Shown in pieces: positions 1 through 64,000 of a stretch of DNA of 64,000 nt. Every line of letters begins with the position of its first letter. The stretch's first letter is position 1. Source of the stretch: Eubacterium sp. GTDB lineage: Bacteria > Bacillota > Clostridia > Oscillospirales > Acutalibacteraceae. The notes under the pieces were generated by a model. That model saw only the letters and a program-made list of their open reading frames with translations. It made no database searches and was not told the DNA's origin. Location: assembly GCA_017886765.1 (NCBI GenBank), contig JAGHJI010000062.1, positions 1 through 64,000 of the forward strand, in the 5' to 3' direction. The position numbers and the translations under genes are program-made.

Positions 1-2060
1 AGATCGGCGAGGACTTCCCGTCTGATCCTAAGGAGCAGCTCATGGGCGCTGTCAAGGCTGTATTCCGTTCATGGGACAACCCCCGTGCTAACGTATACCG
101 CCGTGACAACGATATCCCTTATTCATGGGGTACCGCTGTTAATGTACAGTCCATGGCATTCGGTAACATGGGTGACGACTGCGGTACAGGCGTTGCTTTC
201 ACACGTGACCCTGCTACAGGTAAAAAAGGTCTCTTCGGCGAATTTTTGACAAACGCGCAGGGCGAGGACGTTGTTGCCGGTGTTCGTACACCTATGCACA
301 TTTCCGAGATGGAGCAGAAGTTCCCGGAGGCTTTCGCTAAATTCACAAAGGTTTGTGAAACACTTGAAAATCACTACAGAGATATGCAGGATATGGAATT
401 CACCGTTGAGCACGGCGAGCTTTATATGCTCCAGACACGTAACGGTAAGAGAACCGCTCAGGCTGCTCTGCAGATTGCCTGCGACCTTGTTGACGAGGGT
501 ATGAGAACACCTCAGGAAGCTGTTGAGATGATCGACCCGCGTAACCTTGACACACTTCTTCACCCACAGTTTGACGCTGAAGCACTGAAGAAAGCTACAC
601 CTGCCGGCAAGGGACTGGGCGCATCTCCCGGCGCTGCCTGCGGTAAAGTTGTATTCACAGCTGACGACGCTGTTGAGTGGAATAACAGAGGCGAGAAAGT
701 TGTTCTTGTCCGTCTTGAAACCTCACCTGAGGATATTACAGGTATGAAGGCTTCTCAGGGTATTCTCACCGTCCGCGGCGGTATGACCTCTCACGCTGCC
801 GTTGTTGCCCGTGGTATGGGTACATGCTGCGTATCCGGCTGCGGCGAGATCAACATGGACGAAGCAAACAAGAAATTTACTCTCGCAGGTAAGGAATACC
901 ACGAGGGCGACTATATCTCCATCGACGGTTCAACCGGTAATATCTATGACGGCATCATTCCTACCGTTGACGCTACAATTTCAGGCACCTTCGGCAGAAT
1001 CATGGCTTGGGCAGATGAGTACAGAACATTAAAGGTTCGTACAAACGCTGACACCCCGGCTGACGCCAAGAAAGCACGTGAGCTGGGCGCAGAGGGAATC
1101 GGTCTTTGCCGTACGGAGCACATGTTCTTTGAAGAGGACAGAATCGCTGCATTCCGTGAAATGATCTGTTCAGACACTGCGGAGGAGAGAGAAGCCGCTC
1201 TTGAAAAGATTCTTCCTTATCAGCAGGGCGATTTTGAGGCGCTTTATGAAGCGCTTGAAGGCTGCCCGGTTACAATTCGTTTCTTAGATCCGCCTCTCCA
1301 CGAGTTTGTTCCTACTGAGGAGGACGACATTAAGAAGCTTGCTGACGCGCAGGGCAAATCTGTTGAGGATATCAAGGCGATTATCGCTTCCCTGCATGAG
1401 TTCAACCCGATGATGGGTCACCGCGGACTCCGTCTTGCAGTAACTTATCCGGAAATCGCAAAAATGCAGACAAGGGCTGTTATCCGTGCCGCAATCAATG
1501 TACAGAAGGCGCATCCGGACTGGACGGTTGCTCCGGAGATCATGATTCCTCTTGCCTGTGACGCTAAGGAACTCAAGTATGTTAAGGACATCGTTGTTGC
1601 AACTGCCGATGAGGAAATCGCGGCTGCCGGCGTTGAAATGAAATATCAGGTAGGTACTATGATCGAGATTCCTCGTGCTGCTCTTACAGCCGGCGATATC
1701 GCTAAGGAAGCTGAATTCTTCTGCTTCGGTACCAACGACCTTACACAGATGACATACGGCTTCAGCCGTGACGACGCAGGTAAGTTCCTTGACGCTTACT
1801 ATGACGCTAAGATCTTTGAGAACGATCCGTTCGCAAAGCTTGACCAGGTTGGCGTTGGTCAGCTTATGAAAATGGCTGTTACCAACGGTAAGGTCACTCG
1901 CCCTGAGCTTCACTGCGGTATCTGCGGTGAGCACGGCGGCGACCCAAGCTCCGTTGAGTTCTGCCACAATATCGGTCTTGATTATGTATCATGCTCACCA
2001 TTCAGAGTACCGATCGCTCGTCTTGCTGCTGCTCAGGCTGCTATCAAGGCAAGCAAATAA
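1..2060 (+). CDS. ppdK: Pyruvate, phosphate dikinase, C-terminal part (5' end lies before the window)
   Basis: Reading frame is open from base 3 (IGEDFPSDPKEQLMGAVKAVFRSW) through the listed ORF; PPDK motifs GGMTSHAAVVARGMG, GLCRTEHMF, HCGICGEHGGDPSSVEFCH. Confidence 0.97.
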   Translation, partial: IGEDFPSDPKEQLMGAVKAVFRSWDNPRANVYRRDNDIPYSWGTAVNVQSMAFGNMGDDCGTGVAFTRDPATGKKGLFGEFLTNAQGEDVVAGVRTPMHISEMEQKFPEAFAKFTKVCETLENHYRDMQDMEFTVEHGELYMLQTRNGKRTAQAALQIACDLVDEGMRTPQEAVEMIDPRNLDTLLHPQFDAEALKKATPAGKGLGASPGAACGKVVFTADDAVEWNNRGEKVVLVRLETSPEDITGMKASQGILTVRGGMTSHAAVVARGMGTCCVSGCGEINMDEANKKFTLAGKEYHEGDYISIDGSTGNIYDGIIPTVDATISGTFGRIMAWADEYRTLKVRTNADTPADAKKARELGAEGIGLCRTEHMFFEEDRIAAFREMICSDTAEEREAALEKILPYQQGDFEALYEALEGCPVTIRFLDPPLHEFVPTEEDDIKKLADAQGKSVEDIKAIIASLHEFNPMMGHRGLRLAVTYPEIAKMQTRAVIRAAINVQKAHPDWTVAPEIMIPLACDAKELKYVKDIVVATADEEIAAAGVEMKYQVGTMIEIPRAALTAGDIAKEAEFFCFGTNDLTQMTYGFSRDDAGKFLDAYYDAKIFENDPFAKLDQVGVGQLMKMAVTNGKVTRPELHCGICGEHGGDPSSVEFCHNIGLDYVSCSPFRVPIARLAAAQAAIKASK

Positions 2061-2079
2061 TCAAAAAACCGCGTAAATA

Positions 2080-2116
2080 TTTACAGGGCTGTGAAGAATC
2101 ACAGCCCTGTGTTTTT
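2080..2116 (+). terminator. Intrinsic terminator after ppdK
   Basis: CAGGGCTGTGA-agaa-TCACAGCCCTG followed by TGTTTTTAT. Confidence 0.85.
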
Positions 2117-2138
2117 ATATTGCTTTCAAATAAGGATA

Positions 2139-2176
2139 AAGATGGGCTGCGGAAAACCCGCAGCCCGTTTTGTATT
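2139..2176. terminator. Terminator hairpin between convergent ppdK and LCP gene
   Basis: GGGCTGCGG-aaaa-CCCGCAGCCC followed by GTTTTGTATTTT. Confidence 0.7.
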
Positions 2177-3520
2177 TTATTCTGTTTCACTTTCCTGCGC
2201 CTCTATATCGGCGGAACTCATATTATAGATATAATCTGTAAGCATCTGCTTGTTTTCATCCGTATTGATACTTATAACACTGTTTCCACTGATCGTGGCG
2301 TAGCTCCACGTACCCTCAAAAGGAACTTTTGTCTGATGCATATCTCCCGTAAGACAGATACCTGCCTGCAAGACAAGCGCCATCAGCTGACCTTTGCTCA
2401 TATCCGTTTCAATATACGGCGCTGAACTAAACGCCATTCTGTAAAGTCTGAAGATATTCGCGCTTTTGGCGCTGCTTAAAATGGCACTCATTACTGTACG
2501 CTGTCTTTCCGTTCTGGCAAAGTCTGTGTCAATTTTCCTGATACGGCAGTAAGCAAGCGCCTGTTCTCCGGACAGTTTGTATTTGCCCGACTCCAGCGTT
2601 ACGTTACCATAGCGGCTGGGATGATTCGTGACCTCGTCAGCTTCCTCCTGCGTAACATCCACTTCAACGCCGCCCAGACTGTCAACAAGCACCTTGAACA
2701 TTTCAAAGTCCGCCACTGCGTAGCCGTCAATTTTTATACCGAAATTGTATTCTATTGCGTCCACCACGCCTTGGTATCCGCCGGAAGAACAGGCGGCATT
2801 CAGCCTTTGCTCATAACCGAGCGTGGGGATATACACCCAGGTATCTCTCAAAAACGATACCATTTTTATACAGCGGTGGCGCATATCAAGGGATACCAGC
2901 ATCATCGTGTCGGAACGGGTCTGTTCGGCGTCCTCGTCAGACCTGGCGTCAACGCCCAAAATCAAAATATTTTTAACCATGGAGCTGCTTTCAAGGGTGT
3001 CGGCGGACACATATGTGTTTTCTTCCTTATCATTATAATTTATTCTGCCCATAACAACGCCAACCGAGCCCACAAGAATCAGAACAAGCACCAATACGAA
3101 CGCCAGTATACCCTTGCCCACGGACATTCGGGGCAGTTTCCCTTTTCCGGCGGTTTTTTTGTCTTTTTTAGAGGAATGGGGGGAAGTTCTTTTTGACTTG
3201 TCCGGTTTTCTCCTGTTATTTTGTCCCGTATTTATCGGACGTTCAAAGTCACCGGCGCTCTCACTTCTGAAACGCTGAGGCGGCTGAATATCGTTTGTCT
3301 GCTGCGTCTGCGGCGATGTGTCACAGGGGTTGATACCCTGCTGGTCATACGGATTATACTGATTATCCTGCAACACATCTTTTTTTCTCTGCCTGTTATT
3401 AAAATCCAGATCCACCGGATTAAAGCCGTAATAGTTTTCATCCTCCGGCACAGTTCTGTCCAAATCGTTATTGCGGTTTCTTTTTTCGGGATCAAAGCCT
3501 TTGTTTTCAAAACGCGGCAT
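2177..3520 (-). CDS. LytR-CpsA-Psr (LCP) family cell-wall glycopolymer ligase with Asn/Gln-rich cytoplasmic tail
   Basis: NILILGVDARSDEDAEQTRSDTMMLVSLD, SFLRDTWV, LSGEQALAYCRIRKIDTDFARTERQR; one TM segment near residue 135. Confidence 0.93.
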   Translation of the reverse strand: MPRFENKGFDPEKRNRNNDLDRTVPEDENYYGFNPVDLDFNNRQRKKDVLQDNQYNPYDQQGINPCDTSPQTQQTNDIQPPQRFRSESAGDFERPINTGQNNRRKPDKSKRTSPHSSKKDKKTAGKGKLPRMSVGKGILAFVLVLVLILVGSVGVVMGRINYNDKEENTYVSADTLESSSMVKNILILGVDARSDEDAEQTRSDTMMLVSLDMRHRCIKMVSFLRDTWVYIPTLGYEQRLNAACSSGGYQGVVDAIEYNFGIKIDGYAVADFEMFKVLVDSLGGVEVDVTQEEADEVTNHPSRYGNVTLESGKYKLSGEQALAYCRIRKIDTDFARTERQRTVMSAILSSAKSANIFRLYRMAFSSAPYIETDMSKGQLMALVLQAGICLTGDMHQTKVPFEGTWSYATISGNSVISINTDENKQMLTDYIYNMSSADIEAQESETE

Positions 3521-3623
3521 CCTATCACCTCCACGAATATCTTACTGCATATCAGCAATGATTTCAACAGTCATTTTGTAAATTATAATTGACATAGGTT
3601 CTTACTTGGAATAAAATATATAT

Positions 3624-4006
3624 GCGAGTTGGCTTGGCAATTGCGTACTTCCGGAATGAACGAATCTGTCAGGATGGTTGTATGAGGAAAGTCCGAGCAG
3701 CACAGAGCAGGATGACGGCTAACGGCCGCCGAGGGTGACCTTAGGGAAAGTGCAACAGAAATATACCGCCTCACATAGGTTGAAGGTTTCCGTCATCGTC
3801 GACCTGAGGTAAGGGTGGAAAGGCGAGGTAAGAGCTCACCGAGGAAGTGGAGACATTTCCTGCCATGTAAACCCCATCCGCTGCAACATCGACTAAAGGG
3901 TTGTTTGCTCGACACATAACTTTGAAGGATGGCTGGAGCGCGGGAGCAATTCCGCGTCGAGATAGATAATTGCCCACGACAGAACTCGGCTTACGGCCAA
4001 CTCGCT
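3624..4006 (+). ncRNA. rnpB: RNase P RNA (bacterial class A/B)
   Basis: GAGGAAAGTCCGAGCAGCACAGAGCAGGATG, GGGAAAGTGCAACAGAAATATACCGCC, AGGTAAGGGTGGAAAGGCGAGGTAAGAGCTCACC, 3' ACAGAACTCGGCTTACGGCCAACTCGC pairing with 5' GCGAGTTGG. Confidence 0.96.
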
Positions 4007-4038
4007 TTTATTAAATTAATTTAAATGAGGAAATACCA

Positions 4039-4881
4039 ATGCTTGTTAATATGCGTGATCTTCTGGCGGACGCACAGGACGGCGGCTATGCGGTCGGCTC
4101 CTTTTCCGTCGCGAATATGGAGATGGTGCTGGGCGTGCTCCAGGCTGCAAAGGAGCTGAATGCGCCCGTTATTTTACAGATTGCCGAGGTAAGGCTGAAA
4201 CAGAGTCCGCTGGAAGTTATCGGGCCGTTAATGGTGGCCGCGGCGGAAAACGCTGACACGCCGGTTGCCGTTCATTTTGACCACGGCAAAACCATGGAAA
4301 AAATCAGTCAGGCGCTTGATTTGGGATTTACCTCCGTTATGTTCGACGGCTCCCATCTGCCCCTTGATGAAAATATAGATTTTACGAAAAAGGTCATCGC
4401 CGCTGCGGCGGAGTATGACGCGGCGGTGGAGGCGGAGATCGGCTGTGTAGGCGGCTCCGAGGACGGCTCCGAGGATATTGCCATCAACTGCACCAAGGTA
4501 GAGGACGCGGTGCGCTTTGAAACCGAAACCGGAGTTGACGCTCTGGCGATCGCCATCGGCAACGCCCACGGAAATTACAAAAGCGCTCCGAAGCTGAGAT
4601 TTGATATTCTGGAAGAGGTTGAAAAAAATACCGACGTGCCCCTTGTTCTTCACGGCGGTACGGGAATCACTCCCGACGATTTTGTCAGATGCGCCCATAC
4701 CGGAATCAAAAAAATCAATATCGCCACCGCTACCTTTGATTCTGTTGAAAACACTGTGAATAAATGGTATAATGACGGTAAAATAAACGGCTATTATGAT
4801 CTGCAGGCAGCCGAAGTGGAAGGCGCTTACCAAAACGCCAAAAAGCATATCCTGATCTTCGGAACTGACAATAAAGCATAA
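4039..4881 (+). CDS. Class II fructose/ketose-bisphosphate aldolase family protein (possibly IolJ/tagatose-bisphosphate aldolase-like)
   Basis: HFDHGKTMEKISQALDLGFTSVMFDGSHLP; VEAEIGCVGGSED; VLHGGTGI. Confidence 0.9.
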   Translation: MLVNMRDLLADAQDGGYAVGSFSVANMEMVLGVLQAAKELNAPVILQIAEVRLKQSPLEVIGPLMVAAAENADTPVAVHFDHGKTMEKISQALDLGFTSVMFDGSHLPLDENIDFTKKVIAAAAEYDAAVEAEIGCVGGSEDGSEDIAINCTKVEDAVRFETETGVDALAIAIGNAHGNYKSAPKLRFDILEEVEKNTDVPLVLHGGTGITPDDFVRCAHTGIKKINIATATFDSVENTVNKWYNDGKINGYYDLQAAEVEGAYQNAKKHILIFGTDNKA

Positions 4882-4905
4882 TAATTTTTAATGAGGTAAA
4901 GATTT

Positions 4906-5922
4906 ATGAAATATGTTGAATTTGACATGTCAAAGCCCCTTGACTTTATTCCCATCGGCAGAATCGCCATTGATTTTAACCCGACGGATATGTATATGCC
5001 GCTGAGTGCGTCATCCAACTTTAACAAATACGTAGGCGGCTCTCCGGCAAATATTGCGGTAGGTCTTGCCCGTCTTGGCTGCAAGGTCGGTTTCTGCGGC
5101 TGTGTCAGCAACGACCAGTTCGGCGACTTTGTAGTGGATTATTTTGAAAAGGAAGGCATTGACACAAGTCATATTACCAGAGCGAAAAACGGAGAGTGCA
5201 TCGGACTGACCTTTACGGAAATTCTGTCAAAGGAAAAATCGTCAATCCTTATGTACCGTGACAACGTGGCTGATTTCTGCATGGCGCCGGAGGATATTGA
5301 GGAGGAATATATCGCTTCGGCAAAAGCGATCGTAATCAGCGGTACCGCGCTGGCCAAATCCCCCTCACGTGAAGCGTGCCTTAAGGCAATGATGCTTGCA
5401 AAGAAAAACAATGTCAGAATTATTTTTGATATAGATTACCGTGAATATACATGGAAATCCAAGGATGAGATTGCTGTTTATTACAGCCTTGTGGCGCAGA
5501 ATGCGGACATCATCATGGGCTCAAGAGAAGAATTTGATCTGACAGAAGGAATCGTCGGCGTTAAGGACTCCGATATGGAATCCGCTAAATACTGGCAGTC
5601 TTTCGGCGCCGCGATTTGTGTAATAAAACACGGCAAAGAGGGCTCCACCGCGTATACGAATGACGGTAAATTTTATTCCATCAAGCCTTTCCCTGCTGTC
5701 AAGCTCAAGGGCTTCGGCGGCGGCGACGGCTACGGTTCTTCTTTCCTTTACAGTCTGCTGCAGGGCAAAGAGATCATCGAATGTCTGGAATTCGGCTCCG
5801 CCTCCGCTTCCATTCTGATTTCCGCCCATTCCTGCTCCGACGCTATGCCGTCTGCAAAACAGGTGGAGGAGTTTATCAGAAAGAGCAAGGAAGAATACGG
5901 AGAAATGGTGGCAAGAGTATAA
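4906..5922 (+). CDS. PfkB-family sugar kinase, IolC (5-dehydro-2-deoxygluconokinase)-like
   Basis: FIPIGRIAIDFNPTDMY, YVGGSPANIAVGLARLG, VSNDQFGDFVVDYF, C-terminal KGFGGGDGYGSSFLYSLL. Confidence 0.87.
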   Translation: MKYVEFDMSKPLDFIPIGRIAIDFNPTDMYMPLSASSNFNKYVGGSPANIAVGLARLGCKVGFCGCVSNDQFGDFVVDYFEKEGIDTSHITRAKNGECIGLTFTEILSKEKSSILMYRDNVADFCMAPEDIEEEYIASAKAIVISGTALAKSPSREACLKAMMLAKKNNVRIIFDIDYREYTWKSKDEIAVYYSLVAQNADIIMGSREEFDLTEGIVGVKDSDMESAKYWQSFGAAICVIKHGKEGSTAYTNDGKFYSIKPFPAVKLKGFGGGDGYGSSFLYSLLQGKEIIECLEFGSASASILISAHSCSDAMPSAKQVEEFIRKSKEEYGEMVARV

Positions 5923-5960
5923 CATTCAGCAGAATAAATTCACGGAGCTAAACTTCCTCC

Positions 5961-7118
5961 GTGAATTTTTTTGGAGTTCTTATTATGAAAAGTGAAATCA
6001 ACTCAAATCAGATACCCAAAAGCAGACCGGTCAGAAACTGGGGTATTGACCTTTTAAGATGCTTTGCGATGATGATGATCGTTATGCTGCACACCCTCTC
6101 ACGCAGCGGCCTGCTGACGGAAACAGAGGTCTCATCCTTCAAGTATGAAATCGTATGGTTTATTGAAATTTTCTGTTACAGCGCGGTAAATTGTTTTATT
6201 ATCATAAGCGGTTATGTCAGTCTGCACACGAAATTCCGACTGTCGAGAATTATACTGCTGTGGCTTCAGGTCGTTTTCTATAATGTTCTGCTCACAGTGA
6301 TTGTACAGGCAATAAACGGCAGTTGGGATGCAACGGAGATTCTGCGTTCCTTTTTACCGGTATCAACAGACGCGTACTGGTTTTTTACGCAATATTTTGT
6401 CTTATGCTTTTTTATGCCGCTGATCAATAAGCTGGTTTTAAATCAGTCCAATAAACAAAACGGATTTTTCCTGGCAATGATGCTGATTTTCTTCTCGGTT
6501 TTACCTATGCTGTATGCGCTGCCGGTAGACATTCTGGGTGAATTTAACGAAAAGCTCTTTTTCACGGAACGCGGTTACAGCGTGCTCTGGATGACGGTTA
6601 TGTACGCCCTGGGCGCGGTAATCAGGAGATATACCGATGAGGGCGGACTTGAAAAAGTAAAAACATATGTGTTTGCCATACTGGTTATCGTAAACGACGT
6701 TATCATATGGATTATACATTTTATCTGCACCGGCAGGGAGAATCCGGTTTCCCCTTATTTTGTTGTTTCCTACACGTCTCCCTTTGTTGTAATCGCCGCA
6801 GTGGGGCTGGTAATGCTCTTTTCAAGGCTGCGTTTCGGCGCAAAAATCAACAAAATAATCGCATTCTTTTCTTCCGGGGCATTCGCCGTATATCTCGTTC
6901 ATTCTCAGAAAGATATCTATCCTATTTTTAAAGAGCTGGTTTCCCCGATGCTGGATTACAGGGTTTTAAAACTGCTGCCCTGTCTGCTGTTTACGATTCT
7001 GTTCGTATTTTTGGCGGGCACCCTTGCGGACGCGATCAGAAACCGGCTGTTCCAGCTTCTTCATATTGACAAAGCATGTAAGAAAATCGACGGAAAATGC
7101 AACGCCGTTTATAATTAA
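5961..7118 (+). CDS. Membrane acyltransferase family 3 (OafA/WecH-like)
   Basis: N-terminal RNWGIDLLRCFAMMMIVMLHTLSRSG plus about 10 hydrophobic segments; real start may be the internal Met before KSEINSNQ (5985). Confidence 0.85.
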   Translation: MNFFGVLIMKSEINSNQIPKSRPVRNWGIDLLRCFAMMMIVMLHTLSRSGLLTETEVSSFKYEIVWFIEIFCYSAVNCFIIISGYVSLHTKFRLSRIILLWLQVVFYNVLLTVIVQAINGSWDATEILRSFLPVSTDAYWFFTQYFVLCFFMPLINKLVLNQSNKQNGFFLAMMLIFFSVLPMLYALPVDILGEFNEKLFFTERGYSVLWMTVMYALGAVIRRYTDEGGLEKVKTYVFAILVIVNDVIIWIIHFICTGRENPVSPYFVVSYTSPFVVIAAVGLVMLFSRLRFGAKINKIIAFFSSGAFAVYLVHSQKDIYPIFKELVSPMLDYRVLKLLPCLLFTILFVFLAGTLADAIRNRLFQLLHIDKACKKIDGKCNAVYN

Positions 7119-7152
7119 AGTCCGCAATAATAGACACAAGGCTAATTTCTTA

Positions 7153-7181
7153 TTGACATTTCCGGAATAATATGGTATAAT
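7153..7181 (+). promoter_or_regulatory. Consensus sigma-A promoter with extended -10
   Basis: TTGACA (7153-7158), 17-bp spacer, TGGTATAAT (TATAAT 7176-7181). Confidence 0.85.
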
Positions 7182-7189
7182 ATAGTCAA

Positions 7190-7316
7190 TTCGGGGGAGT
7201 AGTTCCGCGTGAATAAACATAACGTGAGCTAAATCAACAGCTTGCCTATGTGGCTGGTTTAGTTTTAAAGAATGAGACTCGTACATAGTGTAATACTATG
7301 TACGGGTTATTTTTTT
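7190..7316 (+). promoter_or_regulatory. yybP-ykoY (Mn2+) riboswitch with terminator expression platform
   Basis: GGGGGAGTAG...AACGTGAGCTAAATCAACAGC...GAATGAGACT; followed by perfect hairpin CGTACATAGT-GTAAT-ACTATGTACG (7280-7304) and a T-run; downstream gene is a P-type ATPase. Confidence 0.85.
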
Positions 7317-7369
7317 AATTACGGACCGCCTCCCGCAAATATATTCCTATTACATAAGGAAGGGATCAT

Positions 7370-10030
7370 ATGAAAGAATATTTAAAAAATGTTTCCCGGG
7401 TCTATGAGGAAGTCAAATCATCGGAAAACGGACTGACCTCCTCCCAGGCTGCCGAAAGGCTTGAAAGAAACGGAAAAAACAAACTTGCCGAAGGCAAAAA
7501 AGAATCAATTATTCATAGATTTTTAATGCAGCTTGCCGACCCGATGATCATTATTCTGATCGTTGCCGCCGTTATATCTGCCGTAACTGCTTACATCGGC
7601 GGTGAGGGCGAGGGCTATGCCGATGTTGTTATCATTCTGATTGTAGTCATCATAAACGCCGTGCTGGGCGTTTATCAGGAAAGCAAAGCGGAAAAGGCGA
7701 TTGAAGCGCTGCAGGAGATTGCCGCGGCAACTTCCAAGGTAATCCGTGACGGAAAACTGACAGACATTAAATCAGAAGATCTGGTTATCGGCGACGTGGT
7801 TGTGCTTGAAGCCGGCGACAGCGTTCCTGCGGACTGCCGTATCGTTTCCTGCGCGTCAATGAAAATTGAAGAAGCCGCCCTTACCGGGGAGTCCGTTCCC
7901 GTCAATAAACAGACGGAGGAAATAGACCCATTGGGCAGTGACGACATCCCTCTGGGCGACAGAAAGAATATGTGCTACATGGGCTCCAATGTGGTTTACG
8001 GTCACGGAAAAGCGGTTGTGGTAGCAACAGGTATGGATACCGAAATGGGAAAAATTGCCGATGCGCTCACAACTGCCGAGAAAAATGAAACGCCGCTGCA
8101 AATCAAGCTTAACCAGCTTTCAAAGGTCTTATCCTTTTTAGTTTTAGGAATCTGCGTATTTATTTTCGCTTTTGATATTATCCGCGCTGTTGTCACGGGC
8201 GGTGATCTAAGCTTCAGCTCCGTGCTTGACACCTTCATGATCGCCGTATCTCTGGCGGTTGCCGCTATACCTGAGGGCCTTGCCGCCGTTGTTACCATCG
8301 TACTCTCCATAGGCGTAACCAAAATGAGCAAGCGCAACGCTGTTATTCGTCAGCTGACCGCAGTTGAAACGCTGGGGTGTACCCAGATCATATGCTCTGA
8401 TAAGACCGGAACACTGACACAGAACAAAATGACCGTTGTGGAACACAAGGGCAGTGATGAAAAACTCCTTGCCTCCGCAATGGCGCTGTGCTGCGACGCG
8501 GAACTTCAGCAGGACGGAGAGGTCAAGGGCGAGCCGACAGAGGCGGCGCTGGTAGCCTATGCGCACAAGCTTGAAATGCCCAAATACGATTTGGAAAAAT
8601 CCTTCCCCAGGATTATGGAAGCGCCCTTTGACTCATCCAGGAAAATGATGTCCACCGTTCATCAGTCAGACCATGGCTTTATTCAGTATACAAAAGGCGC
8701 GCCTGACGTGGTTCTGTCCCGCTGCACATCATACTATGAAAACGGCAAAGCCGTGCCGATGACGGAGGAAAAGAAAAATCAAATTCTGGCTGAAAACAAG
8801 GAAATGGCGGACAGGGCTCTGCGTGTTCTCTGCTGCGCTATGAGAACTTATAAATCCAAACCTGAAAGCGACGCGGCTGACTCCCTTGAAAAAGAGCTTT
8901 GTTATATAGGCCTTACCGGTATGATCGACCCGGTACGTCCGGAAGTCGTGGATGCGATCAAGGAATGCCGCTCCGCCGGAATCAGACCGATTATGATTAC
9001 GGGAGACCATAAGGATACGGCGGTTGCCATAGCCAAGGAGCTTGGTATTATTGAGAACGAAAGCGGAGCAATCACCGGTGCCGAGCTTGACAAAATCAGC
9101 GACGATGATCTGCCCCGTGAGATTGAGAAATTTTCAGTTTACGCCCGTGTCCAGCCCGAACACAAGGTAAGAATCGTAAAGGCATGGAAAACGAAAGGCA
9201 AAATAACGGCAATGACCGGCGACGGTGTCAACGACGCGCCGTCCATCAAAAACGCCGATATCGGTATCGGCATGGGCATCACCGGCACAGATGTAACAAA
9301 GAACGTGGCGGATATGGTGCTTGCGGACGATAACTTCGCCACCATCGTATCTGCTGTTGAAGAGGGCAGAAGAATTTATGACAATATCCGAAATTCCATA
9401 CAGTTCCTGCTTTCCTCCAATTTGTCCGAGGTCGTATCCATTTTTGTCGCTACGCTTTTCGGTTTTACGATATTCGAGCCTGTTCATCTGCTCTGGATCA
9501 ACCTGATCACAGACTGCTTCCCGGCTCTGGCACTGGGACTGGAAAAGGGTGAAAAAAACATTATGAACCGCGCTCCCCGTAATTCAAAAGACGGTATTTT
9601 TGCGGGAGGACTGGGATTTGACGTGGTATACCAGGGACTTATGGTATCCCTGCTGACACTGCTTGCCTATTTCTTCGGCACAAATCAGCTTGGCATAACG
9701 CTTGCTGCGGGAACGGAGGAGGTCATTCATCAAAACGGCATGACCATGGCATTTCTTACGCTAGCCATGTCGGAAATTTTCCACTCCTTCAATATGCGTT
9801 CCCGCCGCCAGTCCATCGTTCAGATGGGCGGTATCAACTGGTATCTTGTGGGCGCTATGGTCCTGAGCCTTGTGCTTTCAACCGCGGTCATTTATATTCC
9901 GTTTCTTGAGCAGGCATTCGGCTTTGCCCATATCAGCCTGACGGAATACGGGATTTCCCTTGCGCTTTCCGTTTGCGTCATCCCGATTGTTGAAATCGTC
10001 AAGGCAATTCAGCGCGCGCTGAAAAAATAA
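7370..10030 (+). CDS. P2-type cation-transporting ATPase (Ca2+/Mn2+ class)
   Basis: TGES, CSDKTGTLTQNKM, MITGDHKDTAVAIAKELGI, TGDGVNDAPSIKNADIGIGMGITGTDV. Confidence 0.96.
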   Translation: MKEYLKNVSRVYEEVKSSENGLTSSQAAERLERNGKNKLAEGKKESIIHRFLMQLADPMIIILIVAAVISAVTAYIGGEGEGYADVVIILIVVIINAVLGVYQESKAEKAIEALQEIAAATSKVIRDGKLTDIKSEDLVIGDVVVLEAGDSVPADCRIVSCASMKIEEAALTGESVPVNKQTEEIDPLGSDDIPLGDRKNMCYMGSNVVYGHGKAVVVATGMDTEMGKIADALTTAEKNETPLQIKLNQLSKVLSFLVLGICVFIFAFDIIRAVVTGGDLSFSSVLDTFMIAVSLAVAAIPEGLAAVVTIVLSIGVTKMSKRNAVIRQLTAVETLGCTQIICSDKTGTLTQNKMTVVEHKGSDEKLLASAMALCCDAELQQDGEVKGEPTEAALVAYAHKLEMPKYDLEKSFPRIMEAPFDSSRKMMSTVHQSDHGFIQYTKGAPDVVLSRCTSYYENGKAVPMTEEKKNQILAENKEMADRALRVLCCAMRTYKSKPESDAADSLEKELCYIGLTGMIDPVRPEVVDAIKECRSAGIRPIMITGDHKDTAVAIAKELGIIENESGAITGAELDKISDDDLPREIEKFSVYARVQPEHKVRIVKAWKTKGKITAMTGDGVNDAPSIKNADIGIGMGITGTDVTKNVADMVLADDNFATIVSAVEEGRRIYDNIRNSIQFLLSSNLSEVVSIFVATLFGFTIFEPVHLLWINLITDCFPALALGLEKGEKNIMNRAPRNSKDGIFAGGLGFDVVYQGLMVSLLTLLAYFFGTNQLGITLAAGTEEVIHQNGMTMAFLTLAMSEIFHSFNMRSRRQSIVQMGGINWYLVGAMVLSLVLSTAVIYIPFLEQAFGFAHISLTEYGISLALSVCVIPIVEIVKAIQRALKK

Positions 10031-10079
10031 GGATTACCAAAAGCGTTTAAACAGCGTTTTGTATTTTTAATTGTGTTAC

Positions 10080-10103
10080 GGGCGATTGATAATCGCCCCT
10101 ACG
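10080..10103. repeat. Dispersed palindromic repeat GGGCGATT-GAT-AATCGCCC + CTACG (copy 1)
   Basis: Shares core and flank with the copy at 15380. Confidence 0.7.
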
Positions 10104-10182
10104 GTTGTAAGTGCGTCACGGCGAGCAAAAAGGGGTTTCCAAAGTGGAATAAGCCTGCGCCTCCCCTTTGGTCGTTTTCTCG

Positions 10183-10215
10183 GTTACCATCTTTTGCGAC
10201 TCAAAAGATGGTAAC
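10183..10215. repeat. Perfect 14-bp inverted repeat GTTACCATCTTTTG-cgact-CAAAAGATGGTAAC
   Basis: Direct reading of intergenic sequence. Confidence 0.85.
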
Positions 10216-10300
10216 ATCCGCGCGTATGCGCAAATCACAAGTTTAACATATTTCATACGATAAAAAAGAGGCTGCATATCGCAGCCTCTTTCTTTTTACA

Positions 10301-12310
10301 TTATTTTTTCTTTCGGGATATCATGGTGCGCATGGAATTTGCCACGGCAATGAGGCATACGCCCACATCACCGAACACCGCCAGCCACATGGCGTTTTCA
10401 TCAAAAATGCCTAAGGTTGAACCGATGATAATCAATATTTTAACAACAAGAGAGAAAATAATATTTTCCCGAACGGTCGCCATTGCCTTTTTCGCAATCC
10501 TGCGCCCCTTTGGAATCTTTGAAAGAGAGTCGCCCATAATCACCATATCAGACGCCTCTATCGCCACATCTGAACCAATTCCGCCCATGGCGATACCAAG
10601 GTCAGCCTGCGCGAGAACGGGCGCGTCATTAATACCATCACCTGTATAAAGAACGGTTCTTCCGCTGTCCTGAAGCTCTTTTACCTTAGCCACCTTTTCA
10701 TCCGGAAGAAGCTTTGCGTAAACCGTGTCGATTCCTGCTTTTTTCGCGATATCCTTTGCGATGGGCTCCTTATCACCGGTAAGCATTACCGTGTGCGTAA
10801 TACCCATGCGGTGCAGATCGGCAAGCGCTTCCTTGCTGTCCTGCTTTATAATGTCGGCAAATACGATGTCGCCCTTAAATTCCGTTTCACTGGCGCAGTA
10901 CACAGCCGTTCCTATACATTTCGTTTCCACAAAATCAACGCCGATTTCCTTCATCAGCTTGTCGTTGCCGACATAATATTTGACTCCGTCAACAACGGCG
11001 GAAACACCTTTTCCGGCATAATTTCTGGCGTCTTTAACGTCGAAGCCGTCGGCATAGTGACCAAAGGCAAGGCTGATGGATTTTGCCAGGGGATGCGTTG
11101 AATACTTTTCGCATGCCGCAATAATACCCAAAAGCTCCCGGTGCTGATTATCACTGCAATGGCAGTTATAGCACTCGCATTTTACGTACTCAAATTTACC
11201 GCTTGTAATTGTTCCCGTTTTATCAAACACGCCGGTATCTGCCTTGGCAAGCATCTCCAGATAGTTGCCGCCCTTGACCAGAATGCCCTCTTTTGAACAG
11301 GCGCCGATTCCGCTGAAAAAGCTCAGGGGTATGGAAATAACCAGGGCGCACGGACAGGAAACGACCAGTACGGAAAGGCCTCTGTATATCCATTCTCTCC
11401 ACTCTCCGCCAAGGAAAAGGGGAGGAATGAGAATAACTGCCAGCGCGATCAGACATACGATAGGCGTATAGATACGGGCAAATCTTGTAATAAAATGCTC
11501 GGCGTTACTTTTTTTGTCCTCGGCTTTTTCAAGCATATCCAGGATCTTTGCAACCGTTGAGTCCTTATATTCCTTTGTCGCCCTTACTTTGATGGCGCCG
11601 TCCACATCCACCGAGCCGGCGAGTACCTCGTCGCCGGGCGCTTTGGATACAGGTATGGATTCACCGGTAAGCGCTTTCATATCCAGCTCGGCGCAGCCCT
11701 CAACAATCTCACCGTCAATATCCAGTTTTTCACCGGGTCGGATTACCATAACATCCCCGATTTTAACTTGATCCGGTGATATGGTAACCTCCGCATTATC
11801 CCGGATCACCGTAACCTCCTGGGACTTGAGTTCCAGCATATCCTTAATGGATTTCCTGCTTCTCTGTACCGCAAGGCTCTGCAGAAACTCTCCTATGGTA
11901 AACAGGAACATAACGGCGCAGCCCTCAACATATTCGCCAACGGCAAAAGCGCCTATGGACGCTATGCTCATCAGGAAATTTTCATTGAATATATCGCCGT
12001 GAATAATTCCCTCAACCGCCTCTTTAATAATAGAAAAGCCGACGATAAGATACGATATGCCAAAGCAGATAAGATATATAAAACTCGGAATATCGGCGAT
12101 TCCTCTTTCGGACAGCTCGTTGAGTATGTATCCCGCTGCAAGAAGTATACCTGATGCGGCTACCTTGAAAATAAACTCTTTTTTGTTCAGCTCCTCATGG
12201 GCGTGGTCATGTCCGCAGCCGCAGCCGTCATCATGATTATGGCAATGTTCGTCATGGCTATGTTCATTTCCGCAGATTTCACATTCGTTATGATTGTGTT
12301 CATTTTTCAT
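10301..12310 (-). CDS. Heavy-metal-translocating P1B-type ATPase (Cd/Zn/Co class) with His/Cys-rich N-terminus
   Basis: Start at MKNEHNHNEC (ggagga upstream); CPCALVISIPLSFF, DKTGTITSG, TGDGINDAPVLAQADLGIAMG. Confidence 0.94.
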   Translation of the reverse strand: MKNEHNHNECEICGNEHSHDEHCHNHDDGCGCGHDHAHEELNKKEFIFKVAASGILLAAGYILNELSERGIADIPSFIYLICFGISYLIVGFSIIKEAVEGIIHGDIFNENFLMSIASIGAFAVGEYVEGCAVMFLFTIGEFLQSLAVQRSRKSIKDMLELKSQEVTVIRDNAEVTISPDQVKIGDVMVIRPGEKLDIDGEIVEGCAELDMKALTGESIPVSKAPGDEVLAGSVDVDGAIKVRATKEYKDSTVAKILDMLEKAEDKKSNAEHFITRFARIYTPIVCLIALAVILIPPLFLGGEWREWIYRGLSVLVVSCPCALVISIPLSFFSGIGACSKEGILVKGGNYLEMLAKADTGVFDKTGTITSGKFEYVKCECYNCHCSDNQHRELLGIIAACEKYSTHPLAKSISLAFGHYADGFDVKDARNYAGKGVSAVVDGVKYYVGNDKLMKEIGVDFVETKCIGTAVYCASETEFKGDIVFADIIKQDSKEALADLHRMGITHTVMLTGDKEPIAKDIAKKAGIDTVYAKLLPDEKVAKVKELQDSGRTVLYTGDGINDAPVLAQADLGIAMGGIGSDVAIEASDMVIMGDSLSKIPKGRRIAKKAMATVRENIIFSLVVKILIIIGSTLGIFDENAMWLAVFGDVGVCLIAVANSMRTMISRKKK

Positions 12311-12312
12311 AA

Positions 12313-12612
12313 TTATTCCTCCACGTGCTCTGTGGCACAATTAATGATTGTTTTTACATGGTCATCAGAAAGGGAATAAATCATACTCTTACCCTGACGC
12401 CTGTATTTAATTAAATGATTTTGTTTAAGCACCCTCAGCTGGTGGGATATGGCCGTCTGGCTCATCTCCAGCTTCTGGGCAATATCGCCTACGCAAAGCT
12501 CCCCGTCAAAAAGGGCAACAAGAATACGTATCCTCGTTGAGTCCGAAAAGACCTTGAACAGATCCGCCAGGTCGTAGACGATCTCTTCATCAAGAAATTC
12601 ATTCTCTTCCAT
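12313..12612 (-). CDS. ArsR/SmtB-family metal-responsive repressor
   Basis: Winged helix LADLFKVFSDSTRIRILVALFDGELCVGDIAQKLEMSQTAISHQLRVLKQNHLIKYRRQGKSMIYSL; start chosen at MEENEF because the longer ORF start lies in the operator; GAGGTG RBS fits. Confidence 0.93.
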   Translation of the reverse strand: MEENEFLDEEIVYDLADLFKVFSDSTRIRILVALFDGELCVGDIAQKLEMSQTAISHQLRVLKQNHLIKYRRQGKSMIYSLSDDHVKTIINCATEHVEE

Positions 12613-12621
12613 TCTATGCAC

Positions 12622-12677
12622 CTCATATGAATAATTGTTCATATGAGCATTATAGTCTACTTTTCAAAGATTGTCAA
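12622..12677 (-). promoter_or_regulatory. Promoter plus perfect 10-6-10 operator for the arsR-ATPase operon
   Basis: CTCATATGAA-TAATTG-TTCATATGAG (12622-12647) immediately after TATAAT (12654-12649), 17-bp spacer to TTGACA (12677-12672), minus strand. Confidence 0.88.
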
Positions 12678-13337
12678 CTGTTTTTTATTATCCACCGTGG
12701 CAAGCAGGATATCCTCCGCTTTTTTGCCCCTGTCTTTCAGCTGCTCCTTAAGTTCTTTTTTTGTCATGTCCGCGTTTTTCAGGTCTTTCTCCATTATACG
12801 CCCGTCAATGATAACATTGATATAAAGTCCGTCCGCCATTGGGGCAAAATTGAAGTCCTTGGGCGTGAGCTGTCTTTTCAGCGCCACGGGCATAAAGCTG
12901 ATTTTTCCCGTCGTTTCCATAATGGCGTACTCTATATCCGCCAGGTTAAAATAACCGTTGCTTCTGGCGCTGGTCAGCAGATCGTTTATTTCAATTTTAG
13001 CCTTGTTCAGATTTTTTCTTAAAATTTTGCCTTTTTCAATAAGAATAATGGGCTGACCGGAAATAAATTTCCTCGCTTTCAGGCTTTTCTGGGAGATATA
13101 GGATAACACGATCCCTGTCAGTGCGTAAAAGGTCATGGCGGTTATTCCCTTCCACCATTCAAGGTCAATATTCGTTGCCATCTCCGCGGCAATGGAACCG
13201 ATAGAAATTCCGACAATATAGTCAAAAAAACTCATCTCGCTTATCTGCCTGCTGCCGCTGAGCTTTGTCAGAACGAACAATACCGCAATCGAAACAAAGG
13301 AAAGAATAAGGATATAAAGAAATTCCACATGTATCAC
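12657..13337 (-). CDS. DUF421/YetF-family membrane protein
   Basis: FLYILILSFVSIAVLFVLTKLSGSRQISEMSFFDYIVGISIGSIAAEMA, GQPIILIEKGKI. Confidence 0.85.
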   Translation of the reverse strand: MIHVEFLYILILSFVSIAVLFVLTKLSGSRQISEMSFFDYIVGISIGSIAAEMATNIDLEWWKGITAMTFYALTGIVLSYISQKSLKARKFISGQPIILIEKGKILRKNLNKAKIEINDLLTSARSNGYFNLADIEYAIMETTGKISFMPVALKRQLTPKDFNFAPMADGLYINVIIDGRIMEKDLKNADMTKKELKEQLKDRGKKAEDILLATVDNKKQLTIFEK

Positions 13338-13433
13338 CTTTTTTATTTTTCTCCGTATTTCTTTCTATTATTTACGGGCACAGCAAATTTACACAATGCT
13401 TTTTAATATAAAAACAAAATTGTCCGCAGGGTA

Positions 13434-13461
13434 TTGACAAATCCTATCTGCGGCATATAAT
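13434..13461 (+). promoter_or_regulatory. Sigma-A promoter of the FMN-riboswitch transcript
   Basis: TTGACA (13434-13439), 16-bp spacer, TATAAT (13456-13461). Confidence 0.75.
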
Positions 13462-13491
13462 AATTATTGCAGACAATAGTCTGACTAAATA

Positions 13492-13634
13492 TTTTCAGGG
13501 CGGGGTGCGATTCCCCACCGGCGGTAAAAGTCCGCGACCCGTAGCAATACGGCTGAATCGGTGAAATTCCGATACCGACGGTGTTGAGATAATTTCCTAC
13601 TCGGTTGTCTCTGAGTCCGGATGAGAGAAAATGT
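13492..13634 (+). promoter_or_regulatory. FMN (RFN element) riboswitch
   Basis: TCAGGGCGGGGTGCGATTCCCCACCGGCGGTAAAAGTCCGCGACCC...GGTGAAATTCCGATACCGACGGT...AGTCCGGATGAGAGAAAATG. Confidence 0.97.
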
Positions 13635-13684
13635 TTGGCTGATTTAACAAAATATACATATCAGCCGCCGGTCAAAGCATTTGC

Positions 13685-13716
13685 GCCCTGACACAAACGT
13701 GTCGGGGCTTCTCTTT
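13685..13716 (+). terminator. Intrinsic terminator of the FMN riboswitch
   Basis: GCCCTGACAC-AAAC-GTGTCGGGGC followed by TTCTCTTTT. Confidence 0.8.
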
Positions 13717-13735
13717 TGCCCAAAAAGGAGAAAAA

Positions 13736-14329
13736 ATGAAAAACAAAAAAATCAGAGTAATCACAGGCACGGCAATGCTGACCGCAGTAGGCGTTATACT
13801 GCAGTACATTGAAATTTCCATCCCTATCATTCCCAGCTTTATAAAACTTGATTTTTCGGACCTGCCGGAACTTATCGGCGCCTTTGCCTACGGCCCCGTG
13901 GCAGGTGTAATCATCTGTCTGCTGAGGAACCTAATTCATATGGCCGCTACCTCCAGCGCCGGAGTGGGCGAGCTGTCAAATTTCATTCTGGGCGCTGTGT
14001 TTTCCCTTGTGGCAGGATTGATCTACAAGCGCTTTAAAACAAAAAAAGGCGCTGTTATCGCCGGCGTTTCCGGCGCCGCCGCAATGGCGCTGGTCTCCCT
14101 GCCGTCAAACTATTTCCTGATCTATCCGCTTTATTATTCCGTTCTGGGCTTTCCGGAAAACGCGGTGCTTGATATGTATCAGGCTATCCTGCCCAGTGTG
14201 GAAAATATCTTCCAGGCACTTCTGATCTTCAATGTTCCCTTTACATTCGTAAAAGCGCTTATCTGCGCAATCGTCTGCATGATAATTTACAAACCGCTGT
14301 CACCGTTGCTTAAGGGTAAGAAAGATTAA
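13736..14329 (+). CDS. ribU: Riboflavin ECF transporter S component (RibU-like)
   Basis: Small hydrophobic protein directly after FMN riboswitch; LDFSDLPELIGAFAYGPVAGVIICLLRNLIH. Confidence 0.93.
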   Translation: MKNKKIRVITGTAMLTAVGVILQYIEISIPIIPSFIKLDFSDLPELIGAFAYGPVAGVIICLLRNLIHMAATSSAGVGELSNFILGAVFSLVAGLIYKRFKTKKGAVIAGVSGAAAMALVSLPSNYFLIYPLYYSVLGFPENAVLDMYQAILPSVENIFQALLIFNVPFTFVKALICAIVCMIIYKPLSPLLKGKKD

Positions 14330-14410
14330 GTTGACACATTCATTATAATGGTTTAAAATGGCTAAGGTGGTATTTGCCGCCTTGGCTATTTTTTATAAGG
14401 ATGTGGAAAG

Positions 14411-15346
14411 ATGAAACTTTCTTTTATCGTTCCGTGTTACAACGAAGCTGAAAATGTAGACCCCTTTATTCAGTCCATAAATGATAATTTTCCCATTACA
14501 GAGGATTACGAGGTGGTTTTTGTCAACGACGGCAGCGCCGACAACACCTTTGAAAAGCTGAAAGAAATTAAGAAGTCCAGTCCGTGCAATATAAAGATCA
14601 TTAATTTTTCAAGGAATTTCGGCAAAGAGTCGGCAATGTACGCCGGACTTCAGCACGCCTGCGGCGATTTGGTTTCCATCATTGACGCCGATCTGCAGCA
14701 GGACCCTGCCATTGTTAAAAAAATGGTGAAAATGCTGGACGAAAATGCGGATATCGACTGCGTATGCGCCTGTCAGGAGGACCGGCACGAGGGCAAATTC
14801 ACGGCAATGTGCAAAAACGCCTTTTATAAAATAGCTGACAGATTCACGGAGATTCCGTTTCAAAGCGGCGCTTCCGATTTCAGAACTTTCAGAAAGAGCG
14901 TCCGTGACGCCTTGCTCTCCATGGGTGAATTCCACAGATTTTCAAAGGGTCTGTTCAGCTGGGTAGGCTTTAACACGGTCTATATCCCTTATACCGCAAA
15001 GGAACGTCAGGCGGGCAAAAGCAGCTTTAATTTCATAAAGCTTATCAAATACGCCTTTGAGGGAATCATCGCCTTTTCAACAGCGCCCCTTAAGTTCGCG
15101 TCGGTCATAGGCTCGCTGGCAACGCTGTTCAGTATTATATACGCCATTGTGACGATTATCAGAAAACTGGTAAACAATATCAGTGTGGACGGCTTTACAC
15201 AGCTGGTTATCATCATCACCTTTATCGGCGGAATACAGCTTTTCTCCATCGGCATTATCGGCGAATACCTGGCAAGGAACTATATCCAGACCAAAAACAG
15301 ACCGATATATATCGCCAAGGAAATTATTACGTATGACGATAAGTGA
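14411..15346 (+). CDS. Family 2 glycosyltransferase (bactoprenol glucosyl/DPM1-like) with C-terminal TM segments
   Basis: SFIVPCYNEAENVDPF, FVNDGSADNTFEKL, IDADLQQDPAIV. Confidence 0.93.
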   Translation: MKLSFIVPCYNEAENVDPFIQSINDNFPITEDYEVVFVNDGSADNTFEKLKEIKKSSPCNIKIINFSRNFGKESAMYAGLQHACGDLVSIIDADLQQDPAIVKKMVKMLDENADIDCVCACQEDRHEGKFTAMCKNAFYKIADRFTEIPFQSGASDFRTFRKSVRDALLSMGEFHRFSKGLFSWVGFNTVYIPYTAKERQAGKSSFNFIKLIKYAFEGIIAFSTAPLKFASVIGSLATLFSIIYAIVTIIRKLVNNISVDGFTQLVIIITFIGGIQLFSIGIIGEYLARNYIQTKNRPIYIAKEIITYDDK

Positions 15347-15379
15347 GGAATAAAAAGAAAAACAACCACCTGTCAGAGA

Positions 15380-15403
15380 GGGCGATGAGTCATCGCCCCT
15401 ACG
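15380..15403. repeat. Dispersed palindromic repeat GGGCGATGA-G-TCATCGCCC + CTACG (copy 2)
   Basis: Same core as copy at 10080. Confidence 0.7.
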
Positions 15404-15417
15404 AAAACATCATAACA

Positions 15418-15450
15418 AAAAGGAGCTGTGATATTCACAGCTCCTTTTTG
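15418..15450. terminator. Bidirectional terminator hairpin
   Basis: AAAAAGGAGCTGTGA-tat-TCACAGCTCCTTTTT. Confidence 0.85.
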
Positions 15451-15594
15451 TTATGCATATCTTTTGTATATATCGCAGTCCTGATAATTTGTGCCGTTCC
15501 AGTCGGTGCAGTAGTTATCATGCTTCGCCTCGGTCACCGTGTTTTTGCACAGATCGCATTTGTATTCGCCGTCCTTGTAATACGGACACCACAT
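15451..15594 (-). CDS. Small Cys-rich protein (47 aa), not in the supplied ORF track
   Basis: MWCPYYKDGEYKCDLCKNTVTEAKHDNYCTDWNGTNYQDCDIYKRYA*; GAGGTG RBS; 12 nt after the upstream CDS. Confidence 0.7.
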   Translation of the reverse strand: MWCPYYKDGEYKCDLCKNTVTEAKHDNYCTDWNGTNYQDCDIYKRYA

Positions 15595-15606
15595 ATTCTC
15601 ACCTCC

Positions 15607-16131
15607 TCAATCGTTATACGGCGTATTTTCCACACCGTTTTCCTGTAATTTTTTTACGAATTTATCAAGAGGTGTTTTGAAAAGTTTATGAAACCATTTT
15701 TGTTTTCCGAATAACCTGACTGCCGTGGGACTTGTCGCGTAATAGAAACGAATAAACAGTCTGCCGAACACATTGTGAGCAAGGATATCGTCACGAAATC
15801 TTCGCAAGGTCCATACCGGCGGACAGTCGTATGAACCGTATACACAGGTAGCCACATAACAGCCGCCCTGTTTTTCGGTGTCCATTGGCGATTCCAGAAT
15901 TTCAGCGTTTTCCATAATAATGTATCTTATTTTATTACTGTAGTCATGGACATCTATTCTTGTGCCTTCGTATGTAGAATATTCTTTTATGTTAAGCTCT
16001 TTAATCAAGGCATGTTTTAAATCAATTAATTCTTCTTCCGTTTCAATCCAAGACGTATCTTTTCCTTCTAATCTGTTCTTTATTATTTTTTCTTCTAATT
16101 CAACTAACACTCTGTTTTGCTCACTGGTCAT
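15607..16131 (-). CDS. CFI-box C-terminal-domain-like protein
   Basis: C-terminal GGCYVATCVYGSYDCPPVWTLRRFRDDILAHNVFGRLFIRFYYATSPTAVRLFG. Confidence 0.75.
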   Translation of the reverse strand: MTSEQNRVLVELEEKIIKNRLEGKDTSWIETEEELIDLKHALIKELNIKEYSTYEGTRIDVHDYSNKIRYIIMENAEILESPMDTEKQGGCYVATCVYGSYDCPPVWTLRRFRDDILAHNVFGRLFIRFYYATSPTAVRLFGKQKWFHKLFKTPLDKFVKKLQENGVENTPYND

Positions 16132-16283
16132 TATTTAATCTCCTCTACTATGTTGTGTTTATATCCGTGTAAGACAATACTTCTTTATAGTCTTAATAGT
16201 AACTATAGGCAATTATAGTCGTTATTACGACCATTGTCAAGTATGTGACCATATTTTATCCTTTAAACTGGTGATAATATAAT

Positions 16284-16502
16284 ATGATTATTTACGACCC
16301 GTTTTGGAAAACTATTAAAGAAAAAGGCATAAGCACATATACTTTGATACAAAAGCATAATATAAGCAGTTCCACAATTAACAGGCTAAGAAAAAATCAG
16401 GGAATCAGCACACTGACAATAAATGACCTATGCAGAATACTGAATTGCAAGGTCGAGGACATACTGGAATACGTTGAAACATCCGACGAACAAACGCTTT
16501 AA
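16284..16502 (+). CDS. Small XRE/Cro-type HTH regulator
   Basis: ISTYTLIQKHNISSSTINRLRKNQGISTLTINDLCRILNCKVEDILEY. Confidence 0.85.
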   Translation: MIIYDPFWKTIKEKGISTYTLIQKHNISSSTINRLRKNQGISTLTINDLCRILNCKVEDILEYVETSDEQTL

Positions 16503-16628
16503 AAGTTCACACTCGATTTTTATAAACATACAAAAAACATTTTTATTGATATTTTTTTATCATTGATGTATAATATTTGCGGTGAGAATCACCAAGCCAT
16601 TACATTACAAAGTATAGGAGATTTCATT

Positions 16629-17570
16629 ATGCCATTAGTTACTACTACTGAAATGTTTAAAAAGGCATACGAGGGCGGCTACGCCATCGGCGCTTTTAAC
16701 GTAAACAATATGGAGATCGTACAGGGTATCACCCGCGCGGCGAAGAAGCTCAACGCGCCGGTTATCCTGCAGTGCTCCGCAGGCGCGAGAAAATATGCTT
16801 CTCACGACTATCTTGTGGCTATGGTAAAGGCTGCCGCTGAGGAAACAGGACTTCCCATCGCCCTTCACCTTGACCACGGTCCCGATTTTGAGACCTGCAA
16901 ATCCTGCATTGACGGCGGATTCACATCCGTTATGATCGACGGCTCATCCCTTCCTTATGAGGAAAATATCGCTCTTACCAAAAAGGTTGTTGAGTACGCG
17001 CATGACCACGGCGTTGTTGTTGAGGGCGAGCTGGGCACACTTGCCGGCGTTGAGGATGACGTAAATGTTGACGCTGAGGACGCTTCCTACACAAAGCCGG
17101 AGGAGGTTTATGACTTCGTAACAAGGACAGGCGTTGATTCCCTGGCTATCGCCATCGGCACAAGCCACGGCGCATACAAGTTCAAGCCCGGTCAGAAGCC
17201 CCAGCTCAGATTCGACATTCTGAAAGAAGTGGGCGAGAAGCTCCCCGGTTTCCCAATCGTTCTTCACGGCGCTTCATCCGTTAACCAGGAACACATCAAG
17301 ATGATCAACCAGTACGGCGGTGAAATGCCCGACGCAATCGGTATTCCTGAGGATATGCTCAGAGAGGCTGCTTCCATGGCGGTATGCAAAATCAACGTGG
17401 ATTCCGATATCCGTATCGCTATGACCGCCGCAATCAGAAAGCATTTTGCGGAGAATCCGACACACTTTGACCCGCGTCAGTATCTCACTCCCGCAAGAGA
17501 TCTGATTGAAGAGGTCGTTGCGCACAAGATTGATGTTGTATTCGGTGCGGCAGGTCACGCAAACGACTAA
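16629..17570 (+). CDS. fba: Class II fructose-1,6-bisphosphate aldolase
   Basis: MPLVTTTEMFKKAYEGGYAIGAFNVNNMEIVQG; HLDHGPDFETCKSCIDGGFTSVMIDGSSLP; VLHGASSV; RBS TAGGAG before 16629. Confidence 0.96.
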   Translation: MPLVTTTEMFKKAYEGGYAIGAFNVNNMEIVQGITRAAKKLNAPVILQCSAGARKYASHDYLVAMVKAAAEETGLPIALHLDHGPDFETCKSCIDGGFTSVMIDGSSLPYEENIALTKKVVEYAHDHGVVVEGELGTLAGVEDDVNVDAEDASYTKPEEVYDFVTRTGVDSLAIAIGTSHGAYKFKPGQKPQLRFDILKEVGEKLPGFPIVLHGASSVNQEHIKMINQYGGEMPDAIGIPEDMLREAASMAVCKINVDSDIRIAMTAAIRKHFAENPTHFDPRQYLTPARDLIEEVVAHKIDVVFGAAGHAND

Positions 17571-17582
17571 TATTTGTATAAT

Positions 17583-17616
17583 AATACCCCCCGGCAGAAT
17601 CTGCCGGGGTTTATTT
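17583..17616 (+). terminator. Intrinsic terminator after fba
   Basis: CCCCGGCAGAatCTGCCGGGGTTTATTTTT. Confidence 0.85.
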
Positions 17617-17624
17617 TTATAGCT

Positions 17625-17822
17625 TTATAGCTCGTTTTTATATTCGTCAACCATATAATCTAAAAGAATATTTATGATTTCATTTCTTGAACGGTTTTTC
17701 TCAAAAGCGATTTTGTCAAGCTGTGAAATCGTATCTTTTTTCAGTCTTACAGAAAAGACCCTGTAACTGCTCTCTCCCCGCGGCTTTTTTCTTGTAATTA
17801 CAATTTCATCTTTCATATTCAT
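17625..17822 (-). CDS. Small ribbon-helix-helix DNA-binding protein
   Basis: YRVFSVRLKKDTISQLDKIAFEKNRSRNEIINILLDYMV. Confidence 0.75.
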   Translation of the reverse strand: MNMKDEIVITRKKPRGESSYRVFSVRLKKDTISQLDKIAFEKNRSRNEIINILLDYMVDEYKNEL

Positions 17823-17853
17823 TCTCTTTTCTTTAACATATGTAATAAAATTA

Positions 17854-17876
17854 TTTTAACTTAATTTAAGTTAAAA
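17854..17876. promoter_or_regulatory. Perfect operator-like palindrome TTTTAACTTAA-t-TTAAGTTAAAA between divergent regulators
   Basis: 11-1-11 inverted repeat read directly. Confidence 0.6.
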
Positions 17877-17926
17877 GTCAATAACTTATTTTACGTTATG
17901 ATATATTAATTTTGGGAGGAATTAAT

Positions 17927-18145
17927 ATGTATAACAGAATAAGAGAATTGAGAGAAGACAGAGATTTAACGCAAAAATATATAGGTGAAATTTTAGGTAT
18001 GTCGCAAACAGGGTATAATCAATATGAAATTGGAAAAAATGATATACCAACCAAAGTATTAATAAAACTCGCTGAATTTTATAACACCAGCACGGATTAT
18101 TTATTGGGCATCACCGATATAAAAGACCCTTATCCTAAAAGATAA
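17927..18145 (+). CDS. XRE-family HTH regulator
   Basis: MYNRIRELREDRDLTQKYIGEILGMSQTGYNQYEIGKNDIPTKVLIKLAEFYNTSTDYLLGITD; GGGAGGA RBS. Confidence 0.92.
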   Translation: MYNRIRELREDRDLTQKYIGEILGMSQTGYNQYEIGKNDIPTKVLIKLAEFYNTSTDYLLGITDIKDPYPKR

Positions 18146-18190
18146 AAAATATTAACGGGCTGTTGGGAGAATACCTGACAGCCCGTTAAC

Positions 18191-18496
18191 TTATGTAAAT
18201 AAATTTTTTGCGTAATCTGTTTTTCCGTTGATTATGGCGTGAATCTCCACTGTATCTTCTATAACTGTATAAAAGACCAAATATTCATCAACCACCATTT
18301 TCCGAAACTGCAGATCGGAAACATCGCAGGGATAAATTTCACACATCTGCGGTTGTTCCTGTAAGAGAGAAATTGTTTTTATGATTTTGTCATATTTTTT
18401 CATCGCGGTGCTTGGATAAAAAAGGGACAGATAGTCAACCATATTTTCCAAATCTCTTTTTGCAGAGGGGAGCATAATGATTTTATACTTTTTCAT
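18191..18496 (-). CDS. RelE/ParE-superfamily toxin
   Basis: YKIIMLPSAKRDLENMVDYLSLFYPSTAMKKYDKI...FRKMVVDEYLVFYTVIEDTVEIHAIING. Confidence 0.88.
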   Translation of the reverse strand: MKKYKIIMLPSAKRDLENMVDYLSLFYPSTAMKKYDKIIKTISLLQEQPQMCEIYPCDVSDLQFRKMVVDEYLVFYTVIEDTVEIHAIINGKTDYAKNLFT

Positions 18497-18755
18497 TCAG
18501 CTTTTTCCTCATTTCTTCTGCGGTTTCAAAAAAATCAAATCGTTTTTTTGTTTCTTTCGCCTCAGCGGCAGAAGCTTTAAGCCTTTTAGCGATAAAACTG
18601 TCCTCCATGATTTTGCCGTACTGTTCCATACTCATAACGACCATATCGCCATATCCGTTTTTCGTTAAAAAAACAGGCTCCTGATTTTCGTGAACTTCCT
18701 TTGAAATATCAGAAAAATTATTTCTCAAGTCCGTTACAGGTCTTATTTTAAACAT
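18483..18755 (-). CDS. Phd/YefM-family antitoxin
   Basis: IRPVTDLRNNFSDISKEVHENQEPVFLTKNGYGDMVVMSMEQYGKI; overlaps the toxin gene by 14 bp. Confidence 0.9.
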   Translation of the reverse strand: MFKIRPVTDLRNNFSDISKEVHENQEPVFLTKNGYGDMVVMSMEQYGKIMEDSFIAKRLKASAAEAKETKKRFDFFETAEEMRKKLNEKV

Positions 18756-18931
18756 AAAATCATCTCCAAAATTTTTCTATCATTATTCTATCATTATTAT
18801 GATAAATTGTCAATGCAGAATCCTCCGCTTTTTTGGAAATAATATTTTTAAATAACAAATTTTCAGCATTTTATTATTTGCTGTAATGCAGATAATATTA
18901 CTGCACGAAACGTGCAGGAGGAGAAAATGTT

Positions 18932-19108
18932 ATGAACAAAAAAACAACTGCAAACATGATGAAAGCAATGGGCGCGACGCTGGCTGTCTGTTCCGCTGTA
19001 GCGATTATGGGCGCAACAAAGACCAGCAGCAATTCCGCGAAAAAGACGATGAAAAAAACCGTTGACAAGGTAGCGAATTTCGTCGATTCCGTAGCCTCAT
19101 TTATGTAA
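18932..19108 (+). CDS. Small hydrophobic/Lys-rich protein (58 aa), not in the supplied ORF track
   Basis: MNKKTTANMMKAMGATLAVCSAVAIMGATKTSSNSAKKTMKKTVDKVANFVDSVASFM*; AGGAGGAG RBS; followed by terminator AAAAGCAGGAaatatTCCTGCTTTTTTC. Confidence 0.7.
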   Translation: MNKKTTANMMKAMGATLAVCSAVAIMGATKTSSNSAKKTMKKTVDKVANFVDSVASFM

Positions 19109-19112
19109 AGAA

Positions 19113-19142
19113 AAAAGCAGGAAATATTCCTGCTTTTTTCTT
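19113..19142. terminator. Terminator hairpin shared by small ORF and folK
   Basis: AAAAGCAGGAaatatTCCTGCTTTTTTC. Confidence 0.8.
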
Positions 19143-19619
19143 TTATGGATTGATTTTTTTAATTTCCTGTCCGCTGATTTTTTTTAAAAACGGCATTATA
19201 TCCGTACCGTACACCAAACCGTCAGGAAACAAATCCAGCAGAGGCTCCAGAATGAAGCGCCTTTCCCTGTATCTGGGGTGAGGAAGGATAAGATTTTCGC
19301 TGTTTATTTTTAAATCTCCGGCAAAAATTATATCCACATCTATGATTCTGGGACCGAAGCGTATCTTTCTCTCCCTGCCGAAACCCGCCTCTATGCCCAG
19401 GCAGGCTCCCAGCATTTCATGGGGATCAAACGCCGACTCGACTTTCAGCAGCATGTTGTAAAAATTCTGCTGGTCGCTGTAACCCACAGGCTCCGTTTCA
19501 TAAAGAGCGGAACGCTCCCTGACCTGTGTGCCGGGCAGCAAGCCCACCGCTTCGATACATCTGTCCATATTCTCTTTTCTGTCGCCTATATTGGTACCGA
19601 TACTGATTATGTATTCCAT
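19143..19619 (-). CDS. folK: 2-amino-4-hydroxy-6-hydroxymethyldihydropteridine diphosphokinase
   Basis: ISIGTNIGDRKENM, LYETEPVGYSDQQNFYNM, RFGPRIIDVDIIF, LPHPRYRERRFILEPL. Confidence 0.96.
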   Translation of the reverse strand: MEYIISIGTNIGDRKENMDRCIEAVGLLPGTQVRERSALYETEPVGYSDQQNFYNMLLKVESAFDPHEMLGACLGIEAGFGRERKIRFGPRIIDVDIIFAGDLKINSENLILPHPRYRERRFILEPLLDLFPDGLVYGTDIMPFLKKISGQEIKKINP

Positions 19620-19648
19620 ATGCCCTCTGAAAAAGTATTTATAATAAA

Positions 19649-20008
19649 TTATCTCTCCCGTGAAATCCGAACGCCTACCCAGCCGAAATCCGCCTTTACA
19701 GGCGCCTCAGGCTTTTTCAGCGTTATATCCACGGAAAATACCTCAGGATATTCTTCAAGGATGGCGTCAGCGGTGATTTGAGCCACTTTTTCAAGCAGGT
19801 CATATTTTTCCCCTGTGACGACTCGTTTTACCGTTTTTATCACCTTTGCGTAGCTTACGGTATCGTTTACGTCATCGGAATAGCACGCTTTTGTCATATT
19901 GACACTTAAATCTATGTCAAAAACAAAATGCTGACCGTCGCGCTTTTCCTCGGGATTTACACCGTGATAAGCAAATATTTTTAAGTCCCTGATTAAGATT
20001 TTATCCAT
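19649..20008 (-). CDS. folB: Dihydroneopterin aldolase
   Basis: MDKILIRDLKIFAYHGVNPEEKRDGQHFVFDIDL...LKKPEAPV. Confidence 0.96.
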   Translation of the reverse strand: MDKILIRDLKIFAYHGVNPEEKRDGQHFVFDIDLSVNMTKACYSDDVNDTVSYAKVIKTVKRVVTGEKYDLLEKVAQITADAILEEYPEVFSVDITLKKPEAPVKADFGWVGVRISRER

Positions 20009-20010
20009 TT

Positions 20011-20334
20011 TTATTTATCTCTGACTACAACGGCTGTGCCTGTGGCGGACACCATAAGCATATTGCCCTGACCCAGCACCTCATAATCAATATCAACACC
20101 CACAACAGCGTTGGCGCCCATCTGGGACGCTCTGGACTGCATTTCCGCAAGGGCGTTTTCACGGGCTTTTGTCAGTTCCTCTTCATAGCCGCTGGAACGG
20201 CCGCCGACAAAGTTTCTGATAGAAGCGCCGAAATCCTTAATGAAATTTATACCGCTCACAACCTCGCCGGTGACGATTCCTTTGTATTCGGTGATGACTC
20301 CGTTTTCAAGTGTGTTTGTTGTTGCACAAATCAT
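20011..20334 (-). CDS. YbjQ/UPF0145 family protein
   Basis: [64 protein letters not shown]. Confidence 0.9.
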
Positions 20335-21137
20335 AATTCAACATATCCTTTCATATTTTGGGCCATTAAAATGCCCTGTTTTTCATTTTTTACATCGTGG
20401 ATACGGATGATATCCGCTCCGCCGAAGATTGCCGCCGTATCCGCCGCAATATTGCCGTATGTCCTTTCCTTAGGTTCCGGCTGACTGCTACCCTGCCCGA
20501 TAACCCTTTTTCTTGAAGTACCCAGCAGGAGCGGATAACCGCTGATTTTATATTTTTCAACATTCGCCAGAAGGCGCATATTTTCATCATAATCCTTATC
20601 AAAACCGATACCCATATCAAAGCAGATCTGAGATTGATTTATGCCGAGGGCAATGCACTCTTCCGCTGATTTTTCAAAAAACTTTTTTACATCATCCGGC
20701 GTACCGTGGCCGTTATGCATGATGATCCAGCCCGCACCGGTCTTTCTGATAATTTCCGCCATTTTGCCGGAAAGAATACCGCTGACGTCATTGATTATAT
20801 CCGCGCCCGATCTAAGCGCTTTTTCGGCAACAGAAGGATAATAAGTGTCCACGGATACCGGAACTGTCAAAACGCCGTTTAACGCTGTCAGAACAGGCTC
20901 CAGACGGCTCCATTCCTCCTTATCGGATACCGGCGTATGTCCCGGACGGGTAGACTGGCCGCCTATATCTATCATATCCGCGCCGTCTTTCTCAAGCGCG
21001 AGGGCACGGCTGACGGCATCCTCGGTAAAAAAATAATCTCCTCCGTCTGAAAAAGAATCGGGGGTGACGTTCAAAATCCCCATAATCAGGATTTTTTTGC
21101 CGTATTCAATGTTTTTATCTCTGCATTTCCAAATCAT
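20331..21137 (-). CDS. folP: Dihydropteroate synthase
   Basis: [45 protein letters not shown]. Confidence 0.97.
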
Positions 21138-21156
21138 AAAACTGTTCTTTCAAAAA

Positions 21157-21714
21157 TTATTTGACAAGCAATGCCAGCACTTCGGCTCTTGTTCTGGCAT
21201 CGGTTCTCATTCTTCCTCTGAGGGCAGAGGTCTGGGTCTTTGCACCCGGGGCTTTCGCTCCCCGTATCGTCATGCACATATGCTCCGCCTCCATAATGAC
21301 CGCAACGCCCTGGGGATGAAGATTGTCATTGAGAAAATCTGCGATATCGTGGGTAAGCCTTTCCTGCACCTGGGGCTTTTTCGCGAAATTGTCAACGATG
21401 CGCGCCAGCTTTGAAAGGCCGATGATCTCATTGTCGCTGGGAATATAGGCGATATGCGCCTTGCCGACAAAGGGCAGGAGATGATGCTCGCACATGGATG
21501 AAAAGGGAATATCCCTTACAATAACCATTTCATCATTTGATTTTTCATCAAAAAATTTAAGATGCTTTTTCGGGTCTTCCGTAAGTCCGGCAAACATTTC
21601 CTCATACATATTCGCCACTCTTTTCGGCGTTTCCGCCAGACCGGGTCTGTCGGGGTCTTCACCAACGGCAATCAGAATTTCCCTTACAGCGTTCATGATT
21701 CTCTCTTTATCCAT
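21157..21714 (-). CDS. folE: GTP cyclohydrolase I
   Basis: [68 protein letters not shown]. Confidence 0.98.
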
Positions 21715-21739
21715 AATTCACCTTTTATTTTATACAAAA

Positions 21740-22660
21740 TTATTTCGTAAAATATCCTTTTACTTTCTGCAGACTTTCATCCGTTATGGTATTTCCGTCG
21801 TATTCACAAACGGCGCTGTATGCGCCCACTCCCGTCTGCTCATCCGCTAGGACGGTCAAACCGTCGCCCGCAAGGGAAAAATCCCTGACGGTAATATTGG
21901 TATTTGCCGCCGCTACAAAAAGATTGAACAGTGTTTCACTGTTTTCAAGATTTTCACTGTTCATCTGCTGCAAAAGACTGTTTAAAACCAGATCGTTGGC
22001 GGCGGAAATATTATTCTCCTGGTCAACATAATAGCGGATGAGATTGATATACTCACTGCCGTCTATCTCCTGTTCCCCGGCTTTCATTCTGACCGAATAG
22101 CTGACCTTTTCACCTTCACTTCTGAATCTTATTTCAGAGGCGATTGGATAATTAAATACACCAAGCTCGTCGAAAAAATCGGAAAAATCACTGCTTTGCA
22201 TATCAATATAATAATCAAAATCCGTCCCCATCAGGCTTTCAACCGCCGTCTGAACATTCTGGACACCGGACTGACTGTAAATATCCGCAAGGCTGTTCCC
22301 GTCGCAGAGCGTATCGGCTTTCAATACGGTTGTTTTATATGAAATATTATCCAGATCCACCTGAACCAGAATGGTGAAAAGCAGGTTTTCATCGCTGTTT
22401 ACAAGAACGATAAAATTAGTCTTTCCGCTGACCTGGGGCAAAGGTTCCTCCTGTGTGTCGGAAACATTTGTTAACTCCAGATTATCGGGCGCAAAAAACT
22501 TTTTCGCGCTGAAATCATATCTGACGGCTAAAACAGTCACAAAAACAACGGTAAACACAATAATGAGAACCAGCGCAGTAATCAGAATTTTCTGCTCGGC
22601 AGATCTTTTTTTATTCGTTTTTGAAAAATAAATATCACCGCGGTTTTTAAAAATCCTCAT
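21740..22660 (-). CDS. Membrane-anchored protein with degenerate LCP-like domain
   Basis: One N-terminal TM; NFIVLVNSDENLLFTILVQVDLDNISYKTTVLKADT...VESLMGTDFDYYIDMQSSDFSDFFDELGVF aligns by eye with LCP blocks but catalytic Arg positions are absent. Confidence 0.6.
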   Translation of the reverse strand: MRIFKNRGDIYFSKTNKKRSAEQKILITALVLIIVFTVVFVTVLAVRYDFSAKKFFAPDNLELTNVSDTQEEPLPQVSGKTNFIVLVNSDENLLFTILVQVDLDNISYKTTVLKADTLCDGNSLADIYSQSGVQNVQTAVESLMGTDFDYYIDMQSSDFSDFFDELGVFNYPIASEIRFRSEGEKVSYSVRMKAGEQEIDGSEYINLIRYYVDQENNISAANDLVLNSLLQQMNSENLENSETLFNLFVAAANTNITVRDFSLAGDGLTVLADEQTGVGAYSAVCEYDGNTITDESLQKVKGYFTK

Positions 22661-22855
22661 ACTGCACCTCCCTGAAAATCAATTATACAATACGGCTGTT
22701 TATTTTACAAGTATTATTCTGTACTAATATATTAAATATATATATTGATATATATTTCTTAATTAAATATTGATTTAATAATTAAAAACTGATATAATGG
22801 ATTTTATACAATAGATTATTACGCTTTTTTATATAAAAAACTGAAGGAGGTACAT

Positions 22856-24208
22856 ATGGATTCGTTTAATGACGTTTGGCAGGCTGTCCTGGATTATATA
22901 AAATCAAAAGTTAACGAAACCGCTTATAACCTATGGATAAAGATCGTAAAATTTGACGGTTTCAATAATTCGACCGTTACTCTGCGTTTTCCAAAACCAA
23001 TGCATCTGGAGATTGTAACATCTCAGTACGGAGAGCTTTTTGAAGAAGCTTTTGAGAATGTGCTGGGTTTTAAAGTAAATATTTCATATGTCTGCGACGA
23101 CGTTTTTGAAAACGAGAAAGAAAGCGGCAATACCACATATCAGGATAAGCATCTGGAGGATTACAGAAATTCACAGTTTACCTTTGAGAATTTTATTGTG
23201 GGTCCCAGCAACAGATTTGCCTATGCCGCCGCTAAAGCCGTGGCTTCTGACCCGGGGTCAAGACTTTCCTCCGGTTCAAGCTTCAGCAATTATAATCCGC
23301 TGTTCATATACGGTAATTCCGGTCTGGGAAAGACGCACATACTAAATGCAATCTGTCACGAGGTTGAAAAGAATTTTCCGGATATGAATATCATGTACGT
23401 CCGGGCAGAACAGTTTGCCAATGAATTTTACCAGGCGCTGCAGAACAAGACGATTGATGAGTTCCACAATAAATACAGAAATAATATTGACGTTTTTCTG
23501 ATTGACGATATACAGTTTATTTCAGGCAAGACATCAACGGAAGAGGAATTTTTCCATACCTTTGACACACTGGTATACGGCGGAAAACAGGTCGTTCTTA
23601 CCTCCGACAGACCGCCGAGAGATATTCAGTCCCTGACGGACAGACTGAAATCAAGATTTGAAGATGGTCTGCTGGCTGATATCCAGCCCCCTGAATTTGA
23701 AACAAGATGCGAAATAATAAAGCGCAAAGCAAAGCTTCTTAATTTTGAAATTTCAGATCAGGTAGTCAGCTATATTGCTGAAAAAATAAAATCCAACATT
23801 CGTCAGCTTGAAGGCGTTACAAAAAAACTCTATGCCCTTTGTGATATAAACGATCACACTCCGACGATTGCCTTGGCCCAAAGCGTTATAAAAGTCATTA
23901 TGGAAGATACCCAGCCCCTGCCCGTCACAATTCAGAAAATTGTGGACGAGGTCAGCAGGACAACGGGAATTTCCGTTGAGGATATCTACAGCAAGGTACA
24001 GAAAGCCAATATATCCCACGCGAGAAAAATCACTTTCTATGTTATCAGAAAAGTGACAAATATGAGTTATGAAGATATAGGCGAGGAATTTGACAAACAC
24101 CATTCAACGGTCATCTACAATATCGACCAGATTGAAAAGGAAATGGAAAAAAATTCAAAGCTGGCAAGACAAATAAACGATATTATCAGCAATGTAAAGA
24201 CGGAATAG
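22856..24208 (+). CDS. dnaA: Chromosomal replication initiator DnaA
   Basis: YGNSGLGKTHILNAI, DVFLIDDIQFISGK, LTSDRPPRDIQSL, C-terminal DIGEEFDKHHSTVIYNI. Confidence 0.99.
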   Translation: MDSFNDVWQAVLDYIKSKVNETAYNLWIKIVKFDGFNNSTVTLRFPKPMHLEIVTSQYGELFEEAFENVLGFKVNISYVCDDVFENEKESGNTTYQDKHLEDYRNSQFTFENFIVGPSNRFAYAAAKAVASDPGSRLSSGSSFSNYNPLFIYGNSGLGKTHILNAICHEVEKNFPDMNIMYVRAEQFANEFYQALQNKTIDEFHNKYRNNIDVFLIDDIQFISGKTSTEEEFFHTFDTLVYGGKQVVLTSDRPPRDIQSLTDRLKSRFEDGLLADIQPPEFETRCEIIKRKAKLLNFEISDQVVSYIAEKIKSNIRQLEGVTKKLYALCDINDHTPTIALAQSVIKVIMEDTQPLPVTIQKIVDEVSRTTGISVEDIYSKVQKANISHARKITFYVIRKVTNMSYEDIGEEFDKHHSTVIYNIDQIEKEMEKNSKLARQINDIISNVKTE

Positions 24209-24443
24209 TAAAACAAATTTTTCAACATTTTTTTATTTTTCCGCAGATCATTTTTTAACAACGGCTGTTAAAAAAATTTTTTTCAACAACGTCAACATTT
24301 TTTCAACAATGAAAAATATAAAAAATGTTGTTCTGTTTTTCTTTTTAAACGGTAATTCTTAATCGTTTTTAACAATTTCAACACCATATATTACTACTAC
24401 TAAAAGCTAAATATTTCATAATAAATTGACGGAGGATAGATTT
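24209..24443. other. Putative oriC (dnaA-dnaN intergenic)
   Basis: AT-rich; three TTTTCAACA copies (24219-24227, 24280-24288, 24300-24308), an ATTTCAACA (24375-24383), and an adjacent ACTACTACTA tract (24393-24402). Confidence 0.7.
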
Positions 24444-25556
24444 ATGAAATTCACCTGCAATACAAAAGAATTAAGCGAAGCCTGTTCAAATGTAATGAGA
24501 GCGGTAAGCACAAAAGTAACGATTCCTACCATTGAAGGAATACTGATCGAGTGCGGGTCCGATACATTAAGCCTTACCGGATATGATTTTGAAGTCGGTA
24601 TAAATACCATATTACAGGCAAATGTAACAGAACCCGGAGCAATTGTAATCAATGCCAAGGTTTTAAGTGATATTATAAGAAAATTGCCTGACGGCAATGT
24701 TACCTTTGAGATAAGCGGCACGTCCGTTTCCATTATCAGCGGCGCTGCGCAGTATAATATTATGGGTATTGACGCGGAGGATTATCCCGAACTTCCGTCT
24801 GTTTCCGGCGGATATCCGCTGTTTTTGAATGAAGCCGTTTTGCAGGGAATGGTCGCCCAGACCCTCTTTGCCGTTGCAGATAACGAATCAGCAAAACCGG
24901 TACATACGGGACTTAAATTTGAACTGACGCTCAATCAATTAAGACTGATAGGCGTTGACGGATACCGTCTTGCAATCCGAACGGAAACAGTTCAGTATGA
25001 CGGTGAGGATATCAGCTTTATCGTACCCAAGAAAACAATCAGAGAACTTATTAAACTGATGGGAACGGAAAGCGATAAAAATATTTCCATCAGTGTAGGA
25101 AAAAGACATATTGTATTTGATGTGGAAAATTACAGTGTGATAAGCCGCCTGCTTGACGGAGATTTTCTTGATTATAACGCAGCAATTCCAAAAACAGCGT
25201 CCACCACGGTTTTGATCAATACGGATGACGCAATTGAATGTATTGAAAGAACGCTTCCCGTTATAGAAAATGATAAAAAGAATCCTATCAGATGTTTATT
25301 TGACAATGATGAGATGCGTGTTTCCACCGTATCCAGTCTGGGAAGAGTTGTGGATTATACGCATGCCAATGTGAGCGGTGACAGGGTTGAAATCGGCTTC
25401 AATTCAAAATTTATTCTGGATGCTCTGCACGCAGCAGATACAGACCAGGTAAAGATCGAGCTGAACAGCGCCGTAAGTCCTGCGAAGGTTATGCCGATTA
25501 ATGATGACAGCTTTTTGTTCTTAGTTCTTCCCATGAGGCTGAAAAATGAAAATTAA
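24444..25556 (+). CDS. dnaN: DNA polymerase III beta clamp
   Basis: MKFTCNTKELSEACSNVMRAVSTKVTIPTIEGILIE...GVDGYRLAIR...C-terminal LVLPMRL. Confidence 0.98.
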   Translation: MKFTCNTKELSEACSNVMRAVSTKVTIPTIEGILIECGSDTLSLTGYDFEVGINTILQANVTEPGAIVINAKVLSDIIRKLPDGNVTFEISGTSVSIISGAAQYNIMGIDAEDYPELPSVSGGYPLFLNEAVLQGMVAQTLFAVADNESAKPVHTGLKFELTLNQLRLIGVDGYRLAIRTETVQYDGEDISFIVPKKTIRELIKLMGTESDKNISISVGKRHIVFDVENYSVISRLLDGDFLDYNAAIPKTASTTVLINTDDAIECIERTLPVIENDKKNPIRCLFDNDEMRVSTVSSLGRVVDYTHANVSGDRVEIGFNSKFILDALHAADTDQVKIELNSAVSPAKVMPINDDSFLFLVLPMRLKNEN

Positions 25557-25794
25557 AGTAAAAGCCGCAAAGAGAAAAAACGAGGACGTATTTATTCAGA
25601 CAGAATTTATAAGACTCGACGCTTTTCTTAAATTTAAAGGAATTGCCGGGACCGGAGGGCAGGCAAAGGAATTTGTGCAAAACGGAATCGTAAAAGTAAA
25701 CGGCGAGATCTGTACTGCCAGGGGAAAGAAAATAAGAAACGGAGATACGGTTTCCATATTCAGTACGGATTATTGTATTAAAAATGAAAATTAA
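25546..25794 (+). CDS. yaaA: S4-domain RNA-binding protein (YaaA/RlbA)
   Basis: FIRLDAFLKFKGIAGTGGQAKEFVQNGIVKVNGEICTARGKKIRNGD; located between dnaN and recF. Confidence 0.93.
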   Translation: MKIKVKAAKRKNEDVFIQTEFIRLDAFLKFKGIAGTGGQAKEFVQNGIVKVNGEICTARGKKIRNGDTVSIFSTDYCIKNEN

Positions 25795-26872
25795 TTCAAT
25801 CAGTATAGAAAATTACAGAAATATTGAAAGTCTGAATCTGGAATTTGACGACGTGAACATCATTTACGGCGAAAATGCCCAGGGAAAAACAAATCTGATA
25901 GAAGCAATATATCTTTTCACCGGAAGCAAAAGTTTCAGAGGAATAAAGGATAAAGAGCTTGTTAAATTCGGCAGCGATTTTTCCAGACTTAAGATTGATT
26001 TTGAAAATGAAAACAGAAAACAGAATGCTCAAATCGTAATAGATAAAAAGAGAACAGCCACATTAAACGGTATCAAAAAAAAATCCGCCGCGGCGCTGGG
26101 AGAAGAACTGAAAGCGGTAATTTTCTCGCCTGTTCATTTGTCTATGGTCAAGGACGGACCGGCGGAAAGGCGTAAATTTATGGATAACGCCCTTTGTCAG
26201 CTTAAATATAATTACCGCAGTGTTTTAAAGGAATACAACCGCGCCCTTGCCCAGAGAAATATGCTGCTTAAGGACATTTCTAAAAACAGCTCGCTGACGG
26301 ATATGCTTTATATCTGGGATAACAATCTGGCAAAAAGCGGCGCAAAAATTATTTTTCAGCGTAATAAATATGTTGAAGCGCTCCTTCCCTACGCAAAAGA
26401 GGTTTTTGACGGACTTTCAAAGGGTAAGGAAAATATGGATTTGATTCTAAAAGGTCCTTTTGACTATAAAGATTTGAGTGTAAAAGAGATTGAAAAACAG
26501 CTTCTGCTCACTTTTGAAAACACCAGAAGCGCAGATTTTATGAACAGAATCACAACGGCGGGTCCCCACCGTGATGATATGGAAATACTTATCAACGAAA
26601 AAAGCGCGCGGACTTTCGGTTCCCAGGGACAGCAGCGTTCATGTGTTCTGGCGCTGAAACTTGCCGAGGCGAGCCTGCTCAAGGAGATGACCGAAAATGA
26701 GCCGCTGGCTCTTTTGGACGATGTGATGAGCGAGCTTGACTTATCAAGACAGGATTATATTTTGAATCATATTAAAAATTGGCAGGTATTTATTACCTGC
26801 TGTGACGCGGATACGGTTTTACGTCTGAAGAAAGGAAAGACTTTTCATATGGAAAACGGAGGACTTATCTGA
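25784..26872 (+). CDS. recF: DNA replication/repair protein RecF
   Basis: IENYRNIESLNLEFDDVNIIYGENAQGKTNLIEAIYLF, FGSQGQQRSCVLALKLAEA, LALLDDVMSELD. Confidence 0.98.
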   Translation: MKINSISIENYRNIESLNLEFDDVNIIYGENAQGKTNLIEAIYLFTGSKSFRGIKDKELVKFGSDFSRLKIDFENENRKQNAQIVIDKKRTATLNGIKKKSAAALGEELKAVIFSPVHLSMVKDGPAERRKFMDNALCQLKYNYRSVLKEYNRALAQRNMLLKDISKNSSLTDMLYIWDNNLAKSGAKIIFQRNKYVEALLPYAKEVFDGLSKGKENMDLILKGPFDYKDLSVKEIEKQLLLTFENTRSADFMNRITTAGPHRDDMEILINEKSARTFGSQGQQRSCVLALKLAEASLLKEMTENEPLALLDDVMSELDLSRQDYILNHIKNWQVFITCCDADTVLRLKKGKTFHMENGGLI

Positions 26873-27105
26873 TGTATCTGTACCTTGGCGGAGATACTGC
26901 CGTAAAAACAGACAGAATCATAGGCATTTTTGATATGGATACGTCCACCGTGAATAAAGCCACAAGGGATTATCTCTCAAAGGCGGAAAAAGAAAAAAGA
27001 ATTGTCTATGTAAACTATGAACTGCCGAAAAGTTTTATAGTTTGTGAAGATAAGATATATGTGTGTCCGCTGAATACGGCGACACTTTTAAAGCGCAGTA
27101 AATAA
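26872..27105 (+). CDS. remB: DUF370/RemB-family regulator
   Basis: MYLYLGGDTAVKTDRIIGIFDMDTSTVNKATRDYLS; between recF and gyrB. Confidence 0.9.
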   Translation: MYLYLGGDTAVKTDRIIGIFDMDTSTVNKATRDYLSKAEKEKRIVYVNYELPKSFIVCEDKIYVCPLNTATLLKRSK

Positions 27106-27117
27106 GGAGTTTTATAA

Positions 27118-29076
<1,959 letters not shown>

Positions 29077-29086
29077 GAAGTGAGCC

Positions 29087-29581
29087 ATGAAATTAACTTT
29101 TAAAATGACGCCTGAGGAATATTATCTCGGCTGGAAATACAGAATGAAAAAATGGTCAAAATTTGATGTGAATAAGATTGTTTTGATTCTATCTTTGGTT
29201 TTGGTTATACTTTTTATTATTTTGAGAGTGGATATATATTTCATCATCTGTATTTTGCTGCTTATGGCAGGGATAATGCTCTCTCTTTCAGCACAGAAAA
29301 AGTCAGTCATGAGAAGCTATGCGTATTCGCCGGTAAATAACGGCGAGCAGACGGTAAGGATTTATGACGAGGGGATCGAGTTTTTTAACAGCTATGAAAA
29401 AATGTTTACCCCCTGGCAGAGCGTCTACGCCGTTCAGGAAACGCCGCAGTATATAAAAATACTGTCCGGATACAGTGCCGGAATGGCGGTTATCAGTAAA
29501 AGCCGCTATGCTTCAGCTGAGCTTGACGGCATTATCGGCGCCATAAAATCCCATATAAAAGTTGAGGAGGGTAAAAAATAA
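29087..29581 (+). CDS. YcxB-like membrane protein (1)
   Basis: Two TM segments; NNGEQTVRIYDEGIEFFNSYEKMFTPWQSVYAVQETPQYIKI. Confidence 0.7.
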   Translation: MKLTFKMTPEEYYLGWKYRMKKWSKFDVNKIVLILSLVLVILFIILRVDIYFIICILLLMAGIMLSLSAQKKSVMRSYAYSPVNNGEQTVRIYDEGIEFFNSYEKMFTPWQSVYAVQETPQYIKILSGYSAGMAVISKSRYASAELDGIIGAIKSHIKVEEGKK

Positions 29582-30102
29582 TGACGGAATTTACCTATTC
29601 TCTCACCGATGAGGATTATATCTGTTTTGAGAAATTCAAATTAAAAAGAAACAAAACCGTTTTTATCGTATATATCATATCTCTTTTTTATGTGGCGATG
29701 AGCGTTTACGACGCAATCGTTTATAAAGCATATGATCTGATATTCATCACCATAGGTTTTGTTATTCTAATCTGCGCGGCGACGGCTTACGTCTATTTTG
29801 CCGCCCCGAAAAAGCGGGTCAGAAAAATGCTCGCGGCTGACAGCACCTATACGGGGGAAAACAGCATCAAGATAGGTGAAAAGGAAATTGAAATAAAAAA
29901 TTTACCCCGGGAAAATCAGCGGGGCATGGTGGCGGTCTATCCGTATTCGGTCATGTCCGTAATCTATGAGACAGAGGAAAGCTATTATTTTCTCATAGGT
30001 ATGACCGTGAAAATTCTTCCCAAAAGGGTGATTCCGCCGGCCCTTTCGGATTATGTGAAAAAAACGCTCAGCAAAAACAGAAACTATATTTATTTAAAAT
30101 AA
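29581..30102 (+). CDS. YcxB-like membrane protein (2)
   Basis: Same topology; starts at the overlapping TAATG of the previous gene. Confidence 0.68.
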
Positions 30103-30133
30103 AAGATTCCCCTTGGAATCGGAGGAAGACAGA

Positions 30134-32635
30134 ATGGACAATAATGAAATTCGATATGACAATCAGAAAATCGTGGATGTTGAAATCAGCTCGGAGATAA
30201 GAAAGGCTTTCCTTGACTACTCCATGAGCGTTATCGTACAGCGCGCGCTGCCGGATGTTCGCGACGGACTCAAGCCGGTACACAGAAGAATCCTCTACGC
30301 AATGTACGATAATAATCTGTATCCCACAAATCCTTACCGCAAGTGCGCCACCACTGTCGGTGAAGTGCTGGGTCACTATCACCCCCACGGCGACGCGTCC
30401 GTTTATGACGCTATGGTAAGGCTTGCTCAGCCGTTTTCCATGCGGCATACTCTGGTTGACGGTCACGGCAACTTCGGCTCAATAGACGGCGACCCGCCTG
30501 CGGCGTACCGTTATACTGAATCACGCCTGAGCAAAACAGCAATGAAAATGCTTGAGGATATCAAGAAAGATACGGTGGATTTTGCTCCGAACTTTGATGA
30601 TACCACAAAAGAGCCCACGGTACTGCCGTCGCGTTTTCCGAATCTTCTGGTAAACGGCTCATCAGGTATTGCCGTAGGTATGGCGACAAATATTCCTCCT
30701 CACAATATGAGAGAGGTCGTTGAGGGAATGTGTTTTCTGATTGACCATCCTGACGCTTCTCTGGAAGAAATCATGGAATTTATAAAAGGTCCGGACTTCC
30801 CCACCGGCGGTATCATTATGGGCGCCAAGGGAATCAGAGAGGCATACGCCACCGGCAGAGGAAAGATTTATGTCAGAGCCAAGGCAGAGATCGTTGAGAC
30901 CAGAGGAGACCGCTTTAAAATCGTTGTAAGTGAAATTCCCTACAGTGTAAACAAAGCAAGACTGATTACAAGGATTGCCGATCTGGTAAAGGAAAAACGC
31001 CTTGAGGGCGTTGCGGACGTTCAGGATTATTCCGACCGCAGAGGCATGCATATTGAGATTGTAGTCAAGAGAGACGCCAATGCCCAGGTGGTTCTTAACA
31101 ATCTTTATAAAATGACGGATATGCAGGTCACCTTCGGCGCAATTATGCTGGCGCTGGACGACGGCGTTCCGAAGGTACTTACCTTAAAGGAAATTCTGGA
31201 GAAATATATTACTTTCCAGAGACAGATCGTTACCAGGAGAACGCAGTTCGACCTAAAAAAAGCGCAGGACAGAGCTCATATTCTGGAGGGCCTTGCCAGA
31301 GCGATAGATATAGTTGACGACGTCATTGCCACTATCCGTGCCTGCAAGGGCGGACAGGCTGAGGCAAAGCAGGCCATCATGGATAAATTTGATTTTGATG
31401 AGCCGCAGGCGGCGGCGATTGTCGCATACCGTCTCGGTCAGCTTGCCGGACTTGAGATTGAAAAGATTTTGAACGAGTTGGAGGAGCTCCACGATAAAAT
31501 TGCGGATTTTCTTGACATTCTTTCTCATGAACAGAGAATTTCCGACATAATTAAGGCAGAATCCAGAGAAATCGCGGAAAAATTCGGAGACGAGAGAAGA
31601 ACGGAGATATCCGCCTTCAGCGGTGATGTGGACGACGAGGATCTTATTCCGGTTGAGGAATGCATCCTTACACTGACGGAAAAAGGATATATGAAGCGTC
31701 AGACCGTGGATACATACAAGGCGCAGAACCGAGGCGGCCGCGGCATTCTCGGTATGACAAGGCGCGAGGAGGACGTGGCAAAAACGATGTTCTCCTGCTC
31801 CACCCATGATTATATCCTTATCTTTACGAACAAGGGAAAGGTGTTTAAGCTCAAGGGCTATGAAATTCCGGAGGCTTCACGTACCAGCAAAGGTATGAAC
31901 GTAGTGAATATTCTTCCGCTTGAAAACGGAGAGCAGATCAGCGCGATGGTCAAGGTTCCGCAGGAGGAGGAAAGAACGTATCTCTGTATGGTTACAAGAA
32001 ACGGAATTATCAAAAGGACCTCTCTTGACCAGTATAAGCACATACGCAAGACCGGAATCATCGCAATCAATCTTGACGAGGACGACGAGCTTTCCTGGGC
32101 AGATATTACCGACGGCAAGAGAAATCTTATTGTTGCGACCCATGACGGTATGAGTATCTGTTTTAAGGAGAATGACGCCAGACTTATAGGCAGGACCGCA
32201 AGGGGCGTCAAGGCAATACAGCTTGACGACGGCGACTATGTTGTTGGCTTCGCGGTGGAGAGAGAAGGCTATACCCTTCTCACCGTTTCCGAAACGGGAT
32301 ACGGCAGAAAGAGTGAATTCAGTGATTACCGTGTTCAGTCAAGAGCAGGCAAAGGACTGATTAACTACCGTACCGGTCAGTACGGAAAAGTTGCAATGAT
32401 CGCTCCCGTTAACGATGATAACGATGTTATTATGATTTCTTCGGACGGCATTATCATACGTACCCATGCCGACCAGATCTCAACTTTCCAGAGACCGTCA
32501 AAGGGTGTTAAGGTGATGAAGGTCAATGACGGCGAAAAAATCGCCACCCTGTCCATTGTTGACAGGCTTGAGGAAGAGGAGCCGGAAGAAGAGAACGGTT
32601 TGCCAACCGAGCAGAGTGATGAGGTACGTGAATAA
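30134..32635 (+). CDS. gyrA: DNA gyrase subunit A
   Basis: [30 protein letters not shown]-type QRDR ([32 protein letters not shown]), GQYGKVA and [10 protein letters not shown] boxes. Confidence 0.99.
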
Positions 32636-32765
32636 TAAAAAGTAATTTATTATTCATACTAAATATAAGGTTTTTTGTAAAAACGGTTATTTACAATTTG
32701 TTTATGGAAATTGAGCAATATTTGTTGTATAATGTCAGAAACCTTGTAAAGAGGAGTGTAATCCA

Positions 32766-34382
32766 TTGGAGAAAGAGTCATATAGCATAGATGATATCCT
32801 CTCAGAAGTAAAAAAACGCCGGGAAGAGCAGGAAAGAGCCCTGAAAAAGGAAGTCTCAAACAAAGAGGGAAAAGGGGCGGACTCTCCAAAACCTGTTGCC
32901 GAAAAAACTGCGGTTACAAAGGAAGAACTTAAGCCTCAGGCGCAGAAAAAGCAGAGCGCGCTGAAAATGAAAAACGAGGTCAACGATTCACAAGAAGAAA
33001 AGCCGGAATTTGATGAAGTTGTGATTTCAAAGGATAACGGTGAAACCGCACAAGAAGATGAGGAGATCCCTTCTGAAAAAGAAGAAGCGCCGGAAAAAGA
33101 GGAAAGCCGCGAACAGACAGCGGAAGCTTTGCCGGAGGAAAATGAAGGAATGGTAGACATCCTTCAGCTTTCAGAAGACGCCGCAGAGCAGATCATTCCT
33201 CAGGAGCAGCAGGACAAGCCGGTAAAGAAAAAATTCTTTAAGACAAAGAAAGGTAAAATCGTCAAAGCAATAATTATCATCCTTGTTATTCTTATTGTGG
33301 CGGCGGGAGTATACGCGGCAATTTATATTAATAATATGCTAAATGATGTGGCCGATGATGACAGCGAGCCGTATCAGGCGGTGGAATATTACGACGGAAT
33401 GGATTTCCTTCAGGAAGATTTTCCGATGATTGAGGAACAGTCGGCGTATGATGTTTACAGCTATAAGGAATATCTTAAATACTGGTATCAGAATGGCGAC
33501 CCGGTAAGGTCATCCCACGTAATGAATATTCTTCTGATCGGTGAGGATACAAGAGATGAAGAGATCAGCGACACGTCAAGAGCGGATTCTGCCATAATTG
33601 TCAGCATCAATATTGATTCGGGCAATATTTATATGACCTCTATTTTAAGAGACCTTTATGTTTACTATGAAGTAAACGGCGAGGGCTATTACGGAAAGAT
33701 CAACGAGGCTGCTTCCAACGGTGGTATGAATACCTATATCAATACCATAGAGAGGTATTACAAGGTTTCCATTGATAATTACGCGGTTGTCAATTTCGCC
33801 AGTTTCCCGAAAATTATTGACGCTTTGGGAGGCGTTGAAGTTGCCCTTACTGACGCCGAGGTCTATGAGGTAAACAACCACCAAACACGATACGGCTATG
33901 TTACACTTCCCCAGGCGCAGTATGACGCTGAGGGAAATCCGCAAAAGGTTATGCTGACCGGTGAGCAGGCGCTGGCATATTGCAGAATAAGGAAGATTGA
34001 TTCTGACAACGCCAGAGCGGACAGACAGAAAACCGTACTCAGCGAGCTTTTCAGTATGATGAAGAGTTCGGGAACCTTGGATGCGGTCAAGGTCGTTAAC
34101 CAGCTTTCCCAGTATACAAAAACAGGCTATACGAAAAAGGAACTGATATCCATCGGAAATCTTGCCCTGAGGGACGGCTGGCTCAATTATAATATTCAGA
34201 CAACAAACGTGCCCTCCACGGAAAACAGCCAGGGCGGACAGTATTTCTCCGTCAGCTACAATAACTGGATCTGGCTTGCAGATATACCGAAGGACGCTTA
34301 TGACCTTCAGATGATGATATACGGAAAGTCAAATATTCAGCTCAGTGAAAACAGACCGGATTATATCGCAATGGGAAGATAA
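32766..34382 (+). CDS. LCP-family protein with long acidic/basic cytoplasmic tail (TTG start)
   Basis: NILLIGEDTRDEEISDTSRADSAIIVSIN, SILRDLYVYY, LTGEQALAYCRIRKIDSDNARADRQ. Confidence 0.93.
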   Translation: MEKESYSIDDILSEVKKRREEQERALKKEVSNKEGKGADSPKPVAEKTAVTKEELKPQAQKKQSALKMKNEVNDSQEEKPEFDEVVISKDNGETAQEDEEIPSEKEEAPEKEESREQTAEALPEENEGMVDILQLSEDAAEQIIPQEQQDKPVKKKFFKTKKGKIVKAIIIILVILIVAAGVYAAIYINNMLNDVADDDSEPYQAVEYYDGMDFLQEDFPMIEEQSAYDVYSYKEYLKYWYQNGDPVRSSHVMNILLIGEDTRDEEISDTSRADSAIIVSINIDSGNIYMTSILRDLYVYYEVNGEGYYGKINEAASNGGMNTYINTIERYYKVSIDNYAVVNFASFPKIIDALGGVEVALTDAEVYEVNNHQTRYGYVTLPQAQYDAEGNPQKVMLTGEQALAYCRIRKIDSDNARADRQKTVLSELFSMMKSSGTLDAVKVVNQLSQYTKTGYTKKELISIGNLALRDGWLNYNIQTTNVPSTENSQGGQYFSVSYNNWIWLADIPKDAYDLQMMIYGKSNIQLSENRPDYIAMGR

Positions 34383-34389
34383 AAACAAA

Positions 34390-34420
34390 AAATGCCCCCT
34401 GACTTCAGGGGGCATTTCCC
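34390..34420 (+). terminator. Strong intrinsic terminator
   Basis: AAATGCCCCCTGA-ctt-CAGGGGGCATTTCCCTTTT. Confidence 0.9.
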
Positions 34421-34477
34421 TTTTATAAGTAAGGAAGCTGTGAAATGTTTTACGGCTTCCTTATAATATTTGTAAAC

Positions 34478-35449
34478 TCAGTTCTCAATAACTTTTCTGT
34501 AAAAAGCCAGCGCCTCGTCAATAGCGGTTTTTCCGGCGGTATCAAAGGGTTCAAGCACGCTGAAAACGTGGCCCAGCGTTTTTCCGTCAATCTTGCCGTA
34601 ATCCGCCAGTTTATACTCTACGCCCTTGCTTTTCAGCAGGCGGGCAGTTTTGAGAGTCTGCCCGCGTGCCAGGGCATCTCCGCTGCTGGTGATAAGATAA
34701 GTGGGAGGGAGCTGGGCGTAGTCGATGATTTCGTCAAGATTCATATATTTATATGTAGACTTTTTCTTATAGTTCCTGCCCCAAAGGATTTTTGTGTAAA
34801 GGCTGAACGGCGTTTTGCTGTTCATAAAGGGAAACGGAGAGGTGAGCAAAAGGGCGGAAAGCTCCATATTTCCGTCTGCCACGTCAAATATTTCCCTCAG
34901 TTCGCCGCTTTGCAGCAACACAGCGGAAAAGGCCGCAAGCTGACCGCCGGCGGAATCCCCTGTCAGCAGTATGCTGTTTGTGTCGCAGGGATAATTGTCC
35001 ATATTTTCACTTATCCATTTTAGCGCGTATGCCACATCCTGCAGTTGTTCATTGACGGTAACGCCGGGTGCCAGTCTGTAATTCAGGTTGAAGACCACAT
35101 ATCCCCTGTCGGCAAGACTCAGGCAGTAATATTCGTTAAGCTCCTTGCTGCCGTACATCCAGCCGCCGCCGTGAATATCAATGATGACGGGCAGTTTTTC
35201 CGTGGTTTTCTCCGGATAATAAACATCCAGCAGATGATACCTATTTCCGTCGTCAATATAGGGAATATCTACAATCTTTTCAATATGGGCGGGCGGTGTC
35301 TGCGCTTCGTGTACCTTGGCGTCGCTTTTGGCGCAAAATTTCCATACCACCTGCATCATTTTGATGATTGGATTTCCTGCCGCTACGGTATCTTTCGCTT
35401 CCGTGTCCGGCATGTTTCGTGTTATGGGTTTTTCTTGGGTTTTCGGCAT
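34478..35449 (-). CDS. Alpha/beta hydrolase-3 family esterase/lipase
   Basis: VIIDIHGGGWMYGSKELN, LLTGDSAGGQLAAF, C-terminal GHVFSVLEPF. Confidence 0.92.
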   Translation of the reverse strand: MPKTQEKPITRNMPDTEAKDTVAAGNPIIKMMQVVWKFCAKSDAKVHEAQTPPAHIEKIVDIPYIDDGNRYHLLDVYYPEKTTEKLPVIIDIHGGGWMYGSKELNEYYCLSLADRGYVVFNLNYRLAPGVTVNEQLQDVAYALKWISENMDNYPCDTNSILLTGDSAGGQLAAFSAVLLQSGELREIFDVADGNMELSALLLTSPFPFMNSKTPFSLYTKILWGRNYKKKSTYKYMNLDEIIDYAQLPPTYLITSSGDALARGQTLKTARLLKSKGVEYKLADYGKIDGKTLGHVFSVLEPFDTAGKTAIDEALAFYRKVIEN

Positions 35450-35476
35450 ATGCGTACCTCTCTTGCAAATCAGGGA

Positions 35477-36115
35477 TTACTGATTTTTCTTTAAATCTTT
35501 AAGTGAAGTGGGCGCGGTATCCGCAACCTCCAGCTTTTTCGCCTGCATCCAAAGGGACGGCGTAAGACGGAGCTTATAACCGTATCCTGCGTCCATCTGC
35601 CAGTGCGCCATTGGCGCTTCAGGGAGACCGTAGCAGGAAAGGATCGTCATAAGTACGCCGGCGTGGCCAACGATAGCTATATTTTCCGTACCTGTTTTTA
35701 CACATCCGTCTACCACCTTTTCAAAGGCGGCGCAGATACGCTGCGCAAACTGGGCGTTACTTTCACCGAATGGTGTGGAAGCATGGATATCTCCGTGCAT
35801 CCAGTTTTTGAAATCTTCGTTATCCTTTAGCGCCTCGGCAGTCAGTCCCTCAAATTCCCCGAAATTATATTCTATAAAATCGTCAATGACAAGCACGTTG
35901 TTTTCCGGAAACATGATTTTTGCCGAATCCACACACCTTTTCAGCGGGGAGGAAAATACAGCGTCTACCCGGGGGTAATGCTCGTGCGCTTTAATATTTC
36001 TGAGGGAAGATATACTATCTGTAGTAAGCAGTAAATCCGTATGCCCAATATACTGTGCGTTTAAGTTTCCCTTGGTAAGTCCGTGACGAAAAAGGTAAAT
36101 TGTGTAGGTTTTCAT
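35477..36115 (-). CDS. Histidine phosphatase (phosphoglycerate mutase-like)
   Basis: YLFRHGLTKGNLNAQYIGHTD, FSSPLKRCVDSAKIMF, NIAIVGHAGVLMTIL. Confidence 0.92.
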   Translation of the reverse strand: MKTYTIYLFRHGLTKGNLNAQYIGHTDLLLTTDSISSLRNIKAHEHYPRVDAVFSSPLKRCVDSAKIMFPENNVLVIDDFIEYNFGEFEGLTAEALKDNEDFKNWMHGDIHASTPFGESNAQFAQRICAAFEKVVDGCVKTGTENIAIVGHAGVLMTILSCYGLPEAPMAHWQMDAGYGYKLRLTPSLWMQAKKLEVADTAPTSLKDLKKNQ

Positions 36116-36229
36116 TTGAAAAGCTCCTTTTTAAGCGAAATATTACAAAAAAATAACAATGTCAGATTCCGTATTTACAAATAGTAATATGGTGATATAA
36201 TACTATTTGTATTAAACGGAGGAAATGTA

Positions 36230-36883
36230 ATGGACAACAGTAAAAAAGATAAAAGCACCGCGAAACAGAATAAGACTGAAAAATTATCCAAATTTGCCGA
36301 GGTATTGTCGCGGTTGCGTAAGGAAAGAGGAATAAGCCAGAAAAAGGCGGCAAGCGATCTGGGAATAAGCCAGGCGCTTTTAAGCCATTACGAGAAAGGA
36401 ATCAGGGAATGCGGGCTGGATTTTGTAATCAGATGCAGTGAATACTACGGTGTGACAACCGATTACCTTTTGGGTGTAAGCGATAACAGAACCGGCATGG
36501 ATATGTCGTTTATGTCAGATTCCGAGAATGTGGAAGCCTCTTCTGTCGAGACCCTTGCCCATGCGTCAAATATGATCCTTAAAATGATTGCCACCGCAAA
36601 GGATGTTGGCGCAAGTAAATATATATATGATTACTATACGCTTTGCGTTTACCGCGGAGCGCTGACAATGGCAAAGGCGGGCATACTCCCGAAGGAAATG
36701 TTCAAAATTGATTTTAATCTGGGCAGAGAGCTTGCTTCTGCGGCAATCGCCGTGGAGGACGCCCGTTTTGTATTTATTGAGGACAAGTCCAGGACCGGTA
36801 CCGACCTCAGCGAAAGAACCGCCCTGCACGAAATTATTGAGAGAGCGGAGGAGCATATCCTGACGAGCTTTTATTTAGAATAA
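36230..36883 (+). CDS. XRE-family HTH regulator with C-terminal effector-like region
   Basis: FAEVLSRLRKERGISQKKAASDLGISQALLSHYEKGIRECGLDFVIRCSEYYGVTTDYLLGVSD. Confidence 0.92.
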   Translation: MDNSKKDKSTAKQNKTEKLSKFAEVLSRLRKERGISQKKAASDLGISQALLSHYEKGIRECGLDFVIRCSEYYGVTTDYLLGVSDNRTGMDMSFMSDSENVEASSVETLAHASNMILKMIATAKDVGASKYIYDYYTLCVYRGALTMAKAGILPKEMFKIDFNLGRELASAAIAVEDARFVFIEDKSRTGTDLSERTALHEIIERAEEHILTSFYLE

Positions 36884-37582
36884 TGTATACTGGTTTTGCT
36901 CCGTTTTTATATATTCAACAATGATCGCCGTGGAAATATCCGCGGCTATTTTCTTGAAGGTTGGGTAATCAAGCTGTGACTTTTCATCTCCGCCGTCGCT
37001 TATTGAGCGCAAAACGGCAAAGGGAACGCCGTTTGCCGCGCAGACGTGACCGATGGCGCCGCCCTCCATTTCTCCGCAGATGGCGCCGAACTGGCGCGCC
37101 AGCTTTTCCTTGAGCGCCGTATCCGCGATAAACGTATCTCCGCTGGCGATTGTGCCGCGGTGTATCTTTTCGCCGTAGTTTATTGCGGCACGTGCCAGCT
37201 TTTCCGAAAGCTGGGCGTCCGTTTTGATCTTTATCGTGTTCAGTCCGTTGATAAACCCAAGGGGCTCACCGAGGGCGGTAATGTCAATGTCGTATTCACA
37301 CACGTCGGTGGCGATCACCACATTTTTGATAACGACGTTTTCGTTCAGGGAACAGCCGACGCCGATATTTATGACCGCGTCAATGTCAAAATTGTCAAGC
37401 ATTGCCTGGGCGCACAGGGCGGCGTTGACCTTGCCGGGCGAGCACTGCGCCGCACAGACCATAACATTTTCTATAAAACCGCAAACAAAATCAATTCCGG
37501 CGATTTTTGTGGCAGTTTTTGAGGTGATTTTTTCTTTTACAGACTGGATTTCAACGTCCATTGCGCCTATGATTCCAAGCAT
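36875..37582 (-). CDS. mtnN: 5'-methylthioadenosine/S-adenosylhomocysteine nucleosidase
   Basis: MLGIIGAMDVEIQSVKEKI; IASGDTFIAD; CGEMEGGAIGHVCAANGVPFAVLRSISDGGDE. Confidence 0.93.
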   Translation of the reverse strand: MLGIIGAMDVEIQSVKEKITSKTATKIAGIDFVCGFIENVMVCAAQCSPGKVNAALCAQAMLDNFDIDAVINIGVGCSLNENVVIKNVVIATDVCEYDIDITALGEPLGFINGLNTIKIKTDAQLSEKLARAAINYGEKIHRGTIASGDTFIADTALKEKLARQFGAICGEMEGGAIGHVCAANGVPFAVLRSISDGGDEKSQLDYPTFKKIAADISTAIIVEYIKTEQNQYTLF

Positions 37583-37690
37583 ATTGTTCCCCCGTAAAAA
37601 TGTTCTTGTTGTGCCGGAGATAACACTCCCCAACATATAGTGTAATTATAATATATATTAAGAATAAATACAAGATAATAAAAAAATTTG

Positions 37691-37720
37691 TTGACAAGGC
37701 TCAATCTTTTAATATATAAT
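37691..37720 (+). promoter_or_regulatory. Putative sigma-A promoter upstream of rpmH
   Basis: TTGACA (37691-37696), 18-bp spacer, TATAAT (37715-37720). Confidence 0.65.
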
Positions 37721-37811
37721 AGCAAACGATAATGTGAAGTTGCCTGCACTATACCGTGCAGAGTTTATAAAAGATTAAGACAAGTTTAGTCTTTAGAATG
37801 GAGTGAATAAA

Positions 37812-37946
37812 ATGAAGAGAACTTTCCAGCCGAAGAAGAGGCACGCTAAAATGGAGCACGGTTTCAGAAAAAGAATGTCAACCAGAAACGGCAGAAAAGT
37901 ACTTGCCCGCCGTCGCGCAAAGGGCAGAAAGAAGCTTTCTTACTAA
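37812..37946 (+). CDS. rpmH: 50S ribosomal protein L34 (44 aa), not in supplied ORF track
   Basis: [44 protein letters not shown]. Confidence 0.98.
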
Positions 37947-37967
37947 TTACCGGTTGGGAGTGATTAG

Positions 37968-38300
37968 GTGAAAAGCCATACCTTAAAACAGAACAAGGAA
38001 TTCCGCCGTCTCTATTACAGAGGAAAAACAGACGCAGCCTCCTGCCTTGTTACTTATATCATGAAAAACAGGCTTGACGAGACAAGAATCGGTATTACCT
38101 GCGGTAAAAAAGTCGGTAACGCGGTGAAACGAAACCGAGCCAGAAGAGTTATTCGGGCCGCCTTTAATCATTGCGAGGACAGGCTCAACGGCAGCTACGA
38201 TATCGTATTCGTAGCCAGGACAAGGACCGCTGAGGTAAAAATGCAGCAGGTGTTAAGGCAGATGGAGGAGCAGCTCAGAAAGCTGGGAGCAATAGATTGA
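37968..38300 (+). CDS. rnpA: Ribonuclease P protein component
   Basis: [18 protein letters not shown]...[27 protein letters not shown]. Confidence 0.97.
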
Positions 38301-38548
38301 AAAGTATAGTGAAGAAGGCGCTTATATTTCTTATAAGAACCTATCAGATGACCATCAGTCCCAGATTTTCCCACGGCAGCTGCAGATATACCCCCACCTG
38401 TTCCCAGTATGCCATTGAGGCAATTGAAATACACGGTGTTATAAAAGGCAGTCTGATGGCGGCTTGGCGGATTTTAAGGTGCAATCCCTTTTCTAAGGGC
38501 GGCTGGGATCCCGTTCCCCCAAGGAAAAATAAAGAGGATGACGAATGA
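38297..38548 (+). CDS. yidD: Membrane protein insertion efficiency factor YidD
   Basis: [65 protein letters not shown]. Confidence 0.98.
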
Positions 38549-39564
38549 ACAGTATTTTACTTTTTTCAAGCACCGCTTCAAGCGCCGTGTCTGAAGGTAT
38601 TGCGATATTTAAACCTCTCTATTGGCTGTTCGGTAAATGTATGGGCTTCCTTTTGGAACTGTTGGGCAACCAATATTTCCTGGCAATCGTTATATTTACC
38701 ATCGTTACACGTCTTTTGCTTTTGCCGCTGAATGTCAGGCAGCAAAAAACAATGGCGAGAACGACAAGACTTCAGCCTAAAATACAGAAAATTCAGAATA
38801 AATATCCGGACCCTAAAGACAGAGCAAAAATGAATCAGGAAATACAGGACCTTTATTCAAGAGAAGGTCATAACCCCATGCAGATGGGCTGCGGACCTAT
38901 GCTTTTCCAGCTTGTTTTCCTGATGGGTATTATCGGTATTATCTATTACCCTCTCGTTTACGTATTGGGTATGAGCGCGATTAACGATAATTCCCAGGCG
39001 ATTTTGGATACGATCTTGCCTATATACCGGGATCTGATCGGTAACGAAGACGCGAATATAACCTATTTCCAGCTAAATATTCTGGAAAATTTTGAAGCTT
39101 ACAGGGACGCGCTGGTGACAGGTTTCCCGAAAATCTTTACGAACGAAATGTGCGATGCGATAGTCACGTACCGTGAGGGAATGAATCTGTTTGGTATTGA
39201 TATGACCGCGTTCCCCCACTGGAGAGACGGAATCATTATGATATTCCCAATCCTCTGTCTGGTAACGTCTCTCGCGTCAAGCGTTATTTCAACAATTATT
39301 CAAAAGAAAAACAATCCCGCAGCGGGTCAGCAGATGGCATCCATGGTGGCGATGATGCTGATTATGCCTTTCTTCTCCTTTTATATTTCATTTAAGGTTC
39401 CGGCGGCTGTAGGATTTTACTGGATCATTTCCAATCTGGTTGCCATTGCGCAGCAGATATTTATATTTAAACAGTATCCGCCGAGAAAGACACAGGCAAG
39501 ACTGATGATTGAAAATACAATCGAACGCCGTTCTCGTGAGGAAAATGTGAAGAAAATCAAATAA
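38545..39564 (+). CDS. yidC: Membrane protein insertase YidC/OxaA
   Basis: [45 protein letters not shown]...[19 protein letters not shown]. Confidence 0.97.
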
Positions 39565-39579
39565 TTATCGGAGGATTAT

Positions 39580-40518
39580 ATGATAAAGGAATTTATCGGT
39601 ACCGGTAAAACGATCGAGGAGGCAACCCTTGCGGCTAAGACAGGTCTTAACGCGCCGATGACAGCGGATGTTAAGATCGAGGTTATCGTAATGCCGAAGA
39701 AAAAGGTTCTCGGTCTGTTCGGCGGCTGTGACGCGCAGGTAAAGGCCAGCTATGACGACGGCAAAAAAGAAAGAAAACAAAAGCCGAAAAAAGCTGAAAC
39801 GCAGAAGAAGAGCAAGCCGGTACAGCAGGAAAAAAAGCCTGCGCCGAAAAAAGCTGAAGCGCAGAAAAAAGCCCCGGAACCGGAAAAGTCCGCGGCTGTA
39901 ACGGAAAAAATAAACGACAGCGATATCGATTTGGATTATGTCTGCTCCTATCTTAAAACCATGATTGACGGCTTTAAGGTAGAGAATGCCAAACTCACAG
40001 CAAAAATCGTTGACGGCGTAATAGAGGTTGACGTTGATTGCGACGATTACGGAATCATAATCGGCCGCCGCGGCGAGACCCTCGACGCGCTCCAGTATCT
40101 CGCCAGTCTGGCAGTAAAAAAAGCGACGGACAAATATGTGCGTGTAGCGTTAAATGTGGGCGATTACAGAGCGAAAAGAGAGGAGACCCTCAGAGCGCTG
40201 GCAATCAAAAATGCAAATTTTGCAGTAAGAACAGGCAGAAGATACAGCTTTGAACCAATGAACCCGTATGAGAGAAGAATTATTCATACCGCCGTTCAGG
40301 AAGTGAAGGGCGCTGTATCCCGTTCAGTCGGAAACGGCATGGACAGAAGAGTTCTTATTGAGCCCGAAGGCGGAGTAAGACATTCCGGCGGCGGACGAGG
40401 CAGAGGCGCAAGAGGCGGCAATTATGTAGCATCTAAGCCGGATCCCAACCGTGAGAAAAAGGTGGACCGCGCGGATATTCCGAAATTCGGTAAAATAGAG
40501 ATTGACAAAGACGAATAA
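39580..40518 (+). CDS. jag: Jag/KhpB RNA-binding protein (Jag_N, KH, R3H)
   Basis: GTGKTIEEATLAAKTGLNAP; IIGRRGETLDALQYLASLAV; RRYSFEPMNPYERRIIHTAVQ. Confidence 0.96.
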   Translation: MIKEFIGTGKTIEEATLAAKTGLNAPMTADVKIEVIVMPKKKVLGLFGGCDAQVKASYDDGKKERKQKPKKAETQKKSKPVQQEKKPAPKKAEAQKKAPEPEKSAAVTEKINDSDIDLDYVCSYLKTMIDGFKVENAKLTAKIVDGVIEVDVDCDDYGIIIGRRGETLDALQYLASLAVKKATDKYVRVALNVGDYRAKREETLRALAIKNANFAVRTGRRYSFEPMNPYERRIIHTAVQEVKGAVSRSVGNGMDRRVLIEPEGGVRHSGGGRGRGARGGNYVASKPDPNREKKVDRADIPKFGKIEIDKDE

Positions 40519-40631
40519 AAAAGGGTGACAAACCCTGAAAAAGGTGGGCACTCGTGTCCGCCTTTTTGTTTTGCAAAAGATATTTATATATAATATAATA
40601 GGTATAGGCATTCGCAGAAAGGAGTATTTTC

Positions 40632-41996
40632 ATGGCAAAAACGATAGCGGCGGTGGCCACCGGAAACAGTGTTTCGGGTATAGGCGTTATACGTATAAGC
40701 GGAGACAGGGCAATTGAAATCGCGCAAAAGGTTTTTAAAGCTTTGGACGGTACTCCCCTTTCAGAACTTAAGGGCTATACCGCCAAATATGGGAAGGTTT
40801 ACAGCAACGGTGAAAGCTTTGACAATGCTGTGGCGCTTGTTTTCAGAAATCCGAAAAGCTATACCGGAGAAGACGTTGTGGAGCTTTCCGTACACGGCGG
40901 AATATTTATTGTTGAGAAAACGCTGGAGACCGTGTTGGCGGCAGGAGCCGAACCGGCGCAGGCAGGCGAGTTTACAAAGCGCGCCTTTTTAAACGGAAAA
41001 ATCGATCTGGCACAGGCGGAAGGTGTTGCGGCGCTCATTTCCGCTCAGGGACAGGAGGCTGCAAAGGTGTCTTTTAATCTGCTGCAGGGCTCGTTAAGCA
41101 AGGAAATATCCGGGGTGCTGGATGAACTGATCAACTGCAGTTCGTTAATGGCGGCATGGGTGGATTATCCGGACGAGGAGATTCCGGAGCTGGATGAGGA
41201 TTCACTTAAAGAAACGCTGCAGACGGCAAAAGACGCCCTTGAAAAGCTGCTTAAAAATTACGAAAACGGAATCGTTATGACCCAGGGCGTGGACACCGCC
41301 ATCGTGGGTAAGCCCAACGCAGGGAAATCCACCCTGATGAATATGCTGTCAGGTGTTGAAAAAAGTATCGTCACGCATATTGAGGGCACCACCAGGGATA
41401 TTGTGGAAAATTCCGTGCGTCTTGGCAATATTGTGCTTCATCTGTCTGATACCGCGGGTATTAGGGAAAGCGAAGATATCGTGGAGTCGATAGGAATCAA
41501 AAAAGCAATTGAAAAAATGGATGCGGCGTCCCTTGTGCTTGCGGTTTTCGACAGCTCCGCGGAGCTTGGCGACGAGGACAGAATGCTAATGAACGCTTGC
41601 AAGGGAAAGCCCTGTATAGCCGTTATAAACAAGACGGATCTGCCGGAAAAAATAGATACAAATCAAATTAGCTCCCAATTTGACAGGATCGTTTATATCT
41701 CAGCAAAAAACAATGAGGGCACGGACGCGCTGGAACAGGCGATAAAAGAACAGCTTGGGGTTGAGAATTTTGACTCCTCCCAGCCGATTCTCGCGAACAA
41801 AAGGCAAAAGCAGTGTGTGGCAAATGCGTATGCGCATATTTGCCAGGCGCTGGAGGGCGCGCAAATGGGAATAACGTATGACGCCATCAACGTCATGATC
41901 GACAGCGCGGTGGACGATTTGCTTTCATTGACAGGAAAAAAAGCCACTGAAGAAGTGGTGAACAATATATTCAGCCGTTTTTGCGTTGGTAAATAA
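40632..41996 (+). CDS. mnmE: tRNA modification GTPase MnmE
   Basis: GKPNAGKSTLMNML, TAGIRESED, C-terminal NNIFSRFCVGK. Confidence 0.98.
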   Translation: MAKTIAAVATGNSVSGIGVIRISGDRAIEIAQKVFKALDGTPLSELKGYTAKYGKVYSNGESFDNAVALVFRNPKSYTGEDVVELSVHGGIFIVEKTLETVLAAGAEPAQAGEFTKRAFLNGKIDLAQAEGVAALISAQGQEAAKVSFNLLQGSLSKEISGVLDELINCSSLMAAWVDYPDEEIPELDEDSLKETLQTAKDALEKLLKNYENGIVMTQGVDTAIVGKPNAGKSTLMNMLSGVEKSIVTHIEGTTRDIVENSVRLGNIVLHLSDTAGIRESEDIVESIGIKKAIEKMDAASLVLAVFDSSAELGDEDRMLMNACKGKPCIAVINKTDLPEKIDTNQISSQFDRIVYISAKNNEGTDALEQAIKEQLGVENFDSSQPILANKRQKQCVANAYAHICQALEGAQMGITYDAINVMIDSAVDDLLSLTGKKATEEVVNNIFSRFCVGK

Positions 41997-42005
41997 GGTG
42001 TGGTT

Positions 42006-43871
42006 ATGGAATATTTTTCACAGGAATATGATGTAATAGTTATCGGCGCGGGACACGCGGGAATAGAGGCGTGTCTTGCTTCGGCACGTCTTGGCTGCCG
42101 GACAGCCGTATTCACAATCAATCTTGACTGGGTAGGCAATATGCCCTGTAATCCGTCTATTGGCGGAACATCAAAAGGACATCTGGTTCGTGAAATCGAT
42201 GCGCTGGGCGGTGAGATGGGAAAAGCGGCGGATAAGTATTCGCTGCAGTCCCGTATGCTTAATTTGGGAAAAGGACCGGCGGTCCATTCCTTAAGGGCGC
42301 AGATAGACCGGCGCGCGTATTCCGCCGGGATGAAGCATACGCTTGAGCTGCAGGAAAATCTTGATATACGCCAGGGCGAAATCGTTGATATAAAAAAGCT
42401 GGACAGCGGCTTATGGCAGGTGAAAACAAGACTGGAGGCTCTGTTTACGGCAAAGGCGGTTATTATAGCCACCGGAACTTTTTTGGGCGGCAGAGTGTAT
42501 ATCGGCGACATATCCTATGAAAGCGGACCGGACGGCATGTTCCCCTCCACTGATTTGGCTAAGGCGCTGAAAAAGCTGAATCTGCCTTTAAGACGCTTTA
42601 AAACAGGTACGCCGGCAAGAGTCAACAGACGGTCAATTGATTTTTCGGGACTTGAGGTTCAACACGGTGATGCGCAAACCGTGCCATTCAGCTTCGATAC
42701 GCAGACCCCGCCTGAAAATAAGGTCTGTTGTTATATTACCTATACAAATGACGCAACGAAGCAGATTATTCTTGACAATCTTCACAGAAGTCCTATGTAT
42801 TCAGGAAAGATAGAGGGAAAGGGCCCCCGTTATTGTCCCAGCTTTGAGGATAAGATTGTCCGCTTTTCCGACAAGAAACGGCACCAGTTATTTATTGAGC
42901 CCTGCGGACTTCATACGGAGGAAATGTATCTGCAGGGATTGTCCTCCTCTTTGCCGGAGGATGTGCAGATTGCGTTTATTCATACGATTCCCGGACTTGA
43001 AAACGCACAGATCATGCGTCCGGCGTATGCTATTGAATATGACTGTGTTGATCCCACGGCGCTGAAAGCCACTCTGGAATTCAATGACCTTGACGGGCTG
43101 TACGGCGCCGGGCAGTTCAACGGTTCCAGCGGTTATGAGGAGGCCGCGGCGCAGGGACTGGTGGCAGGCGTGAACGCCGCGCTAAAAATTAAGGGAGAGG
43201 AGCCGATGATACTTGACCGCGGAGGCTCTTATATTGGTACGCTGATTGATGACCTTATAACAAAGGGCTGTACCGACCCATACAGGATGATGACCAGCCG
43301 CAGCGAATACCGTTTAGTTCTTAGACAGGATAACGCAGATGTTCGATTAACTCCCACAGGTTACAAAATAGGCTTGATTTCACGGGAAAGATATGATAAA
43401 TTTTTATTAAAGGAAAAAAATGTGAGAAAGGAGCTTAAACGGATAAGCGACAAGTCGCTTCCTCTCACAGACGAGCTGCAGCAGATTCTTATTGACTGCG
43501 GTACAACACCGCTTGACCGCGGATGCAAGATGCTGGAGCTTATGAAACGGCCGCAGGTAACCTATCAGGCGCTGACTCCCGTTGACGATGACAGACCTGA
43601 TTTACCCAAAGACGTTTTTGAACAGGTGGAAATAGCGGTTAAATATGAGGGCTATATTGCCAGACAGGAGCAGCAGATCAAAGAAATGCGCAGAATCGAG
43701 CGAAAAAAAATACCAAAGGACCTCGATTATAATTCACTGAAGGGCCTCAGGCTTGAGGCAATTGAAAAGCTCTCAAAAATAAGACCGGAAAATTTGGGGC
43801 AGGCCGGCAGAATCAGCGGAGTAAACCCTGCGGATATTGCGGCGCTGAATATTATTTTGGAGACATTATGA
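42006..43871 (+). CDS. mnmG: tRNA uridine 5-carboxymethylaminomethyl modification enzyme MnmG
   Basis: [68 protein letters not shown]. Confidence 0.98.
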
Positions 43872-44578
43872 TAGATTATGAGTTGTTAAAAAACGAGGCG
43901 CAGAAAATCGGGATAGAGCTTGATACATACGGACTGGACAGATTTGATTCCTATGCGGAAAGACTTGTCCGCTGGAACAGTCATGTAAATCTGACTGCTA
44001 TTACCGAGCCGGAAGAAATTGTTATCAAGCACTTTGCGGACAGTCTGTATCCTTTGAAATATATACATATGACCGCGGGACAGAAAGTTGTGGACGTGGG
44101 AAGCGGAGGAGGCTTTCCGGGACTGCCGATGCTGATCGTAAATCCGTCGATTGAGGTGAATTTCGTTGACAGCGTGGGAAAAAAGCTGGCGTTTGTCAAG
44201 GATGTTCTGCGTAATTCCGGTTTGTTCGGGACCGTTACTCATAAGCGCGCGGAGGAGATTGGTAAAGATAACGCGTATCGTGAGCAGTATGATTATGCAG
44301 TAGCGAGAGCTGTGGCGCCTTTAAATATTTTGTGTGAATACTGCCTGCCGCTTGTGAGAGTCGGAGGGTTATTTGTTTCACTGAAAGGGTCATCGGGAAA
44401 GGATGAATTAAGACAGGCTGAAAAAGCGATTAAAACCCTGGGGGGCGAATTGGCCAAGTTTGAAGAGTATTCCCTCTCAAACGGCGACGGCAGAAGTTTA
44501 ATTATTATAAGAAAGATATCGCAGACTCCGACAAAATACCCGAGAAAGACAAAAAAAATAGATACCCGTCCCCTCTAA
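43868..44578 (+). CDS. rsmG: 16S rRNA (guanine527-N7)-methyltransferase
   Basis: [39 protein letters not shown]; gene order. Confidence 0.96.
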
Positions 44579-44677
44579 ACTTAAATATTCATGTCGAAGA
44601 TAAAGGATTTCTCACTACGAGAAATCCTTTTTTTCTGTGGAAAAATATGATATAGTATAGACAAGGAGATGAGGTGA

Positions 44678-45499
44678 GTGGAGCAAATCATCCAGATACC
44701 TACTGAAAAGCTGCTGCCCAATCCATATCAGCCGAGGAAACAGTTTAAAAGTGAGGACATGCTCTCACTCTCTGAATCAATTAAGGAAAACGGCGTTCTG
44801 CAGCCCCTTCTTTGCAGACAGATAAATAACAGCGATTATTATGAAATTGTTGCCGGCGAACGCCGACTGAGAGCGTCGATACTGGCAAATCTGCAAACGG
44901 TACCCTGTATCATCATCGACTGTGATTATGAATCCAGCGCCGTCTTTTCCATTCTTGAAAATATACAGCGCAGTGATCTGGATTTTTTTGAAGAAGCCCA
45001 GGCAATCAGCCAGCTTATCAATTATTTCGGCATGACGCAGGAACAGATCGGTAAAAAGCTTGGAAAGAGCCAGTCTTCCCTTTCAAACAAGCTGAGATTG
45101 CTCAAGCTGCCGGTAGAGGTCAGATATTTTATAGAAAAAGAAGGTTTGACCGAAAGACATGCGCGTGCCTTGCTTAGACTGGAAAAAGAAAAGGATATGT
45201 GGACGACCCTTAAGCTTATTAAGGAAAAACACTTGAATGTGGAGCAAACGGAAGCCTACATAGACAGTATAACCGATAAAAAAGTTAAGCCAAGGCGAAA
45301 TGTTGTTAAAATCTTTAAGGATGTAAGAATATTTGTAAACACTGTAAACAAGGCGATACAAACCATGAAAGAAGCCGGCATTGATGCCGAATCAGATAAA
45401 ACGGAAACAGACGAATATATTGAATTCAGAGTAAGAATACCGAAAGAAACGCAAAAGCAAGATGCCAAAGACACGGACAGGCATACAAATTCCGCTTAA
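44678..45499 (+). CDS. noc: ParB-family protein, probable nucleoid occlusion factor Noc (GTG start)
   Basis: LLPNPYQPRKQFKSEDMLSLSESIKENGVLQPLLCR, GERRLRASILANL; position between rsmG and parA. Confidence 0.88.
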   Translation: MEQIIQIPTEKLLPNPYQPRKQFKSEDMLSLSESIKENGVLQPLLCRQINNSDYYEIVAGERRLRASILANLQTVPCIIIDCDYESSAVFSILENIQRSDLDFFEEAQAISQLINYFGMTQEQIGKKLGKSQSSLSNKLRLLKLPVEVRYFIEKEGLTERHARALLRLEKEKDMWTTLKLIKEKHLNVEQTEAYIDSITDKKVKPRRNVVKIFKDVRIFVNTVNKAIQTMKEAGIDAESDKTETDEYIEFRVRIPKETQKQDAKDTDRHTNSA

Positions 45500-45606
45500 A
45501 ACGGGAAACCGTTTTAACATATTCTCCTCTTTTCATCACGTGGAAAAAACGAGCGAAAGCTCGTTTTTTCTGCATATACGGATATTTTTCTCAGTAAAGA
45601 TAAAAA

Positions 45607-45622
45607 TGTTTCACGTGAAACA
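45607..45622. promoter_or_regulatory. parS centromere site 1
   Basis: TGTTTCACGTGAAACA, exact consensus. Confidence 0.97.
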
Positions 45623-45678
45623 TCTACATATTGTACGGTAATGTACACATAGACACAAAAGCAGAAAAATTTTATCAT

Positions 45679-45694
45679 TGTTTCACGTGAAACA
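45679..45694. promoter_or_regulatory. parS centromere site 2
   Basis: TGTTTCACGTGAAACA, exact consensus. Confidence 0.97.
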
Positions 45695-45775
45695 TCTTGC
45701 GCCCTGTGGTATATATATAGTATAATAAAAATTAATGTGATTAAGAGTAATATGCGTAAATACGGAGGTACTGTT

Positions 45776-46537
45776 ATGGGCAAAACCGTAGCTATATTCA
45801 ATCAAAAAGGCGGCGTGGGAAAAACCACTACCTGTATCAATTTTGCGGCGGCGCTGGGACTTAAAGGAAAAAAAACACTGCTTGTAGATATTGACCCTCA
45901 GGGAAACAGTACAAGCGGCGTAGGTATCGATAAGTCGGACCTGGAAGTTTCGTCGTATGATGTGCTGATAAATGATGTACCGGTCAAGAACGCCGTACTT
46001 AAAACGGAGTTTAAAAATCTTTATCTGCTCCCTGCCAATATGAATTTAGCCGGCGCGGAACTGGAATTGGCGGAAAATGGCAACCGTTTTAAAGCCCTGA
46101 AAAAGGCGTTGGCTCCGGTAGTTATGGAGTATGACTATATTATCATTGACTGTCCCCCCAGCCTTGGACTGCTTAGTCTGAACGCTTTGACGGCGTCGGA
46201 CACGCTGATCGTTCCTTTGCAGTGCGAGTATTACGCGCTGGAGGGCTTGAGTCAGCTTGTAAGCACCGTGCGCACAGTCAAGCAGAATCACAACGAGTAT
46301 CTTGAGCTTGAAGGTATCGTGTTTACAATGTATGACAGCAGACTTAAATTGAATCAGCAGGTAATGAACGAGGTGGACAGCTTCTTCCCCAACAAAGCCT
46401 ATAAAACGTTGATTCCCCGCAGTGTTAAACTGGCAGAAGCGCCCAGCTTTGGCAAACCAGTACTGTATTATGAAAAGTATTCAAAGCCAAGCTTTGCATA
46501 TAAGAAATTAGCGGATGAGTTTTTAAAGAAACAGTAA
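45776..46537 (+). CDS. parA: Chromosome partitioning ATPase ParA/Soj
   Basis: MGKTVAIFNQKGGVGKTTTCINFAAALG, DIDPQGNSTSGVG, DCPPSLGLLSLNAL. Confidence 0.98.
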   Translation: MGKTVAIFNQKGGVGKTTTCINFAAALGLKGKKTLLVDIDPQGNSTSGVGIDKSDLEVSSYDVLINDVPVKNAVLKTEFKNLYLLPANMNLAGAELELAENGNRFKALKKALAPVVMEYDYIIIDCPPSLGLLSLNALTASDTLIVPLQCEYYALEGLSQLVSTVRTVKQNHNEYLELEGIVFTMYDSRLKLNQQVMNEVDSFFPNKAYKTLIPRSVKLAEAPSFGKPVLYYEKYSKPSFAYKKLADEFLKKQ

Positions 46538-46547
46538 GAGGTGAATT

Positions 46548-47396
46548 ATGGCAAACAAACAGTCAGGTTTAGGAAAGGGATTAAAGGCGCTGATGCTTGA
46601 AAATTCCGCCGAGGAGATGAATGCGGAAAATAAGCTGCCAATCAATGAGATTGTTCCAAATAAAGATCAGCCCAGAAAAACCTTTGACCAGGGTGCTCTA
46701 CAGGAGCTTGCGGACAGTATCACCCAGCACGGTGTGCTTCAGCCGCTTTTGGTCAGGCCTCTCCCTACGGGAGGATATCAGCTTGTTGCAGGTGAACGCC
46801 GCTGGAGAGCCTCCAAGATGGCAGGTTTAAAAGAGGTCCCGGTCGTAATCAAAGAGCTTTCCGATGTGGAGACAATGGAGATTGCGATTATAGAAAACTT
46901 ACAGCGTGAGGACCTGAATCCGATTGAAGAGGCAGAGGGGCTTCAGGCGCTTATTGATCGGTGCGGTTTTACTCAGGAGGACATTGCTGTTTCAGTTGGT
47001 AAATCCAGGTCAGCAATCGCAAACTCCCTGAGATTGTTGAAGTTGCCCCAAGAAGTCCGCGATATGACCAGAAACGGAGAAATCTCAGCAGGACACGCGA
47101 GAGCGCTGCTCGCATTTGACAATGAGGCAATGATTTATGAAGCCGCGCAGAATATAATCAGAAACAATTTGTCGGTCCGTGATGTTGAACGTCTTGTAAA
47201 AATGACAGAAAAGTCGGGAAAAGCCCGTCCGTCAGCCAGAAGGCGCGACTCGTTTTATGATGAGGTGGAGCTTTCTTTGACGGAGGTACTGGGCAGGAAA
47301 GTTAAGGTTTATAACGGCAGAGGCAAGGGCACACTTGAAATAGAGTTTTATTCTGCCGAGGATTTAAAAGAAATTGCGAATAAGTTAGGAGAATAA
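46548..47396 (+). CDS. parB: Chromosome partitioning protein ParB/Spo0J
   Basis: GLGKGLKALM, PNKDQPRKTFDQGALQELADSITQHGVLQPLLV, GERRWRASKMAGL. Confidence 0.98.
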   Translation: MANKQSGLGKGLKALMLENSAEEMNAENKLPINEIVPNKDQPRKTFDQGALQELADSITQHGVLQPLLVRPLPTGGYQLVAGERRWRASKMAGLKEVPVVIKELSDVETMEIAIIENLQREDLNPIEEAEGLQALIDRCGFTQEDIAVSVGKSRSAIANSLRLLKLPQEVRDMTRNGEISAGHARALLAFDNEAMIYEAAQNIIRNNLSVRDVERLVKMTEKSGKARPSARRRDSFYDEVELSLTEVLGRKVKVYNGRGKGTLEIEFYSAEDLKEIANKLGE

Positions 47397-47401
47397 TAAA
47401 A

Positions 47402-48688
47402 ATGCTGGATATTAAATTTGTAAGGGAAAATCCCGATATTGTTAAAGAAAATATAAAAAAGAAGTTTCAGGATAAAAAGCTGCCGCTGGTGGACGAGGTC
47501 ATCGCTCTTGACGGGGAAAGAAGAGCGGTCATATCCAGAGCCGATGAACTCAGAGCCAACAGAAATAAGCTCTCCAAAGAAATCGGCATACTTATGTCTC
47601 AGGGCAAGAAGGAAGAAGGTATGGCGATCCGCGAGCAGGTAAACGCCCAGGCGAAAGAACTGGATACGCTTGCAGCCAAGGAAAAGGAGCTTAATGAAAA
47701 GGTCACCGCCATCATGATGTCTATCCCAAACATCATCGACGACTCCGTGCCCATCGGCAAGGATGACAGCGAAAATGTAGAGGTACAGAGATACGGTGAG
47801 CCCGTTGTTCCGGATTATGAAATTCCGTACCATACGGATATTATGGAGAGTTTTGACGGGATTGATCTGGAATCAGCCGGAAAGGTTGCGGGAAACGGTT
47901 TCTATTATCTGATGGGTGATATTGCCAGACTGCACAGCGCGGTAATCAGCTACGCCAGGGATTTTATGATTGACAGAGGATTCACTTACGTGGTTCCGCC
48001 GTTTATGATAAGGTCAAATGTCGTTACCGGCGTCATGAGCTTTGAGGAAATGGATGCGATGATGTATAAGATTGAGGGAGAGGACCTTTATCTGATTGGT
48101 ACATCCGAGCATTCCATGATAGGAAAATTCATTGATACAATAACGCCCGAGGCAGAGCTGCCAAAGACCCTGACCTCCTATTCCCCCTGTTTCAGAAAAG
48201 AAAAGGGCGCGCACGGTATTGAGGAGCGCGGTGTTTACCGTATTCATCAGTTTGAAAAACAGGAAATGGTCGTGGTTTGCAAGCCGGACGAGTCAAGAAT
48301 GTGGTTTGACAAGCTTTGGCAGAACACCGTTGACCTTTTCCGTTCTCTTGACATTCCGGTAAGAACGCTGGAGTGCTGTTCCGGAGACCTTGCTGATTTA
48401 AAGGTCAAATCCGTTGACGTGGAGGCGTGGTCACCCAGACAGAAAAAGTATTTTGAGGTGGGCTCCTGCTCAAATCTTACCGACGCCCAGGCAAGACGCC
48501 TTAAAATCAGAGTTAAGGGGGAAAACGGAAATTATCTTGCACATACTCTCAATAATACGGTTGTGGCTCCGCCGAGGATGCTTATTGCTTTTCTTGAAAA
48601 CAATTTGCAGGCAGACGGTTCTGTGCTGATTCCAAAGGCGCTGCAGATGTATATGGGCGGCAAGGACAGGATCGTTCCAAAAAAATAA
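47402..48688 (+). CDS. serS: Seryl-tRNA synthetase
   Basis: MLDIKFVRENPDIVKENI, GTSEHSMIG, SPCFRKEKGAHGIEERGVYRIHQFEKQE, HTLNNTVVAPPRMLIAFLEN. Confidence 0.98.
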   Translation: MLDIKFVRENPDIVKENIKKKFQDKKLPLVDEVIALDGERRAVISRADELRANRNKLSKEIGILMSQGKKEEGMAIREQVNAQAKELDTLAAKEKELNEKVTAIMMSIPNIIDDSVPIGKDDSENVEVQRYGEPVVPDYEIPYHTDIMESFDGIDLESAGKVAGNGFYYLMGDIARLHSAVISYARDFMIDRGFTYVVPPFMIRSNVVTGVMSFEEMDAMMYKIEGEDLYLIGTSEHSMIGKFIDTITPEAELPKTLTSYSPCFRKEKGAHGIEERGVYRIHQFEKQEMVVVCKPDESRMWFDKLWQNTVDLFRSLDIPVRTLECCSGDLADLKVKSVDVEAWSPRQKKYFEVGSCSNLTDAQARRLKIRVKGENGNYLAHTLNNTVVAPPRMLIAFLENNLQADGSVLIPKALQMYMGGKDRIVPKK

Positions 48689-49404
48689 TGCAGATTGTTT
48701 TTATTGTTATCGGTATACTTGTTTTCAGTTCTTTCGCCGTCGCCGTTTTCGACAGAGTTCTTAATTTCGGAAATATAGCGGGCATGGCTCTCGGCGTTCT
48801 GTATGCTGTGTTTGGTCTTTTCATTCATAAGCTTGACAGCTTAAATCAGATACTATGTGCTGTGATTGCCTTTTGCATTCTGGTTTTAATAGCGGTAAAA
48901 ATGAGGGAAATATATCAGTCAGGCAGAACGGACGTCAAAGACCAGCAGGTGATTATCGTTCTTGGATGCCGGGTAAGAGGCGATGTTCCCAGCCGCGCGC
49001 TTGTTAAAAGAGTGGACGCCGCCTACACCTTTCTTTTAAGGAATCCGGGCTCGGTAGCGATTCTCAGCGGCGGACAGGGCAGGGATGAAAATCTATCGGA
49101 GGCCGCGTGTATGCAACAGCTTCTTTATGACAGGGGCATATTAAAGGACAGACTCATTTTGGAGGACCGGTCCACCTCTACCGATGAAAATATCCGTTTT
49201 TCAGCAGAGATCATGGCCCGGCTCGGGCTGGGAAACGAGGCGGCAATAGCAACCTCAGAATACCATCAAAAAAGGGCAAAGCTAATCTGCCGGCGCTATG
49301 GCTTGAACGTAAGCGCCGTTTCCTCAAAAACGAAATGGACCTTACTGCCCACATTTCTGTTCAGAGAGATGTTCGCGTTAGTAAAGGAAAGTATGGTAAA
49401 ATAA
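48688..49404 (+). CDS. YdcF/ElyC-family (DUF218) membrane protein
   Basis: QQVIIVLGCRVRGDVPSRALVKRVDAAYTFL, AILSGGQGRDENLSEA, DRSTSTDENIRFS. Confidence 0.92.
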   Translation: MQIVFIVIGILVFSSFAVAVFDRVLNFGNIAGMALGVLYAVFGLFIHKLDSLNQILCAVIAFCILVLIAVKMREIYQSGRTDVKDQQVIIVLGCRVRGDVPSRALVKRVDAAYTFLLRNPGSVAILSGGQGRDENLSEAACMQQLLYDRGILKDRLILEDRSTSTDENIRFSAEIMARLGLGNEAAIATSEYHQKRAKLICRRYGLNVSAVSSKTKWTLLPTFLFREMFALVKESMVK

Positions 49405-49591
49405 ACGTAAAGGACAGTAGAGATACTGTCCTTTTTCATGTTTGTAATATATTGTTTTGTTACTTTTTATAAAAAAATGTTACACAAAAACAAAAGATAA
49501 TAGACAGTCGTTCGTTATCCTACATATACGCAATTTTGGGGCGTGAAAAAAAGAAAAATACAATATCTTGTGCAATTTTTCTATTTTGCTA

Positions 49592-49620
49592 TTGACAGGC
49601 AACTAAATATTTGGTATGAT
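49592..49620 (+). promoter_or_regulatory. nrdD promoter with NrdR-like box in spacer
   Basis: TTGACA (49592-49597), 17-bp spacer containing ACTAAATATTTGGT, TATGAT (49615-49620). Confidence 0.6.
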
Positions 49621-49676
49621 TAGTCTAAACGAATTAACGGTTTGTAACTTTTTTGTAATAAATTGGAGGGGTAAAT

Positions 49677-51875
49677 ATGAAAATCATCAAGCGCAACGGC
49701 TCTGAAGTTGATTTTGATATAAATAAGATTATTGTTGCCGTATCAAAAGCCAATGCCGCTTGTAAAAAGGAAGAACTGTCAAACAGCCAGATAAACGAAA
49801 TTGCAGAATACGTTGAGTTTAAAACATCAAAAGCGAACCGCGCTTTGTCCGTTGAGGAGATACAGGATATTGTTGAAAATCAGATCATGGCGCAGGGTGC
49901 GTTTGACGTTGCCAGATTGTATGTAAAATACCGTTACAACCGTTCTCTTATCAGAAAGGCGAATACGACAGACAATCAGATACTTTCCCTTATTGAATGT
50001 AATAACGAAGAGGTCAAGCAGGAAAACTCAAATAAAAATCCCACGGTAAATTCCGTACAGAGAGATTATATGGCGGGAGAGGTCTCAAAGGATATTACCA
50101 AAAGGATCCTTTTGCCTCAGGATATCGTTGACGCGCATGAGGAGGGCATCATCCACTTCCACGACGCGGATTATTTTGCCCAGCATATGCATAACTGCGA
50201 CCTTGTAAATCTCGAGGATATGCTCCAGAACGGTACGGTTATTTCCGAAACAATGATCGAAAAGCCCCACAGCTTTTCAACCGCCTGCAATATCGCTACC
50301 CAGATCATCGCGCAGGTCGCTTCCAGTCAGTACGGCGGTCAGTCTATTTCCCTTACCCATCTGGCTCCCTTTGTGCAAATCAGCAGGGAAAAGCTTCACA
50401 AAGAGGTTGTGGAAGAAGCTAAGCAGTTCGGTTTTGAAATGAATGAAGACCAGATTTCACAGCTTACCGAAAAAAGACTGCGTGACGAGGTACGCAAGGG
50501 TGTGCAGACGATTCAGTATCAGGTCGTTACCCTGCTTACGACAAACGGACAGGCGCCGTTTGTTACGGTGTTTATGTATCTTAACGAGGCGAAGAACGAG
50601 CAGGAAAAGAAGGACCTTGCTCTTATTATTGAGGAAACCCTTAAGCAGAGAATCCAGGGCGTGAAAAATGAGGACGGCGTATGGATCACTCCCGCATTTC
50701 CCAAGCTGATTTATGTGCTTGAGGAAGACAATATTGAAGACGATTCACCGTATTTCTATCTGACGGAGCTTGCGGCAAAATGCACCGCCAAAAGGATGGT
50801 GCCGGACTATATCAGTGAAAAGGTTATGAAGGAGCTTAAAGGCGACGTTTATACCTGTATGGGATGCCGCAGCTTCCTGACGCCTGACAGATTTACCGAT
50901 AACGGAATCGGTAATATTGCCAACGCCAAGAATTATCAGGAGGGCAAGCACAAGTATTACGGCAGATTCAACCAGGGTGTCGTTACGCTGAATCTTGTTG
51001 ATATTGCCTGCTCATCAGGCGGTGATATGACAAAATTCTGGAAAATATTTGACGAGCGTCTTGATCTTTGTCACAGAGCGTTGCAGTGCCGTCACAACAG
51101 ACTTATGGGCACATTGAGCGACGCGGCGCCGATCCTGTGGCAGCACGGCGCGCTTGCAAGGCTTAAAAAGGGTGAAAAAATTGATAAGCTGCTCTTTAAT
51201 GGCTATTCAACCATTTCTCTCGGTTATGCCGGACTTTATGAATGTACAAAATATATGACGGGCAAATCGCATACCGATGAAGCCGGTAAACCCTTCGCCC
51301 TGAAAGTTATGCAGTATATGAATGATGCCTGCGCGAAATGGAAAGCAGAGGAGAATATTGATTACAGTATTTACGGCACACCTCTTGAATCCACCACATA
51401 TAAATTTGCGAAATGTTTGCAGAAGCGTTTTGGTATTATTCCCGGTGTAACGGATAAGAATTATATCACCAACTCTTATCACGTTCACGTAACTGAAGAG
51501 ATCGACGCGTTTACAAAACTGAAGTTCGAGTCTGAATTTCAGGCGCTGTCCCCGGGCGGAGCCATCTCCTATGTTGAAGTACCGAATATGCAGAATAATA
51601 TTCCCGCTGTTTTACAGGTCATGCGTTATATTTATGACAATATTATGTACGCGGAGCTGAATACAAAATCGGATTACTGCCAGTGCTGCGGATATGACGG
51701 AGAGATCCAGATCGTTGAAAATGAGGACGGAAAACTTATCTGGAGATGCCCGAAATGCGGCAACGAGGACCAGAGTAAGATGAATGTTGCCAGAAGGACC
51801 TGCGGATATATCGGCACACAGTTCTGGAACCAGGGCAGAACGCAGGAGATAAAAGAAAGAGTTTTACACTTATAA
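49677..51875 (+). CDS. nrdD: Anaerobic (class III) ribonucleoside-triphosphate reductase
   Basis: N-terminal ATP-cone MKIIKRNGSEVDFDINKI; C-terminal CPKCGNEDQSKMNVARRTCGYIGTQFWNQGRTQEIKERVLHL. Confidence 0.98.
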   Translation: MKIIKRNGSEVDFDINKIIVAVSKANAACKKEELSNSQINEIAEYVEFKTSKANRALSVEEIQDIVENQIMAQGAFDVARLYVKYRYNRSLIRKANTTDNQILSLIECNNEEVKQENSNKNPTVNSVQRDYMAGEVSKDITKRILLPQDIVDAHEEGIIHFHDADYFAQHMHNCDLVNLEDMLQNGTVISETMIEKPHSFSTACNIATQIIAQVASSQYGGQSISLTHLAPFVQISREKLHKEVVEEAKQFGFEMNEDQISQLTEKRLRDEVRKGVQTIQYQVVTLLTTNGQAPFVTVFMYLNEAKNEQEKKDLALIIEETLKQRIQGVKNEDGVWITPAFPKLIYVLEEDNIEDDSPYFYLTELAAKCTAKRMVPDYISEKVMKELKGDVYTCMGCRSFLTPDRFTDNGIGNIANAKNYQEGKHKYYGRFNQGVVTLNLVDIACSSGGDMTKFWKIFDERLDLCHRALQCRHNRLMGTLSDAAPILWQHGALARLKKGEKIDKLLFNGYSTISLGYAGLYECTKYMTGKSHTDEAGKPFALKVMQYMNDACAKWKAEENIDYSIYGTPLESTTYKFAKCLQKRFGIIPGVTDKNYITNSYHVHVTEEIDAFTKLKFESEFQALSPGGAISYVEVPNMQNNIPAVLQVMRYIYDNIMYAELNTKSDYCQCCGYDGEIQIVENEDGKLIWRCPKCGNEDQSKMNVARRTCGYIGTQFWNQGRTQEIKERVLHL

Positions 51876-51881
51876 GTTATA

Positions 51882-51915
51882 ACAGAATAGGCTGTCATAT
51901 TTGACAGCCTATTGT
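51882..51915. terminator. Terminator-like hairpin between nrdD and nrdG
   Basis: AATAGGCTGTCA-tatt-TGACAGCCTATT. Confidence 0.7.
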
Positions 51916-51926
51916 TATACATAAGG

Positions 51927-52475
51927 ATGAATTTTTCAGGTAAAAAATATATGAATTACGGAGAAATCAAAAAAAATGATATAGCCAACGGCGAGGGCGT
52001 AAGAACATCCCTTTTCGTTTCAGGCTGCAGACATCACTGTAAAAATTGTTTTAATCAGGACACATGGGATTTCAATTTCGGGGAGCCTTTTACCGAAAAA
52101 ACGGCTGAAGATATTTTCGATTCCTGTGCTCCGAAGTGGATAAACGGTCTTTCCCTTTTGGGCGGGGAGCCCTTTGAGCCGGAGAATCAGAAGGAACTTT
52201 TGCCGTTTTTACTTTCATTCAGAGAGCGATTCCCCGATAAAACCATATGGTGTTATTCCGGCTTTACCTTTGAGGAAATTACCGGGAAGAAAGAATCAAG
52301 AGCCTATACGGATATAAGCCGCAGGATGCTGGAGCTTATGGACGTGCTTGTTGACGGGCGCTTTGTGGAGGAGAAGAAGGATATCTCCCTTGTTTTCAGA
52401 GGCTCGTCTAACCAGCGCATTATTGACGTTAAAAAAAGCTTGGATCAGCATGAAGTGGTATTGTATCTTGAATAA
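51927..52475 (+). CDS. nrdG: Anaerobic ribonucleotide reductase-activating protein
   Basis: DIANGEGVRTSLFVSGCRHHCKNCFNQDTWDF, LSLLGGEPFEPENQ. Confidence 0.96.
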   Translation: MNFSGKKYMNYGEIKKNDIANGEGVRTSLFVSGCRHHCKNCFNQDTWDFNFGEPFTEKTAEDIFDSCAPKWINGLSLLGGEPFEPENQKELLPFLLSFRERFPDKTIWCYSGFTFEEITGKKESRAYTDISRRMLELMDVLVDGRFVEEKKDISLVFRGSSNQRIIDVKKSLDQHEVVLYLE

Positions 52476-52537
52476 TAAATTGTATTTGAATTTATATATA
52501 AAAATGCAGCCGTGATTTTTCACAGCTGCTTTTTTAT

Positions 52538-52984
52538 TTAGTCCTTTTCACCGGCCTCATCCGGAAGCTGATCAACGCCGCCCACAGCGTCCTTAAGACC
52601 CAAATCCTTTTTTATCATCGTGGTAGAAACACCGGGCGTACGGTCAAGGAAAACAAGCTCGCAGTAATCCTTAAGATAGTCAAATTTGTCGCTGCCCTTC
52701 CAGTCGCCGCCCATGACAACGGTGTCAATATGGTATTCTCTTACATCGTCCAGCTTTTGTTCCCAGCAGTTTTCCGGAATGACAAGGTCCACGTATCTTA
52801 TTGCCTCAAGCATTTTCTTGCGTGTTTCATAGGTGTGATACGCTTTTTTCCCTTTACTGGCGTTGAATTCATCGGTTGAAAGCGCCACCACCAGATAGTC
52901 GCCCAGGGCTTTTGCTCTCTGTAAAAGACGAATATGCCCATAGTGCAAAAGGTCAAATGTTCCGTAGGTTAAAATTCTTTTCAT
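52538..52984 (-). CDS. tagD: Glycerol-3-phosphate cytidylyltransferase (TagD-like)
   Basis: MKRILTYGTFDLLHYGHIRLLQRAKALGDYLVVALSTDEFN. Confidence 0.92.
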   Translation of the reverse strand: MKRILTYGTFDLLHYGHIRLLQRAKALGDYLVVALSTDEFNASKGKKAYHTYETRKKMLEAIRYVDLVIPENCWEQKLDDVREYHIDTVVMGGDWKGSDKFDYLKDYCELVFLDRTPGVSTTMIKKDLGLKDAVGGVDQLPDEAGEKD

Positions 52985-53005
52985 AATTTATCTCCTTATC
53001 CTTCC

Positions 53006-53716
53006 TTATTTAACTAAGTCTTTGATTACTTCTCCCGCAAGGATGAGTCCCACTGTGGAGGGTACGAAGGCGATACTTGCGGGAACGCGTTTCATATTTT
53101 CCGCACCGTCGTTAATTTCAAAAGCCGGCTTTACCGGTTCCTCTTTTGAGTAAACGACTTTAAGCTTTTTTATGCCTCTTTTTTTCAGTTCCCGGCGCAT
53201 AACCTTTGCCAGCGGACAGACGGAGGTCTTGTATATATCCGCTACTTCAAATCGTGTGGGGTCCAGCTTGTTTCCGGCGCCCATGGAGCTGATGAGCGGT
53301 ACCCCTGCCTTGTCTGCCTGAACAGCCAGTTCAATTTTACCGGACACGGTATCAATGGCGTCCACGATATAATCATATTCCGTAAAATCAAAAAGCGGCG
53401 ACGTTTCAGCAGAGTAAAAAACATCGTAAATATTAAGCGTTACCTGCGGATGGATATCAAGCAGGCGTTTTTTCATCGCCTCCGTTTTTTTCATGCCGAT
53501 GGTACTGTGAAGGGCAATGATCTGCCTGTTGATATTGGATATGGAAACGGTATCGTTGTCAATCAAATCGAGCGTACCGATGCCGGTCCTCGCCAGGGCT
53601 TCGGCAGTATAACCGCCAACTCCGCCCAGGCCGAATACGGCTATCCTGCTGTTTTTCAGCTTGTTCATTGCCGCGCTGCCCAGCAGCAGCTCTGTTCTTG
53701 AAAAAGGATCCGTCAT
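53006..53716 (-). CDS. tcdA: ThiF-family tRNA threonylcarbamoyladenosine dehydratase
   Basis: SRTELLLGSAAMNKLKNSRIAVFGLGGVGGYTAEALARTGIGTLDLIDNDTVSISNINRQIIA. Confidence 0.94.
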   Translation of the reverse strand: MTDPFSRTELLLGSAAMNKLKNSRIAVFGLGGVGGYTAEALARTGIGTLDLIDNDTVSISNINRQIIALHSTIGMKKTEAMKKRLLDIHPQVTLNIYDVFYSAETSPLFDFTEYDYIVDAIDTVSGKIELAVQADKAGVPLISSMGAGNKLDPTRFEVADIYKTSVCPLAKVMRRELKKRGIKKLKVVYSKEEPVKPAFEINDGAENMKRVPASIAFVPSTVGLILAGEVIKDLVK

Positions 53717-53730
53717 AATTCTTACCTGTG

Positions 53731-53926
53731 TTATTATTTCGTAAGGTTATTTAGCCGAGCAAGGTAAAGCCTTGCGAACGCCAATGTTCTCCGAAATAAT
53801 CCAAATCTTTGATTTGGTTATTATTTCGTGAGGTTATTTAGCCGAGCAAGGTAAAGCCTTGCGAACGCCAATGTTCTCCGAAATAATCCAAATCTTTGAT
53901 TTGGTTATTATTTCGTGAGGTTATTA
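53731..53926. repeat. 87-bp tandem repeat, about 2.25 copies, with internal hairpins
   Basis: Units begin at 53731, 53818 and 53905 (TTATTATTTCGTRAGGTTATT...); GCAAGG-taaag-CCTTGC and CCAAATC-ttt-GATTTGG in both full units. Confidence 0.95.
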
Positions 53927-53967
53927 TATCACAGACAGCGGCGGTTTACAACATCATGAAAGCTGTA

Positions 53968-55611
53968 TCAAAGTATTTCTCCGGTTGACAAATTGAATGT
54001 AAAACTGCTGTTTTGGTTGTTTAGGCAATAGTCAATTTTAATAACATCCTTGTTTATAAATTCTGCGTTGGTAATATCCGCTTTTGGCGTTGTGACCATA
54101 TCAATGAAAATTCTTTTCTGTTCATCGGTGTATATGGATACGTCATCTGAGACAAAAAGAAGATTACCGCACAGGCTGTTTACCTTAGCGATTATTTTTC
54201 TCTGACTGAGAGGTATATTGATATTATTGTCACGCAGCAGGAATACATCCGGATCGTTTAAAAATGCTCTGCCGTCCAGATGCCTGCGGAAGATCGTGTT
54301 CATCAGGGTGTGCTGGACGGAAACATCCTCCCGGGAAATTGCGGTGTTTTTCCAGTTCAAACCCATGTCGGCGCCTATACGGCAGAAATCCACCTTGCCG
54401 AAGGCGGGCGCCAGGGGAACACCGCAGCCGAGAATGATTTTGTCGCCGCAGCATTCACGCAGGAAATCCATGGCGTCGCACATGATTTTTCCGCGGCTTT
54501 TGTTATGGATGGGTATAATGGAGCAGGCATAGAGAAAATCAAGCTTTACCATATCATATCCCCATGTGTTCAAAACGGTATCAAAGACCTTTCTTATATA
54601 TGCCCTGACCTCGTCATTATAAATGTCGAGGGCGTAAAAGCCGCCCCAGTTGTGGGATGCGTAATGTGTTTTGCCGTTTTTGTCACGGACGAGCCAGTCC
54701 TTGTGCTTTTTATAAATATGTGATTTCGGCGTGACGGCAAACGGCGCAAGCCACAGACCCGCCAGCATTCCATGCTCGTGGATACTGTCGGCTACCGCTT
54801 TCATACCGCTGGGGAATTTCTTTTTATCCGTTTCAAGCCAGTCGCCCACCGTGCGCTGGAAGCCGTCGTCAATCTGAAAGATGTCGATTTTTGTATCGAG
54901 GTTTGAGATTGCCTCCAGATCGCGGGCAACAATGTCTTCGGTAACATTTGAATAATAGTTATACCAGGTGGTATAGCCGCACTGCCTTTTTACCCGGGGC
55001 TCGGAAATATTCATCAGCTTGAAATATTTGTCAAAAACGGCGTTGTATTCTCCCTTGAGCACAGCCAGGGAAAGCGCGGTTTTATCATCGTTAAACACCA
55101 TGCCTTCAAAATCCTTTTCAATGCTGATGCAGTCAGCGGTGCAGTCAAAGGTGATAATGGTATATCCGCACCTTTCGCTTAAGGAACCGAGAAAGAAGAG
55201 TTCCTTGCCGGTTCTTATATAGCCGTAGGAATAGCCGTAAAAAACACCGGGTTTTTCCGGATATTTATGAAAGGTCAGATCGCCGGCGCCCCAGATTCCC
55301 AGGGGATTGAACTTCTTTTTTTCCATACCGAGGATTCTCGGGTTAAATTCATCCATTTTACTGTTTGGATGATACTCCTTTGAGACCGTCCAGCTCTGGT
55401 ATCCATTGGTGAAAATACGCTGAGCGCTGTTATATTTGAAGGGCATTTTCATTTCAAACTTAAGAAATTCAACTTTGGTTTTTGGTTTTACCGTTAATGT
55501 AACAACTTGGTTTTCGTTGTTCATTTCAACCGTAAAATCATCGTTGTCAGGTTTTGATGTGCGTTTTACTTCGGAATTGACCTTGTAAACAAAATTAAAA
55601 CAGTATTTCAT
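53968..55611 (-). CDS. GH36-type alpha-galactosidase family protein, no signal peptide
   Basis: FQIDDGFQRTVGDWLETDKKKFPSGMKAVADSIHEHGMLAGLWLAPF, WGYDMVKLDFLYA, CRIGADMGLNW. Confidence 0.9.
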   Translation of the reverse strand: MKYCFNFVYKVNSEVKRTSKPDNDDFTVEMNNENQVVTLTVKPKTKVEFLKFEMKMPFKYNSAQRIFTNGYQSWTVSKEYHPNSKMDEFNPRILGMEKKKFNPLGIWGAGDLTFHKYPEKPGVFYGYSYGYIRTGKELFFLGSLSERCGYTIITFDCTADCISIEKDFEGMVFNDDKTALSLAVLKGEYNAVFDKYFKLMNISEPRVKRQCGYTTWYNYYSNVTEDIVARDLEAISNLDTKIDIFQIDDGFQRTVGDWLETDKKKFPSGMKAVADSIHEHGMLAGLWLAPFAVTPKSHIYKKHKDWLVRDKNGKTHYASHNWGGFYALDIYNDEVRAYIRKVFDTVLNTWGYDMVKLDFLYACSIIPIHNKSRGKIMCDAMDFLRECCGDKIILGCGVPLAPAFGKVDFCRIGADMGLNWKNTAISREDVSVQHTLMNTIFRRHLDGRAFLNDPDVFLLRDNNINIPLSQRKIIAKVNSLCGNLLFVSDDVSIYTDEQKRIFIDMVTTPKADITNAEFINKDVIKIDYCLNNQNSSFTFNLSTGEIL

Positions 55612-55718
55612 TATTCCACCTCACTTGTTTTATATACTGATAGTAACACAGTACAAGAAGTATTGCAACCTTGACACCGTAATTTTGATGTGATAAATTT
55701 AACGGAGGGGGTAAGATT

Positions 55719-57215
55719 ATGTTAAAACTAATACCGCAGCCGCGAAAAATAGATTATAAAAGCAGGAAAAAGATTCCTTTAAACCATATCGCGTTGGGCG
55801 AAAATCAGTTGAGTCCGCAGGCACAGGAAGACTTTCTCGATTTTTGTCATATGCCCGGCGGTGAACCGAATATAATTTTCGTAACGGACAATAGCCTCGG
55901 GGAAGAGGAATATGTGCTTGAAACAAATGAAAAAATCGTGATCAAAGCCAGCGGCGCGCCCGGACAGCTTTACGCCCTCCAGACGTTAAAACAGATGATT
56001 TTTCAGTGTGAAGGTTGTCTGCCGCAGGTTGAGATCGAGGACGGACCGGAGTATAAAATACGCGGGTTCATGCTGGACAGCGGAAGATACTTTTTTCCGG
56101 TTTCTGACGTGAAAAAAATAATTGACAGAATGGCGCTCCATAAGCTGAACCTCCTGCATTTGCATCTGACAGAAGATCAGGGCTGGCGCGTGGAGATAGA
56201 TAAATATCCGCTTTTAACCCAGGTCGGTTCCATGCGGAAAAAGACGAATTTCAATCACACGCCGCACGGAGGTTTTTATACCAAAAAGGATATAAAGGAA
56301 ATTGTGGAGTATGCCCATGCTTTTTGCATAAAGGTTATGCCGGAGTTTGATATTCCCGGACATTCCCGCGCCGCCATTGCGTGCTATCATGAGCTGACCT
56401 GCTTCCCGCGTGATTTGCCGGTGGCGGACCACTGGGGCGTCAAGCATGATGTTTTGTGCGTGGGTAAGGAAAGCACAATGAAATTTGTGTACGATGTGCT
56501 GGATGCGTTTTTTGAAATGTTCCCAGACGAGTATATTCATATCGGCGGCGACGAGGTCCCCAAACACAGATGGGATCTTTGTCCTCATTGTCAGGCAAAA
56601 CGCAGGGAGCTGGGACTGAAGGACAGCGACGCGCTGCAGTTCTGGTTTATGAATCAGGTGAAGGATTACTGCAAAGCACATGGCAGGCAGGCGTTTATGT
56701 GGAGCTGGGAGCTGGAGGATGCTTCGGCTATTGATACGGATTTGGGATTCACAAAATGCGGAGAAATGGAAACGGGTGACAGACCGTTTATCGACACCTC
56801 CACCGATGCCTATTATATTGATTTGCCCTATGGCTATATCAGCCTTAAGGATTCGGCAGAGCACAAGGTGTACAGCGGAAACTGTCTGGGAGTGGAAGGC
56901 ACGCTATGGACAGAGTACGTGCCGAATATGAAAAAGGCGGACCGTATGAGCTTTCCCCGCATAGGCTGTATCAGTGAGACCGGATGGCACGGAACCTGCG
57001 GATGGAAGAGTTTTTCCAAAAAGCTGGATTACTATTACAGCTTCCTTGATAAAAACGGCATAGGATATGCCCTACCGGATATGGCAAACCCGAAATTCCC
57101 CAGGAACAAACTGAGTGTCCTGTGGTTTGAACGCCGGCAGCTTGCCTGGGAAGGGCTGACTAATATTATGGAAGACAAAAAAATAGAAAAGATCGCAAAG
57201 AAAGCGAAAGAATAA
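55719..57215 (+). CDS. GH20 beta-N-acetylhexosaminidase, no signal peptide
   Basis: IRGFMLDSGRYFFPVSDVKKIIDRMALHKLNLLHLHLTEDQGWRVEIDKYP, MPEFDIPGHSRAAIA, HIGGDEVPKHRW. Confidence 0.96.
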   Translation: MLKLIPQPRKIDYKSRKKIPLNHIALGENQLSPQAQEDFLDFCHMPGGEPNIIFVTDNSLGEEEYVLETNEKIVIKASGAPGQLYALQTLKQMIFQCEGCLPQVEIEDGPEYKIRGFMLDSGRYFFPVSDVKKIIDRMALHKLNLLHLHLTEDQGWRVEIDKYPLLTQVGSMRKKTNFNHTPHGGFYTKKDIKEIVEYAHAFCIKVMPEFDIPGHSRAAIACYHELTCFPRDLPVADHWGVKHDVLCVGKESTMKFVYDVLDAFFEMFPDEYIHIGGDEVPKHRWDLCPHCQAKRRELGLKDSDALQFWFMNQVKDYCKAHGRQAFMWSWELEDASAIDTDLGFTKCGEMETGDRPFIDTSTDAYYIDLPYGYISLKDSAEHKVYSGNCLGVEGTLWTEYVPNMKKADRMSFPRIGCISETGWHGTCGWKSFSKKLDYYYSFLDKNGIGYALPDMANPKFPRNKLSVLWFERRQLAWEGLTNIMEDKKIEKIAKKAKE

Positions 57216-57216
57216 A

Positions 57217-57247
57217 AAAAGGATATCCATGCGGATATCCTTTAAAA
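57217..57247. terminator. Bidirectional terminator hairpin
   Basis: AAAAGGATATCC-atgc-GGATATCCTTTT. Confidence 0.8.
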
Positions 57248-57267
57248 ATTGCTGTTGGAATTATACT

Positions 57268-58428
57268 TTATTTTACTTTTCTCTTAAGAACAGCGAATAC
57301 GCCGGCAGCGGACAGCAGAGCTATCGATGCTGAAACGGCCATCGTTTCCGAGCCTGTGCTGGGTGATTTTTTAGATGTGCTTGTTTTAGCTGTTGCGGTT
57401 GTTTCAGCCGAAGCGGTTGTTGTGGTTGTTTCATTGTTTTCTTCGGCTGCGGTTGTATTCTCTTTAGTGGGGTCTTCATCCTCAAAATCCTGCTGCATCA
57501 ACACGTCAATATAGTAATAAGACAGAGCCATCAATGCGTCGTGAGTTGCCGACTTGTTGTCCTGATCGTCATAGGTGAATATGCCGGCGCCTGAGCCTTC
57601 AAAGGTACAGAGATTTGCGTAAATTCCGTTTACCAGATCAAAGTATTCGTCAAGATCTTCCATATCCTCGCTGATATATGCGCTGTGCGCCATAAGGGCA
57701 AGAGCGGTAGAATTAGCGTTAGGCTGGGTTCCATATTGCGGATTAAAGCAGTATCCGCCGTCTGCCTTATAGGTATCTAGCACCTGGATTGCGTCCTCAA
57801 GTACACTGTCATATTTATCAGATACTAAATAAGCAAAGGACAACGTCTCAATAAAATAGGCGGTGTTGTCACAGGAATAGCCGTAATAATCTACGCCCTG
57901 TCCCATTGTGTAATATTTTTCCACATAGGTGTCGCAGACCTTCTCAATAAATTCTATTGATTCGTCGGCTTCGCAGTAAAAGGCGCCCTGTACAATAGCG
58001 CGGTAATAGCTGGGGCTTGCAGGCTCGACAGTTGGATCCATTGCAAGAAACGCGGTTTCAATGTTATAGCCGTTGAAATCCGCCGGATCTTCTCCCAGGT
58101 CAATCAGAATAGAGATGACCGCGCCGTAGGTGGCAAGGTTTTCGCCGTAGGATGAAACGATTTTTCCGCCGTTGGCGTCAAGGTTCGCCTTAACGTCGTT
58201 TAAAAATCCGTCGGCGTACTTATCAACATCTTCCATGTTTTCAGAAATGATATAAAAATCCAGCGCGTCGTCAACACCGTAGCTGGCCACACCGTCGGTG
58301 AGATATTTTACAGCGCCGTTGATCTGCTCTTCAACTTTTTCCAAAGTCGGCGCCTCGGCGGCAAATGCCGTAACGCTCGTCATCAGCATTACGCATACCG
58401 CAATGAATACAGATAGAACTTTTTTCAT
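57268..58428 (-). CDS. Secreted alpha/alpha-toroid (terpenoid-cyclase-like) protein with Thr-rich linker and sortase-like C-terminus
   Basis: Signal peptide; NGAVKYLTDGVASYG, LATYGAVISILIDLGEDPADF, PNANSTALALMAHSAYI; C-terminal SPSTGSETMAVSASIALLSAAGVFAVLKRKVK. Confidence 0.8.
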   Translation of the reverse strand: MKKVLSVFIAVCVMLMTSVTAFAAEAPTLEKVEEQINGAVKYLTDGVASYGVDDALDFYIISENMEDVDKYADGFLNDVKANLDANGGKIVSSYGENLATYGAVISILIDLGEDPADFNGYNIETAFLAMDPTVEPASPSYYRAIVQGAFYCEADESIEFIEKVCDTYVEKYYTMGQGVDYYGYSCDNTAYFIETLSFAYLVSDKYDSVLEDAIQVLDTYKADGGYCFNPQYGTQPNANSTALALMAHSAYISEDMEDLDEYFDLVNGIYANLCTFEGSGAGIFTYDDQDNKSATHDALMALSYYYIDVLMQQDFEDEDPTKENTTAAEENNETTTTTASAETTATAKTSTSKKSPSTGSETMAVSASIALLSAAGVFAVLKRKVK

Positions 58429-58476
58429 AATTTTTCCTCCTGGTGGCAGTCAGTATCTGTTCTGCCGTTTTATTTT

Positions 58477-59220
58477 CTATGTGCATGTGTAAGTAAATAC
58501 AACGCTGTCACCGTTTGAAAGGATATATTTTCCGCAGCTTTTGGACGGAGATACACCGTTTACGCTGTAAAGCCATCCGCTCTGACTGCCGCAGTCTTTT
58601 TCGTCTATATTATTGAACCCTGCCACGTATGTGCCGTAACTGCTGTTTACCGCGTTGAGATAAATGTTGTGACTGTCACAGGCTTTTTTCACTGCGTCAT
58701 ATACCGAACTGCCGTTTTTCACGGTTACGGAGCAGGTGTTTATTATATATCCGTTTGCGGGAACATATTCGTCATGACCGGCTTTCAGTTTGTCCATATT
58801 GTCAAGAATGCTTTTACATTCCACCGTTACCGTGCAGGTAATGGTGGAAGAGGTTGTAGACGTCGTGGCGCTCTTTTGTCCGGCGGATTTTTTCGTGGTG
58901 GTTTTATTTGTTTTTTTATTGGAATCAGCCGTGCTTTCGGATTCCTTTGTTTCGTTTGAGTTGCTGTTTGTTTGCGATGTATCGCCGTTGTCCTTATCCG
59001 TATTTTTGTCAGCCGTATTGCTCTCACTTTTCTGCGCGGTTGTCAGAGGTTGGTTATCCGTTTCCTTTTCCTGAGCGTCTTCGTTTTTTTCACTTGAGGA
59101 AGAAGCGGATATTTCAGCGCCGCTTCCGGTAAGACCTGTATCATCCGTCTTTCCGGCTGAACAGCCGAACATCACGGCGAGTAAAATAAAACATAAAAAT
59201 ATTGCTGTACATTTTTTCAT
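58477..59220 (-). CDS. DUF4430 (transcobalamin beta-domain-like) lipoprotein
   Basis: Lipobox-like FGCSAG; C-terminal VTVKNGSSVYDAVKKACDSHNIYLNAVNSSYGTYVAGFNNIDEKDCGSQSGWLYSVNGVSPSKSCGKYILSNGDSVVFTYTCT. Confidence 0.87.
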   Translation of the reverse strand: MKKCTAIFLCFILLAVMFGCSAGKTDDTGLTGSGAEISASSSSEKNEDAQEKETDNQPLTTAQKSESNTADKNTDKDNGDTSQTNSNSNETKESESTADSNKKTNKTTTKKSAGQKSATTSTTSSTITCTVTVECKSILDNMDKLKAGHDEYVPANGYIINTCSVTVKNGSSVYDAVKKACDSHNIYLNAVNSSYGTYVAGFNNIDEKDCGSQSGWLYSVNGVSPSKSCGKYILSNGDSVVFTYTCT

Positions 59221-59250
59221 AAAAAAAGCCCCTGTTTTCGGGCAGGGGCT
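59221..59250 (-). terminator. Riboswitch expression-platform terminator abutting the start codon
   Basis: Minus strand AGCCCCTG-CCCGAAAA-CAGGGGCT-TTTTTT-ATG; the SD-like AGGGG lies in the 3' stem. Confidence 0.85.
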
Positions 59251-59344
59251 ATACAGCGCAGAAAATATGACACGCCTTTAAGGACTTTTATAAATCCATT
59301 GCTTTCCCACTTGCCCAAAAGCTGAATTTTTTAGTGAAATATAT

Positions 59345-59545
59345 CACGTCAAACGGCAGGTCTCCCGGCTGGTGATCAGTATATCTTTTAAGATATACAT
59401 ACAAATACGCCTTCTCAGTTTCCCAATGGCATATGTATTTGTACGGGTACTCCCTCATCAGATACGGTAATGGCGGTTGCCTGAGATTCACACTCAGTTC
59501 CCTTTTCATTACGCAGACAGTTCTGCGTAAACCGTTTGTTCTATT
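59345..59545 (-). promoter_or_regulatory. Cobalamin riboswitch
   Basis: Minus-strand B12 box CCAGCCGGGAGACCTGCC (59372-59355) and upstream AAAAGGGAACTGAGTGTGAATCTCAGGCAACCGCCATTACCGTA. Confidence 0.93.
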
Positions 59546-59554
59546 GTCACTTTA

Positions 59555-59583
59555 AGTATATATTACGTTCGTCAATAAGTCAA
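59555..59583 (-). promoter_or_regulatory. Sigma-A promoter of the cobalamin-riboswitch transcript
   Basis: Minus strand TTGACT (59583-59578), 17-bp spacer, TATACT (59560-59555); overlaps 3' end of hpt. Confidence 0.65.
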
Positions 59584-60122
59584 TCCGCTTTATAGATTTC
59601 CTCTTTCAGAATGCCTATGTACGGGAGATTCCGGTAATACTGGTCATAATCCAGTCCGTATCCGACGACGAAAGCGTTGGGTACATCTATACCGATATAG
59701 TCGGCATAGATATCCACCTCTCTCCTGGAGGGTTTGTCCAGCAGTGTAACAACGGCTATGGATTCCGGATTCCGCTTTGACAGCATATCGTGGATATGTT
59801 TCAGCGTCCTTCCGGTGTCCAGTATGTCCTCCACAAGAAGAACATCAAATCCGGACAGATCCTCGCTGATATCTTTTATGATCTCTATCTCCCCGCTGGA
59901 GACCGTGCCGCTGCCGTAGCTGGATGCCTGGACAAAATCAATGTGGCAGGGCAGGTCGATATGCCTGGACAGGTCGGTCAAAAAGTATATGGAGCCCTTT
60001 AATACCCCAACGATAAGCAGTTTCTTTCCGGTATAATCACGGGTGATCTGTTCGCCCAGCTTTTTTGTGACCTGAGCCAGCTCTTCTTCCGTAACCAGTA
60101 TTTTTTCAATATCCTTGTTCAT
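59580..60122 (-). CDS. hpt: Hypoxanthine phosphoribosyltransferase
   Basis: LLIVGVLKGSIYFLTDLSRHI, LLVEDILDTGRTLKHIHDML, FVVGYGLDYDQYYRNLPYIGIL. Confidence 0.97.
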   Translation of the reverse strand: MNKDIEKILVTEEELAQVTKKLGEQITRDYTGKKLLIVGVLKGSIYFLTDLSRHIDLPCHIDFVQASSYGSGTVSSGEIEIIKDISEDLSGFDVLLVEDILDTGRTLKHIHDMLSKRNPESIAVVTLLDKPSRREVDIYADYIGIDVPNAFVVGYGLDYDQYYRNLPYIGILKEEIYKAD

Positions 60123-60232
60123 AAATTCTCCTCTGCGCGCAGGATTGGTTTAAATCATCTAAGCCTGTGATTTAATATTATACCACGCCGGTTTTGCCGT
60201 GTAAACAAAAATCGTACCGTTTTTTTGGATTG

Positions 60233-60946
60233 TTATTCTATGTCGGAATCCTTTTTGTCGGATGTGGTTTTTTCCTTCCATTTGCCCGGCACCGATTTTA
60301 TCTGTTTTTTCCGCTCTTTTAAATGCTCGTAAGTCTCCTTCAATTCTTCTCTTTCCACATAGCACTGTACTGCCAGCCCCAGCAGAGCGAATATTACCGC
60401 GAAAATGGTTATGAGTACATGGGACTGTCCGGTTTGTCGTTCTATTATGTTGAAAAACATAAATGAGCCTGAAAAAGCAGTCGTGACAATAACCGTCAGA
60501 TATTTGTACTTTATACTTAAAATCGCCGCAGCAACCGCAAGTACAAGACCGGCAAGCACACTGCCTGCTTCACCTAAAAACGAAAGATATGCGGGCACAG
60601 CGATAAATACCATGATCAGTGTGGATATAAAAAGATATACTTTATAAATCTTTTTTGAAAAATAAGCGCAGGCGGCGCCGAAGGCTGCGCTTAATGCCGC
60701 GCAAATCCAGAAAACCGCGCCCACTGGGGCGAAAAGCCCCTGAATAATAAGCATAGGTACAAAAAAGCCTATCCAGAAAAACAGAAATGCATTCCATATT
60801 TTATGTACCGCATGACCGAAAAAACAGGTGGCGGCTGTACAGATACCCAGTATCCACGGCAAAAGCACTTCAGCGACACGGCGAACATTTTCATATCCGT
60901 CCGGAATCGCAGACACGATTTCCTCTATCAGCTCATAAAATTCCAA
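60233..60946 (-). CDS. Multi-pass membrane protein of unknown function (TMEM198/DUF4203-like topology)
   Basis: Seven or so hydrophobic segments, charged C-terminal tail. Confidence 0.55.
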   Translation of the reverse strand: MEFYELIEEIVSAIPDGYENVRRVAEVLLPWILGICTAATCFFGHAVHKIWNAFLFFWIGFFVPMLIIQGLFAPVGAVFWICAALSAAFGAACAYFSKKIYKVYLFISTLIMVFIAVPAYLSFLGEAGSVLAGLVLAVAAAILSIKYKYLTVIVTTAFSGSFMFFNIIERQTGQSHVLITIFAVIFALLGLAVQCYVEREELKETYEHLKERKKQIKSVPGKWKEKTTSDKKDSDIE

Positions 60947-60997
60947 ATTTATCCTCTTTCAAGCAAAAAGCCCCGTTTGACAGGGGCTTTTACTGCA

Positions 60998-61942
60998 TTA
61001 TTCTTTTACAAACTTTTCGGCAGTCTCCGCAATGTTTTCAGCGCTGAGACCGAACTGTTTAAGCAGGTCAAGAGCAGGACCGCTGTGACCGAATTCATCG
61101 TTAACGCCGATTCGTTTAACAGGTGTGGGGCATTTCTCACTGAGTACGGAGCATACTGCCTCGCCCAGACCGCCGATGATATTATGTTCTTCAACCGTGA
61201 TGACTTTTCCGGTTTTCTTTGCGGACGTGATGACAAGCTCCTCGTCCAGGGGCTTGATCGTCGCCATATTTATAATTTCGGCGCTGATGCCCTTTTGGGA
61301 AAGAACATTTCCTGCTTCTATCGCTTCTGCAACCATAAGACCGTTTGCGATAATCGTTACATCAGTGCCTTCGCGCACAAGCTCGCCCTTGCCGATTTCA
61401 AATTTGTAGCTGTCATTATGAAAAACGGGAACAGCCAGTCTTCCGAACCTGAGATATACGGGACCCTCGTAATGATACGCGGCTTTGACCGCCTGTTTTG
61501 CCTCCACATCGTCAGCAGGGCAGATAACCACCATACCCGGAATGGAACGCATAAGGGCGAAATCCTCGCAGCACTGGTGGGAAGCGCCGTCCTCTCCGAC
61601 GGAAATACCGGCATGCGTCGCGCCGATTTTAACATTGAGGTGGGGATAGCCTACGGTATTTCTGACCTGCTCAAAGGCTCTGCCGGCGGCAAACATAGCG
61701 AAGCTGGAAGCAAACGGAACAAGTCCCATTGTGCTTAATCCTGCCGCAACACAAATCATATTCGCCTCCGCGATACCGCAGTTGATATGGCGGTCGGGAT
61801 ATGCTTTTTTAAATATGCCTGTTTTTGTAGCGGCTGACAGATCGGCGTCAAGGACAACTAAATTGTCTGCGCCCTGCTCAGCAAGCTCTTTCAGCGCGTT
61901 GCCGTAACTTTCACGGGTGGCAATTTTCTTGATGTCCGCCAT
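60998..61942 (-). CDS. Transketolase, C-terminal (pyrimidine-binding) subunit
   Basis: NLVVLDADLSAATKTGIFKKAYPDRHINCGIAEANMICVAAGLS, ATHAGISVGEDGASHQCCEDFALMRSIPGM. Confidence 0.95.
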   Translation of the reverse strand: MADIKKIATRESYGNALKELAEQGADNLVVLDADLSAATKTGIFKKAYPDRHINCGIAEANMICVAAGLSTMGLVPFASSFAMFAAGRAFEQVRNTVGYPHLNVKIGATHAGISVGEDGASHQCCEDFALMRSIPGMVVICPADDVEAKQAVKAAYHYEGPVYLRFGRLAVPVFHNDSYKFEIGKGELVREGTDVTIIANGLMVAEAIEAGNVLSQKGISAEIINMATIKPLDEELVITSAKKTGKVITVEEHNIIGGLGEAVCSVLSEKCPTPVKRIGVNDEFGHSGPALDLLKQFGLSAENIAETAEKFVKE

Positions 61943-61944
61943 AA

Positions 61945-62790
61945 TTACACCTCCTCGATCTCAGCAAGCCTGGCTCTCAATTCAGCCATTGCTGTTTTAT
62001 ATTGCTCTTCATTCGGTGCTTTACCGTGCCAGTCAACCTGGTTTTCCATATAGGAAACACCTTTTCCCTTAACTGTTTTCATTATAATGGCAAAGGGTTT
62101 GTCACATTTATGAAAAGCGTCAAAGGCCTTTTCAAGCTCGTCAAAATCATTGCCGTCTATCGTTATGACCTCGAATCCGAAAGCCCGGAGCTTTTCGTCG
62201 ACGGGCTCGGCGCTCATGACCTCATCACAGGCGCCGTCGATCTGAAGACCGTTGCAGTCGATAATAACGCAGAAATTGTCAAGTTTGTACTGGTTGGCGA
62301 ACATCAGCGCCTCCCAGACCTGACCTTCTTCGATCTCACCGTCGCCCAGCAGAGTGTACACTCTGATTTTATCATTTCCTATGTATTTCGCGCCTTTTGC
62401 CATACCTGCCGCAGCGCTGATTCCCTGACCCAGCGAGCCGGTGGACATATCAATACCCGGTACGGTATTCATATTGGGGTGACCCTGGAGATAGGAATCT
62501 ATGTGGCGCAGGGTGGGCAGATCCTCAACCGGAAAATAGCCCTTGTATGCCAGGGCGCTGTAAAGACCCGGCGCGCAGTGACCCTTTGAAAGAACAAATC
62601 TGTCCCGGTCGGGTGATTTAGGGTTTGCGGGATCCACATTCATTTCCTTAAAATACAGATAGGCGAAAAGATCCGCGGAGGAAAGACTGCCGCCCGGATG
62701 ACCGGCTTTCGCGCCATAGGTGCTTTCAATAATTCCCATTCTGATTTTTACAGCATAGGAGGAAAGCATTTTTTTTGTTTCTGCGTTCAT
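61945..62790 (-). CDS. Transketolase, N-terminal (TPP-binding) subunit
   Basis: KAGHPGGSLSSADLFAYLYF, DRFVLSKGHCAPGLYSAL, TLLGDGEIEEGQVWEALMFANQYKLDN. Confidence 0.96.
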   Translation of the reverse strand: MNAETKKMLSSYAVKIRMGIIESTYGAKAGHPGGSLSSADLFAYLYFKEMNVDPANPKSPDRDRFVLSKGHCAPGLYSALAYKGYFPVEDLPTLRHIDSYLQGHPNMNTVPGIDMSTGSLGQGISAAAGMAKGAKYIGNDKIRVYTLLGDGEIEEGQVWEALMFANQYKLDNFCVIIDCNGLQIDGACDEVMSAEPVDEKLRAFGFEVITIDGNDFDELEKAFDAFHKCDKPFAIIMKTVKGKGVSYMENQVDWHGKAPNEEQYKTAMAELRARLAEIEEV

Positions 62791-62817
62791 AATAAAACTC
62801 CCATAAATAAATTAATT

Positions 62818-64000
62818 TTAGTCGATCTGTGTATAAAAAGTGTCAAGCACGGTCTGCATCAGCTTATCCTCGTCCGGATAAAACTCAGCGTAGACCACGT
62901 CTGCATATTCTGTATTGGTGCTTGCCTGCATTTCTCCCTCAAGGGTTATGGTTTCAAAATCCGTTATGTTTCTGGATATCAAAAGAGAAGCCAAATACGT
63001 TGCGTCTGAAAGAGAAATATTTGTAGTACTGTATTCCGATGCGGTGTTATAGAGCTCACTTACAATGCTGAAATCGTTTATAACCGCCGGAGCAAGCTGT
63101 GCCGCGAAGGCTCTGATATACTGCACCTGTCTTGCCGTTCTGTTAAGAGATGCGTCTATTGTGTCCATATCTCTTGTTCTGACATATGCCTCCGTTAAAT
63201 CGCCTACCAAATGTACGGTGTCGCCCTTTTTGATTCCCAAATCGTCAAAATCATACAGTGACTCCACAGTTACGCCGCCGATAGCGTCGTTAATGGGGGC
63301 AATGCCGTTCAAATCCAGCGCGAAATATTTGTTGATCGGAACACTATACAGAATACGGCTTAAAGAGGTCGTCACATTTGTGGCAGATGTGTCCGTTCCG
63401 TTTCCGTAAGCGTAGCTCAAGCAAAGCTGCATCGTTTCATTTCTCAGGAAAATATTGTTTTCTGAATAAAGGTCTACCTCAACCATTGTGTCACGAGGTA
63501 CGGCAATCGCCGTAACTTCTCCGGAGGAGGTGTCCACAGCCACAACGATATTGGCGTCAGCCTGACCGGCAGTTCCGGCAGTGGCGCCATCCGTATCGAG
63601 GTCACGTTTGTCCACGCCAATAAAGGCGATGGAAACAATGTCGTCATTATATACGTAATCGTGACCGTTATAAGATATTTTTTCCTCGTAGTCCGTCTGG
63701 GTCGTTACGTTGGTAAGATCACTTTTACCTTTATATTCCAGGAAAAGCACAGTGCCCACAACAGCAATAATCAGTATCAAAAGGATAGCCAAAAAAGCGA
63801 TTGCGATTTTCGCCGCGGTAGGGAGCTTCTTTTTGCTCTTGCTTTTTCCGGAATGGGATGAATGAGAACCGGAATGATGATGGTGATGACGAGAACTGCT
63901 TCGGTGATAATGCTTTTCACGCATTTTAAAGTCATCAGTGGAACGCATTTTGTTTTCATTTTTTGGATAAGCGGTCAAATTATCGCCGGCAGGATCTGCG
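62818..64000 (-). CDS. LCP-family protein with His/Ser-rich cytoplasmic tail; frame stays open to the window edge
   Basis: SIAFIGVDKRD...GQADANIVVAVDTSSGEVTAIAVPRDTMVEV, VRTRDMDTIDASLNRTARQVQY; upstream codons ADPAGDN have no stop. Confidence 0.88.
   Translation of the reverse strand, partial: ADPAGDNLTAYPKNENKMRSTDDFKMREKHYHRSSSRHHHHHSGSHSSHSGKSKSKKKLPTAAKIAIAFLAILLILIIAVVGTVLFLEYKGKSDLTNVTTQTDYEEKISYNGHDYVYNDDIVSIAFIGVDKRDLDTDGATAGTAGQADANIVVAVDTSSGEVTAIAVPRDTMVEVDLYSENNIFLRNETMQLCLSYAYGNGTDTSATNVTTSLSRILYSVPINKYFALDLNGIAPINDAIGGVTVESLYDFDDLGIKKGDTVHLVGDLTEAYVRTRDMDTIDASLNRTARQVQYIRAFAAQLAPAVINDFSIVSELYNTASEYSTTNISLSDATYLASLLISRNITDFETITLEGEMQASTNTEYADVVYAEFYPDEDKLMQTVLDTFYTQID

Follow-up and report, generated by a model that had tools for sequence, protein, structure and literature searches.

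In this study, a 64,000-nucleotide stretch of DNA (the window) from a gut-type Clostridia bacterium was analyzed; the host genome comprises 1.9 Mb and is 97.9% complete. Positions 59583 to 57218 of the minus strand could be read as a single transcription unit in which a sigma-70-like promoter and a riboswitch precede the genes for a DUF4430 lipoprotein and a toroid protein, with a terminator-like hairpin at the end (Table 1), with the promoter-like element directly 5' of the aptamer. The surrounding genes were those for HPRT, transketolase halves and GH20, and an alpha-galactosidase-like gene. No EcfT, EcfA or S-component gene was found at this locus among the open reading frames or by Pfam search, and the locus is therefore not that of an ECF cobalamin transporter. 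The original prediction, that no transporter is adjacent, was thus right for this locus. An RNase P RNA of bacterial class A was also detected in the window, at 3625-4008 (+) with 269.9 bits.

Table 1. Features of the transcription unit, in window coordinates
Feature	Position	Strand	Basis
Sigma-70-like promoter, TTGACT-17-TATACT	59583..59555	-	10/12 consensus positions; consensus match alone
Cobalamin riboswitch aptamer, RF00174	59338..59551	-	83 bits, E 6.2e-19, full length 1-189
Expression platform hairpin AGCCCCTGCCCGAAAACAGGGGCT, then T run, ending directly before ATG	59227..59250	-	
DUF4430 (transcobalamin beta-like) lipoprotein, 247 aa	58477..59220	-	PF14478, 60.5 bits
DUF4430 domain proper	58486..58713	-	Within the 247-aa lipoprotein
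Secreted (alpha/alpha)6-toroid protein, 386 aa	57268..58428	-	AF2 model, L065 homology
Thr-rich stalk of toroid protein	57367..57471	-	Sequence
SPSTG sorting motif, then hydrophobic stretch and KRKVK	57352..57366	-	Sequence
Terminator-like hairpin closing the unit	57218..57243	-	Sequence

The aptamer matched the whole RF00174 model above its gathering threshold of 31.5 bits and was the sole cobalamin riboswitch found in the host genome. A cobalamin riboswitch ahead of the pair had been described, and it was confirmed on the same strand with a terminator/Shine-Dalgarno hairpin 3' of the aptamer. This hairpin, before the ATG at 59220, had the form AGCCCCTG-CCCGAAAA-CAGGGGCT with a T run behind it, and the AGGGG Shine-Dalgarno sequence was located in its 3' arm. 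Therefore, a single hairpin could both end transcription and mask the ribosome-binding site. Leaders of the same layout with other stem sequences, read by eye, were present behind the riboswitch in L053, L055, L056, L058 and L066. The leader layout fits an OFF switch. A riboswitch present by chance or owned by another gene was rejected, since no second one was found in the genome, it immediately precedes the pair in the same orientation, and it is kept in relatives with different neighbors.

The two surface proteins

The DUF4430 protein consisted of a signal sequence ending in the lipobox AVMFGC, a low-complexity linker rich in Ser, Thr, Lys and Asn, and a C-terminal DUF4430 domain. The PF14478 match exceeded the cut-off of 23.8 bits, in keeping with the transcobalamin-like SLBB clade, and no other PF14478 protein was found in the host genome. 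With a profile of six DUF4430 sequences, the best match among 177,635 PDB sequences was the beta domain of transcobalamin-2 (5no0, E 0.0093). The profile also matched other transcobalamin entries (E 0.16) and intrinsic factor (0.46-0.47). Since SMC6 chains (E about 0.02) ranked above these latter entries, the profile score by itself hints at transcobalamin but does not establish the link. The predicted DUF4430-type lipoprotein with likeness to the transcobalamin/intrinsic factor beta domain was recovered by both the Pfam match and the top PDB match.

In the toroid protein, a signal peptide was followed by 12 helices, which led into a Thr-rich stalk and a tail with SPSTG (...KKSPSTGSETMAVSASIALLSAAGVFAVLKRKVK). 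The signal peptide, stalk and motif agreed with the secreted, stalked protein with a sortase-like tail that had been described from the sequence. The alpha/alpha toroid, formerly a guess, was borne out by a confident 12-helix AlphaFold (AF2) model (m7407ba352579; pLDDT 91.8, pTM 0.91), in which the alpha6/alpha6 barrel of the animal transcobalamin, intrinsic factor and haptocorrin family was present. The top Foldseek ranks of this model were terpene cyclases (diterpene cyclase among the best matches), GH105/GH88 and a polysaccharide lyase. The transcobalamin:CD320 entry ranked 11, intrinsic factor 36-37 and rat transcobalamin 40. The expected structural likeness to the alpha domains of transcobalamin and intrinsic factor thus held for the fold class of the model; these carriers were not singled out by the toroid fold, because terpene cyclases and GH105/GH88 scored higher.

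Sequence searches of Pfam, NCBIfam and the PDB with the toroid gave no informative match, and no solved chain was matched. PF01122 (Cobalamin_bind) gave no match at E up to 1 with the whole protein or up to 10 with the domain and seven relatives. The distribution of invariant residues was also investigated, with inner and outer helices assigned by ourselves from the DSSP string. There were 14 invariant residues in 101 loop positions before inner helices (first helical turn included) versus 1 in 54 opposite-face positions. This skew suggests one functional face of the toroid.

The enzyme folds at the top of the Foldseek ranking, and the glycosidases among the window neighbors, could be explained if the toroid were a B12-regulated enzyme (terpene-cyclase-like or GH105/GH88-like) or an adhesin, for example a lyase freeing polymer-bound corrinoids. 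However, no enzyme Pfam family was matched by the window toroid or seven aligned relatives, and the linkage to DUF4430 and a B12 riboswitch persisted across unrelated neighborhoods. Such a role is considered highly improbable. The toroid as an ordinary enzyme had been dropped for want of an enzyme family match.

For wall anchoring, the tail of the toroid protein scored just under the cut-offs of the LPXTG models (Pfam, 14.4 vs 20 bits; TIGR01167, 14.8 vs 15.9 bits). The protein carries the signal peptide, (S/P)PXTG motif, hydrophobic stretch and positive tail of sortase-anchored proteins, and the host genome contains two sortase genes. One of them (C19:64124-64639 (-), L074:4104-4913) lies a short way beyond the window end, at a distance of about 4.5 kb from the cassette, and its product could be the enzyme anchoring the SPSTG protein. 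SPSTG is cleaved by SrtB of C. difficile (PMC4155245). Judged by these features, the toroid protein is probably linked to the wall by a sortase.

Related loci and their linkage to riboswitches

Relatives were sought in a scan of bacterial genome contigs. Seven related loci were obtained in records of Eubacterium sp. and other Clostridia. The predicted riboswitch linkage recurred among these relatives: RF00174 was present upstream in all five of the seven loci with enough upstream DNA. In a wider count, 25 of 45 toroid loci were preceded on their own strand, at no more than 6 kb, by a cobalamin riboswitch, with about 0.07 expected by chance; the 45 are the genomes with a toroid match, 33 of which had any detectable RF00174. 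Of 39 loci (order-level search plus G050), 33 had a same-strand DUF4430 match no more than 5 kb away. The genomes in these counts are related, so that the counts are not independent events, and their neighborhoods differ. L053 and L055 share the synteny of the window; L056, L058 and L059 have other neighborhoods. For the DUF4430 gene of L004/L058, the stored sequence has Ns in place of the linker (X in the translation).

The clearest link of the toroid/DUF4430 pair to a riboswitch-ECF operon was L065. Its order was riboswitch, DUF4430-TM protein, toroid+DUF4430 lipoprotein, EcfT and an EcfA-EcfA-S fusion. The lipoprotein contained the toroid and then DUF4430 in a single chain, both detected by Pfam and in the same order as in transcobalamin and intrinsic factor. 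The L065 toroid aligned with the window toroid family over 247 columns (hhalign E 1.3e-8), and its DUF4430 was 33% identical to that of the window. L060 encoded a toroid, DUF4430, EcfT (CbiQ 26 bits, cut-off 25) and EcfA; L062 encoded a toroid, DUF4430, an EcfT-like protein with no Pfam call and EcfA.

L057 and L059 each carried an N-terminal DUF4430-like domain and a toroid in one chain. The N-domain of the fusion was weakly similar to DUF4430 (hhalign P 42%), and the PF14478 threshold was not reached in either fusion by Pfam. The natural fusion of L057 was folded as a cofold proxy; its beta part had pLDDT <50 and no interface was obtained. Other arrangements were also observed. In L061, which has a PQTG anchor, a riboswitch was followed by the toroid protein first and DUF4430 second, and in L064 (2310-5429) a riboswitch preceded a 1040-aa protein holding a toroid and DUF4430. 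In genome G402 (C18, C20, C30, C35, C37, C40), RF00174 was matched nine times and several proteins carried DUF4430, numbers far above those in its relatives.

The two proteins might take part in corrinoid uptake with no joint clamp, the DUF4430 lipoprotein being the binder and the wall toroid an independent corrinoid concentrator. Their anchors differ (lipid vs wall), long linkers could hold them apart, and crystals show that the isolated beta domain of transcobalamin is able to bind cobalamin and cobinamide (PMC5599065). Such independence is at odds with the close spacing of DUF4430 and toroid at the order-level loci and with the single-chain toroid+DUF4430 proteins, as in L065, and is regarded as unlikely. 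The reading of the window pair as a split transcobalamin/intrinsic factor for corrinoid capture is supported. The bipartite capture device of the original prediction is supported by transcobalamin-2 as top PDB match, by transcobalamin and intrinsic factor among the fold matches, and by riboswitch-linked single-chain relatives.

Corrinoid supply of the host and proposed mechanism

The host genome was examined family by family. The sole detected B12-binding protein had the domains of methionine synthase MetH. Neither CobS nor a FecCD/BtuC (BtuCD-type) permease was found in the genome. The ECF set consisted of one EcfT (contig C11) with two ECF-type ATPase (EcfA) genes beside it, and six S-component-like matches. 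One of these, at window 13760-14290 (+) (PF12822, 110 bits), lies directly behind an FMN riboswitch at 13487-13636 (+) and is most likely RibU. From this gene inventory, the shared ECF module would be the simplest way into the cell for a captured corrinoid.

Instead of cobalamin itself, the ligand may also be a precursor of cobamides or some other tetrapyrrole, with cobinamide, haem and non-B12 cobamides as candidates. Burroughs et al. left "B12 or its precursors" open (PMC1796856), and cobinamide affinity varies among animal carriers (PMC5599065). However, the riboswitch family senses cobalamin, and CobS is absent from the host, so that the standard route from cobinamide back to a cobamide would be closed. 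There is a small chance that this alternative is correct.

The locus is quite probably a corrinoid-salvage unit that acts like a transcobalamin/intrinsic factor cut in two and would feed MetH by way of ECF. At low intracellular cobalamin, the riboswitch would permit transcription and translation. The cell surface would then display the membrane-tethered DUF4430 (beta) lipoprotein and the stalked toroid (alpha), probably sortase-linked to the wall. A corrinoid would be sandwiched between the conserved face of the toroid and the DUF4430 domain, and the ligand would draw both halves together near the membrane. The corrinoid would be handed to an S component of the shared ECF transporter (group II), whose genes lie outside this locus, and would end up feeding MetH. 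The riboswitch, the terminator-like hairpin, the fold or family of each protein, the surface signals and the genomic linkage were observed; corrinoid binding, ligand-induced assembly and hand-over to ECF are steps that we infer. A ligand-gated clamp is proposed tentatively, with somewhat less than an even chance: cobalamin would join the wall-anchored toroid and the membrane lipoprotein, only the loaded complex would be at the membrane for delivery to the shared ECF, and the pair would be a naturally split relative of transcobalamin and intrinsic factor.

Comparison with known systems

Burroughs et al. predicted in 2007 that transcobalamin-like SLBB domains of Gram-positive bacteria scavenge B12 (PMC1796856). 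In many cases these domains were joined to alpha/alpha toroids, and in some they were anchored in the wall and accompanied by CbiO/CbiQ genes (PMC1796856). The window pair resembles those proteins in having a DUF4430/SLBB beta-grasp and an alpha/alpha toroid that are secreted or anchored in the Gram-positive manner. It differs from them in that each domain forms a protein of its own with its own kind of tether, no transporter is local, the toroid lies outside Pfam, and the pair is under a cobalamin riboswitch; the word riboswitch is absent from the text of that paper (PMC1796856). The system is not of a wholly new kind, because this domain pair had already been predicted as a B12 scavenger, and the novelty is less than was originally assumed. 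What is new relative to the 2007 prediction is the full split, the differing tethers, the riboswitch link and the lack of a local transporter. No experimental study of a bacterial toroid/DUF4430 pair was found in the open literature, most subscription-journal papers and preprints being outside this coverage.

As for ECF-type cobalamin transporters (ECF-CbrT, PMC5997447), the related operons of L065, L060 and L062 encode EcfT/EcfA, with S in L065, beside the toroid and DUF4430. In contrast to such loci, the window locus encodes no ECF component. BtuG and BtuH are different proteins with different domains from the window pair, and belong to an outer-membrane context. As Bacteroidetes surface lipoproteins for B12 capture in gut bacteria, they are a functional analogue (PMC6143338, PMC8941943).

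Animal transcobalamin, intrinsic factor and haptocorrin share with the window pair an alpha6/alpha6 barrel and a beta-grasp DUF4430-type domain. The animal carriers are single, soluble chains taken up by receptors, whereas the window pair is encoded by two open reading frames, and its toroid has no PF01122 match, unlike the animal alpha domain. Since neither the single-chain architecture, present in L065, nor PF01122 was found at the window, membership in the animal family proper is not claimed from these sequences. Halves of the animal carriers are able to assemble from separate chains around cobalamin: human TC-alpha (with CD320) and TC-beta, expressed separately, co-elute only with cobalamin present (PMC5599065). 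If the proposal is true, the split pair would be the physiological counterpart of these laboratory halves, and these bacteria would hold B12 in the same kind of two-domain sandwich as the human carriers do and might be competitors for the vitamin in the gut lumen. Animals were proposed in 2007 to have acquired transcobalamin from such bacteria (PMC1796856), and the split pair and the in-line L065 protein make this proposal testable by biochemistry and phylogeny.
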